Translations under genes and position numbers: made by a program
NCBI RefSeq assembly: GCF_000336695.1
Contig: NZ_AOMC01000152.1
Span: forward strand, 121,882 to 185,881
DNA length: 64,000 nucleotides
From: Halococcus morrhuae DSM 1307
Lineage (GTDB): Archaea > Halobacteriota > Halobacteria > Halobacteriales > Halococcaceae
Reading direction: 5' to 3'
The notes under the pieces: generated by a model
Database searches by the model: none
Seen by the model: only the letters and a program-made list of their open reading frames with translations
Told to the model about the DNA's origin: nothing
Part shown: one piece after another, positions 1-64,000 of the stretch
How positions within the stretch are numbered: the first letter of the stretch is position 1
Layout: the number at the start of each line of letters is the position of its first letter

Positions 1-243
1 GTCGCAAACGTTCCATACCGCAAGAAGGCGTCCAATTCCCCTGAACTCAGCGGTAGAATCGCCGGACGGAACCGGCGATCAACAGAGCACTCGAAGATGG
101 TCGGCACGGTCGTCGTCGAGGAGTAGCCGGCAGTTACCCGACGTCGGACATCGAACCGTAGCGGGACACCGATGTGAGCGATGGTTCCTCGAATCACGAT
201 CACCTCGATCGGGCTATCGCACCAATATCGTCAGGAGTACCAG
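1..243. other. Left-edge stretch without a supported gene
   Basis: No gene is supported here. A plus-strand frame is open from the window edge to a TAG at 124-126 (about 41 codons). It could be the tail of a gene outside the window, but its residues match no family I recognise. The rest lies downstream of the minus-strand membrane-protein gene that ends at 244. Confidence 0.3.
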
Positions 244-1053
244 CTACGGCGACGCGTTCGATTCGGCGGGACGGATATCACGATAGAACGCGACCCCGTA
301 GGTCATCGAGAACGCGCCGACGACGCCGGTGAGCACGAGGAACACCACTGCGGCCACGGCGATGACGCCGAGCGAGGGCGTCTGCACGCCACCGGTCGCC
401 GGGAACGTCCCGACCAGACCAAGCACTGCCCCGAACGCGCCGAAAACACCGCTGATGAGCATGACGACGAGCATGTAGCCGAGCGTACTGAGTTTGTGAC
501 TGCGAACCGCCCCCACGCTACGCTTGAACCCATCCACAGCGCCGAGATCGTCGATCACGATCGCCTGGCCGAAGAACTGGATGAAGAAGAACAGCACGAA
601 GTACAGCAGGAACGCCACCAGGACGATGGCGGCGATGACGAGGACCGCGGCTCCACCGACTGCATCACCGCTTGCGGAAACGACGGCAAAACCGCCGATA
701 GCGCCGATGACGAACAGCGCGATGACGTACACCACACCCAGCCCCATCATGATGAGAAGGGCACCGAGCATGGAGACGTAGTTCGCTTTGCCGGCACGCA
801 CGAACGTCCCGAGGCTCGTCGTTCCCGTGACGGCTTCGTTGCCCATGCCGATGATGCCGCCGAAAAAGAACGGATAGAGCAGTAGCAAGAGCAACGAGAG
901 CAGTCCGGAAGCGATCACGATGGCGGGTGAATCGACCGACTGCATGAATATCTGTGGCAGTTGGACGAGTCCGAGCACCAACGCGACGACGATGAGGATC
1001 GGATTGCGGATCACTGCGGCGATCGACCGACGTCCTGCGGATATCGCACCCAT
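244..1053 (-). CDS. Polytopic membrane protein, haloarchaeal conserved family
   Basis: The product has 269 residues and is dominated by about six hydrophobic segments (roughly residues 18-38, 48-70, 92-125, 133-165, 190-215 and 232-258), with a short basic N-terminus (GRRSIAAVIRNP) expected to face the cytoplasm. This layout matches the uncharacterised haloarchaeal multi-pass family often labelled DUF7847. Residues 75-100 (GTTSLGTFVRAGKANYVSML) form the main hydrophilic loop. No catalytic motif is visible, so transporter, scaffold and stress roles all remain open. The start is the ATG at 1053. An A/T-rich stretch (AAAGTATTT in the gene's direction) lies about 33 bp upstream and is a plausible TATA element, implying a short leader. 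The next gene on the same strand ends 169 bp upstream, so this gene is probably transcribed alone. Confidence 0.75.
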   Translation of the reverse strand: MGAISAGRRSIAAVIRNPILIVVALVLGLVQLPQIFMQSVDSPAIVIASGLLSLLLLLLYPFFFGGIIGMGNEAVTGTTSLGTFVRAGKANYVSMLGALLIMMGLGVVYVIALFVIGAIGGFAVVSASGDAVGGAAVLVIAAIVLVAFLLYFVLFFFIQFFGQAIVIDDLGAVDGFKRSVGAVRSHKLSTLGYMLVVMLISGVFGAFGAVLGLVGTFPATGGVQTPSLGVIAVAAVVFLVLTGVVGAFSMTYGVAFYRDIRPAESNASP

Positions 1054-1222
1054 GTCAGCATCGAATGTCGAGGGCCGCCAAATACTTTGTTACCGACACC
1101 GAGCAACGACAGAAAGTCGCTGCTGAGTCATCGACCTCGAACACCTCTATCTCGAAACTCCTGCCGAGCCTGCTCATCGTCGTCTCGCTCGTCAGCAGCA
1201 TGGTTCTAGTGGGGCGGTCCGG

Positions 1223-1744
1223 TCACTCTCCATCGATCAGTTCACGACGTCGACCCTTCGGCACCTGTGAGCGGAGCTCGCCGTCGATGAACAGACCGAC
1301 ACCGAGCGGTTCGCGCTCGCCGGCGAGGTCGTGGGCCGCGATCAGATAGCCCCAGTCGCCGTCCCAGTCGATGGGTTGGTCCTCGCCGGCGACGAACCGC
1401 CGCGCTTCGGCATCGGCCAACTCGACGACGTTTTTCTCGGCGTGTCGCCCGAAGCGCTGGACTGCGTTCGTGGTCGGTTTCCAGTGCTCCTGGCGCGTGC
1501 GGAGAAACGTCATCCCGAGCGCCTCGGCTTCGAGCGGGCTCGCTACTGCGCCACGAAACGCCCAGAGCTTTCCCCCACCTTTCTCCCAGAACGAGTAGTT
1601 CTCAAAGATTTCGGGGGCGACCGCGTAGCGTTCGTCCCAGAAATCGAGGACTTCCTGGCGCGTGGCTCGGCCCTCGACGACGCGCTCGTCGGCGGTAGCG
1701 GGCAGGCGGTCAAGCTGCGAACCGTCGTTCGTTCGGTCGCTCAT
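1223..1744 (-). CDS. Stand-alone RsmF/NSUN PUA-like RNA-binding subunit
   Basis: The product has 173 residues. Its second half has the signature of the PUA-like C-terminal domain that bacterial RsmF-type rRNA m5C methyltransferases carry: KPTTNAVQRFG, then NVVELADAEARRFVAGE, GYLIAAHDL, PLGVGLFIDGEL and a terminal QVPKGRRRELI. The N-terminal part (EVLDFWDERYAVAPEIFENY...FWEKGGGKLW) matches the start of that module. The start is placed at ATG 1744 because it overlaps the stop of the upstream NSUN methyltransferase by four bases (ATGA), a typical translational-coupling junction; a longer frame would run far into that gene. I infer that catalytic and RNA-binding halves of one enzyme are encoded as two coupled polypeptides. 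In public annotation this family appears as a haloarchaeal domain of unknown function (possibly DUF7122). Confidence 0.75.
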   Translation of the reverse strand: MSDRTNDGSQLDRLPATADERVVEGRATRQEVLDFWDERYAVAPEIFENYSFWEKGGGKLWAFRGAVASPLEAEALGMTFLRTRQEHWKPTTNAVQRFGRHAEKNVVELADAEARRFVAGEDQPIDWDGDWGYLIAAHDLAGEREPLGVGLFIDGELRSQVPKGRRRELIDGE

Positions 1745-2649
1745 CCGCCGACCTCCACCTTCGCGCAGAAAAAGCCGCCCGTATCGTTCAGGTGGGGGTA
1801 GATCCGTTTGGCCTTCCGCACGCTCTCGTCGAACGCTTCGCCCTGCCACTCGGTGACGCCGGGGCGGGTTTCGAGATCACAGGAGAACTCGACGAGTCGG
1901 CAGTCCTCGGCCGAAAGAACGCTGTCGAGCACGGCCTCGTTCTCCTCGGGCGCGAACGTACAGGTCGAGTACACCACGCTCCCTCCGGAACGGGTCGCCT
2001 GCACCGCCCGCCGGAGGATCGATTCCTGCGTTGCGGCGATGGAGTCGATATATTCGAGCGACCACTCGTCGAGCGCGTCCGGGTTCTTCCGGATCGTCCC
2101 CTCGCACGAACACGGCGCGTCCACGAGCGCGCGATCGAACGCGTCGAAGTCGAACGGCTTGAGCGAGTAGTTCCGTGCATCGCGGTTCGTCACCGCCATC
2201 GAGGTGACGCCGAGGCGTTCAGCGTTGAATCGGAGTGCCGAGAGCCGGCCCAAACTCCGATCGTTCGCGACGATCGTCCCCTCGTCGCCGGCGAGTGCGG
2301 CGAGCTGGGTTGCCTTCCCGCCGGGGGCTGCACAGGCCGCCCAGACGCGCTCACCGGGATCGGGATCACAGACGAGCGCCGGCAGGGTCGAGACCTCCTC
2401 CTGACCGTGCAGCCAGCCGTGATAGGCCCCCCACGTCCGCCCCGGGCTGGTCGAATCGAGTCTGAGAAGTCCCGGATGCCACTCGACGGGCTCGTACTCC
2501 ACACCCTCGTCGTCGAGTGCGTCCATCGCTCGCTCGGGCGTCGCCTTGATCCCATTCACCCGGACGACCGACGGGAGCGGGCGCTCGCAGGCCGCACGGA
2601 ACGCCGAGAAATCGTCGACGAGCGATTCGTACCGTTCGAGAACGTCCAT
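1741..2649 (-). CDS. NOL1/NOP2/Sun family RNA m5C methyltransferase
   Basis: This 302-residue SAM-dependent methyltransferase should form 5-methylcytosine in rRNA or tRNA. The SAM-binding motif I is AAPGGKATQLAAL (about 107-119). Both catalytic cysteines of the NSUN family are present: Cys180 in DAPCSCEGTIRKNP and Cys230 in VVYSTCTFAPEENE. The N-terminal part (PSVVRVNGIKATPERAM) is the usual RNA-contacting pre-domain. The protein is shorter than bacterial RsmF/RsmB enzymes because it lacks the C-terminal PUA module, which appears to be supplied by the overlapping downstream gene. The start ATG at 2649 diverges from the PAC2 gene, with 80 bp between them. Substrate specificity cannot be read from the sequence. 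Confidence 0.9.
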   Translation of the reverse strand: MDVLERYESLVDDFSAFRAACERPLPSVVRVNGIKATPERAMDALDDEGVEYEPVEWHPGLLRLDSTSPGRTWGAYHGWLHGQEEVSTLPALVCDPDPGERVWAACAAPGGKATQLAALAGDEGTIVANDRSLGRLSALRFNAERLGVTSMAVTNRDARNYSLKPFDFDAFDRALVDAPCSCEGTIRKNPDALDEWSLEYIDSIAATQESILRRAVQATRSGGSVVYSTCTFAPEENEAVLDSVLSAEDCRLVEFSCDLETRPGVTEWQGEAFDESVRKAKRIYPHLNDTGGFFCAKVEVGG

Positions 2650-2729
2650 TAGGGAACCATCCGTCCGGGGTCGCTTGTCGATTTCGGAGTCGGGGGAGCC
2701 TTAAGGTGCCCCGTGATGAAGATGCCAGC

Positions 2730-3467
2730 ATGGCACATGTCGACGTTGCAGCGGACGATATCGAACTCGACGAACCGACGCTCGTCGAGGGGCTGCCTGG
2801 CGTCGGGCTGGTTGGCAAGATCGTCGCCGACCACCTCGTCGATGCCTTCGAGATGGACTACTACGCCGGCATCCACTGCAGCGGCGTCCCGGAGGTCGGC
2901 GTCTATCGCGGCGAGCGCTCCGCCCTCAGACCGCCCGTGCGCCTCCACGCCGACGCCGAACGAGACCTCCTCGTGCTCCAGAGCGACGTCCCGGTCTCAC
3001 CGAGCGAGGCGACCGAGTTTGCCACCTGCATCACCGGCTGGCTCGCCGACAACGACGTCACCCCGCTCTACCTCAGCGGCCTGCCCGACCAGTCCGACGA
3101 GGTACCCGAAGTCTACGGGATATCGACCGGCGCGGGCAACGACCTGCTCGACGACGCCGGCATCGTCCCGCCCGCCGAGGGCGGTCTCGTGAGCGGCCCG
3201 ACCGGCGCGCTGCTCTATCACGCCGAGCAAACCGACCTCACGAGCGTCGGCCTCATCGCCGAGACCAACCCGCAGTTCCCCGATCCCGAAGCCGCCCGCG
3301 CGATCCTCGAACACGGCATCGAACCGCTCACCGGCATCGGGATCGACACGTCCGATCTCGTCGAACAGGCTGAGGAGATCCAGGAAGCCCGCGAACGCCT
3401 CGCCGAACGAATGCACCAGGCCGACGAGGAGAGCTCACAGGCCGAGCCGATCCGGATGTTCCAATAG
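2730..3467 (+). CDS. PAC2-family proteasome-assembly chaperone-like protein
   Basis: The 245-residue product belongs to the PAC2 family (archaeal PbaA/PbaB-like), which folds like purine nucleoside phosphorylase and assists 20S proteasome assembly. Family hallmarks are the opening LVEGLPGVGLVGKIVADHLV, the central LLVLQSDVPV and SPSEATEFA, and GLPDQSDEVPEVYGI followed by a GPTGALLYHAEQ-type segment. The C-terminus is acidic and helical (VEQAEEIQEARERLAERMHQ), a possible coiled coil or partner-docking tail. The start is set at ATG 2730 rather than the in-frame GTG at 2706, because a TTAAGG TATA-like box at 2701-2706 lies 24-29 bp upstream, the spacing of a leaderless haloarchaeal transcript. 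Copy A of the dispersed repeat follows the stop, preceded by a T5 tract at 3472-3476. Confidence 0.85.
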   Translation: MAHVDVAADDIELDEPTLVEGLPGVGLVGKIVADHLVDAFEMDYYAGIHCSGVPEVGVYRGERSALRPPVRLHADAERDLLVLQSDVPVSPSEATEFATCITGWLADNDVTPLYLSGLPDQSDEVPEVYGISTGAGNDLLDDAGIVPPAEGGLVSGPTGALLYHAEQTDLTSVGLIAETNPQFPDPEAARAILEHGIEPLTGIGIDTSDLVEQAEEIQEARERLAERMHQADEESSQAEPIRMFQ

Positions 3468-3477
3468 TACCTTTTTA

Positions 3478-3757
3478 CTGCGGGGGGTCGCGCTCGCTTC
3501 GCTCGCTTGACCCCCGCTTGCAAAAAGCTACGCTAAAAACACCCGCTCGTTCGCTTCGCTCACTCGCGGTGAACCGCGCTCGCTACGCTCGCGCGGACAC
3601 TTTGTTCTCCGCAAACCGTACCGCACAGCACCGCTGAAGCCCTCGGCGCGCTCACTACGTTCGCTACTCGCTCCCTTCGGTCGCTCGCGTGCCTCGCCCT
3701 TCATCCGCCAGGACCGCACCGCAACCGCACCGACCGCACCGACCGCACCGCCGGCGG
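3478..3757 (+). repeat. Dispersed intergenic repeat, copy A (full-length form)
   Basis: This copy fills the space between the converging PAC2 and map genes. It opens with a hairpin (GGGGGTC at 3483-3489 pairs with GACCCCC at 3509-3515). The 5' arm shared with copies B and E follows (CAAAAAGC at 3521-3528, then ACACCCGCTCG). Next come several short dyads, the conserved block CCGCACAGCACC...GAAGCCCTC (about 3626-3650), a variable dyad section, and the conserved end CGCCCTTCATCCGCCAGGA (about 3695-3713). A tail of CCGCA-type short repeats runs to about 3757. It is oriented like PAC2. No coding frame is preserved across the copies. Confidence 0.8.
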
Positions 3758-3769
3758 CTGGCGGCCGTT

Positions 3770-4663
3770 TCAGCGCTCGGTCGTCACTTCGCAGCCGTCC
3801 TCGGTGACGATGACGGTGTGCTCTTTCTGACTGACGAGATTGCCCGCGCTCTCCTTGAGTACGGGATAGCTGTGGACGACGTTCTGGCGTTCGAGCCGGC
3901 GCAGCGCCATCTCCGGCCGATCGACGTCGAGCCAGCGCGTCGCGAACGGGAGCGTTCGGAACTGGTCGGTAATCTGATCGAGCGCCTCGCGTGCGTCGCG
4001 GTTCCTGACCGAGCGTTCGTTTTCGAGCGCGAAGATCTCCGCCTCGTTACCCTCGCCGACCTTGCCGCTGCCGTCGGTGGCGAACGGCTCGATGGCGACC
4101 ACGTCGCCGGCTTCGAGCTCGACGCTCTGGCTCACCGCGCGGTTCGGGATGTTCGGCGGCGTGTGCTGTTCCCAGTGGGCGAGCCCGTGCCCGGTGAGAT
4201 TGACGACCGGGTTATAGCCGTAGTCGTCGATGACCTCCTCGATGCGTGCACCGATCTCGCCCGTGCTAACACCGTCCTCGACGAGTTCGAGCGCGGCCTC
4301 CAGCGCGGCTTCTGGCGCTTCGGCGAGGTCGGAATTGCCCGAGAGATCGACGGTGACGGCCGTATCGGCGAGCCAGCCATCGACGTGGACGCCGATGTCG
4401 AGGTTCACCATCTCCTCGCCGAATGTGGTATCCTCGTCGATGCTCGGCGTCGCGTGGGCGGCCTCCTCGTCGATCGAGATGTTGACCGGGAAGGCCGGCT
4501 CGCCACCCAGTTCCCGCGTGCGCTCCTCGGCCCACCGGGCGATTTCGAGGTGGCTCACGCCGACCTCGACGCGCTCTGCGGCCTCGTCGCGCACCTGTGC
4601 GAGGATCTCGCCCGCCTCGCGACATTTCTCGTGCTCCTCGTCCGAGAGGTCCACGTCGCTCAT
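3770..4663 (-). CDS. map: Methionine aminopeptidase, type II
   Basis: This 297-residue M24-family metallopeptidase removes the initiator methionine in the cytoplasm. The metal ligands are recognisable: the two aspartates in NLDIGVHVDGWLADTAVTVD, His in LTGHGLAHWEQH, Glu in VVAIEPFATDGSG and the last Glu in DGCEVTTER at the C-terminus. An insertion of about 60 residues between the His and first Glu segments and the end of the protein marks the type II (archaeal/eukaryotic) form. The start ATG at 4663 gives the standard N-terminus (MSDVDLSDEEHEKCREAGEIL). The asparaginase gene on the same strand ends 40 bp upstream, so the two may be co-transcribed. Confidence 0.95.
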   Translation of the reverse strand: MSDVDLSDEEHEKCREAGEILAQVRDEAAERVEVGVSHLEIARWAEERTRELGGEPAFPVNISIDEEAAHATPSIDEDTTFGEEMVNLDIGVHVDGWLADTAVTVDLSGNSDLAEAPEAALEAALELVEDGVSTGEIGARIEEVIDDYGYNPVVNLTGHGLAHWEQHTPPNIPNRAVSQSVELEAGDVVAIEPFATDGSGKVGEGNEAEIFALENERSVRNRDAREALDQITDQFRTLPFATRWLDVDRPEMALRRLERQNVVHSYPVLKESAGNLVSQKEHTVIVTEDGCEVTTER

Positions 4664-4702
4664 ACCGTCTGGTGGGGCGTTCGGGCCAAAGGTCTGCCGT
4701 TC

Positions 4703-5551
4703 TCAGAAATCGGTGCTCGTCTGCATCGCCGCCGAGTTGTACGCGCTCCCCGTCTGCCCTGACTCGTCGAGAACGATGACGCCGGCCGTGGAGCCCGTCA
4801 GCCTCTCGAACTCGTCGATGGCGTTCGCCGCGGCGTCCGTGGGGTGTTCGCCGTCTTCGAGCCGTCGCACCGCCTCCCGCGCGAGCGTCGTCCGGGCGAT
4901 GTCCTCGCCGGCACCGGTCGCGCTCGCCCCGCCGGCCGGCGAGGCGTAGAACCCACAGCCGATCTGTGGCACGTCGCCGACCCTGCCGGCGAGGGCGAAC
5001 CACCGCCCGCCAGTCGAGGTCGCGGCCGCGACGTGCCCCTCGTCGACGGCGACCGCACCGACCGTGTCCGCCCCGCCGAACCGCTCGCGCACCCACTCGA
5101 CGCGCTCTCCGATCTCGTCCGTCTCGGGCGGGTCGGCAGCCCTAAAGCGCTCGCGCGTGCGCTCGGTCGTGAGCTCTTCCGGCACAATGCCGAACCCCTC
5201 GGCGAACGAGACGGCGTGCTCGCCCGCGAGAAGCACGTGCGGCGTCTCCTCCATGATGTGGCGAGCGACGCCGACCGCGTGGCGAACCCCGGGCATCGAA
5301 CAGGCCGCACCCGCCTCCCGCTCGTCGGTCATGATCCCGGCATCGGTTCTGACGACCCCGTCGGCCTGGATCGCCCCGCCGATCCCGGCGTTGAATCGTG
5401 GGTCCGCTTCGAGGATATCGATCGCGCTCACGACGGCGTCGACCGGCGTCGTCGCGTCCGCCCCGATGGCGGCGGCCTCGTCGAGAACCGACTGTCGTCG
5501 ATCGGGTTCGTCCGGTTCGTCGCCCGCACCGCCGTGAACGATGAGCTGCAT
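4703..5551 (-). CDS. Ntn-hydrolase isoaspartyl peptidase / L-asparaginase
   Basis: The 282-residue protein is a plant-type asparaginase/isoaspartyl peptidase. It should cleave itself in front of a threonine that then becomes the catalytic nucleophile. That residue is Thr163 in GGADTVGAVAVDEGHVAAAT. Other family blocks are MQLIVHGGAGD at the start, RFNAGIGGAIQADG, and GCGFYASPAGGASATGAGE, which shapes the substrate pocket. The start is ATG 5551, because the MQLIVHGGAG motif normally begins these proteins; nine extra residues upstream are unlikely. The expected role is hydrolysis of asparagine or isoaspartyl dipeptides from damaged proteins, which fits its place just upstream of methionine aminopeptidase. 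The choice between the two substrates cannot be made here. Confidence 0.88.
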   Translation of the reverse strand: MQLIVHGGAGDEPDEPDRRQSVLDEAAAIGADATTPVDAVVSAIDILEADPRFNAGIGGAIQADGVVRTDAGIMTDEREAGAACSMPGVRHAVGVARHIMEETPHVLLAGEHAVSFAEGFGIVPEELTTERTRERFRAADPPETDEIGERVEWVRERFGGADTVGAVAVDEGHVAAATSTGGRWFALAGRVGDVPQIGCGFYASPAGGASATGAGEDIARTTLAREAVRRLEDGEHPTDAAANAIDEFERLTGSTAGVIVLDESGQTGSAYNSAAMQTSTDF

Positions 5552-5652
5552 GGTCCGTGACGCGGCAGCAACCGGCATAACGCTCCCGAACCCATCCTCA
5601 ACGGACGTTTGCGAAAGACAGGCCTTTTGGTACGGCCGGGCGAATCTTCAGT

Positions 5653-6906
<1,254 letters not shown>

Positions 6907-6913
6907 ATCGGCG

Positions 6914-7144
6914 CTACGACAGCCATCCCCGGATTTTTGCGACGTACTGCGGCGTTCGATAGATGATTCGTCCGAGCCCGACGACGAACCCCACCACCGC
7001 TCCTGCAACGACCACCCACTCGACGGTCGTCGGGACCGCTCCGGGAAGGAGCTGTGTGACGATCAGTACGACGACGGCGAGCAGCCAGATGGCGTAGAGC
7101 GCGAGAGCCATCTTCGTACCGGTGCGCCTGAGCGTTCGGTTCAT
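6914..7144 (-). CDS. Small two-TM membrane protein
   Basis: A 76-residue protein with a basic N-terminus (MNRTLRRTGTKM) and two hydrophobic segments, about residues 12-34 (LALYAIWLLAVVVLIVTQLL) and 42-60 (VVVAGAVVGFVVGLGRI), then a short basic tail. No family is recognised. The start is set at ATG 7144; a GTG three codons upstream is an alternative. It converges with icd, the two stops being 7 bp apart. Function unknown. Confidence 0.55.
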   Translation of the reverse strand: MNRTLRRTGTKMALALYAIWLLAVVVLIVTQLLPGAVPTTVEWVVVAGAVVGFVVGLGRIIYRTPQYVAKIRGWLS

Positions 7145-7195
7145 ACGTCCCACCGGAGAACGACCGAAATAATCGTTTCGTAGAGCCGTCGTTTC

Positions 7196-7531
7196 TCACT
7201 CCGCCCAGTCGGGGTTCTCCCTTGGCGGACTGAAGACATCGATGCCGCGGACGATGTCCTCGCCACGGTTCTCGACGCCGTGGGACTCCCCGCCGGCGAG
7301 CACGTAGCTGTCGCCCGGGCCGAGTTCGCGCTCCTCGCCGTCCAGGAGGAAAGTCAGGGTTCCCGCGACGAGATAGCCGGTCTGTTCGTGGGGATGGCTG
7401 TGTGGCGGGACGCTCGCACCTGGTTCGACCGCGAACCGCTGAACGCTCATTGCCTCGCCGCTGGCCAGCATCGCGAGGTGGACGCCGTCGATCGCCTCGG
7501 TCGATTCGCGTTCGGTGCCGATGAGTTCCAT
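7196..7531 (-). CDS. Single-domain cupin protein
   Basis: The 111-residue protein is a small beta-barrel cupin. Motif 1 is PPHSHPHEQTGYLVAGTL, with two histidines and a glutamate as metal ligands. Motif 2 is PGDSYVLAGGESHGVEN, with the fourth ligand histidine. Such proteins bind Fe, Mn or Zn and act as dioxygenases, isomerases or sensors; the sequence does not settle which. It is divergent from the zinc-ribbon gene that starts 60 bp away. Confidence 0.8.
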   Translation of the reverse strand: MELIGTERESTEAIDGVHLAMLASGEAMSVQRFAVEPGASVPPHSHPHEQTGYLVAGTLTFLLDGEERELGPGDSYVLAGGESHGVENRGEDIVRGIDVFSPPRENPDWAE

Positions 7532-7591
7532 GACCGCTACTCGTTCCGTGGCTACCTAAAGGTTCAACAGGGTCGATATGCAAATTCGAGC

Positions 7592-8116
7592 ATGTACGCG
7601 GTCGTCGGCTGCAGTGACTGTGGGAGCTTCTGGGTCGTCGAGGGTCGCCCGGAGACGACGAGCTGTCCCGGCTGTCGCACGCGCCACCGCTTCGAGCGCC
7701 TCACGAAGTTCGCCGAGACCGACACTGCCGACGCGGCCCGCCAGGCCCGGACCGCACTGCTGGCCGATCGCAGCGAGTACGCGCCCGACGATCTGGACTC
7801 GTTCACCGCGCTCGAATCGCGTGCCGAGAGCGGTGGAATGAGCGACGACGAATATCTCGAACGATCGGGGCTCGACGCCGAAACGGTGCGCGAGGCGGGC
7901 GAGCGCGCGACCGAAGGTGGCGAGGGGAGTGGAAGCCAGAGCCGAATGGATATCGTTCGTGCGGCGCTCGCCGATCTCGATCGCCCGACCGAAGAGGAGA
8001 TCGTCACATATGCGCGCGAACATGGCGTTCCCACGGAGTTCACTGAACGTGCACTCGAAAAACTCGTTCGTCGGGGTGCGGCGAGCGAACATCAGGGACG
8101 ATATCGCTCGCTCTGA
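7592..8116 (+). CDS. Zinc-ribbon / winged-helix protein (DUF5817-like)
   Basis: The 174-residue protein opens with a zinc ribbon (GCSDCGSFWVVEG...TSCPGCRTRH; cysteine pairs near residues 7/10 and 27/30). A charged helical middle follows, and the end is a winged-helix-like segment (MDIVRAALADLDRPTEEEIVTYAREHGVPTEFTERALEKLVRRGAASEHQGRYRSL, quoted in parts below 20: RPTEEEIVTYAREHG and ALEKLVRRG). Confidence 0.7.
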   Translation: MYAVVGCSDCGSFWVVEGRPETTSCPGCRTRHRFERLTKFAETDTADAARQARTALLADRSEYAPDDLDSFTALESRAESGGMSDDEYLERSGLDAETVREAGERATEGGEGSGSQSRMDIVRAALADLDRPTEEEIVTYAREHGVPTEFTERALEKLVRRGAASEHQGRYRSL

Positions 8117-8119
8117 TAA

Positions 8120-9202
8120 TTATTCGACCGCTTCGGCGAGTGCGACCGCTTCATCGGTCGAACCCTCGGTCACGAGCGCGTGGGTGGTTGCCCCGTCGGT
8201 CCAGACGACCACCGTCCGGTCGTCCATCGTCGCCGCGGTCGCGTCCGTTCCGTCGACTGCGACGCTCGTTCCGTTCAACCGCTCGTAGGGAACCTGCTCG
8301 CCGTCGGTCGTGACGAGCGTGGCGTTCGTCGCGCCGTCCGCGTACTGCTGGGCGACGATCGTTCCGTCGCCGGTCCCCGCGACGGTCGCTTCCTGAAACT
8401 CGAACCCGTCGGCGGCGAGCGTCGGGAGATCACCGTCGACGGCCTCGTTCGTGGCGTCGAAACCGTCGTAGCTCTCGGTCGTGCTCGCGGTGCGGTCGGC
8501 CGGCGGCGCGAACGTGCTCTCGTGGACGCTCGCGTTGAAGCGCTGATCGTCGTAGCGCACGGTCGTCGTGTTCACCCCGTCGGTGACGCGCGCTTTGAGC
8601 AGTCGCGAGTCGTTCGTCGCGACCCACATCGTCCCCTCGGCGTCGACGCTCTCGTTGTCGTGGCTGAGCGAAACGACGTACGCCTCGGTTCCGTCGACGG
8701 TTTCGGTGCCGGTCCGGGTCGCGCTGAGGTTCGCCGCGGCCGCCTCCATCTTCTCGGCTCCTGGAGCCGAGTCGTTGGCGTCGAACGTCGCCGCGCGCTC
8801 CCGGGCCGCCTCACAGAGCTCGCTCGCATTTTCCGAGCCGTTCTCGACGGTCCACGCACGCTGGAGCGTGGGCGAATCGACCCACGCGACGCTGCCGTTG
8901 GTGCCCATCGCTACCGTTCGGCCGTCCGTCGTGATCGCGACGCGTGCGCCCTCGTCGTCGGCGAGCGCGTACTCGACGGTACCGGTGTGGTTCGCGCTCG
9001 CGTTCGACACCGTGACGTCGGCGCTACCGGTGAGCGTTTCGGCGCTTTCGTACTTCTCGTGAGTATCCTCGAGAATCGCTTCACCGGACGGACCGTCGGT
9101 CGACTGGGCGAACGCCACGCCGCCGACGACTGCCCCCACGACGCAGAGCAGCACGAGGGCGATGGCGGGCGAGACGCGCCCACGGGTTCCGGAATCGTCC
9201 AT
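8120..9202 (-). CDS. LolA/RseB-like secreted protein with N-terminal anchor
   Basis: The 360-residue protein has one N-terminal transmembrane or signal segment (about residues 12-34, IALVLLCVVGAVVGGVAFAQ). The extracytoplasmic part (from about residue 40, ILEDTHEKYESAETLTGSAD) is rich in N-x-S/T sequons and alternating beta-strand patterns typical of LolA/RseB-like half-barrels. The last 90 residues (FEFQEATVAGTGDGTIVAQQ onward) resemble a DUF4367-type domain. No lipobox cysteine is present, so it is probably a membrane-anchored or secreted protein. The start is ATG 9202, because residues upstream would break the signal segment. It diverges from the ABC transporter genes across a 118 bp spacer. 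By analogy LolA-like folds bind lipids or lipoproteins; that role is an inference. Confidence 0.7.
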   Translation of the reverse strand: MDDSGTRGRVSPAIALVLLCVVGAVVGGVAFAQSTDGPSGEAILEDTHEKYESAETLTGSADVTVSNASANHTGTVEYALADDEGARVAITTDGRTVAMGTNGSVAWVDSPTLQRAWTVENGSENASELCEAARERAATFDANDSAPGAEKMEAAAANLSATRTGTETVDGTEAYVVSLSHDNESVDAEGTMWVATNDSRLLKARVTDGVNTTTVRYDDQRFNASVHESTFAPPADRTASTTESYDGFDATNEAVDGDLPTLAADGFEFQEATVAGTGDGTIVAQQYADGATNATLVTTDGEQVPYERLNGTSVAVDGTDATAATMDDRTVVVWTDGATTHALVTEGSTDEAVALAEAVE

Positions 9203-9320
9203 TGCCAATCTTTGGCACTGGACGAGTAAATACCCACGGTCGCGGCCCAAATCACCCGTTCGTCCGCCCCGATGTCGAGCGACGACATCTTCATTGGGCC
9301 GAGTCCGCTAACGTTCGCCA

Positions 9321-10052
9321 GTGAGTTCCACAGCCGAGACGCCGTCGGCCGACGACCGGGTGGTCCGACTCGCGGACGTACGGAAGACCTACGACCTCGG
9401 CGGCACGGTCGAGGCGCTCGCCGGCGTCTCGCTCGCGCTCGCTGCGGGCTCGTACACGGCGGTGATGGGGCCGAGCGGCTCCGGAAAGAGCACACTCCTC
9501 AATCTCGTCGGCGCACTCGACACACCGACCGAGGGCCGGGTCACGGTCGCCGGCCACGACGTCGGGAGGGATTCGGAGGCCGAACGCGCCGGGATCCGGG
9601 GAACGGAGATCGGCTTCGTCTTCCAGACGTTCAACCTCATGCCGCGCCTGGACGCGATCGAGAACGTCGCCCTCCCCCTCCTGTTCGACGACTGGCCACG
9701 CGAGCGCCGCCGCGAGCGCACCCGCGAACTTCTCTCACTCGTGGGACTCGGCGACCGTCGCGACCACCGCCCGAACGAACTCTCCGGAGGACAGCGCCAG
9801 CGTGTCGCCATCGCCAGAGCGCTCGCACCCGATCCTGCGGTCGTGCTCGCCGACGAACCGACCGGCAACATCGACACCGAGACCGGAGCGGAGATCATGG
9901 GGCTGCTCGACGACGTGAACGCCCGCGGCAACACCGTTCTCCTGGTGACTCACGAACGAACGATCGCCGAGCACGCAGACCGGATCGTTCACATCCGTGA
10001 TGGGCTCATCGAGTCGATCGAACAGCTCGACGGGGCGGGACGGAACGCGTAG
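9321..10052 (+). CDS. ABC transporter ATP-binding protein, LolD/MacB type
   Basis: The 243-residue ATPase has Walker A GPSGSGKSTLLNLVGALD, Q-loop VFQTFNLMPRL, signature LSGGQRQRVAIARAL, Walker B VVLADEPTGNID and H-loop LLVTHERTIAEH. The combination EPTGNID and the short length place it in the LolD/MacB/FtsE clade, which powers mechanotransmission rather than substrate import. The start is GTG 9321. The stop abuts the start of the permease gene without a gap, so the two form an operon and a transporter. Confidence 0.92.
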   Translation: MSSTAETPSADDRVVRLADVRKTYDLGGTVEALAGVSLALAAGSYTAVMGPSGSGKSTLLNLVGALDTPTEGRVTVAGHDVGRDSEAERAGIRGTEIGFVFQTFNLMPRLDAIENVALPLLFDDWPRERRRERTRELLSLVGLGDRRDHRPNELSGGQRQRVAIARALAPDPAVVLADEPTGNIDTETGAEIMGLLDDVNARGNTVLLVTHERTIAEHADRIVHIRDGLIESIEQLDGAGRNA

Positions 10053-11297
10053 ATGGACGCCAGCGAGACGCTGCGGATGGCCGGACGGTCGATCCGCTCG
10101 CACAAACTCCGCTCGGCGCTCACGGTGATCGGCGTGGTCATCGGGATCGCGTCGGTCGTGACCTTCGCCTCGGTCGGCGCGAGCGTCGAGGCCGACATCG
10201 TGAGCGAGGTCGGTTCGTCGAGCGCGAGCAACGTCTACGTGCTCCCGACGCCCGCCGGCGATGACGACGGCGGACCGGGCTTCGGCGGGGTCAGCCAGCC
10301 CGTGTTCACCGAACACGACATCGATCAGTTGGAGAACACACTGGGTGTGCGGCAGGTCCTACCGCGCGGAAACGTTCGCGTGAGCGCACTCACTCACGCC
10401 AACGACACGATTTCGAGAAACCAGATCACTGCCACGACGCCCGCCTCGTTCCCCCAGGACGCGATCGTCGACGGCCGGGCCTTTCGCTCGGGTGCTGAGG
10501 AGGCCGTCGTCAGCCGCTCGGCCAGACAGGCCTTCGAGGAGAACCTCTCGGTCGGCGATCGACTCTCGATCGAATCGGAGGACGGTAACGAGACGACCGT
10601 CGACGTCGTCGGCGTCGTCAACCGGACGGCCGGCCAGCTGCCCTTTGCCTCCTTCGCCGGCCAGCCGCGGTTCTACGTGCCGACCGACCCGTTCTACGAG
10701 CGCACCCTGGAAAGCCCGGCCGTCGGCGCGAGCCAGCGCGCCTATCCCCAGCTCACGGTCGTCGCCGACCCCGCACGGGTGAGCACCGTGAAGGGAAGCG
10801 TCCAGAACTATCTCGACGGGTCGGATGCTGCCGAACTGAAGCCCGAATCGGTCGAGCTGACGGCGCAGACGAGCGGCGACTTCGTCGAGGAGATCCAGAA
10901 GATCGTCGGCCAGGTCACGCGGTTCGTCACGGCGATCGCGGTGATCGCGCTCGTCGTCGCCGCCATCGGCATCGCCAACATCATGCTCGTCAGCGTCGCC
11001 GAGCGCACCCGCGAGATCGGGATCATGAAAGCCGTCGGCGCGCGCAACCGCGACGTGATGGGACTCTTTCTCGCCGAGGCCACGATTCTGGGCGCTGTGG
11101 GGGCCGTCGTCGGACTCCCGCTCGGGATCGCGGTGAGCTACGGCGCGACGATCTACGCCGAGGTAGCGTTCACGCCGGCCTACGGCTGGTTCGCGATCGC
11201 CGTGGCCGTTGGGATCCTCGTCGGCGTCGTCGCTGGCCTCTATCCGGCGTGGCGCGCGGCACGCGTCGATCCGATCGACGCGCTTCGCTACGAGTAA
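10053..11297 (+). CDS. ABC transporter permease, MacB/FtsX family
   Basis: The 414-residue permease has the four-helix MacB layout. There is one N-terminal helix (about 17-38, LRSALTVIGVVIGIASVVTF), a large extracytoplasmic MacB_PCD domain (about 45-275), and three C-terminal helices in the FtsX domain (about 290-312, 335-362 and 370-395). The coupling segment SVAERTREIGIMKAVGARNRDVMGLFLAEA and the ending YPAWRAARVDPIDALRYE are standard. The ATG follows the ATPase stop directly. In bacteria such systems export macrolides, peptides or lipoproteins. The LolA-like neighbour suggests lipid or lipoprotein handling, but this is inferred from position only. The stop touches the stop of the converging next gene. 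Confidence 0.9.
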   Translation: MDASETLRMAGRSIRSHKLRSALTVIGVVIGIASVVTFASVGASVEADIVSEVGSSSASNVYVLPTPAGDDDGGPGFGGVSQPVFTEHDIDQLENTLGVRQVLPRGNVRVSALTHANDTISRNQITATTPASFPQDAIVDGRAFRSGAEEAVVSRSARQAFEENLSVGDRLSIESEDGNETTVDVVGVVNRTAGQLPFASFAGQPRFYVPTDPFYERTLESPAVGASQRAYPQLTVVADPARVSTVKGSVQNYLDGSDAAELKPESVELTAQTSGDFVEEIQKIVGQVTRFVTAIAVIALVVAAIGIANIMLVSVAERTREIGIMKAVGARNRDVMGLFLAEATILGAVGAVVGLPLGIAVSYGATIYAEVAFTPAYGWFAIAVAVGILVGVVAGLYPAWRAARVDPIDALRYE

Positions 11298-11666
11298 TCA
11301 GGGATCGTTTTTGTGGTACTCGACCGGGACGACGTCCTCGTCGCCCTCGTGGTCGGCGTTCAGATCGACCTCGTCTTTCAGTTCCGGACGCACCTCGGAG
11401 CCGAGACGTTCGGCGAGTTTCTCGATCTCTTCGTCGTCGAGTTCCGCGTCGGGATCGGGCAGGTCGAGGTCGCCGACGAACCGCTCGGGCCGCAGCGCGA
11501 CGCCCGATTCGGGCTGTGTGAATGCGTCGTCGTAGATGACCATCTCCGTCTCGCCGTCCGGCGTGACGCGGATCGCTGGCTCGCCGGGAATCGAATCGAC
11601 GTACTTCTGCTGGAGCGCCGTGACGACCAGATCCGGGTCGAGGACGACGCGTTCGATCTCGGTCAT
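11298..11666 (-). CDS. Conserved haloarchaeal acidic protein (DUF5800-like)
   Basis: The 122-residue acidic soluble protein starts MTEIERVVLDPDLVVTALQQ and contains GETEMVIYDDAFTQPESGV and a charged C-terminal half (DAELDDEEIEKLAERLGSE). It resembles small uncharacterised haloarchaeal proteins; no catalytic or nucleic-acid-binding motif is evident. It converges with the ABC permease with zero intergenic bases. Function unknown. Confidence 0.65.
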   Translation of the reverse strand: MTEIERVVLDPDLVVTALQQKYVDSIPGEPAIRVTPDGETEMVIYDDAFTQPESGVALRPERFVGDLDLPDPDAELDDEEIEKLAERLGSEVRPELKDEVDLNADHEGDEDVVPVEYHKNDP

Positions 11667-11718
11667 GGCGTCCCCGTTTCTCGCTCCTGATTTATGTCGT
11701 CACCGGCCGCGGCCCGAC

Positions 11719-12930
11719 CTACCGCCCGAGTTCAGCGTGCGCGCTGGAGAGATGCCGGGAGGCGAGCGCCCCCATGAGGGACAGTTCGCCCGCGAGCGCG
11801 CCCGCAGCGATCACCTCGGCGAGACGGTCGGCGTTCGCACCCGGCGGGTCGCCGCTGCCGCGCAGGCCGAGCACGGAGAGTCCCTCGGACTGGGTCGGCA
11901 GTTTCGTCCCGCCGCCCACGGTGCCGACCTCCAGGCTCGCGAGCGAGACGCTCGCGTACAGTTCGTCCTCGCGGGCCTCGACGGTCGTGATGGCGTTCGC
12001 CCCCTCGACGACCTGCGCGGCGTCCTGGCCGGTCGCCAGGAACGCGGCGGCGACGACGTTCGCGGCGTGGGCGTTGAAGCCCAGACTCCCCGCCTTGGCC
12101 GATCCAATGAGGTTCTTCCTGGTGTTGAGTTCCGTGATCGCCTCGGGAGTGGCGTGCAGGTGCTCCTCGACGACGTCGTTCGGAATTCGGACGTCGGCAG
12201 TCACGCTCCTACCCCGCCCTTCGACGGCGTTGATCGCGGCGGGTTTCTTGTCGGTACAGAGGTTTCCGGAGAGCGCGACGAGCTCGGCGGTCGTCTCGCT
12301 CTCGACGACCTCACAGGCCTCGCCGGTGGCGATCGTCGCCATGTTCATCCCCATCGCGTCCTTCGTGTCGTAGCCGAATCGGAGGAAGACCGAGTCGCCG
12401 ACCGCGTAGGGCGTGACGTCGACGAGTTCGCCGTGGCTCGTCGTCGATTCGGCGGCGTTGGCGAGCGCGTCGCGGTTGTCGCGCACCCACTCGACGACCG
12501 CCTCGGCCTCGACGATGTCGGTCACTCGAAAGACCGGTGCGCGCGTCATCGCCCGCTTGGTGACTCTGGCGTTCGCACCGTCGGCCGCCCGGAGCACCGC
12601 ACAGCCGCGGTTGACCGAGGCGACGAGCGCGCCCTCGGTGGTCGCGAGCGGGAGGTATTTCTCGCTGTCCGCGCGCTCGCCAGCGACCGGTAGCGGGCCG
12701 GCGACGCCGAGCGGGATCTGTACCGTGCCGATCATGTTCTCGATGTTCGGCTCGGCGTCGGCGGCGTCGATGGCGTACTCGCCGACCGTATCGAGGGTCG
12801 TTCCCGCGTCGTCCGCCACCAGTTGCCGGCGTGCGGTGGCGGCGGTGTCGGCATCGGCGTGCGCTTCCAGTTCGTGCAGGGCGATCTCGCCGTCCCTGAC
12901 GCGGTCGACGAGCTCCGCGGCGTCGCTCAT
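11719..12930 (-). CDS. hmgA: 3-hydroxy-3-methylglutaryl-CoA reductase, class I
   Basis: The 403-residue NADPH-dependent enzyme makes mevalonate, the committed precursor of archaeal isoprenoid lipids, and is the target of statins. Class I blocks: ENMIGTVQIPLGVAGPLPV (about 60-78), TTEGALVASVNRGCAVL with the catalytic glutamate, DAMGMNMATIATGEACE (cofactor site), DKKPAAINAVEGRGRSV with the catalytic lysine, and GTVGGGTKLPTQSEGL near the C-terminus. The start ATG 12930 gives the normal haloarchaeal length. The gene diverges from the amidohydrolase across 79 bp, which must hold both promoters. Confidence 0.96.
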   Translation of the reverse strand: MSDAAELVDRVRDGEIALHELEAHADADTAATARRQLVADDAGTTLDTVGEYAIDAADAEPNIENMIGTVQIPLGVAGPLPVAGERADSEKYLPLATTEGALVASVNRGCAVLRAADGANARVTKRAMTRAPVFRVTDIVEAEAVVEWVRDNRDALANAAESTTSHGELVDVTPYAVGDSVFLRFGYDTKDAMGMNMATIATGEACEVVESETTAELVALSGNLCTDKKPAAINAVEGRGRSVTADVRIPNDVVEEHLHATPEAITELNTRKNLIGSAKAGSLGFNAHAANVVAAAFLATGQDAAQVVEGANAITTVEAREDELYASVSLASLEVGTVGGGTKLPTQSEGLSVLGLRGSGDPPGANADRLAEVIAAGALAGELSLMGALASRHLSSAHAELGR

Positions 12931-13009
12931 GGCTCACCCCTCGGCTGGACGGTTCTAACCAGTTCCGCTATCCCGAAGCGTTTTCGCGCCCGCCGTGCCT
13001 CCCAAAACC

Positions 13010-14539
13010 ATGACCGACCCTGCCGATCTCGTGCTCACGAACGCGGAGATCCACACGCTCGCCACCCCCGACACGACCGCCGAGGCGCTCGCGGTGCGCG
13101 ACGGCGAGATCGTCCGCGTGGACTCGGCCTACGAGATCGACTTCCTCGACGGCGTCGATACGACCACGATCGACCTCGACGGCCGTGTCCTCCTTCCGGG
13201 ATTCATCGACGCCCACACCCACATGACGGCGGTCGGCAAGCGTCTCGTCCACACCGATCTCGCGGACGCCGATTCCCGCGATGAAGCGGTCTCGCTGCTC
13301 GCCGAGCGCGCCGACGCGACCGATCGCGAGTGGATCCTCGGCTACGGCTACGACGAGAGCGACTGGGGGAGTTCACGCTATCTCGATCGGCCGGATTTGG
13401 ACGACGTGAGCACCGATCGGCCGGTGGTGGCGTTCCGCGAGGACATGCACACCGCCGGTGTTAACAGTGTCGTCCTGGACCGACTCGGAAGACGACTGCC
13501 CGACGGGGATGTCCGAATCGAGAACGGCGATCCCACGGGCGTGATCGTCGAGGATGCGCTCGGCCCAGTCCGTGACGCCATCGCTCCCGATCGAGCGGAG
13601 ACGCGCGAACTGCTGCTCGCAGCCCAGGAATACGCCAACGAACGCGGCGTCACGGGGGTGCATGACATGGTTCGGCAGTCACACGCACCGCGGGCCTACC
13701 GCGATCTCGATCTGGAGGACGAACTCGCCGTGCGCGTGCGCCTCAACTACTGGTCGGATCACCTCGACGCGCTCGGCGAGGTCGGACTGGCGACCGATCA
13801 CGGCAGCGAGTTCGTCCGCACGGGCGCGATCAAGACGTTCACCGACGGCAGCTTCGGCGGCCGGACGGCGAAACTCGCCGAACCATACGCCGACGCGCCC
13901 GACACGACGGGCCAGTGGGTCGTCCCGCCCACCGATCTCGACGATCTCACCGAGCGCGTCGACGACGCCGGTTTCCAGATGACCGCCCACGCCATCGGCG
14001 ACGCGGCCATCGACGCCGTACTCGACGCCTACGAACGGATCGACGCCGACGAGGCGCGCCACCGCATCGAACACCTCGAACTCCCCTCGGAGAAGGCGAT
14101 CGAACGCCTCGCCGAGCTGGGTGCCGTCGCGTCGGTCCAGCCGAACTTCCTGAAATGGGCCGGTGAGGATGGCCTCTACGACGCCCGCCTCGGCACCGAG
14201 CGGCGGGCGCGCTCGAATCCCATTCGGGACCTGCTCGACGCCGGCATCCCCCTCGCCTTCGGCAGCGACTGCATGCCGCTCGACCCGCTGTTCGGCATCG
14301 AGCAGGTCGTCGCCGCGCCGGACGAGCGCCAGCGCCTCACCGTGACCGAGGCGTTGCGCGCGTACACCGCGGGTGCCGCGTACGCCGGCTTCGACGAGGA
14401 GCGGCTTGGAACGATCGAACCGGGCAGGAGGGCCGACTTCGTCGTTCTCGATCGCTCGCCGTGGGAAGCTTCGGACATCGCGGCCATCGACGTGGCGATG
14501 ACGGTCGTCGACGGTGCGATCGTTCACGACGCGCGCTGA
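13010..14539 (+). CDS. YtcJ-like metal-dependent amidohydrolase
   Basis: The 509-residue protein belongs to the amidohydrolase_3 (YtcJ-like) group. The N-terminal composite domain starts DLVLTNAEIHTLATPDTTAE, and the first metal site is GFIDAHTHMTAVGK. A further site lies at MTAHAIGDAAIDAVLDAYE, the segment HRIEHLELPSEKAIERLAEL is a conserved barrel strand, and the late aspartate site is FGSDCMPLDPLFGIEQ. The C-terminal GTIEPGRRADFVVLDRSPWE closes the beta-sandwich. Substrates of this subfamily are mostly unknown (formamides, hydantoins and others), so none is assigned. The start is ATG 13010; the GTG five codons upstream is less likely. Confidence 0.88.
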   Translation: MTDPADLVLTNAEIHTLATPDTTAEALAVRDGEIVRVDSAYEIDFLDGVDTTTIDLDGRVLLPGFIDAHTHMTAVGKRLVHTDLADADSRDEAVSLLAERADATDREWILGYGYDESDWGSSRYLDRPDLDDVSTDRPVVAFREDMHTAGVNSVVLDRLGRRLPDGDVRIENGDPTGVIVEDALGPVRDAIAPDRAETRELLLAAQEYANERGVTGVHDMVRQSHAPRAYRDLDLEDELAVRVRLNYWSDHLDALGEVGLATDHGSEFVRTGAIKTFTDGSFGGRTAKLAEPYADAPDTTGQWVVPPTDLDDLTERVDDAGFQMTAHAIGDAAIDAVLDAYERIDADEARHRIEHLELPSEKAIERLAELGAVASVQPNFLKWAGEDGLYDARLGTERRARSNPIRDLLDAGIPLAFGSDCMPLDPLFGIEQVVAAPDERQRLTVTEALRAYTAGAAYAGFDEERLGTIEPGRRADFVVLDRSPWEASDIAAIDVAMTVVDGAIVHDAR

Positions 14540-14590
14540 TCGTCGATCGCCGGTCATCGATTATCGATTAACTAACTATTTTCGATTGTG

Positions 14591-14679
14591 TGTCCTGCCG
14601 GACAGTCAAAAGTATGCTGAACGCTGTTTGAAGTGAAAATCTTTTCAAAGACGGGTACTGGTGGCTAGCGCTGACGGAG
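14591..14679 (+). promoter_or_regulatory. nadABC upstream region with two dyads
   Basis: The 150 bp before nadA holds two inverted repeats: TGTCC-4-GGACA at 14591-14604 and TGAAAA-2-TTTTCA at 14634-14647. Between them is an A/T-rich AAAAGTAT (14608-14615) that could be the TATA box, giving a leader of about 50 nt. GGAG at 14676-14679, ten bases before the ATG, is a possible ribosome-binding site, less usual in this mostly leaderless genome. The dyads are candidate operators. No regulator gene lies nearby. Confidence 0.4.
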
Positions 14680-14689
14680 AACGGGAACC

Positions 14690-15823
14690 ATGCCAGAACT
14701 CGAAACCACATCCCTCGAAACAGAACTCAGCCTCTTCAAATATGACAATCTGGAGCGGCTGCCGTCACAGTACCGCGATCTTGCCGAATCCGAGCGCTCG
14801 AAACGGATCGCCGCGGCCCGCGACGAGCTCGGCGACGACGTGCTGGTGCTCGGTCACAACTATCAGCGCCGGGAGATCGTCGAGCACGCCGATTTCATCG
14901 GCGATTCCTACGCGCTCTCGCAGCGCGCCGCCGAATCGGATGCCGACTACGTCGTCTTCTGTGGCGTGACCTTCATGGCCGAGTCCGCGGACATCATCAC
15001 CGACGACGACCAGACCGTGTTGCTCCCGTCGATGGAGGCGTCGTGCCCGATGGCCGGAATGGCCGAGGCGCTCCAGGTCGACGCCGCGTGGGCCGAGATC
15101 ACCGCGGCCGCGCCCGACGAGACAATTATCCCGGTGACGTACATGAACTCATATGCCGACCTGAAGGCGTTCTGCGCCGATCAGGGCGGGCTGGTCTGTA
15201 CCTCCTCGAACGCCCACCGCGCCTTCGAGTGGGCCTTCGAGCGCGGCGACAAAGTGCTCTTCCTCCCGGACAAACACCTCGGCGAGAACACCGCCCACAG
15301 ACTCGGGATGGCGGACGACACGGCCGTCTGGGACCCGTGGGACCCCGAAGGAAAGGACGCCGACGAAGTAGCCGACGCCGACATCGTGCTCTGGGAGGGG
15401 TACTGCCAGGTTCACGAGCGATTCCGCAAAGACCACGTCACACAGGTCCGCGACGAGCATCCCGACGCGAACGTGGTCGTCCATCCCGAGTGCCGGCGCG
15501 GGGTGGTCGAGGCCGCCGACGTGGTGGGCTCGACGAGTACGATCACCGACACGGTGGCCGACGCCGACGCGGGCGAGACGTGGGCCATCGGCACCGAGAT
15601 CCACCTCGCGAACCACCTCGCACGGTGGCATCCCGCGGTCGAGGTGATCCCGCTCTGTGGCGACGCGTGCATGGACTGCAACGCGATGCGCCAGATCGAC
15701 CCCAACTACCTGACGTGGGTGCTCGACGGGCTCCGCGAGGGCCAGGAGCGAAACGTCATCGAGGTCGCTCCCGGGGAGAAAGAGCGCGCCGCCGTGGCGC
15801 TCGATAGGATGCTGGAGATCTGA
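14690..15823 (+). CDS. nadA: Quinolinate synthase A
   Basis: The 377-residue [4Fe-4S] enzyme condenses iminoaspartate with dihydroxyacetone phosphate to quinolinate. It shows the three-fold repeated NadA architecture: LVLGHNYQRREIVEHADFIG with YVVFCGVTFMAESADIIT, then LVCTSSNAHRAFEWAF with VLFLPDKHLGENTA, then VVHPECRRGVV and CGDACMDCNAMRQIDP. Cysteines in the CGV, VCTSS and CMDCN segments are the expected cluster ligands. The first gene of nadA-nadB-nadC; one base separates it from nadB. Confidence 0.96.
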   Translation: MPELETTSLETELSLFKYDNLERLPSQYRDLAESERSKRIAAARDELGDDVLVLGHNYQRREIVEHADFIGDSYALSQRAAESDADYVVFCGVTFMAESADIITDDDQTVLLPSMEASCPMAGMAEALQVDAAWAEITAAAPDETIIPVTYMNSYADLKAFCADQGGLVCTSSNAHRAFEWAFERGDKVLFLPDKHLGENTAHRLGMADDTAVWDPWDPEGKDADEVADADIVLWEGYCQVHERFRKDHVTQVRDEHPDANVVVHPECRRGVVEAADVVGSTSTITDTVADADAGETWAIGTEIHLANHLARWHPAVEVIPLCGDACMDCNAMRQIDPNYLTWVLDGLREGQERNVIEVAPGEKERAAVALDRMLEI

Positions 15824-15824
15824 G

Positions 15825-17348
15825 ATGGCTGACGAATCCGATCCGACGACGGCCGACGTGCTGGTGGTCGGCAGCGGCGTCGCGGGCTGTGCGGCGGCGC
15901 TCGGGGCGGCGCGTGCGGGCAAGGACGTGCTGGTGGCGACGAAGGCCGAACGGCCGAAGGACGCGACGAGCTGGTGGGCGCAGGGCGGCGTCGCCGTCTC
16001 GCGGAGTGATGCCGAGGGGTTCAAACAGGATATCATCGCGGCGAGCGACGACACGGCCGACCCCGACGCGGTCGACGTCTTGGTCGAGAACGCGAACGAG
16101 GCAGTGCGCGACGTGCTGATCGAGACGCTCGACGTGCCGTTCGACACCACCGGAGACGATCCCGACGCGTTCGACTACGGCCGGGAGGCCGCCCACGGCG
16201 AGCGCCGTATCCTCCACGTGAACGCGAGCACCGGCCGGCACGTCCTCGGTCCCTTCCTCTCCCATCTCGACGACCACCCGAACGTCACCCTCCGTGAGGA
16301 CACCGCGGCGCTCGATCTCCTCACGCGCGAGGGCCGCGTCCACGGCGCGCTCTGCGAACACGATGGCGATTGCGAGCCGATCTACGCCGGATCGACCGTG
16401 CTCGCGACGGGCGGTATCGGCGCGCTCTACGGACGATCGACCAATCCCAGCGGGGCGACCGGCGACGGGATCGCGATGGGCGCGCTCGCCGGCGCGGACG
16501 TGGCGGACATGGAGTACGTCCAGTTCCATCCGACGGTCTACGCCGGCGACGAGCCATTCCTGTTGAGCGAGGCGCTCCGCGGTGAGGGTGCGGTCCTGAG
16601 AAACGCCGACGGGGGACGGTTCATGCCCGAGCACCATCCCGACGCCGAGCTCGCACCGCGCGACGTGGTCGCCCGCGCCGTCGCTGCCGAACGCGAGCGG
16701 ACGGGCGAAGTTCTGCTCGACGTTTCGCCGCTCGATTTCGAAACCGAATTTCCGGATCTCGCGGCGAACTGCGACGAGCGCGACGTCGACTACCGAACGG
16801 GGATCCCGGTCGCGCCGGCCGAGCACTTTCTCTGTGGCGGCATCACGGTCGACTCCCGTGGGCGGACGAGCCTCGACCGACTGTTCGCCGTCGGTGAGTG
16901 CTCCCGAACGGGCATCCACGGGGCGAACCGGCTGGCCTCGACGAGCCTGCTCGAAGGGCTGGTCTGGGGGCTGCGCGCCGGACGGACCGCCGCCGCGAGC
17001 GGGACCGACCCCGAGATCGTCGATGCGCCCGACCTGCGCGATAGCGATCCCGCGCTTCCGGCGGCGTTCGCGGCGGAGAAGTTCACCCGCCTTCGTGAGG
17101 TGATAGACGAATTCGTCGGTCTCTCTCGGACCCCCGATGGGCTCCGCCGAGCGAGCGCGGCCATCCGGCGGCTCAAGGGCGAGGTCGATGCCTACGTCCG
17201 CACCCGTACCTCGCGTGAGCTCTACGAACTCCGTGCGGCGACCGTGACGGCGCTGCTGATCGTCCGGGCCGCACGCGAGAACACCGATTCCCGTGGCTGT
17301 CATCATCTCGTCGACACTGCCGACGAACCCGAGGTCCATGCCGATTGA
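15825..17348 (+). CDS. nadB: L-aspartate oxidase
   Basis: The 507-residue flavoprotein oxidises L-aspartate to iminoaspartate, the substrate of NadA. The FAD-binding motif is VVGSGVAGCAAALGAARAGK (about 13-32), followed by SWWAQGGVAVS. The succinate-dehydrogenase-like active site is seen in EYVQFHPTVYAGDEPFLLSE and EHFLCGGITVDSRGRTSLD, and the flavin-proximal GECSRTGIHGANRLASTSLL. The C-terminal helical domain (RELYELRAATVTALLIVRAA) ends in RENTDSRGCHH, where the family contacts substrate. Overlaps the nadC start by 11 bases. Confidence 0.96.
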   Translation: MADESDPTTADVLVVGSGVAGCAAALGAARAGKDVLVATKAERPKDATSWWAQGGVAVSRSDAEGFKQDIIAASDDTADPDAVDVLVENANEAVRDVLIETLDVPFDTTGDDPDAFDYGREAAHGERRILHVNASTGRHVLGPFLSHLDDHPNVTLREDTAALDLLTREGRVHGALCEHDGDCEPIYAGSTVLATGGIGALYGRSTNPSGATGDGIAMGALAGADVADMEYVQFHPTVYAGDEPFLLSEALRGEGAVLRNADGGRFMPEHHPDAELAPRDVVARAVAAERERTGEVLLDVSPLDFETEFPDLAANCDERDVDYRTGIPVAPAEHFLCGGITVDSRGRTSLDRLFAVGECSRTGIHGANRLASTSLLEGLVWGLRAGRTAAASGTDPEIVDAPDLRDSDPALPAAFAAEKFTRLREVIDEFVGLSRTPDGLRRASAAIRRLKGEVDAYVRTRTSRELYELRAATVTALLIVRAARENTDSRGCHHLVDTADEPEVHAD

Positions 17349-18198
17349 TCGCAGCCGCATCGAGCGCTGGCTGCGCGAGGATCTCAGCCATCACGACGTG
17401 ACAAACCACGTCCCGGGCGAGACCGCTGGGAGATTGGTCGTCACGGAGGACGGCGTCGCCGCGGGCATCGAAACGGCCGCGGCCGTCTTCGACCATCTCG
17501 GCGTCGAGACGGAGACGCTTGTCGACACTGGCGAACGTGTCGAGGCGGGCCAGCGAGTGCTGGCGGTTGACGGGCCAGCACGGGAAATCCTCCGCGGCGA
17601 GCGCGTCGCGGTCAACGTCGCGGGCCACGCCTCGGGGATCGCGACCCGAACGCATGCGGCCGTCGACGCTGCCCGCGAGGCAAGCGAGGCTCGACGAGTT
17701 GTGGACGATGGAACGGCGAACAGCCGGGAGATCGGCGACGGGGTACGGATCGCCGGCACGCGCAAGACGACGCCCGGTCTCAGAGGGATCGAAAAGCGCG
17801 CCATCGTCGCGGGCGGCGGCGACACGCACCGCCTCGACTGCTCGCAGATGGTGATGGTGAAGGAGAATCACATCGCCGAGATGGGCTTCGAGAGCGCCAT
17901 CGCACACTTCCGCGAGCGCGCGTCGTTCGCCACGAAGATCGAAGTCGAGGTCGAACGCCCCGCGGACGGTCGCCGGGCCGCAGATGCCGGCGCTGACATC
18001 GTTCTCTTCGATAACCTCGCACCGGACGCGGTCGCCGAGGGTGTCGCGAAACTGCCCGACGACACGCTCGCGGAGGCCAGCGGCGGCATCACGATCGAAA
18101 CGGTGCCCGAGTACGCTGCTACCGGCGTCGACGTCATTTCACTGGGCTCGCTCACCCACTCGGCCCCGGCGCTCGATTACTCGTTTCGGACGGGCTGA
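17338..18198 (+). CDS. nadC: Nicotinate-nucleotide pyrophosphorylase (carboxylating)
   Basis: The 286-residue enzyme converts quinolinate and PRPP to nicotinate mononucleotide, the last step before the NAD-shared pathway. Landmarks: WLREDLSHHDVTNHVPGE (N-terminal), GERVAVNVAGHASGIATRTH, IAGTRKTTPGLRGIEKRAIV with the PRPP/quinolinate arginine-lysine set, HRLDCSQMVMVKENHI, KIEVEVERPADGR, and the closing ASGGITIETVPEYAATGVDVIS. The start at ATG 17338 overlaps the nadB stop by 11 bases, fitting coupled translation and the normal NadC length. The stop lies in the left arm of a dyad shared with the converging gpmI gene. Confidence 0.96.
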   Translation: MPIDRSRIERWLREDLSHHDVTNHVPGETAGRLVVTEDGVAAGIETAAAVFDHLGVETETLVDTGERVEAGQRVLAVDGPAREILRGERVAVNVAGHASGIATRTHAAVDAAREASEARRVVDDGTANSREIGDGVRIAGTRKTTPGLRGIEKRAIVAGGGDTHRLDCSQMVMVKENHIAEMGFESAIAHFRERASFATKIEVEVERPADGRRAADAGADIVLFDNLAPDAVAEGVAKLPDDTLAEASGGITIETVPEYAATGVDVISLGSLTHSAPALDYSFRTG

Positions 18199-18238
18199 GG
18201 CCGTTTCTCTCGCTGAGCGAGAGCAGGACGGGCCTCAG
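18195..18238. terminator. Nested dyad between convergent nadC and gpmI
   Basis: The outer arms CTGAGGCC (18195-18202) and GGCCTCAG (18231-18238) are perfect complements. Each contains the stop codon of one gene: TGA of nadC on the plus strand and TGA of gpmI on the minus strand. Inside is a second dyad, CTCTCGCT-G-AGCGAGAG (18207-18223). The symmetry suits a bidirectional 3'-end signal or RNA-stabilising hairpin. No long T tract follows. Confidence 0.5.
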
Positions 18239-19752
18239 TCGAGAAGTGAATGACCAGTCATCGCCGCGGGAACCTCGATCCCGCAGCGTTCGAGCACGGT
18301 CGGTGCGAGATCGGACAGTTCGCCGCCGTCCCGAATGTGCTTCCCGCCGCCGCCGTCGGCGGCGAGGAAGACGATCGGCACGGGGTTCGTCGTGTGCGTC
18401 GTGTCCGGATCGTCGGGCGTACCCATGTCGTCGGCGTTGCCGTGATCGGCGGTCATGAGCACGCCGGCCCCCGCCTCGCGGCAGGTTTCGACCAGTCTGG
18501 CCAGCTGCGTGTCGACGGTCTCGACGGCCTCGACGGCCGCCGCGAAATCGCCCGTGTGGCCCACCATGTCCGCGTTCGCGTAGTTGAGCACGAGCACGTC
18601 CGGGTCCTCCGATTCGATAACGCTGATGGCCGTGTCGGTCACTTCGACGGCGCTCATCGACGGCTGCTGGTCGTAGGTCGGCACGTCGGGGCTCGCGATG
18701 ATCTCCCGGTGCTCGCCGTCGAACTCGACCTCGCGCCCGCCGTTCAGGAAGTAGGTCACGTGGGGGTACTTCTCGGATTCGGCGATTCGCAGTTGGGTCT
18801 TCCCGTGTGCCGCGAGCACCTCACCGAGCGTGTCGGCGGGCTCGTGGGGTGCGAACGCGACCGGGAACAAGAAGGTCTCGTCGTACTCCGTCAGCGTCAC
18901 GAGCTCGACTTCGGGTGGAGTAGTTTCGGCACCCCACTCCGGCCGCGTATCGGTGAGCATGCGGACGAGTTGGCGCGCGCGGTCGGCGCGGAAGTTGAAG
19001 AAGAGGACGCTGTCGCCGTCTCGAACCATGCGTTGTGCTGCGCCCTCGATCAGCGTCGGCTCGACGAACTCGTCGGTGTCGCCGCGCTCGTAGGACTCTT
19101 CGACCGCTTCGACGGCCGTCGGAGCCGTGTGATCGGCCTCGCGCTCGACGATGGCGTCGTAGGCTCGCTTCGTGCGCGCCCAGTTCTCGTCCCGATCCAT
19201 CGCGTAGTAGCGCCCAGAGACGGTGGCCACGTCGCCCGTCCCGCACCGCTCGATCACACCCTCCAGATCCGTGAGATACTCGACGGCGCTTTTGGGGGGT
19301 GTGTCCCGTCCGTCGGTAAAGGCGTGCGTGATCGCCTCGACACCCCGCTCGGCGGCGATCTCGATGAGCGCGTGGAGATGGCGCTGGTCGGAGTGGACGC
19401 CGCCGTCGCTCACCAGTCCCATCAGGTGGACGCGCCCGTCGTTCGCCGCGGCGTGGCCGAACGCCTCCTCGATGGCGTCATTACCACTGAGTTCGCCGTT
19501 CTCGACCGCCCGCGTGATGCGGGTGTAGCTCTGGTCGATGACCCGACCCGCGCCGATCGTGAGATGGCCGACCTCGCTGTTGCCCATCTGTCCCGCTGGG
19601 AGGCCGACCGCCCGCCCCGAGGTGTCGAGGGTGCCGCTCGCGCCGCGGTCGGTGAGATCGTCCATCGTCGGCGTGTCGGCCTCACGAACTGCGTCGAGTC
19701 GGTCGTGATCGCCGAGTCCCCAGCCGTCGAGCACGACGAGTGCCGCCTGCAT
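18235..19752 (-). CDS. gpmI: 2,3-bisphosphoglycerate-independent phosphoglycerate mutase
   Basis: The 505-residue alkaline-phosphatase-superfamily enzyme interconverts 3- and 2-phosphoglycerate. The N-terminal metal aspartate is in VLDGWGLGDHDRLDAV, and the phosphoserine nucleophile lies in GQMGNSEVGHLTIGAGR. The phosphotransferase insert has HAFTDGRDTPPKSA and FFNFRADRARQLVRML. C-terminal metal sites: VLNYANADMVGHTGDF and MTADHGNADDMGTPDD. Length equals the bacterial/haloarchaeal GpmI type, not the short archaeal ApgM. A 49 bp gap separates it from the small gene upstream, so they may share a transcript. Confidence 0.96.
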   Translation of the reverse strand: MQAALVVLDGWGLGDHDRLDAVREADTPTMDDLTDRGASGTLDTSGRAVGLPAGQMGNSEVGHLTIGAGRVIDQSYTRITRAVENGELSGNDAIEEAFGHAAANDGRVHLMGLVSDGGVHSDQRHLHALIEIAAERGVEAITHAFTDGRDTPPKSAVEYLTDLEGVIERCGTGDVATVSGRYYAMDRDENWARTKRAYDAIVEREADHTAPTAVEAVEESYERGDTDEFVEPTLIEGAAQRMVRDGDSVLFFNFRADRARQLVRMLTDTRPEWGAETTPPEVELVTLTEYDETFLFPVAFAPHEPADTLGEVLAAHGKTQLRIAESEKYPHVTYFLNGGREVEFDGEHREIIASPDVPTYDQQPSMSAVEVTDTAISVIESEDPDVLVLNYANADMVGHTGDFAAAVEAVETVDTQLARLVETCREAGAGVLMTADHGNADDMGTPDDPDTTHTTNPVPIVFLAADGGGGKHIRDGGELSDLAPTVLERCGIEVPAAMTGHSLLD

Positions 19753-19801
19753 ACCCCGATTTTCGCCGGCGATGCGTAACTACCCTTCGCACTTGTCGGT
19801 T

Positions 19802-20143
19802 TCATTCGGCCGCCGAATCGGCCTTCTGCATCTCGACGTCCACGTCCGATTCGGCGACACCGACACGGGCGAACTGCGTCCGGAGGTGCTCTTTCGCGCC
19901 ATCGACGGCCTGCTCGCGCGTCTCGAAGCCGTGGGCGACGGGCGACTCGAAGGCGACGTTCACGGTCGAATCGTTGATCTGCTGGCGCTGGCCGCCGGAT
20001 TCGACCTCGTAGAAGGAGTCACAAACCCAGACGTACGGCGCGTCCTCGTCGGGCGCGCCGCTGAAGGCGGGGGCTTCCTCCCCGCGCTCGTAGAGCGTGC
20101 CGGTGAGTGCCGTGCCGCCGGCACGGCCCCGGATCAAGAGCAT
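19802..20143 (-). CDS. Small conserved haloarchaeal protein (DUF7113-like)
   Basis: The 113-residue acidic protein begins MLLIRGRAGGTALTGTLYER and includes PYVWVCDSFYEVESGGQRQQ and a helical FETREQAVDGAKEHLRTQFA. It looks like a compact alpha/beta protein; no motif supports a function. It lies 49 bp upstream of gpmI on the same strand and 87 bp from the divergent UspA gene. Family label is tentative. Confidence 0.65.
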   Translation of the reverse strand: MLLIRGRAGGTALTGTLYERGEEAPAFSGAPDEDAPYVWVCDSFYEVESGGQRQQINDSTVNVAFESPVAHGFETREQAVDGAKEHLRTQFARVGVAESDVDVEMQKADSAAE

Positions 20144-20200
20144 ACTGTCGCTACCCGCCCGGCGACCAAAACCTCGGTGTTCACCGCCCGCGGCGGAGCA

Positions 20201-20206
20201 CTTAAC
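20201..20206 (+). promoter_or_regulatory. TATA box of the UspA gene
   Basis: CTTAAC lies 25-30 bp before the ATG at 20231 in an otherwise G/C-rich spacer, the position expected for a leaderless transcript. Confidence 0.5.
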
Positions 20207-20230
20207 AACTTACCCGTGGTACCATTTCAC

Positions 20231-20665
20231 ATGGAAAAACGGCTGCTCGTCCCGATCGACGGCTCCGAGCAGGCGTGGACCGCGCTCGACCACGCCACGA
20301 CCGAGCATCCTGGGGCAGCACTCACGCTGCTCTACGTCATCAACCCCGTCGGCGGCACCGCCGGCGTGAGCGCGGGCGCACAGATCGCCGACGTGGGCCA
20401 CGGCGAGGAGTGGTACGAGGCCGCGGAACAGCGCGCCGAAGCCCTGTTCGAGCGTGCCCGCGAATGCATCGGCAAGCGCGAGATCGAGACCGAGACGACT
20501 GTCGGTCGGCCCGCCCGCGCCATCGCCGCGTTCGCCGAGGAGAACCCCATCGACGCGATCGTGATGGGGAGCCACGGCCGCGACGGCGTCTCGCGGATCG
20601 TCCTCGGGAGCGTCGCCGAGACCGTCGTCCGGCGCTCGCCGGTACCGGTGACGGTCGTCCGCTGA
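20231..20665 (+). CDS. Universal stress protein, UspA family
   Basis: A 144-residue single-domain UspA protein. It begins KRLLVPIDGSEQAWTALDHA, and the ATP-binding loop is IVMGSHGRDGVSRIVLGSVA, followed by VVRRSPVPVTVVR, matching the G-2x-G-9x-G-S pattern of nucleotide-binding members. Such proteins are small cytoplasmic dimers linked to stress or to partner transporters; the partner here is unknown. A short gap of 45 bp separates it from the converging GCS2-family gene. Confidence 0.9.
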   Translation: MEKRLLVPIDGSEQAWTALDHATTEHPGAALTLLYVINPVGGTAGVSAGAQIADVGHGEEWYEAAEQRAEALFERARECIGKREIETETTVGRPARAIAAFAEENPIDAIVMGSHGRDGVSRIVLGSVAETVVRRSPVPVTVVR

Positions 20666-20710
20666 CTTTCCTGTCTTCCATCGGCGACCGCGAGCCACCC
20701 GTCCGGCTCG

Positions 20711-22234
20711 TCAGTCGGCGAGCCAGTCGGCGAAGCTGCTGTCGCCGATGATCGTCTCGGATTGGCGGTCGATGTACGCCCGCTGCATGCCGTGGACGGC
20801 CGCTTCGAAATCGTCGCCGTCGTCGAGGCGTTCCCTGACCTCGTGGCGCTTCCAGCGCGCTGGCGTCACCTCGTGGCGGGCGCGCTGGCGCAACGGCCAG
20901 AGGTATTTCGCGGCCTCGCTCTCGGAGAGACCGCGCGATTCGAGCCCGTCCTTCGCGTGGGCAAATAGGTCGGAATAGAGTTCGTCGTACGACCGCGTCT
21001 CGCGGCCGTCGTTGGTGATCCAGACGAGATCGGCGTCGAGCCCGTCGTGCATCGCCGCGTAGAAGTTGCCGTGGGCGTCCTGCCAGTCGAGGTTCGCCAC
21101 CGGATGCTCGCGCCGGGTCAGACTCTCCATCAGCCCGGCGAAGATCGCCTGAAAGGCGATGGTGTCTCGCACCGTTGGCTGGCCGCCGATCGGTCGGAAC
21201 TCGATGCGGGCGTTCGCCGAGGACTTGCTCGCACCCTCGAAGACCGGTCGCACCCAGCGCCAGTAGGTGCCGTGTTTCTGGCGGAAGGTGGCGAAGGCGT
21301 CGTCGAACCGGTTCGACTCCTCGATCGGCATCGGCACGATCGTGTCGTCGGCCGCGATGCGATCGACGGCCTCTTCGGCCGAATCGAAGTCGTGCGGGAA
21401 GCGAACCTTTCCGGTGCCGCCGTCGGGGTTGAGAATGGCCTCGAAGACGTGGATGCGGTGGCTCATCCAGCCGTCGTCGAGGATCGCCTCGGGGGCGGCG
21501 TCGTCGTAGAGACTCGGCGGGAAAAACGGCGAGTTGACGCCAAGGGCGAGCAGCGGTCCCGCGATCCGCAGCGCGTAGGTGAAATATTCGGGCAGGTCCG
21601 CGGCGTGGGCGACCTGATAGTGGGGCTGGATCGAGGTGATCAGACTTTCGGGCATCACCGTGTTCGCCGACAACGAGACGTGTGGCGCGTCGACGTTCAT
21701 CCCGACAGCATCCGCGCCGGCGGTGTTGGCCATCGCGTGATAGCGGACCGAGTCGCTCATGTTCGAGGCGATGCGCACCTCGCGGTCGGTGATCGAGCCG
21801 GTGAGATAGTCGCGTGCCTGCTCGCCCTCCGAGGGGATCGTCCACATGCCGTCGCTGACGAGTCGCAGGTCCGCCGATGCGACGCAGTCGAGGGCCGTGC
21901 GGAGGCGGGCGCTGACTTCGGCCTCCTGGGCGGCGAGCCCGTGTGGGTTGAGCGGCTGCGGACTCGTGCGCATCTCGGCGTTGTGCAGCCCGAGCTCCTT
22001 CTCGAACCCGATGTATTCGAGCAGGCGACGTGGCACCCGCGCCAGCGCGCTCGTCTCGCGATCCACCCCATAGAACTCGTATTCGAGCCCGATGATCGCC
22101 TGCGGGTTGTCGAACGTGCCGGCGTCGAGTTCGCGCTTGATCACCTCGGCTTCGTCCTCGGCGCGAGCGTGGAACTCCTCGCCATCGACGGCGAGCACGT
22201 CCTCGACCCGCCCCGCGAGATCCGAGCCAGACAT
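20711..22234 (-). CDS. Glutamate-cysteine ligase (GCS2) family-like protein
   Basis: The 507-residue protein carries the GCS2-type substrate and ATP core: IIGLEYEFYGVDRET (about 45-59), GLHNAEMRTSPQPLNPHGLA, SGMW-like SDGMWTIPSEG, ASNMSDSVRYHAMANTAGAD, VSLSANTVMPESLITSIQPH, and the late IEFRPIGGQPTVRDTIAFQA. It is well over 100 residues longer than haloarchaeal GshA, so it may not be the gamma-glutamylcysteine synthetase of the species and could ligate another amine. The start ATG 22234 is supported by the run of acidic residues that follows. It stands alone. Confidence 0.7.
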   Translation of the reverse strand: MSGSDLAGRVEDVLAVDGEEFHARAEDEAEVIKRELDAGTFDNPQAIIGLEYEFYGVDRETSALARVPRRLLEYIGFEKELGLHNAEMRTSPQPLNPHGLAAQEAEVSARLRTALDCVASADLRLVSDGMWTIPSEGEQARDYLTGSITDREVRIASNMSDSVRYHAMANTAGADAVGMNVDAPHVSLSANTVMPESLITSIQPHYQVAHAADLPEYFTYALRIAGPLLALGVNSPFFPPSLYDDAAPEAILDDGWMSHRIHVFEAILNPDGGTGKVRFPHDFDSAEEAVDRIAADDTIVPMPIEESNRFDDAFATFRQKHGTYWRWVRPVFEGASKSSANARIEFRPIGGQPTVRDTIAFQAIFAGLMESLTRREHPVANLDWQDAHGNFYAAMHDGLDADLVWITNDGRETRSYDELYSDLFAHAKDGLESRGLSESEAAKYLWPLRQRARHEVTPARWKRHEVRERLDDGDDFEAAVHGMQRAYIDRQSETIIGDSSFADWLAD

Positions 22235-22348
22235 GCCTCGCCGTGTGCGAGCGAACGACTTTAACTTCGCGACTGAGGGAAAACGATCGCCCTCGACTAC
22301 TGCCTTCCGACTATCGAGCCGAACCTCGGCTCGAACCGTGTCGACCCG

Positions 22349-22687
22349 TCAGAGCCATTGACCCAGCCACTCGACGTGATCGGCCATCTCCCGGGTGGAG
22401 AGATACGTGTCGATGCGCCTGATTGCCCGGACGAACTCGCCCGGCGATCGGCCCTGGTTGCTGTATCTGATAATTCCGGCGTGTTCCATCTCACGACCCA
22501 ACACGGCGAAATCGTCGTCGTTCGTCAGGATGATTCGTCCCCGCTGGCGACACTCCGCGAGATGTGCTTCGTCGGCGAGCCCTCGTTCGTACTCGTCGCC
22601 CACTGTCTCGACGGCGTAGCCCTCGGCTTCGAGTGCCGTGACGATCGCGCTATCGACGTGTTCGTCGGCGCGAAAGGAGAGACTCAT
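22349..22687 (-). CDS. DUF5615/PIN-like protein, putative toxin component
   Basis: The 112-residue protein has the short PIN-like pattern of DUF5615 (Mut7-C-related): an N-terminal acidic residue in FRADEHVDSAIVTALEAEG, a central ETVGDEYERGLADEAHLAEC, and the catalytic-site-like RGRIILTNDDDFAVLGRE. Such proteins are predicted Mg-dependent RNases and often pair with a DUF433 antitoxin, exactly as here: the DUF433 gene ends 3 bp upstream on the same strand. The role as a toxin is a family prediction, not seen directly. Confidence 0.8.
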   Translation of the reverse strand: MSLSFRADEHVDSAIVTALEAEGYAVETVGDEYERGLADEAHLAECRQRGRIILTNDDDFAVLGREMEHAGIIRYSNQGRSPGEFVRAIRRIDTYLSTREMADHVEWLGQWL

Positions 22688-22690
22688 TCG

Positions 22691-22969
22691 TCACTGCTCG
22701 ATCGTTTCGGGCGCTTTCGACTCGCGGCGCAGCTGTTCGTCGCGCTCGCGTCGGCGCTCGCGCGCGGCGTTCATCTCGTCGATGTGCTCGTAGTAGTACG
22801 CGAGCGCGGCGTACACCTCCGCGAGCGTGATGTCGAGCTGATCGACGACGTGTTCGGGCGTCCGACCGTGATCGAGCACTCGCTCGGCGATGTCGAGCAC
22901 CGCGATCCGACGACCATCGAGGCGAGCCTTCCCGCCGAGCACGCCCTCGGTCTTCACGATCTCGGCCAT
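22691..22969 (-). CDS. DUF433 protein, putative antitoxin
   Basis: The 92-residue protein contains a DUF433 helix-turn-helix core: VLGGKARLDGRRIAVLDIAE, then HGRTPEHVVDQLDITLAEVYAALAYYYEH split here as TPEHVVDQLDITLAEVYAAL and YYYEHIDEMNAA. The C-terminal tail is highly charged (RERRRERDEQLRRESKAPET), a typical flexible toxin-binding segment. The start is set at ATG 22969 rather than the ATG at 22981, because a TTAT-containing box (GCTTATCT) is centred 24-26 bp before 22969, which suits a leaderless mRNA. It precedes the DUF5615 gene by 3 bp. Confidence 0.78.
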   Translation of the reverse strand: MAEIVKTEGVLGGKARLDGRRIAVLDIAERVLDHGRTPEHVVDQLDITLAEVYAALAYYYEHIDEMNAARERRRERDEQLRRESKAPETIEQ

Positions 22970-23030
22970 GTCACCCTTCATCGCTCCCGGGAGATAAGCC
23001 TCCGGGCCCGACGTTCCGTTGGTTCGCCCG

Positions 23031-24131
23031 TTACAGCACGCCCATCTCGGTCAGTCGCTCCGGGAGATACGTGTCGGTGACGAAGTCCAGCCCCCGGGAG
23101 GCGAGCGCCTGCTGTTCGGCCTTCTTCCCGATGTCGAGCTGGAGCTCGATCTGCTCGCGCCAGTAGTCGGTCTGGAAGCGGGGATCGCTGAGCTCGCTTT
23201 CGAGGGCGTTGATATCCGAATCCGCCAGCGGATCGGTCGGGAGATCGTACTCGACGATATCCGTGGGTTGGATCCCGACGAACTTCGCTTCGGGCGTGGC
23301 GAGATAGTCCGAGAGGTGGGCTGACTTGATCGAACCGTAGGCCACCGAACCGTAGATCCGATAGGACCACGGGTCGCCGTCAGTGAACACCACGACGGGG
23401 AGATCGAGCTCGTTGTGGAGGCGTTTGGTGATCCGCCGGGTCGCGCGGGCGGGCTGGCCCTTGAGGTGGACGACGATCGTGCCGTAGTCGTCGTCGAACC
23501 CGTTCTCGACGAGTCTGTCGCGCATCCCACCCGTCTCGACGCAGAGGATGAACTCGGCGTCGTGATCCAGGAACTCGATCGTGTCCGGGTTGTTCGGGAT
23601 CTGGTAGCCACCCTCGCCGACGTCCTTCTGGCAATGGATCTCGCGCTCGCCGCGGCGCGTCTGTTCGCGGAGATAGAGCGGGCCCATCAGCGTGGCCCCC
23701 GACTCCTCCGGGCGCATGTGGAAGTCCTCACGGGTCACCTCCGAGACGATTTCGAGGTCCTCGACGAGCTGGTTCGACTCGTCCTGATCCGAGAACTGTG
23801 CCTCCTCGTTGTCCCAGCTCTCCGAGAGATAGTAGAGCTCACGCAGCGTCGACGAGCGATCCTCGCCGAGCTGGTCGGCGAGGAAGTCGATCGTGTAGAT
23901 CGCCTTGAGGAGCTTGCGCGCGCCGCGAACCGAGTTCGCGCTGCGCGTGCTCGTGCGATCGCCGTAGACCCAGACGTCACTGTTCTCGTCGTACTCGATG
24001 TTGGATTTCGTCCGCGTCGGCAGCTCCATCTCCGGGATCTGGCCGGCGGCGAACTGGTCGTAGAAGTCGGCGGCGAGATCGATGAGTCGCTCGCGTGCCG
24101 AATCGTCGCTGTCGGATCTGTCGGTGCTCAT
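23031..24131 (-). CDS. top6A: DNA topoisomerase VI subunit A
   Basis: The 366-residue Spo11-like subunit makes the double-strand break of Topo VI. The catalytic tyrosine sits in [11 protein letters not shown] (Tyr101 by alignment with Spo11-type enzymes; Tyr100 is adjacent). The Toprim domain carries [19 protein letters not shown] and [20 protein letters not shown], with the metal-binding Glu and DxD residues. The N-terminus is Ser/Asp-rich, as in haloarchaeal homologues. It starts 10 bp after the top6B stop on the same strand, so the two form an operon. Confidence 0.97.
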
Positions 24132-24141
24132 TGTTGTGCAG

Positions 24142-28648
<4,507 letters not shown>

Positions 28649-28703
28649 CCGTGTACCGTTCCAGTTCGGGCTGCTCGGAAACGCTTCGCTCTCGCGCTAC
28701 TCA

Positions 28704-28895
28704 CAAAAAGCGACGCCAAGAACACCCGCTCGCTCCCTGCGGTCGCTCGCGATACGGTTGCTGGTGCGGCCGCAACTACTCCGCACAGCACCCCAGAAGC
28801 CCTCGGCCCGCTACGCGGGCCTCGCCCTTCATCCACCAGGAACAGTCCCACAACCACATCGACACGGCCACACCGCAGCCGCACCGCCACAGCGC
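28704..28895 (+). repeat. Dispersed intergenic repeat, copy B (inside gyrBA)
   Basis: The 5' arm CAAAAAGC (28704-28711) and AACACCCGCTCG match copy A. The central block CCGCACAGCACC...GAAGCCCTC (about 28781-28804) is followed by a compact hairpin (GGCCCGC 28805-28811, loop TAC, GCGGGCC 28815-28821) in place of the longer variable section. The conserved end CTCGCCCTTCATCCACCAGG is at 28821-28840, then a CCGCA-rich tail. It is oriented like gyrB. The remaining spacer to 28943 must carry any gyrA-specific promoter. Confidence 0.8.
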
Positions 28896-28943
28896 GGTAG
28901 CCGCGCTGTAACCCCGTTTCAGTATCACCGATAGCTACACCAC

Positions 28944-31382
28944 ATGAGTTCAGACATCCCCCAACCAGGATCGAACGCGGCCGCGAACGTCGATTCGGTC
29001 CGCATCGAAGACGAGATGGAACAGTCGTATATCGACTACGCGATGAGCGTCATCGCCGGGCGCGCGCTGCCCGACGTCCGTGACGGTCTCAAACCCGTCC
29101 ACCGGCGCATCCTCTACGCGATGCACGAGGAGGGCGTCACCAGCGGATCGGGCCATCGGAAGTCCTCCTCGGTCGTGGGCGATACGATGGGTGATTACCA
29201 CCCGCACGGCGATTCGGCGATCTACGACGCGCTCGCCAGGCTGGCCCAGGACTTCTCGATGCGCGCGCCGCTGGTCGACGGGCAGGGTAACTTCGGTTCC
29301 GTCGACGGCGATCCGCCAGCCGCGATGCGCTACACCGAGGCGCGGATGAGCTCCATCGCCGAGAAGTTGCTCTCCGATATCGAGAAGGACACCGTCGATT
29401 TCACGCCGAACTACGACGACCGCCTCGAAGAGCCGGACGTCCTCCCGTCGGCGTTCCCGAACCTGCTCGTCAACGGCTCCTCGGGCATCGCGGTCGGGAT
29501 GAGCACGAACGTCCCGCCGCACAACCTGGGAGAGGTAATCGACGCGACGATCCACCTAATCGAGAACCCCGACTGCACTGTCGAGGATCTGATGGAGCAC
29601 GTGAAGGGGCCGGATTTCCCCACCGGAGCGGAGATCGTCGGCCGCGAGGCGATCCACTCGGCGTACACCACCGGTCGCGGTCGCGTGCGGATGCGCGCGA
29701 GCTACGAGATCGAGGAGATGGGCAATCGTGAGCGCATCGTTATCACCGAACTGCCCTACCAGCAGAACAAGGCCAAACTCGTCGAGCACATCGCCGAGCT
29801 CGTCAACGACGGGACGCTCGACGGCGTGAGCGATCTCCGCGACGAGTCCGACCGCGACGGCATCCGCATCGTCGTCGAACTCAAGCGCGGCGCACTCACG
29901 GACGTCGTCGAGAACCAGCTGCTCGAACACTGCCTCGAAAAGACGTTCGGCGTCATCAATCTCGCGCTGGTCGACGGCGAACCGCAGGTGCTCGATCTGA
30001 AAGAACTCATCAGCCACTACCTGAAGCACCGCCGCGAGGTCGTTCGGCGACGTTCCCAGCACGACCTCGACGAGGCCGAGGAGCGCGCCCACATCCTCTC
30101 CGGGCGGCTGACGGCGCTCGAAAACGCCGACGACGTCGTCGAACTGATCCGCGAGGCCGACGACCGCGACGGGGCCAAGAGCGCTCTCAGGGAGGTCTAC
30201 GAGTTCTCCGAGCGACAGGCCGACCACATCGTCCGGATGCAGTTGGGGAGCCTGACGGCGCTCGAAGCCGAGGAGATCGAAACCGAGTACGAGAACGTCG
30301 AGAGCGAGATCGACCGCCTCGAAACCATCCTCGCGAGCGACGCCGAGCTCGATCGCGTCATCACCGACGAACTGCGCGCGGTCCAGGACGAGTACGCCGA
30401 CGACCGCCGGACGCGGATCGTCGAGGACTACGGCACCGTCACGCACGAGGACCTCATCCCCGACGAGGAGGTCGTCGTCGTGATGACCGAGAACGACTAC
30501 ATCAAGCGGATGCCAGCCGGCCAGTTCGATCCCCAGGGTCGCGGCGGCAAGGGGATCATCGGCACGAAACTGAAGGACGGCGACCGCGTCTCGGCGGTGT
30601 TCCGGGCGAACACTCACGACTACCTCCTCACGTTCACCAACCAAGGCTACGTCTACCGCCTCAAGGTCTACGAGGTGCCCGAGATGGGCCGGACCGCCCG
30701 CGGGAAATCCGCGATCAACCTCGTCGATCTCGACGACGGCGAAGCCATCACCGCCGTCGTGGCGACCGACGACCTCACCGACGAGGAGTGTCTCACGATG
30801 GTCACGCGCGATGGCTACGTCAAGCGGACCTGCGCGAGCGAGTTCGAGAACATCCACTCGGGCGGGCTGATCGCCACCCGACTGGAGGACGGCGACGAAC
30901 TCGTCGACGTCGCAGTCACCGATGACGACGGCGACCTGCTGATCGGCACCCAACGGGGGATGGCGATCCGCTTCCCGAAGGAGGAGGCCCGAGAGATGGG
31001 GCGGAGCGCCCGCGGCGTCAACGGCGTCGATCTCCAGGGTGACGACGCGGTCGCAGGGGTCGTCACCGCCACCGACGACGCCGACCTCCTCACCGTCACC
31101 GAGAACGGCTACGGCAAGCGCACACCGATGAGCGAGTACAGCACCCAGTCACGCTACGGTAAGGGACTGAAGGACATCAAGACGAACGAGCGCAACGGTC
31201 GCGTCACCGCCATCGAGAGCGCGACCGCCGACGACGATCTCGTGGCGATGAGCGACACCGGACAGATCATGCGCACGCCCGTCGGCGATATCTCGACCGT
31301 CGGCCGGAACACGATGGGCGTGACGATCATGGCGCTCGAAGACGGCGACGGTATCGCCTGTATCGACGTGCTCGAAACGTAG
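28944..31382 (+). CDS. gyrA: DNA gyrase subunit A
   Basis: The 812-residue cleavage/rejoining subunit. The breakage-reunion domain opens [20 protein letters not shown] and [17 protein letters not shown]. The catalytic tyrosine is in [18 protein letters not shown], and the quinolone-pocket region is [20 protein letters not shown]. The C-terminal domain has six beta-pinwheel blades, and the GyrA box that wraps DNA is [16 protein letters not shown] (a Q-G-R-G-G-K-G variant), showing a true gyrase, not topo IV. The start ATG 28944 is close to the haloarchaeal norm. The stop is one base from that of the converging next gene. Confidence 0.97.
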
Positions 31383-31383
31383 C

Positions 31384-31788
31384 TCAGACGATCTCGTTGT
31401 CTCGCAGCAGGTCCGCGAGCACGTGTACGAAGAAAACGGATTCGGTGAGTCTCTCGGCCGGACGGCTCACCCGCCGCGCGAGCGCGATCAGCGCGCCGCC
31501 GATGAGGACGTGACTCAGCAGTCGGAGGCTGGCCATCTCGCCCGTTCCCTCGAAGAGGTTTTCTTGATCGACGAACACGCGCTTCGGATCCCGGAGACAG
31601 TCGGTGAGATGGTGCCAGTCGCCGACGCGCAGTCGGGCGAGCACGAAGTGATCGAGATCGATGAGTACGCCGAGTCCCAGACCATACGCCGCGAGCGCTG
31701 CCAGTCGACGGGGCGAGCGCCCGTCGGTGCGTGTGAGAACCCACCCAACGACGGGGATGCTGAGCAGGAAATGCTCTCCGGATTTCAT
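31384..31788 (-). CDS. Integral membrane protein, YdjM-like layout
   Basis: The 134-residue protein has hydrophobic segments near 6-20 (FLLSIPVVGWVLT), 28-48 (LAALAAYGLGLGVLIDLDHF) and 90-106 (LSHVLIGGALIALARR), plus histidine-rich DLDHFVLARL and GDWHHLTDCL segments. This resembles short membrane proteins of the YdjM/metal-dependent hydrolase type, where His/Asp clusters bind metal, but the match is loose. The start overlaps the cysS stop by four bases, implying co-translation with cysS. Function unknown. Confidence 0.55.
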   Translation of the reverse strand: MKSGEHFLLSIPVVGWVLTRTDGRSPRRLAALAAYGLGLGVLIDLDHFVLARLRVGDWHHLTDCLRDPKRVFVDQENLFEGTGEMASLRLLSHVLIGGALIALARRVSRPAERLTESVFFVHVLADLLRDNEIV

Positions 31789-33272
31789 TCGCCCGCCCCC
31801 AGGCGGTAGGTCGGGCCGTCGTCGGTGTCCTGAATCTCGACGCCGAGCGCCTCCAGTTCGGTCCGGAGCTCGTCGGCGCGCTCGTAGTCGCCCGCCTCAC
31901 GGGCCGACTCGCGCACGTCGAGCAGGAGTTCGACCAGCTCGTCGGCGATGCCGACCTCGCCCGTTGCTCCCTCCGCAAAGCTCAGGCCGAGTACCCCTTC
32001 GCCGAACTCCTCGAACGTCTCGACCGCCCGCTTGAGCGCCCGATAGTCGTGTTCGTCCTCGGCGTCGAGCCGGGAGTTGATCACCGTCGCGAGTTCGAGC
32101 AGCGCCGCGAGCGCGCCCCTGGTGTTGAAATCGTCGTTCATCGCGGTCGTGAAGGCCTCGCGCGTGTCGTCGACGGCATCGCGCAATCGCCCATCCTCGA
32201 CTTTCGTCCGTGCGTCGGGCCCGTCGAGCGCCGCGACCGCCCGTTCGTGAGTGCGTTCGAGGCGTTCGGCGCGTTCGACGGCTTCCTGGATCGCCGATTC
32301 ACTGTAGGTCTGCGTGCTGTTGTAGCTGCCCGACAGCAGGAAGGTGCGGATCGCGTTCAGGCCGTAGTCGGCGAGCGCCTCGTCGACAGTGATGAAGTTG
32401 CCGAGGCTCGAGCTCATCTTCTCGTCGTCCATCGCGAAGAGGTCGGCGTGGAGCCAGTAGTTGCTGAACGTCTCGCCCGTCGCGGCCTCGCTCTGTGCGC
32501 GCTCGTTCTCGTGGTGGGGGAAGACGAGGTCGCGCCCGCCGACGTGGATGTCGATGGTCTTGTCGAGATGGGCCATGCTCATCGCCGAGCACTCGATATG
32601 CCAGCCCGGTCGGCCCTCGCCCCACGGCGATTCCCAGGTTTGCCCGGACGACGGCTCGACGCTCTCGTCGTGGCGATGCTCGGCGACGGCCTCGGGCGAG
32701 ACGCCGCCGGCCTTCCAGAGCGCGAAGTCGGCCGGATGGCGTTTCTCGCTTCGCTCGTCGGGTTCGCCCTGTGATTCGATTTCGTCGAGGCGCTGATTCG
32801 AAAGTTCGCCATACGATTCGAAACTCCCCACGTCGAAATAGACGGAGCCGTTCGACTCGTAGGCGTGCCCGCCCTCGACGAGTCGCTCGACGAGATCGAT
32901 GATCTCGGGGATATGCTCGGAAACGCGCGGGTAGACCTCCGCACGCTTCAGATTGAGCGCGCGCATATCGTCGAGCGTCTTCTCGACGAACCCGCGTGCG
33001 ACCGCGTTCTCGGAGTCGCCGAGGTCGTTCTCTCCTACTCGGGCGACGATCTTCTCGTTCACATCGGTAAAATTCTCGACGTGGCGCACCGCGTAGCCCA
33101 GAAATTCGAGCCAGCGGTGCATCACGTCGACGTGGACCCACGTGCGCGCGTGGCCGAGATGAGCGCGGTCCGAGACCGTCAGGCCACAGTAGTACAAGAG
33201 TACGGAATCGGGGTCCTGTGGCTCGAACGGTTCGCGCTCGCCGGTGAGGGTGTTCTCCACGCGCAGCGTCAT
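31785..33272 (-). CDS. cysS: Cysteinyl-tRNA synthetase
   Basis: The 495-residue class I synthetase charges tRNA-Cys. The HIGH motif is HLGHARTWVHVDVM (about 37-50) next to the zinc-binding YYCGLTVSDRA. Further zinc ligands are in WHIECSAMSMAHL and DLVFPHHENERAQSEA. The KMSKS motif is DDEKMSSSLGNFITVD. The DALR anticodon-binding domain and a short C-terminal acidic domain (RADELRTELEALGVEIQDT) are complete. The stop overlaps the start of the small membrane-protein gene. Confidence 0.97.
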   Translation of the reverse strand: MTLRVENTLTGEREPFEPQDPDSVLLYYCGLTVSDRAHLGHARTWVHVDVMHRWLEFLGYAVRHVENFTDVNEKIVARVGENDLGDSENAVARGFVEKTLDDMRALNLKRAEVYPRVSEHIPEIIDLVERLVEGGHAYESNGSVYFDVGSFESYGELSNQRLDEIESQGEPDERSEKRHPADFALWKAGGVSPEAVAEHRHDESVEPSSGQTWESPWGEGRPGWHIECSAMSMAHLDKTIDIHVGGRDLVFPHHENERAQSEAATGETFSNYWLHADLFAMDDEKMSSSLGNFITVDEALADYGLNAIRTFLLSGSYNSTQTYSESAIQEAVERAERLERTHERAVAALDGPDARTKVEDGRLRDAVDDTREAFTTAMNDDFNTRGALAALLELATVINSRLDAEDEHDYRALKRAVETFEEFGEGVLGLSFAEGATGEVGIADELVELLLDVRESAREAGDYERADELRTELEALGVEIQDTDDGPTYRLGAGE

Positions 33273-33297
33273 CGTCCCATCTACGCGGGCCAGCGCT

Positions 33298-33819
33298 TCA
33301 ATCCGTCGGAGTCGTCACAACTCCCCCGAGCGCCTCTTCGACGACCCGCACCGCGTCGGGACCCGCCCGCCGACCCACAACGACGAGAAGTCCGTCGCCG
33401 GCGACGCCCGCGGCCGTCACGTCGATTCTCTCGACGGCCAGCCGATCCAGGACGTGCGCGAGCGCTCGGGCATCGACTTCCCCGGTGGCGAGCACGCCCG
33501 TCAGCGATCCCAAATCGGGCACGAGCGCACGGCCGCCGACCGCAAGCAGTGCCTCGTTTTCGTCGCTCGTCCCGCTTTCCATTTCGGCCATATCCACCGC
33601 ACCGAGACCGCTCTGCATCGTCACGCGGGCGTCGTGCGAATCGGATTCGTGATCGGGCAACTCCTCGGCGTAGCGCCGCAGCGCAGCGGCCACTGGATCG
33701 AGATCGCCGACGTCGAGGAATCGTGCGGCAGCGGTGTAGTTGAGCACGCCCGCCCGGAGCGCCTCGAACACGAATGGGTTTCGACGCACCGCGCGTCTGG
33801 TGTCGGCGGCGAGAGTCAT
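33298..33819 (-). CDS. Conserved haloarchaeal protein, regulator-like (DUF7523-like)
   Basis: The 173-residue protein opens with a helical DNA-binding-like segment (VRRNPFVFEALRAGVLNYTA, then AARFLDVGDLDPVAAALRRY), a middle with acidic linker, and an ACT-like alpha/beta C-terminus (GDGLLVVVGRRAGPDAVRVV). The first part resembles the DUF-type N-terminal helices of haloarchaeal 'VxxNP' proteins, so a role in regulation is possible. It lies 25 bp upstream of cysS on the same strand and may be in its operon. Confidence 0.65.
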   Translation of the reverse strand: MTLAADTRRAVRRNPFVFEALRAGVLNYTAAARFLDVGDLDPVAAALRRYAEELPDHESDSHDARVTMQSGLGAVDMAEMESGTSDENEALLAVGGRALVPDLGSLTGVLATGEVDARALAHVLDRLAVERIDVTAAGVAGDGLLVVVGRRAGPDAVRVVEEALGGVVTTPTD

Positions 33820-34173
33820 GCATCGGAATGAATGACCGGCAACGAAAAGAACAGCGAACCGAAATCACGAACGATCTGCCTGCGTCGAAACTGCAAATCC
33901 TAACTCAAATGAGAGACCGCAACCGCACCGCCACTGCCCACACCCTCCCCAGCCGATTCGCTCGTTCGTTTCACTCACTCGCTCATCCACCGTCAGAGCG
34001 AAGCTCTGACGAGCCTGCACTCGCTGCGCTCGTGCAGACCTCGCGCGAGTCGTGCCTTCGGCACTCCCGCGCGCCGACCGTAACCGCCCTGTTCGTCGGT
34101 TCTATGGCGGAGTGGATCATCTCGAGAGCGAGGAGGCGAAGCCACTAAACCGGTCGCACCCGTCGGTTTCGGT
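33820..34173. other. Palindrome-rich spacer between divergent genes
   Basis: This 354 bp contains no supported gene. It holds the promoters of the minus-strand DUF7523-like gene and of cbiX. Around 33990-34065 lie three hairpins: GTCAGAGC-GAA-GCTCTGAC (33992-34010), CTGCAC...GTGCAG (34015-34037) and GTGCC-TTC-GGCAC (34052-34064). The GAA/TTC triloops and a CCGCAACCGCACCGCC run near 33909 resemble the interior and tail of the dispersed repeat, but the conserved ends are missing. Confidence 0.5.
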
Positions 34174-35046
34174 ATGCCGGCACTGGTCATCGTCGCCCAC
34201 GGCTCGCACCTGAACCCCGGCTCGCACGACCCGACCTTCACCCACGCCGACACCGTGCGCGCGGCGGGGGCCTTCGACGAGGTGCGCGAGGCGTTCTGGA
34301 AGGAGGAACCCTCCTTCCGTGAGGTGCTGCGGACCGTCGAGAGCGAGGAGGTGTACGTCGTGCCGCTGTTCGTGAGCGAGGGCTATTTTACTGAAGAAGT
34401 CATCCCGCGCGAGCTCCGCCTGGAGGACTGGGACGTCTCGCTGTGGAATTCCGACGGGACGGACGCCGACACGGCCACTCTCACGGCCGCCGACGTCGAT
34501 AAAACGATTCACTACTGCGGTCCGGTCGGCACCCATCCCGCCATGTCCGACGTCATCGTCCAGCGTGCCGAGTCAGTAACCCAAAATCCGGATGTGGGCG
34601 AGGGGTTCGGTCTCGCGGTCGTCGGTCACGGCACGAACCGCAACGAGAACTCGGCGAAGGCGATCGAATATCACGCCGATCGCGTCCGCGAGATGGACCG
34701 GTTCGACGAGGTCGGTGCACTATTCATGGACGAGGAGCCCGAGGTCGACGACGTGACCGACTACTTCGAGAGCGAGGACGTCGTCGTCGTGCCGCTGTTC
34801 GTCGCCGATGGCTACCACACCCAGGAGGACATCCCCGAGGACATGGGGCTGACCGACGACTACCGCGAGGGCTACGAAACCCCCACCGAGGTCGAGGGCC
34901 ACCGCATCTGGTACGCCGGCGCGGTCGGGACCGAACCGCTCATGGCCGACGTGCTGCTCGAACGCGCCGCCGACGCCGGTGCGGACGTCGACGAGGCGCT
35001 CGACATCGTCCGCAAACGGACCGCCACGCCGGCGGCCGGTGATTGA
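34174..35046 (+). CDS. cbiX: Two-domain sirohydrochlorin chelatase-like protein (CbiX)
   Basis: The 290-residue protein holds two tandem CbiX domains. The first begins ALVIVAHGSHLNPGSHDP and ends YVVPLFVSEGYFTEEVIPRE. The second begins GLAVVGHGTNRNENSAKAIE and ends VVVPLFVADGYHTQEDIPED. The histidines in AHGS and GHGT are the catalytic/metal residues. Such enzymes insert Co or Fe into sirohydrochlorin for cobalamin or siroheme. It overlaps the DR2241-like gene by one base (TGATG), so the two are translated together. Confidence 0.9.
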   Translation: MPALVIVAHGSHLNPGSHDPTFTHADTVRAAGAFDEVREAFWKEEPSFREVLRTVESEEVYVVPLFVSEGYFTEEVIPRELRLEDWDVSLWNSDGTDADTATLTAADVDKTIHYCGPVGTHPAMSDVIVQRAESVTQNPDVGEGFGLAVVGHGTNRNENSAKAIEYHADRVREMDRFDEVGALFMDEEPEVDDVTDYFESEDVVVVPLFVADGYHTQEDIPEDMGLTDDYREGYETPTEVEGHRIWYAGAVGTEPLMADVLLERAADAGADVDEALDIVRKRTATPAAGD

Positions 35047-36104
35047 TGAACGACTCCCAACTACGGGCGCTCCGCGAGGCCGCCGCCGACGGCGTCGCCT
35101 GCGATGGGCTATCGGCCTCGCGGGACGACGCAGGCTATACCTTCGTGACGCCGGAGGTGAGCCATGACGGTCTGAACGAGGACGAGTTCGACGCGCTCGC
35201 GACCGAGAACCCCTGGTTCGTCTCGAACTGGCACTTCTGGCGCGCGACGAGCGAGACGAACGAGGCGTTCCTCCGCTGGGTCGAACACGCGAGCGAACTC
35301 GGCGTGCGCGAACGCTACGAGACGCTCGTCGACGGTCTCACGCGCGAGTGGGGCCAACTGCTCGTCACTGCGACGCTCGGCACCGACGGCGAGCGCAGCT
35401 ACGAACTCCGCCATACGGCCGACGCGGCCACTGCCGTCGCGGAGCTCGACAGCTACCACGACCCGCGCGAAGCACGGGAGATCAGCACGCTCGACGACGA
35501 CGGCGACTATCGCCCGCTGAAGACCGCACCCACCCTTCGAGCGGGCTGGCGCTTCGCCGATCTCGACGCTCGCGATCTCGTGCGCACGGTGGAGTTCTTC
35601 TATCCGGCGACGGTCGCGAACTGGTATCGCGAGCGGACCGGCGAGCTGGACGTCAGCCACTTCCGGGAGACCGCCGAGCGCCAGACGGGGATCTACGGCG
35701 TGATCGACGACCTCGATGTCGATAGCGTCGAAAACCTGGCCGAGGCCTGCTGTGTCGACTCGCAGTGCCTCAAACGCCGCGAGTGGGACGAGGACGAAGA
35801 GACGCCTCTCGACGCACCCCGTGGCGACGGCGAGTTCCCCTGTCGGGAGCCGTGTTCGCTCGTCGTCGCCGCCGCCCGACAGTTCGCCGTTCTCGAAGGC
35901 GAAGAGACGCGCACCTACGAGCTCGAACTGACGCCCAGCGAGCGCTCGCAGTTGGGGGACCTGGTCGATGCGGTCGCCGACGGACGCGTCGACGAGATCC
36001 GCGAGGCCGACGTCGGCGATGGCGCGAACCGATATCGGGCGCGCTACCTCCGGGCGAAGCGACTCGCCGACGGCGAGTTCGAGGGTCTGCGCGAGAAGCG
36101 CTGA
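35046..36104 (+). CDS. DR2241-type iron-sulfur protein
   Basis: The 352-residue protein has an N-terminal alpha/beta region (LRALREAAADGVACDGLSAS), a long helical middle, and a C-terminal four-cysteine cluster: ACCVDSQCLKRREWDEDEE then EFPCREPCSLVVAAARQF. The spacing suits a [4Fe-4S] cluster. Proteins labelled DR2241 are commonly found beside CbiX. The partnership suggests that this protein helps deliver or sense iron for, or regulates, sirohydrochlorin metallation; that is inference. The ATG at 35046 overlaps the cbiX stop. Confidence 0.75.
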   Translation: MNDSQLRALREAAADGVACDGLSASRDDAGYTFVTPEVSHDGLNEDEFDALATENPWFVSNWHFWRATSETNEAFLRWVEHASELGVRERYETLVDGLTREWGQLLVTATLGTDGERSYELRHTADAATAVAELDSYHDPREAREISTLDDDGDYRPLKTAPTLRAGWRFADLDARDLVRTVEFFYPATVANWYRERTGELDVSHFRETAERQTGIYGVIDDLDVDSVENLAEACCVDSQCLKRREWDEDEETPLDAPRGDGEFPCREPCSLVVAAARQFAVLEGEETRTYELELTPSERSQLGDLVDAVADGRVDEIREADVGDGANRYRARYLRAKRLADGEFEGLREKR

Positions 36105-36105
36105 G

Positions 36106-36759
36106 TCAGGAGAGCAGGAGATAGCCAGCGACGACGAGCCCGGCGAGAACGGCGACCGCACCGATATACATGGCGACACCCTCGACGAACAGCAGCGCGA
36201 TCCCCAGCAGGATCACCACCGCCGTGGCACCGAGCAGTCCCGAACTGTCGAGACCGCCCGCATTGCTCGATCGTGACATGCCCCCGGTGCTCGATCGTGT
36301 TCTCCCGGTCGATCGCGATCGTGTCGCGCCGCCCGACGACCGTGTCGGGGAGCTCGTCGGGCCGGCATCGACGGTGTCGTCGGTGCGTTCGATGAGCGAT
36401 TCGTCGATCTCGACGCGCTGCTTTCCGGCGGCCGGTTCGATCGCGACCTCGACCTCCTCAGTCTGGCTGCCGTAGGCGGTGGCGACGGTGAGATAGCCCG
36501 TGACGGGGCCGCTCTCGTGGACGCGGATCGGAACCCGCACTGTCGCGCCCGGACGGACGTAGTGGTTACTCGTCGGGATCGAGGCGATCTCCGAGAGCGC
36601 GTCGTCGAGACGGAGGTGGACGTGGGTCGCCTCGCCGTGGTTATCGAGCTCGACGACGAACGAATCCGAACTCGCGAACGTCGCCGGCAGCTCGACGGCG
36701 TGGAGCTCCGCACGGTTGAGATGGACCGAGAGCGTCCCCGAAGCGGTCGACTCAGCCAT
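36106..36759 (-). CDS. Surface beta-domain protein with C-terminal double TM
   Basis: The 217-residue protein has an Ig-like beta domain (about 8-105, LSVHLNRAELHAVELPATFA ... PIRVHESGPVTGYLTVATAY), then a low-complexity linker rich in Ser, Thr and Arg (about 125-170, SSGGATRSRSTGRTRSSTGG) and two C-terminal hydrophobic helices (TAVVILLGIALLFVEGVAMY and IGAVAVLAGLVVAGYLLL). The N-terminus has no signal peptide, so the beta domain may be cytoplasmic. Known as an uncharacterised haloarchaeal family. The next gene's stop is 2 bp upstream, so it follows Trm112 in one transcript. Confidence 0.65.
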   Translation of the reverse strand: MAESTASGTLSVHLNRAELHAVELPATFASSDSFVVELDNHGEATHVHLRLDDALSEIASIPTSNHYVRPGATVRVPIRVHESGPVTGYLTVATAYGSQTEEVEVAIEPAAGKQRVEIDESLIERTDDTVDAGPTSSPTRSSGGATRSRSTGRTRSSTGGMSRSSNAGGLDSSGLLGATAVVILLGIALLFVEGVAMYIGAVAVLAGLVVAGYLLLS

Positions 36760-36761
36760 AT

Positions 36762-36956
36762 TCAGGCCGGCGCGTCCTCGCGCATGTCCGGTGGGAGCAG
36801 GTTCGGAATCCCCTCCTCGATCGGATACTCCTCGCCACACTCAGAACAGACGAGTCGGCCTTCGAGCACCTCGTCGTCGGTTCGCTGGATGACTTCGAGT
36901 TCGAGCTCCTGCTTGTCCATCGGACAGCGCACGATCTCCATCAGCGACTCCTTCAT
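36762..36956 (-). CDS. Trm112-family methyltransferase activator
   Basis: The 64-residue zinc-binding protein (MKESLMEIVRCPMDKQELEL, then LVCSECGEEYPIEEGIPNLL) is a full Trm112. Cys11, Cys37 and Cys40 are the visible ligands. Trm112 stabilises several SAM methyltransferases acting on tRNA, rRNA or translation factors, including Trm9- and Trm11-type enzymes; the Trm9-like protein at 46169-46822 is a potential client. The start is ATG 36956. A longer frame running back to 37712 crosses the repeat and is rejected. It sits 2 bp upstream of the beta-domain gene. Confidence 0.92.
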   Translation of the reverse strand: MKESLMEIVRCPMDKQELELEVIQRTDDEVLEGRLVCSECGEEYPIEEGIPNLLPPDMREDAPA

Positions 36957-37025
36957 CGTCGCTCGCCCCAATTCATGCGCGAGACGACGACCGGCGGTGA
37001 TAAAAGCGTGGCGCTCGCCCAGCGG

Positions 37026-37205
37026 CGGTCGCGGGGTGGCGCGGGGTGGTTGCGGGGTGGCCGCACCGCGGTGCGGCTCGTGGCCGCGGCTGCGGTGCCA
37101 TGCTCTCCTGGTGGATGAAGGGCGAGGCGCGTGGCACGAGCGAAGCGAGTGCCGCGACCGAAGGGAGCGCGCCGAGGGCTTCGGCGGAGGCGGTACTGTG
37201 CGGTG
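37026..37205 (-). repeat. Dispersed intergenic repeat, copy C (3' half form)
   Basis: On the minus strand it starts with CACCGCACAG 4 bp after the purA stop, followed by GAAGCCCTC, a variable dyad section (GGCAC...GTGCC with a TTC centre), and the conserved end TTCATCCACCAGGAGAGCAT at 37119-37100. A tail of GC-rich CCGCA/CCCCGC repeats reaches about 37026. The 5' CAAAAAGC arm is absent. Orientation follows purA. Confidence 0.78.
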
Positions 37206-37209
37206 TCGT

Positions 37210-38574
37210 CTACGCGAGCGGGTCCTCGCGGACGACCGTCTGCTCACGGCCCGGTCCGACGCCGACAGCGTAGATCGGGACGTCGAGTTCCTCGCTGATG
37301 TAATCCAGATACGCGCGTGCGTTTGTCGGCAGCGCGTCGTAGCCCTCGTCGGCGATCGCATCCCAGTCGGCGTCGTCCCAGCCGTCGAAGCGACGGAAGG
37401 ACGCTTCGCAGTCGGCCCATCGTTCGGTCGTTGCCGGTAGCGTGAGTCGCTCCTCATCCTCGACCGTGTAGGCGTGGCCGACCCGCACCTCGTCGAGCCC
37501 GGCGAGCGTGTCGATATGGTTGACGACGAGTCCCGTGAACCCGTTTGCGCGCGTCGAATGGCGGAGCATCGGCATGTCGAGCCAGCCGATGCGTCGCGGT
37601 CGACCCGTGACAGTACCATATTCACCGCCGGCCTCGCGGAGTTCCGTGGCGAGTGCCTCGTCGCCGCGCTCGGTGTCCTCGTCGTAGTCGGGTGTCTGGC
37701 CGACCACGCCACCGAGTTCGGTGGGGAGGGGGCCGGTGCCGACCCGCGAGAGGTAGGCCTTGGCGATCCCGACGATCTCGCCGTCGCCGACGATCCCCGG
37801 TCCGAGTCCCGTGCCGGTGCAGGTCCCGCCGGCCGTGGGGTTCGAGGAGGTCACGTAGGGGTAGTTGCCGTGATCGATGTCGAGGATCGTCCCCTGTGCG
37901 CCCTCGAAGAGCACGTCCTCGCCATCGTCGATGCGATCGGCGAGGAAGGTTCCAGCATCGACGGTCATGTTCTCCTCGGCGAGTCGCTCGCCGAAACTCG
38001 AATACTGGTCGTAGAGCGTGTCGACGTCGAACGCCTCGCCCGTCTCGACGCCGAAAACCTCCTCAGCGAGTGCGCGTTTCTGCGGGACGACGTATTCGAG
38101 GCGTTCGCGCAGCACGTCGGTGTCGAGCAGGTCGCCGATCCGGATGCCGCGCCGGCCAGCCTTGTCCTCGTAGGTCGGGCCGATGCCGCGACCGGTGGTG
38201 GCGACGTCGAAGTCGCTCTCGCTTTTGACGTCCTCCTCGATGCCGTCGAGAACGCGATGATAGGGGAAGATGACGTGCGCGCGGCGGGCGACCCGGACGT
38301 CGGGATCGACGCCACGCTCCTGTAGCGCGTCGAGCTCCTCGAACAGCGTCTCGGGATTGACGACGCAGCCGTTGCCGAGTACGTTCGTCGTCCCGCGGAT
38401 GGCACCGCTCGGTACCAGCGAGAGCTTGTACTCCTCGCCGTCGTGGACGACGGTGTGGCCGGCGTTGTCGCCGCCCTGATACCGACAGACCACGCTGGCC
38501 GATTCGCTCCAGCGGTCGGCCATTCCGCCCTTGCCCTCGTCGCCGAGCTGTGCGCCGACGATGGTGACTGTCAT
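37210..38574 (-). CDS. purA: Adenylosuccinate synthase
   Basis: The 454-residue enzyme joins IMP and aspartate with GTP to make adenylosuccinate for AMP synthesis. Landmarks: MTVTIVGAQLGDEGKGGMAD (phosphate loop near residues 10-17), NAGHTVVHDGEEYKLSLVPS, ATTGRGIGPTYEDKAGRRGI, VLFEGAQGTILDIDHGNYPY, TGTGLGPG, and RPRRIGWLDMPMLRHSTRAN. The expected C-terminal GxGPxREQTV appears as GVGPGREQTVVREDPLA. The start ATG 38574 gives a slightly longer protein than bacterial PurA, as in other haloarchaea. The repeat copy C begins just after the stop. Confidence 0.96.
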   Translation of the reverse strand: MTVTIVGAQLGDEGKGGMADRWSESASVVCRYQGGDNAGHTVVHDGEEYKLSLVPSGAIRGTTNVLGNGCVVNPETLFEELDALQERGVDPDVRVARRAHVIFPYHRVLDGIEEDVKSESDFDVATTGRGIGPTYEDKAGRRGIRIGDLLDTDVLRERLEYVVPQKRALAEEVFGVETGEAFDVDTLYDQYSSFGERLAEENMTVDAGTFLADRIDDGEDVLFEGAQGTILDIDHGNYPYVTSSNPTAGGTCTGTGLGPGIVGDGEIVGIAKAYLSRVGTGPLPTELGGVVGQTPDYDEDTERGDEALATELREAGGEYGTVTGRPRRIGWLDMPMLRHSTRANGFTGLVVNHIDTLAGLDEVRVGHAYTVEDEERLTLPATTERWADCEASFRRFDGWDDADWDAIADEGYDALPTNARAYLDYISEELDVPIYAVGVGPGREQTVVREDPLA

Positions 38575-38803
38575 GTCCTTCGGTTCCGACCTTCCGGGTA
38601 AACCGATTTCGATGTGCCGGCAGCCACGGCGGTGACGTCGAACACCACTCGATGGTATTCATCGTCATTCGGTGTCGAGGGCCAGAAAGTATATGATACA
38701 TGGCCCCCGATACCCGGGATAGCGAATCCGGTGACGACAGAGCGATCGGTCCGTGTCGTGCCACCGTGACGAAATTTTCCGACCGGAACGCTGAGGAGTA
38801 ACG

Positions 38804-38809
38804 TTTAAA
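38804..38809 (+). promoter_or_regulatory. TATA box of the winged-helix gene
   Basis: TTTAAA in ACGTTTAAACC is centred 31 bp before the ATG at 38837, leaving a leader of about 5 nt. Confidence 0.6.
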
Positions 38810-38836
38810 CCCCTCACGCACGAGTTAACAAATGCC

Positions 38837-39142
38837 ATGATAGACCGACTTGAGAAAGAGGTCGATATGCTGGAACGCCATCTGCAGGTGCTGCGGATGG
38901 TCATCGAGAGCGAACCGATCGGCATCGTGAAGATGTCCAACGAGACGGGCTACCCCCATCACAAGGTGCGCTACTCGCTGCGCGTTCTCGAAGAGGAATC
39001 GCTCATCGAGCCGTCGAGCCAGGGTGCGATCACGACCGAACGTACCGAGGAGTTCGTCGACGAGCTCGACGGGAAGGTCGACGCAATCGTCGAGAAACTC
39101 TCGGGGATGAAGATCAGCGATACGGCCGAAGCCACCTCGTAG
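38837..39142 (+). CDS. Small winged-helix transcription regulator
   Basis: The 101-residue protein has an N-terminal amphipathic helix (LEKEVDMLERHLQVLRMVIE), a helix-turn-helix (IGIVKMSNETGYPHHKVRYS), a wing/recognition part (LRVLEEESLIEPSSQGAITT) and a C-terminal helix for dimerisation (TEEFVDELDGKVDAIVEKLS). It has no ligand-binding domain. Targets unknown; purA lies divergently 262 bp away and a GNAT gene converges with a one-base gap. Confidence 0.75.
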   Translation: MIDRLEKEVDMLERHLQVLRMVIESEPIGIVKMSNETGYPHHKVRYSLRVLEEESLIEPSSQGAITTERTEEFVDELDGKVDAIVEKLSGMKISDTAEATS

Positions 39143-39143
39143 C

Positions 39144-39704
39144 TCACTGCTCGCGCCACTCGCGGCGCAACAGTCCGTACTGAAACGAATCGCGGTACTC
39201 GCCATCGATGAATCGATTCTCGCGCGCACGACCTTCCTCGACGAAACCGAGCGATTCGAGCAGCCCGCGCGAGGCCGCGTTGAAATCGAAGGCGTGCGCG
39301 CCGAGGCTGTGGACGTCGAACGTCCGGAAGACGTACTCGACGACGAGCGAGACCGCCTCTTTGCCGTAGCCCTTTTGATGATGGTCAGGGACGAGCCAGT
39401 AGGCTAGGCTAGGTCGATCCCAGTCGACGCGCCTGACAGTGACGACGCCGATCGGTTCGGTGTCGTCCTCCTCGGGGTGGTCCGGCCCTGCATCGTCGAG
39501 ACAGACGACGAAACCGACGTTGTGTTCGTCCTCGATGAACTCCTCGAAGTAGTCGTCCATCTCGCTGTCGTTCATGTGCGTCACGGTGCCGAGCGGGTAG
39601 CGGATCTCGGGGTTTGCGTGTGCACGCTGGAGGAACTCGCTGTCCTCGCGCTCGACGGTCCGCAGCGTGACCCGCTCACCCTGCTCGATGCGCGTTCCTG
39701 GCAT
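39144..39704 (-). CDS. GNAT-family N-acetyltransferase
   Basis: The 186-residue protein has the RimJ/RimL-like GNAT pattern: VTLRTVEREDSEFLQRAHAN at the start, IGVVTVRRVDWDRPSLAYWL (beta4 with catalytic base region), VPDHHQKGYGKEAVSLVVEY (acetyl-CoA pyrophosphate loop, H-Q-K-G-Y-G-K) and DFNAASRGLLESLGFVEEGR (the N-x-x-S-x-x-L-L-x-x-x-G-F element). It probably acetylates an amino group on a protein N-terminus, polyamine or antibiotic. The start ATG 39704 is preferred over an upstream one at 39767 that lacks a conserved extension. The stop is one base from the winged-helix gene's stop. Confidence 0.88.
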   Translation of the reverse strand: MPGTRIEQGERVTLRTVEREDSEFLQRAHANPEIRYPLGTVTHMNDSEMDDYFEEFIEDEHNVGFVVCLDDAGPDHPEEDDTEPIGVVTVRRVDWDRPSLAYWLVPDHHQKGYGKEAVSLVVEYVFRTFDVHSLGAHAFDFNAASRGLLESLGFVEEGRARENRFIDGEYRDSFQYGLLRREWREQ

Positions 39705-39763
39705 GGCCGATGCGCGAACGCCACATGGATGTTTCTTTCGAATCGATTCGACGAGTCGAGAAC

Positions 39764-40468
39764 TCAAAAGCAGTCCGCCGGATCGAGCAATCGCGGTTCG
39801 GGTGCGTCGTCGCTCGTGATCGCCACATCGGCGACGGTATCGCCGTTCGGGAGCGTGATGATCGCATCGGCGAGCAGTGGGGCGACGATGCCGGCCGCGA
39901 CGGTCCCGGGTCGCGAGAGCGGTGCGCGCACGGCGATCGTCTCGCTCTCCTGCATGGCCACCGATTCGATCGCGCTCTCGGCGGCAGTGAGCATCTCGGC
40001 GTGCGTAACCCGTGCTCCATCGGTGTCGAGAACCGGATCGGTGGGATCGATCGTCGCCGGGACGAGCGTCGGATTCTCGCTCCAGACGTCGCGCTCGAAG
40101 TATTCGACGTGGGCGTCGTCCGGAGGGTCGCCGTAGGCGATCTTCGTGCCGCCGGGCGGCAGTTCGAATCCGTCGATCTCGTCGGTCGGCGCGATCACCG
40201 CACGCGCGTCGGTCGTCGTGGACGGCTCGAAGCGGGTGATGGCCCCGAGCGACACCGCACCGAGAAAGCCGAGGAGTGCTTCGGGAGTCCGACCGGCGAC
40301 GGCGACCGTGTGACCGCTTCGGACACCGCAGTGGTGCAGGAAGTTGCCCGTCTTCCAGGCGTTCGTGAGGAGTCGGCGGGCGTCGTACTCGCGGTCGGTG
40401 GTGGCGTCGTTAAGGACGATCCCCTCGCCCCGGCGCTCGCGTGCAAGGAGTCCGCGCAGCGTGTCCAT
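39764..40468 (-). CDS. Degenerate ANL-superfamily (AMP-binding-like) protein
   Basis: The 234-residue protein resembles the N-terminal half of acyl/acetyl-CoA ligases: RRLLTNAWKTGNFLHHCGVR, GHTVAVAGRTPEALLGFLGA, VSLGAITRFEPSTTTDARAV. The usual TSGTTG-type phosphate loop is missing; the sequence has PTDPVLDTDGARVTHAEMLTAA at that place, keeping only the following helix. The C-terminal lid domain is missing. It is therefore likely catalytically inactive or a partial fold with another role. Stands alone on the minus strand. The frame is intact, so it is not called a pseudogene. Confidence 0.65.
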   Translation of the reverse strand: MDTLRGLLARERRGEGIVLNDATTDREYDARRLLTNAWKTGNFLHHCGVRSGHTVAVAGRTPEALLGFLGAVSLGAITRFEPSTTTDARAVIAPTDEIDGFELPPGGTKIAYGDPPDDAHVEYFERDVWSENPTLVPATIDPTDPVLDTDGARVTHAEMLTAAESAIESVAMQESETIAVRAPLSRPGTVAAGIVAPLLADAIITLPNGDTVADVAITSDDAPEPRLLDPADCF

Positions 40469-40966
40469 GCCGTCGTTTCGTACTCGTGACGTGAAAACGC
40501 CGCCGGCCGATGGCTGCTGGAGGTGGTCGATTACAGTCGTTGCCCTGCCGTCTGTGGCTGCGTCACGACCCAGATTCAGCGGGTCCGAAAGACCCGAAGC
40601 GACGTTCGTCGTTTTGAACAGCGCTCAACGTGTGCCAGAAGACCCACGTTCTGATGACATCAGGGAAAGGGGTTTGCTCTCTCGGACGACGATGCTCTCC
40701 TGGTGGATGAAGGGTGAGCGCAATCGCCGGAGTACGCTTCGCGCGCTCCGAGCGCCCGTTCGCCTGTGGCTCACGGGAACGCAGGGAGCGCGAGGGCTTC
40801 TGCGGGGCGATACGGTGCAGTGAGGCGAATACAAGACTATGCCGACAGAGTATCCACGCGAACGAAATCCAGTTGATAACTGGCGAATACAGTGGATCGT
40901 GAACGGCGAGTTCGACCGAGCAACGCGAGGGTGCATCTCGCCTGTGGAGAACGGTACTCCTACTTC
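40469..40966. other. Long spacer with repeat copy D
   Basis: About 500 bp without a supported gene. Repeat copy D occupies 40691-40820. The part nearest the AMP-binding-like gene contains GGGTC-CGAAA-GACCC (about 40579-40593), a hairpin candidate. A stretch of about 145 bp between copy D and the lrp stop contains no structure that I can name. Confidence 0.45.
40691..40820 (-). repeat. Dispersed intergenic repeat, copy D (3' half form)
   Basis: Read on the minus strand it has CTGCACCGTATCGCCCCGCAG then AAGCCCTCGCGCTCCCTGCG, a variable middle with GCGCTCGGAGCGC, and the conserved end CACCCTTCATCCACCAGGAG. Its orientation follows lrp, whose stop lies 147 bp upstream in that direction. The 5' arm seen in copies A and B is absent. 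Confidence 0.75.
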
Positions 40967-41395
40967 CTACTTGAGTCGTTCCTGCAGGAAGGAGGGATGG
41001 GCGGCGGTGACGCCCTCGATCGAGAGGATATCGTCAGCGATGACGTTACCGACGGCGTTGCCGTCAGGCGCGCGGATCTCGGCCATCAGCATGTGATCGC
41101 CGCTGGAGCTGTAGAGCGTCTCGATCTCGTCGAGCTCCGTGATAGTGCGCGTCGTCTCGACGTAGCGGCCACTCTCGACCTCGATACCGACGAGCGCGAT
41201 CGAGCGCCCGGAGAGCTTCTTCGGGTCGATATCGGCCGAATAGCCCGTGATAACGCCGTCGCGTTCGAGTTTGTCGATGTACTTGCGAACGGTGGGCTTC
41301 GAGACGTCCGCTCGGTTCGCGATGTCGGCGTACGAGGCCTGCGCATCCTCCTCCAGGACGGAGAGAATGCGGTCCTCGGTGGAGTCCGCGCTCAT
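40967..41395 (-). CDS. Lrp/AsnC-family transcriptional regulator
   Basis: The 142-residue protein has an N-terminal helix-turn-helix (ASYADIANRADVSKPTVRKY, about 19-38), a wing (IDKLERDGVITGYSADIDPK) and a C-terminal RAM-like domain (about 65-142; ALVGIEVESGRYVETTRTIT, HMLMAEIRAPDGNAVGNVIA). It is expected to form octamers and bind a small effector such as an amino acid. It lies 58 bp downstream of porB on the same strand; haloarchaeal Lrp genes often sit near central-metabolism targets. Confidence 0.9.
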   Translation of the reverse strand: MSADSTEDRILSVLEEDAQASYADIANRADVSKPTVRKYIDKLERDGVITGYSADIDPKKLSGRSIALVGIEVESGRYVETTRTITELDEIETLYSSSGDHMLMAEIRAPDGNAVGNVIADDILSIEGVTAAHPSFLQERLK

Positions 41396-41453
41396 GTCGA
41401 CTAGTTGGTGTCCATGAAAAAAGATCTTCCGAATCAGAAAACGCGCCGGCGAC

Positions 41454-42401
41454 TTACTTGTGGGCGTCGAGGAGGTCGTAACTGCGCTCCCAGTCGGCTT
41501 CCTCGTCGAAGTAGCGCTCGGCCAGCGGCTCCTCGGGCATCTCACCCGTCGAGCGTTTCTCCTCACCGTACGAGCGACGGTCCTCGTCGATGTAGAACCG
41601 ACCCGTCAGCACTTCGCCCTCGTAGAGTTTGTCCTCAGTCTCGTGCATCATCTCGGCGGCCTCCTGACGGTCGTGCACGTCGAAGTCGAAATCGTCCGAG
41701 TCCTGAACGTCCGTGTACGGAACGTACTGCTTCGCATCTTTGTTCCAGGTCGGACACTGTGTCAGGAAGTCGACGTGGGCGAACCCGTCGTGTTCGATCG
41801 CCTCCGTCAGGATCTCCGTCGCCTGTCGCGGATTGACGGCTGCAGTGCGTGCGACATAGGACGCACCCGACGTCAGCGCCAGCGACAGCGGCCGGATCGG
41901 GTCCTTCGCCGACCCGTGGGGCTGGGTTTTCGACTCGTGACCTTTCGGGCTCGTCGGGGAGGTCTGGCCCTTCGTCAGCCCGAAGATCTCGTTGTTGAAC
42001 ACGATGTAGGTCATGTCGTGGTTCTCGCGGGCGGTGTGCATGAAGTGGTTGCCGCCGATGCCGTAACCATCGCCGTCGCCACCCGCCGCGATCACCTCTA
42101 ATCCTGGGTTCGCGAGTTTCGCCGCACGGGCGATCGGCAGCGAGCGCCCGTGGATCGAGTGCATCGCGTAGGACTCGAAGTAGCTGTTCAGCTTGCCCGA
42201 GCAGCCGATACCCGTCACCAACAGGGTCTCGTCGGGCGTGCGCCCGACTTCGGGCATCGCGCCCTTGAGCGCCTTCAGCACGCTGAAGTCGCCACAGCCC
42301 GGACACCAGGTCGCCTGGGGCTCGATGCCCGGCGTGAACGCCTCCCGGTCGATCTCCTCGCCCTGTTCCGCCTGTCCGATCGCGCTGAATGATTTGCTCA
42401 T
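41454..42401 (-). CDS. porB: Pyruvate:ferredoxin oxidoreductase, beta subunit
   Basis: The 315-residue thiamine-diphosphate subunit has TWCPGCGDFSVLKALKGAMP (about 31-50) and GIGCSGKLNSYFESYAMHSI (cysteines for a [4Fe-4S] cluster), and the TPP-binding GGDGDGYGIGGNHFMHTARE. The end of the domain has FLTQCPTWNKDAKQYVPYTD. Length and blocks agree with the halobacterial PorB type; the shorter KorB of 2-oxoglutarate enzymes is less similar. The pairing with a 631-residue alpha subunit supports pyruvate, though 2-oxoglutarate cannot be excluded. It starts 3 bp after the porA stop. Confidence 0.82.
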   Translation of the reverse strand: MSKSFSAIGQAEQGEEIDREAFTPGIEPQATWCPGCGDFSVLKALKGAMPEVGRTPDETLLVTGIGCSGKLNSYFESYAMHSIHGRSLPIARAAKLANPGLEVIAAGGDGDGYGIGGNHFMHTARENHDMTYIVFNNEIFGLTKGQTSPTSPKGHESKTQPHGSAKDPIRPLSLALTSGASYVARTAAVNPRQATEILTEAIEHDGFAHVDFLTQCPTWNKDAKQYVPYTDVQDSDDFDFDVHDRQEAAEMMHETEDKLYEGEVLTGRFYIDEDRRSYGEEKRSTGEMPEEPLAERYFDEEADWERSYDLLDAHK

Positions 42402-42404
42402 GTC

Positions 42405-44300
42405 TTAATCACCTGCTGCCGGCTCGATCCGCGTCTGTGCCGTCGGCGGCTCGTCGCCGCCGTTCACCTGAATGTCGAACCCTTCGACGACTTCGGCCGG
42501 CTCGAACGGGTTACCGTTGTACTTCAGCAGGCTCGACATCTTCTCGCCGAATCTCCCCAACTCCTTCTGGGTGAGCCCACGGAACTGGGCGGTGATGTTC
42601 ATCTCGACGACGAGACACTCGTCGACCGATTCGAGGAACTCTGTGACGTCTGCTTTGGGGTAGGGCATCATGTCGCTCACGCCGAGCATCTTCACCGACT
42701 CGCCCTGCTCGTTCAGCCGGTCGACGGCCTCCTCGACGCTACCCTGCTGGCTCCCCCAGACCATGATGCCATGCTCGGCGTCCTCCGGCCCGTAGTACGT
42801 CTGGTTCGAGTGATCCTGTTCGTCCAAGTCGCTGCGGATGGATTCGAGTTTGCGCGTGCGCCGGTCGACCTGCGCGACGCGATTATCCGGACTCTCCTCG
42901 ATGTGGCCCTGCGGGGTGTGCTCGTTGCCCGTCGCCAGGAATCGGCCATCCTTCTGGCCGGGAATGCTTCGCGGGCTCACGCCGTCTTCGGGGTCGTGGC
43001 GGAACCGGTTGAACGTCCCCGATGCGTGATGGGGTGCCTCTTGGATCTCCTCTTCGGAAAGGACGCTGCCGAGATCCGGATTGGGCTCGCGATCGAAGTG
43101 GCTCGCCGGCACGCTTGCGAGTTCACCCGAAAGCTTCTGATCGATCACGATCACCACCGGAATCTGGTACTCGTAGGCCACCCGGAACGCTTCTCTGGAC
43201 TGCTCGTAGGCCTCCGCAACAGTACCGGGTGCGAAGACCACTCTGTTCGAGTCGCCCTGACTCGTGTAGAGGATGTGCTCGAGATCGCCCTGTTCGGGTT
43301 TGGTCGGCATCCCCGTCGAGGGGCCCGCACGCATCGCTTCCACGAGCACGAGCGGCGTTTCGGTCATCTCCGCCAGTCCCAGCGGTTCGCTCATCAGTGC
43401 GAACCCACCACCGGACGAGCCACTCATGGCTTTGACGCCGGCGTGGGAAGCACCGATCGCCAGCGACGCCGCCGCGATCTCGTCTTCGACCTGCTCGGAA
43501 ATGCCCCCGATCGATGGCAAGTGCTGGGTCATGATCGTGAACACGTCCGTCCACGGTGTCATCGGATAACCCGCGATGAACCGACAGCCCTCGTCGATCG
43601 CGCCGTATGCGACCGCGTGACTCCCGTTTAGAAGCACTTGCTCTTCGTCGTGGCTTCCGGTGGGCACTTCGAGATCGTGCGTGAACTCCATCTCGCTGAC
43701 CGCCGCGTGGGCCTCTTCGAGCACTTCCACGTTGGTTTCGAGCATCTCGCCGCTCATCGTGTCGGCCATCAGCTCCTCGAAGATCCCCGTGTCCATGTCG
43801 ATCAACGCGGCCGTTGCTGCAACGCCAGCCGTGTTGCGCATGATCTCACGGCCGTGCTCGCGTGCGAGGCTTCGGAGATCGAGCGGGTAGACGTGCCAGT
43901 CGTTTTCCTCGACGCGCTCGTCGAAGTCCTCGACCTCGTCGGTGTCGAGCAGCCCCTCGTCGTAAACGATCACGCCACCCTCACGGAGCTCGTCGAGGTT
44001 CTCCGTGAGCGGTTTGACCTCTTCATTCCCATAGTAGGCCTCGCCGTCCTGGGGATTCCGGGCGAAACTGTCGCCCAGCGCCAGCAGGAAATCGTAGCCG
44101 TCGCCGCGCGATTTCACTGCGTGATCGGCCGCCCGCACTTCCACATACGTGTGGCCGCCACGGATCCGCGATGGGTAATGTCTGTGTGTGAATACGTCCA
44201 GCCCCGTGCGCATCAGCGCCTTCGTGAAGTTCTGGCTCGTCGAGTCGATCCCGTCCCCGGAACCGCCCGCGATCCGCCAGATGAGTTCATCTCCTGTCAT
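42405..44300 (-). CDS. porA: Pyruvate:ferredoxin oxidoreductase, fused gamma-alpha subunit
   Basis: The 631-residue protein fuses the gamma domain (ELIWRIAGGSGDGIDSTSQN, then HRHYPSRIRGGHTYVEVRAA) to the alpha domain (about 205 onward: VLLNGSHAVAYGAIDEGCRF, AGYPMTPWTDVFTIMTQHLP, ASHAGVKAMSGSSGGGFALM). Near the C-terminus is NITAQFRGLTQKELGRFGEK. With PorB it oxidises pyruvate to acetyl-CoA, reducing ferredoxin. A TATA-like TTTTATAA (44343-44350) lies about 46 bp upstream of the ATG, giving a leader of about 20 nt. Confidence 0.84.
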   Translation of the reverse strand: MTGDELIWRIAGGSGDGIDSTSQNFTKALMRTGLDVFTHRHYPSRIRGGHTYVEVRAADHAVKSRGDGYDFLLALGDSFARNPQDGEAYYGNEEVKPLTENLDELREGGVIVYDEGLLDTDEVEDFDERVEENDWHVYPLDLRSLAREHGREIMRNTAGVAATAALIDMDTGIFEELMADTMSGEMLETNVEVLEEAHAAVSEMEFTHDLEVPTGSHDEEQVLLNGSHAVAYGAIDEGCRFIAGYPMTPWTDVFTIMTQHLPSIGGISEQVEDEIAAASLAIGASHAGVKAMSGSSGGGFALMSEPLGLAEMTETPLVLVEAMRAGPSTGMPTKPEQGDLEHILYTSQGDSNRVVFAPGTVAEAYEQSREAFRVAYEYQIPVVIVIDQKLSGELASVPASHFDREPNPDLGSVLSEEEIQEAPHHASGTFNRFRHDPEDGVSPRSIPGQKDGRFLATGNEHTPQGHIEESPDNRVAQVDRRTRKLESIRSDLDEQDHSNQTYYGPEDAEHGIMVWGSQQGSVEEAVDRLNEQGESVKMLGVSDMMPYPKADVTEFLESVDECLVVEMNITAQFRGLTQKELGRFGEKMSSLLKYNGNPFEPAEVVEGFDIQVNGGDEPPTAQTRIEPAAGD

Positions 44301-44342
44301 AGTTTCCCTCGCCGACTTCCTGGTTCGTCCTTTGCGAGGGCG

Positions 44343-44350
44343 TTATAAAA
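44343..44350 (-). promoter_or_regulatory. TATA box of porA-porB
   Basis: The minus strand reads TTTTATAA, the most A/T-rich element in the 174 bp before porA. The distance of about 46 bp to the ATG leaves room for a 20 nt leader. Confidence 0.5.
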
Positions 44351-44474
44351 GGGTTTCCGGTATATCAAGACTCATCAATCATGTGGGTTTGGTATATATT
44401 CTCAGTCGATGATGACGTTCCGGTGGTCGAGACGGCCGCTGACGGCCTCGCCGAAATTCGTGATCGGGAGCCGA

Positions 44475-45914
44475 TCAACGGCTACTGACGGTCTCGGCGA
44501 GGTCGCTCAGAACGAGCCAGACCTGTCTGACGACGATCTGGAGATCGAACCAAAACGACTGTTCGTTGATATATTTCACGTCGTACTGGAGTTTTCGTTC
44601 CGGATCGTAACCTGTGACCTCATTGATCTGTGCGAGACCCGTCAGTCCCGGTTTCACGAACCAGCGTCGACGCCACTCGATGAGGTTCGTCTCGATGTCG
44701 TCGTCGAGCTCGGGACGTTCCGGACGCGGGCCGACGACGCTCATGTCGCCGGCGAAAATCGACCACAGCTGCGGGATCTCGTCGAGATGTGTCCGCCGGA
44801 GCAGTCGCCCGATGCGCGTGACGCGTGGATCGACGCCGCCCGCGTCCTCCTCGCTGAGTTTCGCGCCGGTCGCCGCTTCCGCGTCGGGGATCATGCTCCG
44901 GAACTTGTAGACGCGAAACGTCTCGCCGAACTCGGCGGTTCGTTCCTGGCCGTAGAAGAGCGGCCCACCATCGTCGAGTTTGATCGCGGCAGCGATGGCG
45001 ATGATGACCGGCGAGAGCGCCGTCAGTCCCGCGAGCGCGAAGGCGATGTCGAACCCGCGCTTGATGACGCGGTCCTGCCAGTCCCACGGGACGAGCTCGG
45101 TGTCGATGAGATCGCCGACGCCCGTGCCGCTCGTGAGCACGCTATCGGCGTGCTTGCGGTGGACCTTTGCGGTGACACCGTGGTTGTAGCAGGTGGCGAG
45201 CGCACCGAAAAAGGCCGCGCGATCCGAGCGCTCGAAGGCGAGCACCGCCGTATCGATGTCGTGCTCGATCAGCAGATCGTCGAGTCGCGAGAGACCACCC
45301 AGATGATCGATCTCGTCGAGCCGCCCGTCGAGTGCTTGTCCGCCATCGGCGACGCCCATCGACGGGCGGTTCCGATCGGCGTCGTAGCGGATCGCCGGCG
45401 CGATGTAGCCGACGATCGGGAGGTCGGTCGTCGCGAGCAGTTCACCCATCGCGTCCGGGTCGTCGCCGACCAACACCGCGCGCTCGGCGGTCGGCTCCGG
45501 CCGGCGACGGATGGCCACGAACCACGCCGGCAGCGCGACCGAAAGCAACAGCGTCGTCGCCACCAACGTCGTCCGCGGGAGTCGATAGGTGTAATCGAAG
45601 TAGCCGATCGCCGCGAGCGCGAGCGCGCCCATGAAAAGCCGCCGAAGCGTGAGCGAGATCGTATCGAGAATGCGCCGCGGATGGGGTTTGAACAGCGTCA
45701 ACAGCGCGGCGGCCAACACTGCCAGCGCCGTCGCCATCGCCACCACCAGCGCCCCACCGGACAGTACCGTCACAGGGAGCCGATCAAGCAGTGGGATCGT
45801 CGTCACCAGTCTCTGGACGAACGGATAGTTCGCCACGGCGATCACACAGACGACGAGAACGCTTGCGCCGAAACTGCTCGCGACGCGATATCGCCATCCG
45901 GTGTTGGGATCCAT
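44475..45914 (-). CDS. Polyprenyl-phosphate sugar-1-phosphate transferase (WcaJ-type)
   Basis: The 479-residue protein has four or five N-terminal helices (about 15-115, VRV-type SSFGASVLVVCVIAVANYPF onward), a central Rossmann-like region (about 130-250, including NH-like CYNHGVTAKVHRKHAD) and a C-terminal bacterial sugar-transferase domain. Its signatures are IKRGFDIAFALAGLTALSPV, FRVYKFRSMIPDAEAATG, THLDEIPQLWSIFAGDMSVV and GPRPERPELDDD, then RRRWFVKPGLTGLAQINEVT. It should transfer a sugar-1-phosphate to a polyprenyl or dolichyl phosphate, starting surface glycan or exopolysaccharide synthesis. No other glycan gene is adjacent. tRNA-Gly lies upstream. Confidence 0.9.
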   Translation of the reverse strand: MDPNTGWRYRVASSFGASVLVVCVIAVANYPFVQRLVTTIPLLDRLPVTVLSGGALVVAMATALAVLAAALLTLFKPHPRRILDTISLTLRRLFMGALALAAIGYFDYTYRLPRTTLVATTLLLSVALPAWFVAIRRRPEPTAERAVLVGDDPDAMGELLATTDLPIVGYIAPAIRYDADRNRPSMGVADGGQALDGRLDEIDHLGGLSRLDDLLIEHDIDTAVLAFERSDRAAFFGALATCYNHGVTAKVHRKHADSVLTSGTGVGDLIDTELVPWDWQDRVIKRGFDIAFALAGLTALSPVIIAIAAAIKLDDGGPLFYGQERTAEFGETFRVYKFRSMIPDAEAATGAKLSEEDAGGVDPRVTRIGRLLRRTHLDEIPQLWSIFAGDMSVVGPRPERPELDDDIETNLIEWRRRWFVKPGLTGLAQINEVTGYDPERKLQYDVKYINEQSFWFDLQIVVRQVWLVLSDLAETVSSR

Positions 45915-46073
45915 GCTGAACGAGCGAATCGAATAAACGAGTGCCAGCAGCGGGCATAAGTATTATGGAATGGCTGATGCAAGCGCAAACGCCATCGGTC
46001 AAAAAAGCCATCGTAGCGCCGAGAGAGCACGATTCCCGAGGATAGAATCGAGCGCCGATCCGATTGGCTCGGA

Positions 46074-46144
46074 TGCGCCAGCGGGGAATCGAACCCCGAC
46101 CGAGGGCTTGGAAGGCCCTTGTCCTACCATTAGACCACTGGCGC
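46074..46144 (-). tRNA. tRNA-Gly (UCC anticodon)
   Basis: The 71-nt cloverleaf has acceptor GCGCCAG/CTGGCGC with discriminator A, D-arm with TGGTCTAATGGTAGGAC, anticodon stem AGGGC/GCCCT around loop CTTCCAA (anticodon UCC) and T-loop GGTTCGATTCC. CCA is not encoded. No intron. A T6 tract lies on the minus strand about 68 bases downstream (46001-46006). Confidence 0.95.
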
Positions 46145-46168
46145 TCACGGGACGTATCGCCGCACCGA

Positions 46169-46172
46169 TTAA
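46169..46172 (-). promoter_or_regulatory. TATA element of tRNA-Gly overlapping an upstream stop
   Basis: TTAA, part of ACTTAATC on the minus strand, is centred 26 bp from the tRNA 5' end and includes the TAA stop of the upstream Trm9-like gene (46169-46171). The tRNA promoter thus lies at the 3' end of that gene. Confidence 0.5.
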
Positions 46173-46822
46173 GTTCGTTTCCCTTCGGCACGCACCACGC
46201 CATAGCAGTTGCCCCGCTCCTCGAAGACCCTCTCGACGGCGAGCGTGCTCTCGCGCAGGTCGTCCGCGAACGCCGCCGGATCGTAGATGTGGTAGTAGCG
46301 GGGGACAGTCTCGCCGCCGGGCAGTGTCCAGTCGACCGTCGTGTCGAACGCCTCGTTCCTTTCGAACCGGTCGTGTGTCGTGCTCCACGCGCTCACGAGT
46401 GCACGCCCGCCAGGAGCGAGAACACGCGCGAGTTCGTCGAGACTCTCGATACGCGCTTCGTGGGTCGGAAGGTGATGGATCGTGGCGACGTACACCGCCA
46501 ATCCAACGGTCTCGGACGCGATCGGCAGGCGAGTCGCGTCGCCCTGACAGAGATCGACGGAGAATCCCTCGCGCTCGCGGCGTTCGCGTGCCGCCTCAAC
46601 GACCGTCCGGCTCGCATCGATCCCGACGACTCGGTCGGCACGATCGGCGAGCACCGCGGCGTGGCGGGCGTTTCCACAGCCGAGATCGAGGCCGAGCGCG
46701 ACGCCGTCGCTCCGATCGACGAACCGCTCGACGGCCGGCCACGCGTGTGCGCGGGTCTTCGCGAAGTGGCCGCCGATACGGTCGTAGGTCTCGCGCACGT
46801 CGCGCCGGCTCGGATCGCCCAT
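46169..46822 (-). CDS. Class I SAM methyltransferase, Trm9/ALKBH8-like
   Basis: The 217-residue protein begins VRETYDRIGGHFAKTRAHAW, then WPAVERFV, which matches the N-terminal signature of Trm9-type tRNA wobble-uridine methyltransferases. The SAM site is ALGLDLGCGNARHAAVLADR and VVGIDASRTVVEAARERRER. The motif around AVYVATIHHLPTHEARIESL and LARVLAPGGRALVSAWSTTH is complete. Family members act with Trm112, which this window also encodes (36762-36956). The exact substrate in archaea is unproven. The stop codon contributes to the tRNA-Gly promoter. Confidence 0.8.
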   Translation of the reverse strand: MGDPSRRDVRETYDRIGGHFAKTRAHAWPAVERFVDRSDGVALGLDLGCGNARHAAVLADRADRVVGIDASRTVVEAARERREREGFSVDLCQGDATRLPIASETVGLAVYVATIHHLPTHEARIESLDELARVLAPGGRALVSAWSTTHDRFERNEAFDTTVDWTLPGGETVPRYYHIYDPAAFADDLRESTLAVERVFEERGNCYGVVRAEGKRT

Positions 46823-46861
46823 TGCTGAACGGAGTTCGCCGCTGGGCGGTTCAACCCATCG

Positions 46862-47377
46862 CTATCCGCTCGCACCGGTGCTCGTGCGAGTATCACGCGT
46901 GCGATCGACGGTGAGTAGTCCCACACCGAACAGGAACAGCGCGATCACGCCGATCGGGATCGGGACGGGCGATGTCTGTTGCCAGAGCAGCCAGATCGCG
47001 CCCGAGAGGACGAGCGCCATGCCGAGACAGAGCGCACCCATCACTCGCACCGGATCGAACGCCCCCACGAGCAGGCGGTCGCCAGCGACGACGAGCGCGA
47101 GCGCGAGCGCCAGCGCGATGACGAGCAACGCCGCCGCGACGAGCCAGAGCGTCCCCAACCGGGCGAGATCGCCGCCATATTGCGAGCCGATATCGGTGAC
47201 GGGGACCGCGGCCCGCGTCATGTCGAGCGAACGCGCGCCGAATGAGAGCTCGACCGCGCCGAAGACGAACCGGACGACGATCGACTGGGCGAACGCGCCG
47301 TCGGAAACCGACACCGACCACGGGACCAGCGCGGCGACGAAGGCCGCGAACGCCGCGAGTTCGGGTGCACGATCCAT
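46862..47377 (-). CDS. Multi-pass membrane protein (TIGR04206-like)
   Basis: The 171-residue protein has four or five hydrophobic segments (about 8-22, 36-50, 75-100, 110-132 and 140-155) and ends with a polar tail (RTRDTRTSTGASG). The pattern resembles a haloarchaeal family carrying TIGR04206; this label is tentative. No active-site motif is evident. It lies 39 bp upstream of the Trm9-like gene on the same strand. Confidence 0.6.
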   Translation of the reverse strand: MDRAPELAAFAAFVAALVPWSVSVSDGAFAQSIVVRFVFGAVELSFGARSLDMTRAAVPVTDIGSQYGGDLARLGTLWLVAAALLVIALALALALVVAGDRLLVGAFDPVRVMGALCLGMALVLSGAIWLLWQQTSPVPIPIGVIALFLFGVGLLTVDRTRDTRTSTGASG

Positions 47378-47515
47378 GATATCGAATCACAGTGATGCTA
47401 CCGGTGGAGGCGGGTAAAACCCATCGGTAGTTGTGGCGAGCGAACCCATGGCGGGGAGCGAGGACATCCGGCGTTACGTTCATGACGACAGGGGACATAG
47501 GCAGAACAGAACCGA

Positions 47516-47974
47516 ATGAGGCGCGAGAACTTCGACATTCACGTCACAAACACCGAGTGGGTTGCGGCCGGGGGCGAACCCGGCAAGCCGACGGTCGCCA
47601 TCGAGTTCGATGGGCCGAACGAGGTGCTCCAGTCGCGTCTCGCCGGCGCGGGCGATGCCATCGTCGATGCCGAGGAGACCGACGTCAACTACCGTTTTCA
47701 TTCCGACGAGAACGAGGGCGTGCTCTCGATCACCAACCGCATCACCGGCGATTTCGTGCTCGAACTGAACGCCGACGCGGACGGCGTCCTCGATTTCATC
47801 CGCGCGGCGCGGGCCTATGGCGAGCACACCGACGACGACGGCCGCTATCGCATCACCGTCGAGCATGACGGCGAGCAGCTGCTCGCCCACGAGAAATCGA
47901 CGTTTCTCGTCTACAACGAGGACGGCAACCTCGTCCGCCAGCACAGCCTGATCCCCGGCGGCGTCGAACTCTAA
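47516..47974 (+). CDS. Haloarchaeal beta-rich protein (DUF5793-like)
   Basis: The 152-residue acidic protein (RRENFDIHVTNTEWVAAGGE, AIEFDGPNEVLQSRLAGAGD, YRFHSDENEGVLSITNRITG) looks like a compact beta-sandwich, ending AHEKSTFLVYNEDGNLVRQH. Homologous haloarchaeal proteins are uncharacterised (DUF5793). It lies 38 bp upstream of glmM on the same strand and may be co-transcribed. Confidence 0.65.
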   Translation: MRRENFDIHVTNTEWVAAGGEPGKPTVAIEFDGPNEVLQSRLAGAGDAIVDAEETDVNYRFHSDENEGVLSITNRITGDFVLELNADADGVLDFIRAARAYGEHTDDDGRYRITVEHDGEQLLAHEKSTFLVYNEDGNLVRQHSLIPGGVEL

Positions 47975-48012
47975 ACCGCCCGACTAAATAGCCCTCCATC
48001 CGAAAACCGTCC

Positions 48013-49365
48013 ATGAACCTCTTCGGCACCGCGGGCATCCGCGGTAGTGCTACCGAGCGCGTCACGCCGAGCCTCGCGCTTGCGGTCGGTCGTGCAGCCG
48101 GCACGGACGCCCCGCACACCGAGTTCGTCATCGCGCGCGACGGTCGCGAGACCGGTTCGGCGCTGCTCGCGGCGCTCGAAGCCGGTCTGGAAAGTGCCGG
48201 CGTGGACGTTCGCCGTGCCGGCGTGCTTCCGACGCCGGCGCTGGCGTTCGCCTCGCGCGGGCGGCGCGGCATCATGGTCACAGCGAGTCACAACCCGCCG
48301 ACGGACAACGGGCTCAAACTGTTCGCCGACGGCCAGGAGTACGGCGATGACGCCGAGGCACGCATCGAAGAGCGCGTCGACGCCAGGGACGCGCCGGCGA
48401 ACTGGGACGAGTGGGGTCACACCGAACACGTCGAACCGCTCGTGGCCTATCGCACCGAGGTTGCGGACTACGCTCGCGAACACGGCGGCGGCCTCGACGG
48501 GATGACCATCAGCGTGGACTGTGGCAACGGGATGGCCAGCCGGGCGACCCCGCAGGTGCTCTCGGCGCTCGGGGCCAACGTGACGGGCGTCAACGCGAAC
48601 GTCGACGGTCACTTCCCCGCCCGCGGATCGAAGCCAACACCGGAAACGCTCGCGGAGTTTCGGGGGTTCGTCGCCGACGGCGAGACGGAGCTCGGGTTCG
48701 CCCACGACGGCGACGCCGACCGGGTCGTCGTGCTCGACGGCGACGGCGAGATCGTCCACGAGGACACGATCGTGGCGATCCTCGCCGAGCGGTACACCCG
48801 CACGAGCGACGTCGGCGATCCCGTCGTCGTGACGACGCCGAACGCCTCCTCGCGCATCGACGAGCGCGTCGCGGAAGCGGGCGGGCGCGTCGAGCGCGTC
48901 CGACTCGGCGCACTCCACGAGGGGATCGCGGCAGCGCGTGCGGCCGGCGACGAGGAAACGGCGGTCGTCTTCGCGGCCGAACCCTGGAAACACATCCATC
49001 CCGCACTCGGGCCCTGGATCGACGGCGTGGCGAGCGCCGCGACACTCGCCAGACTGGTCGCCGAATCGGGACTCGACACGCTCCGCGAACCGGTCGCCGA
49101 GCGTCCCTACCGAAAGGTGAGCGTGGATTGCCCCGACGAACGCAAAGAGGCGGTGATGGACGAGCTGGCACACAGCCTCGGCGAGACGTTCCCCGACGGC
49201 GAGCGCTCGACCGCTCACGGGGTGCGCATCGAGCTCGACGACGGCTGGGTGCTCGTCCGACCCAGCGGCACCGAACCCAAGGTCAGGGTCTACGCCGAGA
49301 GCGAGCGGGTCGATGCGCTCGTCGAGCGGACGGTCGGGGCGATCGAGGCCGCGCTTCCGGCGTAA
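48013..49365 (+). CDS. glmM: Phosphoglucosamine/phosphomannomutase
   Basis: The 450-residue hexose-phosphate mutase has all domains: N-terminal FGTAGIRGSATERVTPSLAL, the active-site serine in MVTASHNPPTDNGLKLFADG, the metal loop FAHDGDADRVVVLDGDGEIV, the sugar-binding AAEPWKHIHPALGPWIDGVA, and the phosphate-binding VLVRPSGTEPKVRVYAESE. The EPW sugar loop replaces the usual GExSGH, a common haloarchaeal variant. Whether glucosamine-6-P, mannose-6-P or glucose-6-P is the main substrate is not decided, but glmM is the usual call. Ends 46 bp before the BMP lipoprotein gene. Confidence 0.84.
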   Translation: MNLFGTAGIRGSATERVTPSLALAVGRAAGTDAPHTEFVIARDGRETGSALLAALEAGLESAGVDVRRAGVLPTPALAFASRGRRGIMVTASHNPPTDNGLKLFADGQEYGDDAEARIEERVDARDAPANWDEWGHTEHVEPLVAYRTEVADYAREHGGGLDGMTISVDCGNGMASRATPQVLSALGANVTGVNANVDGHFPARGSKPTPETLAEFRGFVADGETELGFAHDGDADRVVVLDGDGEIVHEDTIVAILAERYTRTSDVGDPVVVTTPNASSRIDERVAEAGGRVERVRLGALHEGIAAARAAGDEETAVVFAAEPWKHIHPALGPWIDGVASAATLARLVAESGLDTLREPVAERPYRKVSVDCPDERKEAVMDELAHSLGETFPDGERSTAHGVRIELDDGWVLVRPSGTEPKVRVYAESERVDALVERTVGAIEAALPA

Positions 49366-49377
49366 ACCTCCGATAGA

Positions 49378-49383
49378 TTTAAA
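49378..49383 (+). promoter_or_regulatory. TATA box of the BMP transporter operon
   Basis: TTTAAA in GATTTAAATC is centred about 31 bp before the ATG at 49412, giving a leader near 5 nt and separate transcription from glmM. Confidence 0.6.
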
Positions 49384-49411
49384 TCATCATCGTCATTGAT
49401 ATGGGTAGAGT

Positions 49412-50557
49412 ATGTCCTCTGACAGACGGCAGTTCCTCCGGGTCGCGGGTGCGGCAGGTATCGCTGGCCTCGCTGGCTGTACGAGCGGCGGTGGCGGCGG
49501 GTCAGGTGGATCGAACGATAGCGGCGGGAGCAACGGCACCGGCTCGGGCAACGGAACGAGCGGTGGCTCGGGCGGCTCCGGTGGCTCGGGCGGAAACATC
49601 GGCATGGTCTACGCCAAGGGCGGACTGGGCGACAAGTCGTTCAACGACATGGCCCACCGGGGTGTCGAGCGTGCGAAAAAAGAGCTCGGCATCAGCTACA
49701 ACGAAGCCCAGCCCGAGCAGAACTCCGATTTCCCGACGTTCCAGCGCCGCTACGCACAGTCGACCGATCCGAACTACGATCTCGTCTCGTGTATCGGGTT
49801 CGCACAGGTCAGCGCGCTCTCCGACGTCGCGCCGAACTTCTCCGATCAGAGCTTCCTGCTGGTCGACGGCGTCGTCGAGGAGTCGAACGTCGCCAACTAC
49901 GTGTTCAAGGAGCACGAGGGCTCCTTCCAGGTCGGTCATCTCGCCGGGCTGTTGACGACCAAGGAGATGAGCGCCGGCGGCGGCAAGACCAACCCCGACA
50001 ATGCGAAACTCGGCTTCGTCGGCGGCGAGGAAGCCCCGTTGATCAAGAAGTTCCAGGCCGGCTTCGAGAAGGGCGTCAAGCACGCGAACAGCGACGCAAG
50101 CGTCAACGTCGCCTACACCGGTTCGTTCTCCGATCCCGGTGCGGGCAAGGAGGCGGCGGTCTCGATGTACAACGACGGTGCGGACATCGTCTATCACTCC
50201 GCCGGCGCGACCGGCATCGGCGTGTTTCAGGCGGCCAGCGAGCAGAACCGCTACGCCATCGGCGTCGACTCCGACCAGTCGAAGAGCTCACCGAAGTTCT
50301 CCGACGTGATCCTCGCGAGCATGGTCAAACAGGTCGACAACGCCGTGTTCACTGCCGTCGAGAACGTCGTCAACGGGAATTTCAAGGGCGGGAGCACGAA
50401 GACGCTCGGGCTCGAAAAGGACGGCGTCGAGGTCGTCTACGGCAAACAGCTCGGCCCCGAGATCCCCAAGGACGTCAAAGACGCACTCAAGAAGTCCCGG
50501 AAGAAGATCGTCTCGGGCGATATCGAGGTGCCGCAGAAACCCGGTTCGGGCTCGTAA
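49412..50557 (+). CDS. BMP-family substrate-binding lipoprotein (Tat signal)
   Basis: The 381-residue protein begins with a Tat-type signal (DRRQFLRVAGAAGIAGLAGC): twin arginine at 5-6 and a lipobox cysteine at 24. A flexible Gly/Ser tether follows (about 25-62, e.g. GGGGGSGGSNDSGGSNGTGS). The binding domain has IGMVYAKGGLGDKSFNDMAH and SVNVAYTGSFSDPGAGKEAA, plus ADIVYHSAGATGIGVFQAAS. This is the family of PnrA/TmpC-like purine- or nucleoside-binding proteins. It is the first gene of a four-gene importer with one ATPase and two permeases. Confidence 0.93.
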   Translation: MSSDRRQFLRVAGAAGIAGLAGCTSGGGGGSGGSNDSGGSNGTGSGNGTSGGSGGSGGSGGNIGMVYAKGGLGDKSFNDMAHRGVERAKKELGISYNEAQPEQNSDFPTFQRRYAQSTDPNYDLVSCIGFAQVSALSDVAPNFSDQSFLLVDGVVEESNVANYVFKEHEGSFQVGHLAGLLTTKEMSAGGGKTNPDNAKLGFVGGEEAPLIKKFQAGFEKGVKHANSDASVNVAYTGSFSDPGAGKEAAVSMYNDGADIVYHSAGATGIGVFQAASEQNRYAIGVDSDQSKSSPKFSDVILASMVKQVDNAVFTAVENVVNGNFKGGSTKTLGLEKDGVEVVYGKQLGPEIPKDVKDALKKSRKKIVSGDIEVPQKPGSGS

Positions 50558-50623
50558 TCGACAAGCCGTGTTCGACCACGACAGAACCCACGAGAGGGAC
50601 GGACCGCAGGGCGTGGGTGACGC

Positions 50624-52180
50624 ATGACCGACGCGGTCGTCCTGGACGATATCACCAAGCGCTTTCCGGGCGTCGTCGCCAACGACGCGGTCGACTTGAC
50701 CGTGGAGACCGGCAGCGTCCACGCACTGCTCGGCGAGAACGGTGCAGGAAAATCCACGCTGATGAACGTCCTCTACGGGCTCTACCAGCCCGAGGGGGGT
50801 ACGATCGAGCTCGACGGAGAGGTTCGGGAGTTCGACGCGCCGCGCGACGCCATCGACGCCGGTATCGGCATGATCCACCAGCACTTCATGCTCGTGCCGC
50901 CGATGACCGTCGGCGAGAACGTCGTCCTCGGCAACGAACCCACCAAATGGGGCGGGCTCGCGACCGATCGCTCGCGGGCGCGTGAGGCGGTCCGCGAGCT
51001 CTCCGAGCGCTACGGCTTCGCCGTCGATCCCGACGAGCGCGTCGAGGAGATCAGCGTCGGTGAGCGCCAGCGCGTCGAGATCCTGAAGGCGCTCTACCGC
51101 GGTGCCGATCTGTTGATCCTCGACGAGCCGACGGCGGTGCTCACCCCACAGGAGGTCGAGGAGCTGTTCGACGTCTTCGAGGAACTCACCGCCGAGGGGA
51201 AGACGGTCCTGTTCATCACGCACAAACTCGGCGAGGCGATGACGGTCGCCGACGACATCACCGTCCTCCGCGACGGCGAGAACGTCGGCACCGTCGACGC
51301 CGACGGGACCGATCGCGAGCAGCTCGCCGAGATGATGGTCGGCCGCGAGGTCGTGCTCGACATCGAAACCGAATCCGTCGAGACCGGCGGGACGGTGCTC
51401 GATGTCGACGAACTCACGGTCACCGAAGAGGGAACCGATCAGGTCCGGAACGTCGACTTCGAGATACGCGAGGGCGAGATCCTCGGCGTCGCCGGCGTCG
51501 ACGGCAACGGCCAGGCCGAACTGGTCGAGGCGCTCACCGGACTCCGATCGCCGGATGAGGGAACGGTGACGCTCGACGGCGAAAATCTAGCCGGCGTCTC
51601 ACGGCGTGGCCACATCGAGCGCGGGATGGCCTACGTGCCCGAAGATCGCCAGGAGCGCGGGCTCGTCATGGATTTCGATCTCACGGAGAACGGCGTGCTC
51701 GGCGGTCAGCACACCCCGCCCGTCGGTGGGACACGTATCGACTGGCCGAGCGCGCGCGAGCACGCGAGCGACGTCATCGAGACCTACGACGTGCGCCCGC
51801 CGGACCCCGAGGCGGGAGCGAAGTCGCTGTCGGGCGGGAACCAGCAGAAGTTCCTCGTCGGCCGTGAACTGGAGCGCGATCCGGGGATGGTTGTGGCGAC
51901 CCACCCGACGCGGGGCGTCGACGTCGGCTCGACGGAGTTCGTCCACGACCGACTGCTCGCGCTCCGCGAGTCCGGCGTCGCGGTGCTCCTGATCTCGGCG
52001 AATCTCGCCGAGGTGCGCGGGCTCTCCGATCGGCTCGCGGTGATGCACGACGGCGAGTTCGTCGATGTCGTCGATCCCGAGACGGTGACCGAAGAGGAAC
52101 TCGGCCTGTTGATGGCCGGCGAACGACCGGACGAGCCGACGACGGCCGAGAGCGTCAGCGCCGACGGGGGTGAACGGTGA
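50624..52180 (+). CDS. ABC transporter ATPase (two NBDs), nucleoside/sugar type
   Basis: The 518-residue ATPase has two nucleotide-binding domains. NBD1 is canonical: GENGAGKSTLMNVLYGLYQP, signature SVGERQRVEILKALYRG, LLILDEPTAVLT. NBD2 has a degenerate Walker A (VDGNGQAELVEALTGL without the GKST), signature LSGGNQQKFLVGRELERD, and VVATHPTRGVDVGSTEFV. The asymmetry is usual for the RbsA/NupO-type group, where one site hydrolyses ATP. The stop overlaps the GTG start of the first permease by four bases. Confidence 0.93.
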   Translation: MTDAVVLDDITKRFPGVVANDAVDLTVETGSVHALLGENGAGKSTLMNVLYGLYQPEGGTIELDGEVREFDAPRDAIDAGIGMIHQHFMLVPPMTVGENVVLGNEPTKWGGLATDRSRAREAVRELSERYGFAVDPDERVEEISVGERQRVEILKALYRGADLLILDEPTAVLTPQEVEELFDVFEELTAEGKTVLFITHKLGEAMTVADDITVLRDGENVGTVDADGTDREQLAEMMVGREVVLDIETESVETGGTVLDVDELTVTEEGTDQVRNVDFEIREGEILGVAGVDGNGQAELVEALTGLRSPDEGTVTLDGENLAGVSRRGHIERGMAYVPEDRQERGLVMDFDLTENGVLGGQHTPPVGGTRIDWPSAREHASDVIETYDVRPPDPEAGAKSLSGGNQQKFLVGRELERDPGMVVATHPTRGVDVGSTEFVHDRLLALRESGVAVLLISANLAEVRGLSDRLAVMHDGEFVDVVDPETVTEEELGLLMAGERPDEPTTAESVSADGGER

Positions 52181-53439
52181 GCGCGCGCGATCGCATCGAG
52201 AGCGGGCTCCGCCGGCTCGTGGCGGCGTCGTGGGCCGAACGGCTTGGACTCAGTTTCGCGGCGCTCGTGGCGTCGGTGCTCGTCGGCGGGCTGATCGTCT
52301 TCTTCTCGGGGACGGCCGCGACCTGTCAGGAGCCGGCCTACGGCGTGTTCGGACTCACCTCCTGTTACAACCCGATCTCGGTCTATTCCGTGCTCGTGAC
52401 GGGTGCGTTCGGCAGCATTCTCTCCGACCCGTTCAACTTCAACGTGGCGCTCACGCTCAAGGAGACGACGCTGCTGATCTTCACCGGGCTGTCGGTGGCA
52501 GTGGCCTTCCGGGCCGGACTGTTCAACATCGGCTCGCAGGGCCAGCTGATCTTCGGCGGGCTGGCGAGCGCCATCACCGTGCTCACTGCCGGGCCGCTGC
52601 TGACGGGCGTCGGCGGGTTCCTGCTGGTGCCGCTCGGCATCCTCGCCGGTGCGCTCGGCGGTGCGTTCTACGGGGCGGTGCCGGGCGCGCTCAAGGCCTA
52701 CGCCGGCGCGAACGAGGTGATCACGACGATCATGCTCAACTTCGTCGCCGAACAGGTCGCCTTCTTCGTCGTGTCGGCGTACTTCGCCGCGCCCGACAGC
52801 CAGTCGGTCGAGACGAGTCAAATTCCGCCGGCCGCGGTGCTCGAATCGGCGCTGTTCGGCTCCGGCAGCGACTTCTCGATCGTCGCGTTCGTGGGCGGGC
52901 TGGTGCTCGTCGCCGGCCTCTACTACCTGATCAAGTACACCGCCTTCGGCTTCGATCTCCGGACCAGCGGGCTCCAGCCCGAGGCCGCACGGTTCGGCGG
53001 CGTCGACGCCAAGCGCACGATCGTGTCGAGCATGGCACTGTCGGGAGCGTTCGCGGGCATCGGCGGTGCGGTCTGGGTGCTGATGGTGCTCGGTCGGTTC
53101 CAGACGGGCGTGCCCGCGCTCGGCTTCGACGGCATCACCGTCTCCATTCTCGCCGGCAACAACCCGCTGGGCGTGGTGCCCGCGGCGCTGCTGTTCGGCG
53201 TGCTCAAGAGCGGCTCGCTGGCCGTCCAGCTCTCGACCGGAGTCCCGATCCAGCTGGTCGGCGTGCTCCGCGGGCTGATCATCCTGTTCGTGGCGATGCC
53301 GGAGTTCTTCCGGCTGCTCGGCAAGCGGTTCGTCACGACCGATCGCGAACCGGCCGTCGCCACGGACGGCGGCGAGCAGACCCCCACAGAGCCACCATCG
53401 ACCGGTGGCGACGCGGGCGACTCAGGGGGTGAACGATGA
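52177..53439 (+). CDS. ABC transporter permease 1, nucleoside importer
   Basis: The 420-residue protein starts at GTG 52177, overlapping the ATPase stop. It has about ten hydrophobic segments and the BPD_transp_2 pattern: TLLIFTGLSVAVAFRAGLFN then IGSQGQLIFGGLASAI, VPGALKAYAGANEVITTIML, and the coupling AARFGGVDAKRTIVSSMALS. The C-terminal tail (AVATDGGEQTPTEPPSTGGD) is polar and disordered. Resembles NupP/YufP-type permeases. Stop overlaps permease 2 by four bases. Confidence 0.92.
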   Translation: MSARDRIESGLRRLVAASWAERLGLSFAALVASVLVGGLIVFFSGTAATCQEPAYGVFGLTSCYNPISVYSVLVTGAFGSILSDPFNFNVALTLKETTLLIFTGLSVAVAFRAGLFNIGSQGQLIFGGLASAITVLTAGPLLTGVGGFLLVPLGILAGALGGAFYGAVPGALKAYAGANEVITTIMLNFVAEQVAFFVVSAYFAAPDSQSVETSQIPPAAVLESALFGSGSDFSIVAFVGGLVLVAGLYYLIKYTAFGFDLRTSGLQPEAARFGGVDAKRTIVSSMALSGAFAGIGGAVWVLMVLGRFQTGVPALGFDGITVSILAGNNPLGVVPAALLFGVLKSGSLAVQLSTGVPIQLVGVLRGLIILFVAMPEFFRLLGKRFVTTDREPAVATDGGEQTPTEPPSTGGDAGDSGGER

Positions 53440-54524
53440 GCGTCGGACGGCTGCGATCGGCGCTAGACGGCGGCGATCTCCGGCGCGGGCTCGCCTACGG
53501 CTTGGCGGCGTTGGTGGTGCTCGCAGCACTCTACGGGCTGGTCTTCCCGGAGACGATGGCGGGCGACCTGCTGCGGCTGGCGACCAGCGAGAGCACGCTC
53601 GGTGCGGCGCTCCGGCTCGCGGTGCCGATCGCCTGCGCGGCCGTCGGCGGTATCTTCGCCGAGAAGGCCGGCGTGATCAACATCGGACTGGAAGGACTGT
53701 TGATCATCTCGGCGTTCACCGGCGTGTTCGTCACCGACGCGGTCGGCTCGGTGTTCTCGATTCCGGGCATCTGGGTCGGTTTCGTCGCCGGCGTGCTCGC
53801 GAGCACGCTGCTCTCGTTGTTGTTCGCGGTGGTCTGCATCAAATTCCGTGCCGATCAGATCATCGCCGGGCTCGCGGTCTGGCTCATCGCGCTCGGGCTC
53901 GCACCGTTCGCGGCGACGGTCGTCTACGGCAGCGTCAACACCTCCAGTGTGGGCACGCTCGGTACGTGGACGATCCCCGTGCTCTCGGAGCTGCCGTTCG
54001 TCGGCCCGGTGCTGTTCGACGCCAGCCCGACGGTCTATCTGATGTTCCTGGTCGTCGGCGGCGGCTGGTACGTGCTCAACCGCACATCGTTCGGCCGGCA
54101 CGTCCGCGCGAGCGGCGAGAACCCGAAGGCGCTCGACACCGCCGGCGTCGACGTGACGCGGGTGCGCTATCTGGCGATCACGCTCTCGGGCGTGCTCTCG
54201 GGCATCGGCGGCGTCGGCCTCTCGCTCGGCCAGGTCGGACAGTTCATCGGCAACGGCCAGACGATGGTCAACGGCAAGGGGTTCATCGCCATCGTCGCCT
54301 ACCTGTTCGGCAACTACAACCCGCTCGGTGCGTTCGGGGCCTCCGTCCTGTTCGCGGGGCTCGACGCGCTCCAGCTCCGCCTCCAGCAGATCCCGGCCTA
54401 CGCGGTGCCGAGCTCGCTCGTCCAGACGATCCCCTACGTCACGGTGATCGTCGTCCTCGCGCTCGTCGGCCACACGCGCGTTCCCTCGGCCGCCGGCGAT
54501 CACTACGAGTCCGGCGAGGACTGA
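53436..54524 (+). CDS. ABC transporter permease 2, nucleoside importer
   Basis: The 362-residue permease has about nine hydrophobic segments. It contains the family block AVPIACAAVGGIFAEKAGVI then NIGLEGLLIISAFTGVFV, IKFRADQIIAGLAVWLIALG, and the cytosolic SGENPKALDTAGVDVTRVRY. It resembles NupQ/YufQ-type proteins and pairs with permease 1. The operon ends here. No cytidine deaminase or nucleoside phosphorylase follows, although such genes are often next to this importer in other prokaryotes. Confidence 0.92.
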   Translation: MSVGRLRSALDGGDLRRGLAYGLAALVVLAALYGLVFPETMAGDLLRLATSESTLGAALRLAVPIACAAVGGIFAEKAGVINIGLEGLLIISAFTGVFVTDAVGSVFSIPGIWVGFVAGVLASTLLSLLFAVVCIKFRADQIIAGLAVWLIALGLAPFAATVVYGSVNTSSVGTLGTWTIPVLSELPFVGPVLFDASPTVYLMFLVVGGGWYVLNRTSFGRHVRASGENPKALDTAGVDVTRVRYLAITLSGVLSGIGGVGLSLGQVGQFIGNGQTMVNGKGFIAIVAYLFGNYNPLGAFGASVLFAGLDALQLRLQQIPAYAVPSSLVQTIPYVTVIVVLALVGHTRVPSAAGDHYESGED

Positions 54525-54623
54525 ACCCTCTTTTCAGTATCGAGATCCGTTCGACGACCGAGTTTCCTCTAAAACGAGTATCACGGGCAGCGGGTTGATG
54601 ACGACCGCACCGGTACGTGAGCG

Positions 54624-54722
54624 ATGCGCGTTCGTGACTGTCAGGACGAGGCAGAACGCCTACTCGACGCCGAACTCGACGAGCTCGTCGCCGAAGACGG
54701 AACGGATCGCGGCTTCCAGTAA
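54624..54722 (+). CDS. Possible microprotein of 32 residues
   Basis: An ATG-to-TAA frame in the 229 bp after the importer operon encodes MRVRDCQDEAERLLDAELDE then LVAEDGTDRGFQ, an acidic amphipathic helix with one cysteine. Its composition is like the local proteome, but there is no recognisable family or promoter. It may be a small protein, a decayed gene end, or chance. Confidence 0.2.
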   Translation: MRVRDCQDEAERLLDAELDELVAEDGTDRGFQ

Positions 54723-54753
54723 GCGTAAACCGGATCGCCGCCACCGCCCGACA

Positions 54754-55125
54754 ATGAGCGCCGAAGCCACGATCGAGGAGTACTACGATGCGCTCCGTGC
54801 CGGCGAGCCGCTCGCAGCCTTCTTCGCCGCCGACGCACTCGTCAAGTTCGGTATCGGCGAGCGTCTGGAGGGCTCCGACGGGATCGCCGCGGGACTCCGC
54901 GAGCAGACGCGCACGACCGAGGACTGGATCGTCGAGAGCCACGATCTGCGAGTCATGGAAGAAGGGGAGTGGGCCTGGTTCGCCGACGACGTGCGGATGG
55001 CGTGGGACGACATCGAGAGCGACGAACACCACGACCATCGAACGCGGTGGAGCGGCGGACTCCGCCGGACGGACGATGACTGGCGGTTCGTCGGGATGCA
55101 CGTCAGCGCGCCCGGGGACAGCTGA
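54754..55125 (+). CDS. NTF2/SnoaL-like protein
   Basis: The 123-residue protein has the cone-shaped NTF2-like pattern: ATIEEYYDALRAGEPLAAFF, then KFGIGERLEGSDGIAAGLRE, VESHDLRVMEEGEWAWFADD and RWSGGLRRTDDDWRFVGMHV. Such folds serve as enzymes, ligand binders or dimerisation modules; the catalytic residues are not diagnostic. The stop shares one base with the next start, so the pair is translated together. Confidence 0.8.
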   Translation: MSAEATIEEYYDALRAGEPLAAFFAADALVKFGIGERLEGSDGIAAGLREQTRTTEDWIVESHDLRVMEEGEWAWFADDVRMAWDDIESDEHHDHRTRWSGGLRRTDDDWRFVGMHVSAPGDS

Positions 55126-55334
55126 TGGTCGGGCCGACCACGCGCGAGGAGCGACGGACGGCTTCGCGCCGGTTCAAACTCGCGTTCGTCTGCCTCGTCG
55201 GCCTCTCGGGCGGTCTCATCGCGTTGCAGGGCGGTGGGTCGCTTCTCGCCGTGTTGCTCGCGGTGCTCGCCGGTCTCGTCGTCGGGATCGTCATGGTCGC
55301 ATTCGCCTTTCCGACCGGTCTTCGCGAGGATTAG
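55125..55334 (+). CDS. Small membrane protein with two TM segments
   Basis: The 69-residue protein has a basic, hydrophilic start (GPTTREERRTASRRFK) and two hydrophobic segments (about 18-32, LAFVCLVGLSGGLIAL; and 38-60, LLAVLLAVLAGLVVGIVMVA). It overlaps the NTF2-like stop by one base. Its stop overlaps that of the converging metalloprotease-like gene (TTAG at 55331-55334). Function unknown. Confidence 0.65.
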   Translation: MVGPTTREERRTASRRFKLAFVCLVGLSGGLIALQGGGSLLAVLLAVLAGLVVGIVMVAFAFPTGLRED

Positions 55335-56284
55335 TCGACGCGCGCGAGCCACGTCTCGGGCGCATCGAGTTCGTCGTCGCTCGGGAGGTTTTCGGGAGCC
55401 CCCCAGACGAGACTGGCCGTCTCGATGTCGCGCGCCTCGACGACGTGTTCGAAGAATGCCTTGCCGCGCTCGTACTGGCGGCGCTTCATGCCGAGCCCGA
55501 GCAAACGGCGGACGAGGGCGGCGATCGGACCGCGACCGCGCCGGCGCGCTTCGACTTTCTCGCGCAGGTCCTCGTATTCGTCGTCGAATGCGCGATCCAT
55601 CAGCAGTTCGGCGTAGCCCTCGACGGCGGTCATCGCGGCGTTCAGCTCGCGCATCGACTGGCGGTCGACCCGGCCGTCGCCGAGCGCGTCGACGCTTTGC
55701 TCCATTCTGGCTTCGAGGTGATCGGGCAGCCACGGTGCCGCGCCGAACTCGGCGGCGTGTGTCACCTCGTGGAAGGCGATCCAGCGGCGGAACCGCTCCT
55801 CGGCAACGTCGAGTTCGTCGGCGACGCGGGCGATGTTCGGCTGGACGAAATACAGCGCATGCGACTCGGTCGGCGATTCGGCGAGCAGGAGGGGATCGTA
55901 CTGGCCGAGCACGTTGTTGGCGAGGAAGGCGAGCGCGACGCTCATCGAACCGGTGTTGAGCACGCGTGCGAACCCGGCCAATCCGGGGCCGGTCGTTTCG
56001 AGCGTTCCGAGCACGCGCTCGAAGGTGGCCGTGTTGGCGTCGATCCAGTGGTGGCGGTTCTGCACCTCGATGGTGTCGGGCACGTCGAAGTCGACGCCCG
56101 CGACCTCGCTGACACGTGTCCGCGCGTCGCGGACGTCCCGCGCGTAGCCGTCGCGTTCCGCCGCCGAAAGCGAGAGTTCGCCGGGATCGACGGCGGCCGT
56201 CGCCGCCTCGGTGACGGCTCTCCAGTCGATGAGGCCGTCGCCGGAGGCCGTCGTGATCGCACGAACGCTATCGGAGAGGGTCAC
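55331..56284 (-). CDS. Zinc metalloprotease-like, F420-associated family (DUF2342-like)
   Basis: The 317-residue protein has a zincin motif WIAFHEVTHAAEFGAAPWLP, with the HExxH histidines and glutamate. The segment GMKRRQYERGKAFFEHVVEA and the preceding RELNAAMTAVEGYAELLMDR are typical of the family called coenzyme F420 biosynthesis-associated or DUF2342. A role in F420 metabolism is by association only, and proteolysis is unproven. The start is put at GTG 56284; a TTG nine codons upstream is possible but weaker. Confidence 0.78.
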   Translation of the reverse strand: MTLSDSVRAITTASGDGLIDWRAVTEAATAAVDPGELSLSAAERDGYARDVRDARTRVSEVAGVDFDVPDTIEVQNRHHWIDANTATFERVLGTLETTGPGLAGFARVLNTGSMSVALAFLANNVLGQYDPLLLAESPTESHALYFVQPNIARVADELDVAEERFRRWIAFHEVTHAAEFGAAPWLPDHLEARMEQSVDALGDGRVDRQSMRELNAAMTAVEGYAELLMDRAFDDEYEDLREKVEARRRGRGPIAALVRRLLGLGMKRRQYERGKAFFEHVVEARDIETASLVWGAPENLPSDDELDAPETWLARVD

Positions 56285-56322
56285 GGGAGAAACGACGTAC
56301 CGACCGGTCAAAGCGCTTTGCC

Positions 56323-56766
56323 TTACAGCTCTTCGAACTCGTTCTCGAACTCGTCGTCACCGCCGAGATAGCGCCGGACGAGCATGACGACACCGGCGAG
56401 CACGAGCAGTTTGAGCAACGTCCGCGTCTTGCTGCGACCGCCCGACTCGTCGTCCTCGTCGGCGACGGTCTCGTCGATCTCGACGACGGCACCGTGCTCG
56501 TCCTCGTCTCCTTCGCCGACCTGTACCGTGTTGCCGCCGTCGGCGCTGGCCTCTGTCGAACTCGCCGCCGTCGAACCCACCTCGGACGAATCCGATTCGC
56601 TGCCGAAGTCGGTCTCGGCGAACGACGACTGCTCGTCGTCGGTTTCGCCGAAGCCGAGTCGGTCGCGGACGAGATCGCCGATGTCCGACGTGAGCTCCAG
56701 ATCGCTCGTGAACTCGTTGTCCTCGGCGTGCAGGTGGAGTTCGAGCAGGGTCAAGTTGTCTGCCAT
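56323..56766 (-). CDS. Tail-anchored acidic protein
   Basis: The 147-residue protein has an ordered N-terminus (MADNLTLLELHLHAEDNEFT), a long Ser/Glu/Asp-rich disordered region (about 50-105), and one C-terminal hydrophobic segment (LLKLLVLAGVVMLVRRYLGG) with an acidic end. This looks like a tail-anchored membrane protein facing the cytoplasm. The N-terminal block is conserved in haloarchaea; function unknown. It diverges from the M42 peptidase across 95 bp. Confidence 0.65.
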   Translation of the reverse strand: MADNLTLLELHLHAEDNEFTSDLELTSDIGDLVRDRLGFGETDDEQSSFAETDFGSESDSSEVGSTAASSTEASADGGNTVQVGEGDEDEHGAVVEIDETVADEDDESGGRSKTRTLLKLLVLAGVVMLVRRYLGGDDEFENEFEEL

Positions 56767-56861
56767 GCCGACGAGTTCGCTGCGAGCCACCTTATTCGTT
56801 TGGGCTTCGAGTGCCGGCAGCGTGGCGGGAACTTCATCAGCCTCGAAGCAGTACGGCGATC

Positions 56862-57920
56862 GTGAACGACCGACAACGTACGTTTCTGGACGAACTGCTC
56901 ACGACGCCGAGCCCGTCGGGTTTCGAAACCCGCGGCCAGCGCGTCTGGATCGACTACGTGAGCGAGTTCGCGGATGAGGTGCGAACCGATTCGTACGGCA
57001 ACGCCATCGCCGTCCTGGAAGGAGCGAGCGATGCACCGACCGTCGCGCTGACCGGCCACGCCGACGAGATCGGCTTCGTCGTGCGCGACATCGACGGTGA
57101 GGGGTTCATCAGGATCGGTGCCATCGGCGGTGCCGACAAGACCGTCTCGCGCGGCCAACACGTCACGATCCACGCCGCCGACGGCCCGATCGAGGGCGTC
57201 ATCGGCCAGACAGCGATCCACCTCCGCGACGACCACGAAACTGCCGAGATCGAGGACCAACACGTCGACATCGGCGTCGCGGACGAGGAACGCGCACGGG
57301 AGCTGATCGCAGTCGGCGATCCGATCACGATCGAGAGCACGATCAGCGAGCTCGACGACAGCCGGCTCGCCGCCCGTGGCATGGACAACCGCATCGGCAC
57401 GTGGGCCGCCGCGGAGGGACTGCGCCGCGCGAGCGAGGCCGATGTCGACGCGACGGTCTCCGCCGTGAGCACCGTCCAGGAGGAGGTCGGCCTGCAGGGG
57501 GCGAAGATGATCGGTTTCGAGCTCGCGCCCGACGCGGCGATCGTCGTCGACGTCACCCACGCGACCGACGATCCAGGGACGCCCGGCAACCGCAGTACGG
57601 GCGTCGAGCTCGGCGACGGACCAGTCATTGCCCGCGGCGGGGCGAACCACCCCGCTCTGGTCGACGCACTGCGCGAGAGCGCGGACGCGGCCGACATCGC
57701 GACCCAGCTCCAGGCGACGGGCTCGCGGACGGGCACCGACGCCGACGCCATCTTCACCGAGCGCGGCGGAATCCCGTCGCTCAATCTCGGCTTGCCGAAC
57801 CGCTACATGCACACGCCCGTCGAGGTCATCGACACCGACGATCTCGACGCGCTCGCCGACCTGCTCGGCACGTTCGCGGCCGACGTCGAGACCGACGATA
57901 CGTTCGCCGTCGAGATCTAG
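56862..57920 (+). CDS. M42-family metallopeptidase
   Basis: The 352-residue protein is a glutamyl-aminopeptidase/FrvX-type M42 enzyme. Metal ligands are seen in VALTGHADEIGFVVRDIDGE (His), RLAARGMDNRIGTWAAAEGL (Asp), VSAVSTVQEEVGLQGAKMIG (Glu pair) and AIVVDVTHATDDPGTPGN (Asp), and NLGLPNRYMHTPVEVIDTDD (His). The start is GTG 56862 (VNDRQRTFLDELLTTPSPSG), typical for the family; upstream residues are not conserved. It probably trims peptides as a large tetrahedral complex. The gene leads toward the lsm cluster. Confidence 0.9.
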   Translation: MNDRQRTFLDELLTTPSPSGFETRGQRVWIDYVSEFADEVRTDSYGNAIAVLEGASDAPTVALTGHADEIGFVVRDIDGEGFIRIGAIGGADKTVSRGQHVTIHAADGPIEGVIGQTAIHLRDDHETAEIEDQHVDIGVADEERARELIAVGDPITIESTISELDDSRLAARGMDNRIGTWAAAEGLRRASEADVDATVSAVSTVQEEVGLQGAKMIGFELAPDAAIVVDVTHATDDPGTPGNRSTGVELGDGPVIARGGANHPALVDALRESADAADIATQLQATGSRTGTDADAIFTERGGIPSLNLGLPNRYMHTPVEVIDTDDLDALADLLGTFAADVETDDTFAVEI

Positions 57921-57940
57921 GGCCGTACGCCGGTCGGTAC

Positions 57941-57946
57941 GTTTAA
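57941..57946 (+). promoter_or_regulatory. TATA box of the lsm-rpl37e-purF operon
   Basis: GTTTAA is centred 28 bp before the lsm ATG, giving a leaderless three-gene mRNA. Confidence 0.55.
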
Positions 57947-57971
57947 GAGCGCAACCCGGCGAGTGGGCCGT

Positions 57972-58208
57972 ATGAGTGGACGCCCCCTCGACGTACTCGA
58001 AGCGAACCTCGGCGACGGCGTCGCCGTCCGGCTGAAGGACGGCGCGACCTACACGGGCGAGCTCGGCGGCTACGACCAGCATCTGAACGTCGTGCTCGAA
58101 CCTGCAGGCGGCGATTCCGAGCCGTCGGCCGGCGAGGACGAGGCGACGGAGACGGTCGAGAGCACAACGATTATCCGCGGCGACAACGTCGTCTCGATAA
58201 CACCATGA
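57972..58208 (+). CDS. lsm: Archaeal Sm/Lsm RNA-binding protein
   Basis: The 78-residue protein carries Sm1 ([20 protein letters not shown] with QHLNVVLE) and Sm2 ([15 protein letters not shown]). The loop between the motifs is acidic ([18 protein letters not shown]). It should form heptameric rings binding U-rich and small RNAs (Hfq-like role). ATG 57972 follows the TATA box by about 28 bp. The stop overlaps the L37e start by four bases. Confidence 0.95.
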
Positions 58209-58378
58209 CATCCGGCGGAACGTCGTCCCAAGGGAAGAAGAACAAGACCGTTCACGTGAAATGTCGCCGCTGTGGCGAGGCCTCCTACCACAAGACGAAG
58301 AAGGTCTGTTCGTCCTGTGGCTTCGGGAAGTCCGCCAAACGGCGCGACTACGAGTGGCAGGAGAAAGCCGGCGAGTAA
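58205..58378 (+). CDS. rpl37e: 50S ribosomal protein L37e
   Basis: The 57-residue zinc-ribbon ribosomal protein, not prominent because it is so short: [20 protein letters not shown], then [20 protein letters not shown] and [16 protein letters not shown]. The four cysteines (CxxC...CxxC) bind zinc. It overlaps lsm by ATGA, and its stop overlaps the purF start (TAATG). The lsm-L37e linkage is widespread in archaea. Confidence 0.97.
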
Positions 58379-59799
58379 TGGACGAGAAGTGCGGCGTCGT
58401 CGGCGTCTCACTTTCCGACCGCGCCGCCGCCCGCCCCCTTTACTACGCGCTGTACGCCCTCCAGCACCGCGGCCAGGAATCGGCGGGCATCATCACCCAC
58501 GACGGGTTCCAGCAGCACTCCCACGTCGAGATGGGACTGGTCGGCGACGCCTTCGATCCCGACGACATCGCCGAACTCAACGGCTCGAACGGGATCGGTC
58601 ACGTCCGCTATCCGACCGCCGGCAGCGTCGATACCGCCTGCGCACAGCCGTTCTCGGTCTCGTTCAAGAGCGGCTCGCTCGGCCTCTCGCACAACGGCAA
58701 CCTCGTCAATGCGGGTGCGCTCCGCGACGAGCTCGCCGGAATGGGCCACGCCTTTACCTCCGACGGCGACACCGAGGTCATCGCTCACGACCTCGCGCGC
58801 AACCTCCTCGACGCGGATCTCGTGACCGCCGTCGAGGAGACGATGGCCACGGTCCACGGCTCGTACTCGCTGGCGGTGATGCACGACGACCGCGTGCTCG
58901 GGCTCAGGGATCCACAGGGTAATCGACCGCTCTGTCTCGGCGAACTCGACGACGGCTACGTGCTCGCCAGCGAGAGCGCCGCCATCGATGCGCTCAACGG
59001 CGAGCTCATCAGGGACGTGGAGCCGGGCGAACTGATCGTGCTCAACCCCGACGGTACGGGCTACGAGAGCCACCGACTCACCGACCCCGACAACACCGCA
59101 CGCTGTTTCTTCGAACACGTCTACTTTGCCAGACCCGATTCGACCGTCGACGGCAAGCTCGTCTACGAGGCGCGCCGCGAGCTCGGCCGCGGGCTCTGGG
59201 CCGAGAACGGCATCGATACCGACGTCGTGATGCCCGTCCCCGACTCGGGACGGGCCTTTGCCTCGGGCTACGCCGAAGCCGCCAACGAGGACGGCGGCAG
59301 TGTCGAGTTCGCCGAGGGACTGATGAAAAACCGGTACGTGGGCCGCACGTTCATCATGCCGAGCCAGGACGAGCGCGAGCGCGCCGTTCGGCTCAAGCTC
59401 AACCCGATCAAATCGACCGTCGAGGGCAAGACCGTCACGCTGATCGACGACTCGATCGTCCGCGGGACGACCTCGACCCAACTGGTCGAACTGCTCCACG
59501 ACGTCGGTGCCGCGGAGGTCCATCTCCGCATCGGCTCGCCGCCGATCGTCGCGCCCTGCTACATGGGCATCGACATGGCGAGTCGCGACGAGCTCATCGC
59601 CGCCGGGAAGACCGTCGAGGAGGTCCGGGAGGTGATCGGTGCCGACAGCCTCGGCTACCTCTCGCCCGCGTCGATCGCCGACGCGCTCGACACGGCGCGC
59701 GAGGACCTCTGTATGGGCTGTGTAACCGGCGAGTACCCCTACGATATCGACGGCGAGGAAACCGACCGCGCCGTCAGCCGACCGGTCATCGGCGACTGA
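58378..59799 (+). CDS. purF: Amidophosphoribosyltransferase
   Basis: The 473-residue enzyme starts purine synthesis by forming phosphoribosylamine. The Ntn glutaminase domain has the catalytic cysteine at residue 5 ([15 protein letters not shown]) after a short propeptide. The active-site block is HRGQESAGIITHDGF, then GSNGIGHVRYPTAGSVD, SHNGNLVN. The PRTase domain has VTLIDDSIVRGTTSTQLVEL (PRPP loop) and VMPVPDSGRAFASGYAEAAN. Start ATG 58378 overlaps L37e stop. Its stop touches the stop of the converging hydrolase. Confidence 0.96.
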   Translation: MDEKCGVVGVSLSDRAAARPLYYALYALQHRGQESAGIITHDGFQQHSHVEMGLVGDAFDPDDIAELNGSNGIGHVRYPTAGSVDTACAQPFSVSFKSGSLGLSHNGNLVNAGALRDELAGMGHAFTSDGDTEVIAHDLARNLLDADLVTAVEETMATVHGSYSLAVMHDDRVLGLRDPQGNRPLCLGELDDGYVLASESAAIDALNGELIRDVEPGELIVLNPDGTGYESHRLTDPDNTARCFFEHVYFARPDSTVDGKLVYEARRELGRGLWAENGIDTDVVMPVPDSGRAFASGYAEAANEDGGSVEFAEGLMKNRYVGRTFIMPSQDERERAVRLKLNPIKSTVEGKTVTLIDDSIVRGTTSTQLVELLHDVGAAEVHLRIGSPPIVAPCYMGIDMASRDELIAAGKTVEEVREVIGADSLGYLSPASIADALDTAREDLCMGCVTGEYPYDIDGEETDRAVSRPVIGD

Positions 59800-60615
59800 T
59801 CAGTAGACATCCTCCAGAAACGATCGGATGGCCGCGGTCGCCGCTTCCGGGTTCTCCGTGTTCGAGCTGTGGCCAGCCTCGGGAATCAGTTCCTGGCGAG
59901 CGTCGGGAAGCGCGTCGAGCATCGATTCGGTGCGCTCGGGTTCGAGCGAGACGTCCTCCACGCCGTGGACCGAGAGCACGGGCACGTCGATGGCCGACAG
60001 TTCGTCGGTGAAATCCGGCCGATCGAGCCACGAGTGCATCTCCCGATAGAACCCCTCCGGCGGGTAGGTCCGCCAGCGCTCGACCCAGTGCTCGACGAGT
60101 TCAGGGTTCTCCTCCAGCGTCGTCGCGCCGAACAGCTGGTTTTTCGCGACGTCGATTAGGTGATCGGCGAACGCACCGTCCGCGCGGATCTGTGCGGCCA
60201 TCTGTCGGTACTGCTCGCGCTCCTCGTCGGTGTGGGGTTCGGCGATGGCGTCGATCAGGACGATACCTGACAGTTGTTCGAGATAGCGCTCGGCGAAGCG
60301 CAGCGTCATGAACCCGCCCATCGACATCCCACAGAGGACGAACGTGTCGATGTCGAGCGCGTCGGTCAAAGCGTCGACGTCGTCGGCCAGATCGTAGAGA
60401 TCGTACTCGGTCGCGTACTGGTCGGTGCGCGCCCGGAGATCGTAGGCCACCGCCCGGTAGTCGTCGCTGAGAGCGTCGATCTGCGGGTCGTACATCGTCC
60501 GATCCATCAGCGTCCCGTGCGCGAAGACGATCGCCGGCCCCTCGCCGCGATCGGTCACGACCGTCTCCGGGCGCAGTCGGTACCGCTCGGTCGCCGTCTC
60601 GCTCGATTCAGGCAT
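59800..60615 (-). CDS. Alpha/beta hydrolase
   Basis: The 271-residue protein shows oxyanion turn VFAHGTLMDRTMYDPQIDAL, nucleophile elbow FVLCGMSMGGFMTLRFAERY (Ser in GMSMGG), an acidic residue region in VLSVHGVEDVSLEPERTESM and the catalytic histidine in LIPEAGHSSNTENPEAATAA. The lid around EEREQYRQMAAQIRADGAFA is helical. Substrate unknown; the family includes esterases, peroxidases and 3-oxoadipate enol-lactonases. It is 123 bp from tRNA-Leu. Confidence 0.88.
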   Translation of the reverse strand: MPESSETATERYRLRPETVVTDRGEGPAIVFAHGTLMDRTMYDPQIDALSDDYRAVAYDLRARTDQYATEYDLYDLADDVDALTDALDIDTFVLCGMSMGGFMTLRFAERYLEQLSGIVLIDAIAEPHTDEEREQYRQMAAQIRADGAFADHLIDVAKNQLFGATTLEENPELVEHWVERWRTYPPEGFYREMHSWLDRPDFTDELSAIDVPVLSVHGVEDVSLEPERTESMLDALPDARQELIPEAGHSSNTENPEAATAAIRSFLEDVY

Positions 60616-60706
60616 GACAATGACACGGCTGCGGGCGGCTTATAGCTAGGCGCGTGTGCTCCGGGAACGTGCAATCGTCCGACAGGGAGCAGTGAGATGG
60701 AAGCGC

Positions 60707-60713
60707 TTTTATT
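60707..60713 (+). promoter_or_regulatory. TATA box of tRNA-Leu
   Basis: TTTTATT lies centred 29 bp before the tRNA 5' end, the standard archaeal tRNA promoter position. Confidence 0.6.
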
Positions 60714-60738
60714 GGGCCGGGCGATACCAACGACTCGC

Positions 60739-60823
60739 GCGTGGGTAGCCAAGCTAGGCCAACGGCGCAGCGTTGAGGGCGCTGTCCTGTAGAGGTCCGC
60801 CGGTTCAAATCCGGTCCCACGCA
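60739..60823 (+). tRNA. tRNA-Leu (GAG anticodon)
   Basis: The 85-nt tRNA has acceptor GCGTGGG/CCCACGC with discriminator A, a long D-arm (TAGCCAAGCTAGGCCAACGGC), anticodon stem CAGCG/CGCTG around loop TTGAGGG (anticodon GAG), a long variable arm (TCCTGTAGAGGT) as in class II tRNAs, and T-loop GGTTCAAATCC. CCA is not encoded. A T4 tract follows at 60830-60833. Confidence 0.95.
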
Positions 60824-60829
60824 TCCACC

Positions 60830-61183
60830 TTTTGCTGCGCTTCGCTCGCTAGCGCTCGCTTCGCTGGCAAAATCTGGACCAAAAGCCAGCGTCACCCCAC
60901 TCACTTCGTTCGGGGGTTCCTCGGCCCGCTCACTCGCGTCGCTCGTTCGCGGTTCGATACCTATAGCAACCGCAGACCGCACAGCACCACAGAAGCCCTC
61001 ACTCGCTCCCTCCGGAAGAGCTTCGCTCTTCCGTGCTCTCGTTCGCCTTCGGCTCACGAGAACTCCGGTCGCTCGTTCGCCCTTCATCCACCAGGAGAGC
61101 ATACTCTCCTGAGCCTCGGCTCGTTCCACTCGCCGAGACACCAAGGTCAGCAGGCCGCACAGCAACTCCGCAACCGCACAGCA
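60830..61183 (+). repeat. Dispersed intergenic repeat, copy E (longest copy)
   Basis: It begins at the T tract after tRNA-Leu. The 5' arm is CAAAATCTGGACCAAAAGCC (60868-60887) with CGTCACCCCACTCACTTCG; the central block CCGCACAGCACCACAGAAGC leads to a hairpin GGAAGAGC-TTC-GCTCTTCC (61014-61032) and more dyads. The conserved end TTCATCCACCAGGAGAGCAT runs 61083-61102, where CAGGAGAG pairs with CTCTCCTG (61092-61111). A CCGCA-rich tail reaches the prenyl synthase stop. Its orientation follows tRNA-Leu. Confidence 0.8.
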
Positions 61184-61189
61184 GCCGAC

Positions 61190-62254
61190 TCAAACGTCGC
61201 GTTCGACGACAAATCGGGTGAAATCGGCGAGGTTTTCGGCGGGTTCGTCGGCGAGGTCGAGTTCGGCGAGATGGTCGCGTGCTTCGGTGGCGATATCGAG
61301 GGCACACTCGCGGGCGTAGGCGACGCTATCGGTTTCCTCGAAGATAGTGATGACCTCGGCGATCTCCTCGGTGCTGTTCTCGTCGGCCCAAAGCAGTTCT
61401 TCGAGCCTGGCGGCGCGTTCTGGATCGGCCTCGCGAGCGGCGTGGATCGCCATCAGCGTCTTCTTGCCCTCACGGACGTCGTTGCCGATCCCCTTGCCGA
61501 ACGCGCCGCCGGCCTCGGTGGCGGTCTCGACGTCCAGGATGTCGTCGCCGATCTGGAAGGCGATCGACATCAGTTCGGCGTAGCGTGCGGCGTGGTGTTC
61601 GACCTCCTCAGGCTGGTCGGTGAGGATCGTGGCCAGCCGGGCGACGATGCGCCCGAGACAGCCGGTCTTGCACGCACACATTTCGAGATACTGTTGCTCG
61701 GAGATCTCGATTGCCTGCTGGTTGTGCCAGTGGATGTCCATCCCCTGACCGAGATGCGTCCGATTCAGTTCGTGCATCAGCATTTCGTAGATCGCGAGGC
61801 GGGTGTCGGGCGCGAGGTCGGCAGGGTCGCGCGAGACGATCTTGAGCGGGAAGAAGTACATCGCGTTGCCAGCGTTGAGTGCGACGTCGGTTCCGAACTC
61901 GTGGTGGAGTGCCGATTCGCCGCGGCGCATCGTCGCGCCGTCCTCGACGTCGTCGACGATGATCGTCCCGTTGTGGAGAATTTCCGGAATGCAGGCGTAG
62001 GGCAGATACTCGTGCGGGTCGGCACCGAACCCCTCGATGAGTAGACAGCAGACGACCGCACGCCAGCGCTTGCCACCGCGATCGAGCAGCGCCCAGACGG
62101 GATCGGAGAGCGCGTGCTGGATCGCCGTCGCGTCGTAGTCGTAGGTCGGTGGGCCGAAGAACGACGTCGCGTAGTCGGCACCGGTCTCGCGTGGCAGCAG
62201 CCGCTCGATCTCCTCGTCGATGACCGGCCGCCACGCCGCGAGCACGTCGCGCAT
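61190..62254 (-). CDS. idsA: Polyprenyl (geranylgeranyl-type) diphosphate synthase
   Basis: The 354-residue trans-prenyltransferase has the first aspartate-rich motif TIIVDDVEDGATMRRGESAL (DDVED) and the second IAFQIGDDILDVETATEAGG (GDDILD). RGGKRWRAVVCCLLIEGFGA binds IPP. The residues before the first motif (PEILHNGT) set chain length but I cannot derive it. It supplies C20 or longer isoprenoid diphosphates for archaeal lipids, downstream of HmgA (encoded elsewhere in this window). Start ATG 62254, 88 bp from the divergent M28 gene. Confidence 0.9.
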   Translation of the reverse strand: MRDVLAAWRPVIDEEIERLLPRETGADYATSFFGPPTYDYDATAIQHALSDPVWALLDRGGKRWRAVVCCLLIEGFGADPHEYLPYACIPEILHNGTIIVDDVEDGATMRRGESALHHEFGTDVALNAGNAMYFFPLKIVSRDPADLAPDTRLAIYEMLMHELNRTHLGQGMDIHWHNQQAIEISEQQYLEMCACKTGCLGRIVARLATILTDQPEEVEHHAARYAELMSIAFQIGDDILDVETATEAGGAFGKGIGNDVREGKKTLMAIHAAREADPERAARLEELLWADENSTEEIAEVITIFEETDSVAYARECALDIATEARDHLAELDLADEPAENLADFTRFVVERDV

Positions 62255-62342
62255 ACACCGAACGGGTCGGGGACGAGCTAAAAAGGCTCGCTCTCACCCG
62301 CGAAGACGAAACGCTTAGCACGCGCTCGCCGGCAGCTATCCC

Positions 62343-63644
62343 ATGCACGACTGGATCGGCGAGACGTTCACGAGCGACGCGGGCTGGAACCATCTCGAAA
62401 CGCTCGTCGACATCGGCAACCGCATGGCTGGCAGCGAGGGCGAGCGCCGCGCCGCAGCAGCCACTCGCGACGCACTCGCCGACGCCGGCGCGCGAAACGC
62501 ACGATTGGAGGAGTTCGACATCCAGGGCTGGACGCGCGGCGAGAGCACGATCCGCGCGGGCGACACCGACGCCGCCTGCATCGCGCTCCCGCGAAGCCCG
62601 AACGCCGACGCGACCGGCGAACTCGTCGATCTCGGCTACGGTCTCCCCGAGGATTTCGCGGATCGCGACATCGAGGGCGAGATCGTGATGGTCGCGAGCG
62701 ACGTACCCGACCACCACGACCGGTTCGTCCATCGCAGCGAGAAGTACCACCGCGCGGTCGCTGGCGGAGCGAGTGCGTTCGTCTTCCGCAATCACGTTCC
62801 TGGCCAGCTCCCACCCACGGGGAGCGTCGCTGGTGCCGACGGTCCGATCGGCGAGATACCGGCCGTCGGCGTCTCGAAGGAGGTCGGCGCACGCCTCGGA
62901 CGGCGATACGACGGAAAGCAGGTGAGCGTCGCGGTCGAGGCCGAGATCCACGACGCGACGAGTCAGAACGTTCACGCCGAGCTCGGACCGCAGAGCGACG
63001 AACGAGTGCTCGTGACGAGCCACGTCGACGCCCACGACATCGCTGAGGGCGCGATGGACAACGGCGCGGGCACGGCGATGGTCGTCGAACTCGCCCGTGC
63101 GCTCGCCGAGCGGGAGGACGAGCTCGACATTACTGTGGAATTCGTCGCGTTCGGTGCCGAGGAGGTCGGGCTCTGTGGCTCGGAGTATCTGGCCGCGGAG
63201 ACCGATCTCGATTCGATGAAGGCGATCCTCAACAACGATGGCGTCGTCGCCGGGCGCACGCTGGCGCTGCTGACGCATGGCTTCGACGAACTCGGTGCGG
63301 TCGCGGAGGAGGTTGCCGATCGCTTCGATCACCCGATGAAGACCGTTCCGAAACAGGGCCCCCACAGCGATCACTGGCCGTTCGTCCGCTGGGGCGTACC
63401 GAGCTACCACGTCAAGAGCGACACGGGACCCGACCGCGGCTGGGGCCACACCCACGCCGACACGCTCGACAAGCTCGACTCGCGCACGTTCCGCGAGCAG
63501 GCGATCCTCCTCACCGAACTCGCCGTCTCGCTCGCCGACGACGAATTCACGGTTTCCCGCGCCGACCCCGACGAGATCGCGGCCGCGCTCGAAGCCGAGG
63601 GCGAGGCCGCCGGGATGAAAGTCACCGGCGAGTGGCCGTACTGA
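62343..63644 (+). CDS. M28-family metallopeptidase with PA domain
   Basis: The 433-residue aminopeptidase has a PA-type insertion (about 95-190; DIEGEIVMVASDVPDHHDRF, AGGASAFVFRNHVPGQLPPT) and a M28 catalytic core: VLVTSHVDAHDIAEGAMDNG (His, Asp), EFVAFGAEEVGLCGSEYLAA (catalytic Glu and metal Glu), and HSDHWPFVRWGVPSYHVKSD. A later His is in GWGHTHADTLDKLDSRTFRE. No signal peptide is evident, so it may act in the cytoplasm. Ends 43 bp before the thioesterase. Confidence 0.92.
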   Translation: MHDWIGETFTSDAGWNHLETLVDIGNRMAGSEGERRAAAATRDALADAGARNARLEEFDIQGWTRGESTIRAGDTDAACIALPRSPNADATGELVDLGYGLPEDFADRDIEGEIVMVASDVPDHHDRFVHRSEKYHRAVAGGASAFVFRNHVPGQLPPTGSVAGADGPIGEIPAVGVSKEVGARLGRRYDGKQVSVAVEAEIHDATSQNVHAELGPQSDERVLVTSHVDAHDIAEGAMDNGAGTAMVVELARALAEREDELDITVEFVAFGAEEVGLCGSEYLAAETDLDSMKAILNNDGVVAGRTLALLTHGFDELGAVAEEVADRFDHPMKTVPKQGPHSDHWPFVRWGVPSYHVKSDTGPDRGWGHTHADTLDKLDSRTFREQAILLTELAVSLADDEFTVSRADPDEIAAALEAEGEAAGMKVTGEWPY

Positions 63645-63687
63645 AGGAGATACAGCAGGCTCATTCCGCTGCGCGCGAAGGACCGAT

Positions 63688-64000
63688 ATGACCGATCTGC
63701 GATCGACCTACATCGAGAACCGGGAGATGGTCCAGCCCAACCACGCGAACAACCTCCAGAGCGTCCACGGTGGCAACGTGATGAAGTGGATGGACGAGAT
63801 CGGCGCGATGAGCGCGATGCGGTTCGCGGGCAACTCCTGTGTCACCGCACGAATCAATCAGGTCGACTTCGAGCGCCCCATCCGTGTGGGCGACGTCGCG
63901 CTCATCGAATCCTACGTCTATCAGGCCGGCCGGACGAGCGTCCACGTCCGCCTCCAGACCTACCGCGAGGACATCACCAGCGGGGAGCGCGAGAAGACCA
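63688..64000 (+). CDS. Hotdog-fold acyl-CoA thioesterase, partial
   Basis: The first 104 residues are inside the window, truncated at the right edge. It begins MTDLRSTYIENREMVQPNHA and continues NNLQSVHGGNVMKWMDEIGA then MSAMRFAGNSCVTARINQVD. The PNHAN-x-x-x-x-VHGG block and the acidic residue in KWMDEIGA match YciA/BFIT-type acyl-CoA thioesterases. FERPIRVGDVALIESYVYQA continues the fold. The rest of the gene lies outside the window. Confidence 0.85.
   Translation, partial: MTDLRSTYIENREMVQPNHANNLQSVHGGNVMKWMDEIGAMSAMRFAGNSCVTARINQVDFERPIRVGDVALIESYVYQAGRTSVHVRLQTYREDITSGEREKT

Follow-up and report, generated by a model that had tools for sequence, protein, structure and literature searches.

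A free-standing DUF7122/PUA protein as the likely RNA-binding part of a two-gene archaeal tRNA m5C methyltransferase

In the portions of the literature drawn on here, the archaeal tRNA m5C methyltransferase Trm4, represented by P. abyssi PAB1947 and Haloferax volcanii HVO_1594, is treated as a single protein that is helped by archease, and these portions mention no PUA gene (PMC2584109, PMC3017900, PMC3973293). In contrast, the stretch of 64,000 nucleotides of Halococcus morrhuae DSM 1307 that we analyzed (the window) carries a catalytic gene of this kind that overlaps a second gene for a PUA-like protein (Table 1). An earlier note on this DNA had read the pair as an RsmF-type methyltransferase split over two genes and working in trans, which raises the question of whether the two proteins indeed belong to one enzyme and, if so, which RNA that enzyme modifies. 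Our analysis makes it probable that the overlapping genes specify a two-part archaeal tRNA m5C methyltransferase in which RNA binding falls to the DUF7122/PUA protein.

Table 1. Features of the gene pair, in window positions
Feature	Position	Strand	Basis
Catalytic NSUN/COG0144 protein (m5C RNA methyltransferase of HVO_1594/Trm4 type), 302 aa	1741..2649	-	ORF, PF01189, tree
Cys180 codon, motif DAPC	2110..2112	-	
Cys230 codon, motif YSTC	1960..1962	-	
ATGA stop/start overlap of both genes	1741..1744	-	ATGA/GTGA/TGATG in 30/30 loci of order
DUF7122 + PUA-like protein (partner), 173 aa, free-standing counterpart of RsmF C-terminal module	1223..1744	-	ORF, Pfam, AF2, Foldseek, VIA
DUF7122 (PF23437), pre-PUA part of partner, residues 5-77	1514..1732	-	Pfam, AF2, VIA; model ordered from ~residue 30
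PUA-like region PF13636, residues 114-167, sub-threshold	1244..1405	-	Pfam, AF2, VIA

The NSUN reading frame opens with an ATG at 2649 and matches PF01189 over residues 92 to 298 (2.7e-47) and, just above the cut-off of 27, the ferredoxin-like PF22458 over residues 13 to 67 (27.4 bits), besides weaker additional Pfam matches. Both catalytic cysteines are in place, at 180 and 230, and Pfam returned no match beyond residue 298; reading frame, Pfam, and motif check thus agree with the description of a catalytic protein devoid of a C-terminal domain. No other PF01189 gene was found in the genome, which is 94.9% complete. Scores against the NCBIfam equivalogs fell below the cut-offs for RsmF (NF008898, 186.2 bits against 588; NF041567, 162 against 690) and likewise for archaeal Trm4 (NF040814, 194.5 bits against 550).

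The partner reading frame (1744..1223) counts 173 residues from the ATG at 1744, and the NSUN stop codon TGA (1743-1741) lies within the ATGA (1744-1741) that starts it, as the earlier note had stated. Its match to PF23437 (DUF7122; residues 5 to 77, 5e-30, 104 bits) exceeds the gathering threshold of 27, and the Methyltranf_PUA family PF13636 matches residues 114 to 167 with 24.0 bits, below the curated threshold of 27.6. PF13636 matched all 22 of 22 partner family members at an E value of 0.1 or less and exceeded the cut-off in 46 of the 196 genomes sampled from the phylum of the window, while DUF7122 was matched in Haloferax only among 14 control genomes. The motifs that had suggested an RsmF C-terminal domain are present in the translation, and the supposition that this half would be filed under unknown function proved correct, given its Pfam name. 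At the junction, an ATGA, GTGA, or TGATG was kept in all 30 loci of the order of the window, the window included. The three codon positions of the partner differ at 0.246, 0.241, and 0.447 in these 30 sequences, 4 of which have a miscalled N-terminal extension. Because the junction is kept, the codon positions show this pattern, and further groups of archaea have the same pairing (see below), the gene pair is not a chance arrangement.

When the window partner was compared directly with RsmF of E. coli by BLASTP, the match was not significant (E value, 0.13), so the link between the two rests on profiles and structure. A profile of 22 partner relatives found, among PDB sequences, first E. coli RsmF/YebU (2frx, residues 353 to 468, 5e-7) and the related 3m4x (residues 308 to 454, 9e-7), followed by the C-terminal region of NSUN2 at an E value of 0.07. 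A profile of 78 rows gave 3m4x at 2.8e-7 and RsmF (2frx) at 1.9e-6, with NSUN2 at 0.12 and ranked behind an S3 protein. An AlphaFold2 model of the window partner, built with 77 relatives, reached a pLDDT of 85.2 and a pTM of 0.79, with low confidence at about residues 1 to 30. All seven PDB chains that Foldseek matched to this model at an E value of 1e-3 or less were RsmF (2frx, 3m6u/v/w, 3m4x), and NIP7 and TruB came next. With VIA, residues 24 to 167 of the model aligned with residues 319 to 455 of 3m4x (Z, 12.7; 130 residues; 3.0 Å) and with residues 313 to 454 of Thermus RsmF 3m6v (Z, 10.1); E. coli RsmF itself scored 7.8, and other free pre-PUA/PUA proteins, including NIP7, scored 8.3 to 10.5. 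The match covers the whole pre-PUA and PUA module of RsmF. From the VIA and Foldseek alignments, therefore, DUF7122 corresponds to the pre-PUA part, and the partner represents the C-terminal module of RsmF as a protein of its own. The PUA family of RsmF also goes under the name COG3270. The proposal that the second gene encodes an RsmF-like C-terminal domain is thereby upheld by profiles, Foldseek, and VIA, with RsmF as the closest PDB match of the structure predicted for 1223-1744.

Bacterial RsmF (E. coli 2frx; Thermus 3m6u-w) and the related 3m4x likewise consist of an NSUN core followed by a pre-PUA and PUA module, which is an RNA-binding architecture. RsmF carries this module in the same polypeptide, whereas in the window it comes from a gene of its own that overlaps the NSUN gene, so that an RsmF-like enzyme is here divided into a catalytic gene and a PUA gene. 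Among eukaryotic proteins, the tRNA m5C enzyme NSUN2 (Trm4) offers a looser parallel, in that the partner profiles touch the region after its catalytic core at E values of 0.07 to 0.13, below significance; unlike the archaeal pair, it carries this region fused in cis, and NSUN2 was absent among the fold matches listed by Foldseek and VIA for the partner model. NIP7/UPF0113, which has a role in ribosome assembly and in eukaryotes pairs with Nop2, resembles the partner in fold (Z, 8.4 to 10.2) and is likewise a free pre-PUA/PUA protein.

The two genes are widely found together. In a single draw of 196 genomes from the GTDB phylum of the window (Halobacteriota), a partner, recognized by PF23437 and/or PF13636, was present in 76, all of them among the 113 genomes with PF01189 above the cut-off (Fisher P, 3e-26, kinship ignored). 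One further genome (G080), in which PF23437 matched below the cut-off (9.9e-4, 20.8 bits) at positions 16 to 47 only and PF01189 had no match, was left out of the 76. The NSUN gene lies directly upstream of the partner in 69 of the 76 partner-bearing genomes: 32 of 33 in the order of the window, 27 of 31 in family f12, which we take to be Archaeoglobaceae, 8 of 8 in family f24, and 2 of 4 others. Where the genes are unlinked (G004, G057, G134, G147, and G178), a Trm4-type NSUN gene occurs elsewhere in the genome, and two genomes (G118 and G159) have an NSUN gene of Trm4 type in which no partner was detected. The co-occurrence anticipated by the earlier note is thus real and extends to unlinked cases. 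In another unlinked genome (G133), the Trm4-type NSUN frame (L169:476-1822) is extended at the N terminus by about 150 residues that have no Pfam match.

The pairing also extends beyond this phylum. In a scan of named genomes, most of them metagenome-assembled, the best 80 of 88 partner loci were kept, and their labels comprise Archaeoglobi, Methanophagales, Thermoplasmatota, Thermococci, Hydrothermarchaeota, Methanomethyliaceae, and DPANN as well as the Asgard groups Sigyn-, Jord-, and Freyarchaeota. The Methanomethyliaceae and Thermoplasmatota labels may reflect misbinned contigs, as the NSUN tree places these sequences among Archaeoglobaceae and beside Methanophagales. Among these best 80 of 88 loci, an NSUN gene lies within 100 bases of the partner in 47 and within about 2.6 kb in 8 more, and 24 of the 25 genomes without NSUN in the locus have PF01189 above the cut-off elsewhere. 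The two surveys overlap, since at least six contigs (G081, G141, G112, G122, G004, and G133) are of equal length in both, and their counts are therefore not additive. A fusion of the two genes in archaea, for which the earlier note had proposed to look, was found in none of the best 80 of 88 named loci and in none of the examined loci of the phylum sample.

A quick tree was made of 109 of 146 collected NSUN domains, the other 37 having been thinned out beforehand. One side of a branch with an SH-aLRT support of 97 holds all 78 of 78 paired NSUN domains together with 8 that are near a partner, 6 that are unlinked, 2 that are partnerless, the domain of locus L166, and E. coli RsmF. Apart from these stand a group of six that includes NIP7-paired genes (support, 99) and seven long proteins (support, 97). 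Because all paired rows fall on one side of the branch, the partner travels with one NSUN lineage. The clade of the window NSUN also holds the partnered Thermococcales NSUNs and is separate from other NSUN paralogues. A second gene pair of this kind was noticed in family f16 (G009, G019, and G029), where a different NSUN gene overlaps a free PUA gene by 8 bases in three of three genomes (L163:814-1359, L164:1904-2431, and L165). The two PUA genes scanned are NIP7/UPF0113, and the arrangement is reminiscent of Nop2-Nip7; both the NSUN clade and the PUA family differ from those of the window pair.

Given this architecture, the pair might be a split RsmF proper that methylates 16S rRNA. Catalytic domain and partner both match RsmF, and E. 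coli RsmF falls on the partnered side of the tree, although its place there is unsure because its long branch is joined with another long one. H. volcanii, however, has a single COG0144 member, HVO_1594, and lacks m5C in rRNA while having it in tRNA at positions 39, 40, 48, and 49 (Grosjean 2008, PMC2584109); upon deletion of HVO_1594, for which a growth defect is tabulated, m5C disappears from bulk tRNA (PMC3017900). We take the window NSUN to be the orthologue of HVO_1594, since it is the sole NSUN found in its genome and groups within the clade of its order. Its NF008898 score (186 against a cut-off of 588) and the tRNA maturation genes that surround the pair in Thermococcales likewise speak against a split RsmF. 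On these published Haloferax data, we reject the rRNA substrate and regard a 16S rRNA enzyme as highly improbable at this locus. Of the designation RsmF-type, the architecture stands, through the fold and sequence of the partner, and the rRNA substrate falls in favor of tRNA. Bacterial RsmF is one chain acting on 16S rRNA; the window pair comprises two genes and most likely acts on tRNA. Also consistent with this assignment, the Thermococcus NSUN at locus L122, a Trm4 catalytic protein with the same partner, passes the NF040814 equivalog for tRNA (cytosine(49)-C(5))-methyltransferase (611.8 against a cut-off of 550).

The gene order at locus L122 is archease, NSUN, partner, and rtcB, with archease and rtcB named by sequence and supported by Pfam in other genomes. 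In 10 Thermococci/Thermococcales loci, archease lies upstream in nine and rtcB downstream in the same nine, at a distance of about 1.5 kb in L123. The best 30 Thermococcaceae loci, with flanks of 1.5 kb, showed Trm4 upstream in 25, archease upstream in 24, and rtcB downstream in 21. The tRNA m5C methyltransferase gene has indeed been described as a sometime member of the archease-rtcB operon (Desai 2014, PMC3973293). In five loci (L112, L120, L121, L124, and L127), the rtcB match breaks near residue 98 or 128, which suggests that RtcB of Thermococcales is interrupted there, for example by an intein.

The position between trm4 and rtcB, together with the similar fold of the free PUA proteins NIP7 and MCT-1, could mean that the partner is an independent RNA-binding or tRNA maturation factor, for instance in ligation or folding, that is merely coexpressed with trm4 and makes no contact with the methyltransferase. 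We find this unlikely in view of its closest fold and sequence relatives, which are C-terminal parts of NSUN enzymes, and of its distribution. Among 94 Thermococcaceae genomes, the partner was detected in 82 and a Trm4 orthologue (E value of 1e-70 or less) in 81; 80 have both genes, 11 neither, 2 the partner only, and 1 Trm4 only (Fisher P, 1e-11, kinship ignored). The two partner-only genomes have a 30-residue fragment (G303) and a locus cut short with a Trm4 tail beside the partner (G313, L224), and the Trm4-only genome (G305) has a fragment at a contig end. The partner accompanies Trm4 even when unlinked: in G225-G231, the two genes lie at different places, and both are present in seven of seven genomes (Trm4 identity, 66 to 68%). 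Conversely, archease and rtcB persist side by side in all seven of G306-G312 without the two genes normally found in between. In the remaining 4 of the 11 genomes with neither gene, archease is missing too, as is rtcB in 3, which makes it probable that these genomes are incomplete. The co-occurrence in G225-G231 is the better evidence; the joint loss in G306-G312 may be one deletion in one clade and supports a joint function weakly. In the window genome, too, archease and rtcB are adjacent on another contig (L162, G000:C154:18753-19154 and downstream), away from the trm4 pair. Two further observations concern these genomes: an NSUN paralogue of 40 to 42% identity occurs in six of G306-G312, the exception being G311, and the partner match at G228:C1:941036-941434 contains one internal TAG codon.

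It is also conceivable that the catalytic protein is self-sufficient at all sites and that the partner does no more than keep it soluble or stable in a chaperone-like manner, as reported for archease. PAB1947 is reported to make m5C in tRNA in vitro, in an account that, in the parts used here, names no PUA partner (PMC2584109), and archease is said to improve its specificity and solubility (PMC2584109, PMC3973293). In RsmF, however, the pre-PUA and PUA module belongs to the enzyme chain itself and has an RNA-binding architecture, and a role as solubility helper therefore strikes us as quite improbable.

A likely reading is that the pair acts in trans as one two-gene enzyme, and the best reading of the partner is that of an overlooked RNA-binding subunit of archaeal Trm4. 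The NSUN protein would be the catalytic part, orthologous to HVO_1594, and the stop/start overlap may couple translation such that both proteins are made together. The probable binding target of the partner is tRNA, the catalytic protein, or both. By binding RNA beside the catalytic domain, as the RsmF module does, it most likely sets which cytosines are methylated (39, 40, 48, and 49 in Haloferax). We also modeled the Archaeoglobus pair L107 as a single read-through chain, with the TGA read as W. This model was of low confidence (pLDDT, 72.6; pTM, 0.57); both of its halves matched RsmF (E value, 2e-29 over 469 columns), but the domains were placed unlike in RsmF (TM, 0.40 to 0.44; rmsd, about 24 Å). 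The model thus carries no weight either way on whether a complex forms, although the lack of an RsmF-like docking would fit the independent factor discussed above.

A more far-reaching version of the two-part enzyme, to which we would give an even chance, holds that the archaeal tRNA m5C methyltransferase depends for its specificity on the DUF7122/PUA protein as an obligatory subunit, overlooked so far and conserved in haloarchaea, Archaeoglobi, Thermococci, Asgard archaea, and DPANN. Archaea would then keep as two genes an enzyme whose parts are fused in bacteria (RsmF) and perhaps in eukaryotes (NSUN2), and the P. abyssi enzyme, when studied alone, would owe its implied imperfect specificity to the missing subunit. 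In the open-licence PMC literature, we recognized no paper on the partner or on a test of it. The analysis proposes a function for DUF7122 and for the unlabeled gene that Thermococcales carry between archease and rtcB, replaces an rRNA label by a tRNA label, and makes it directly testable whether the choice of cytosines by archaeal Trm4 depends on a second protein.

With regard to the neighborhood of the pair in the window, a divergent gene at 2706-3467 reads by eye like a PAC2-type protein, and a gene at 3770-4663 appears, also by eye, to be methionine aminopeptidase-like.
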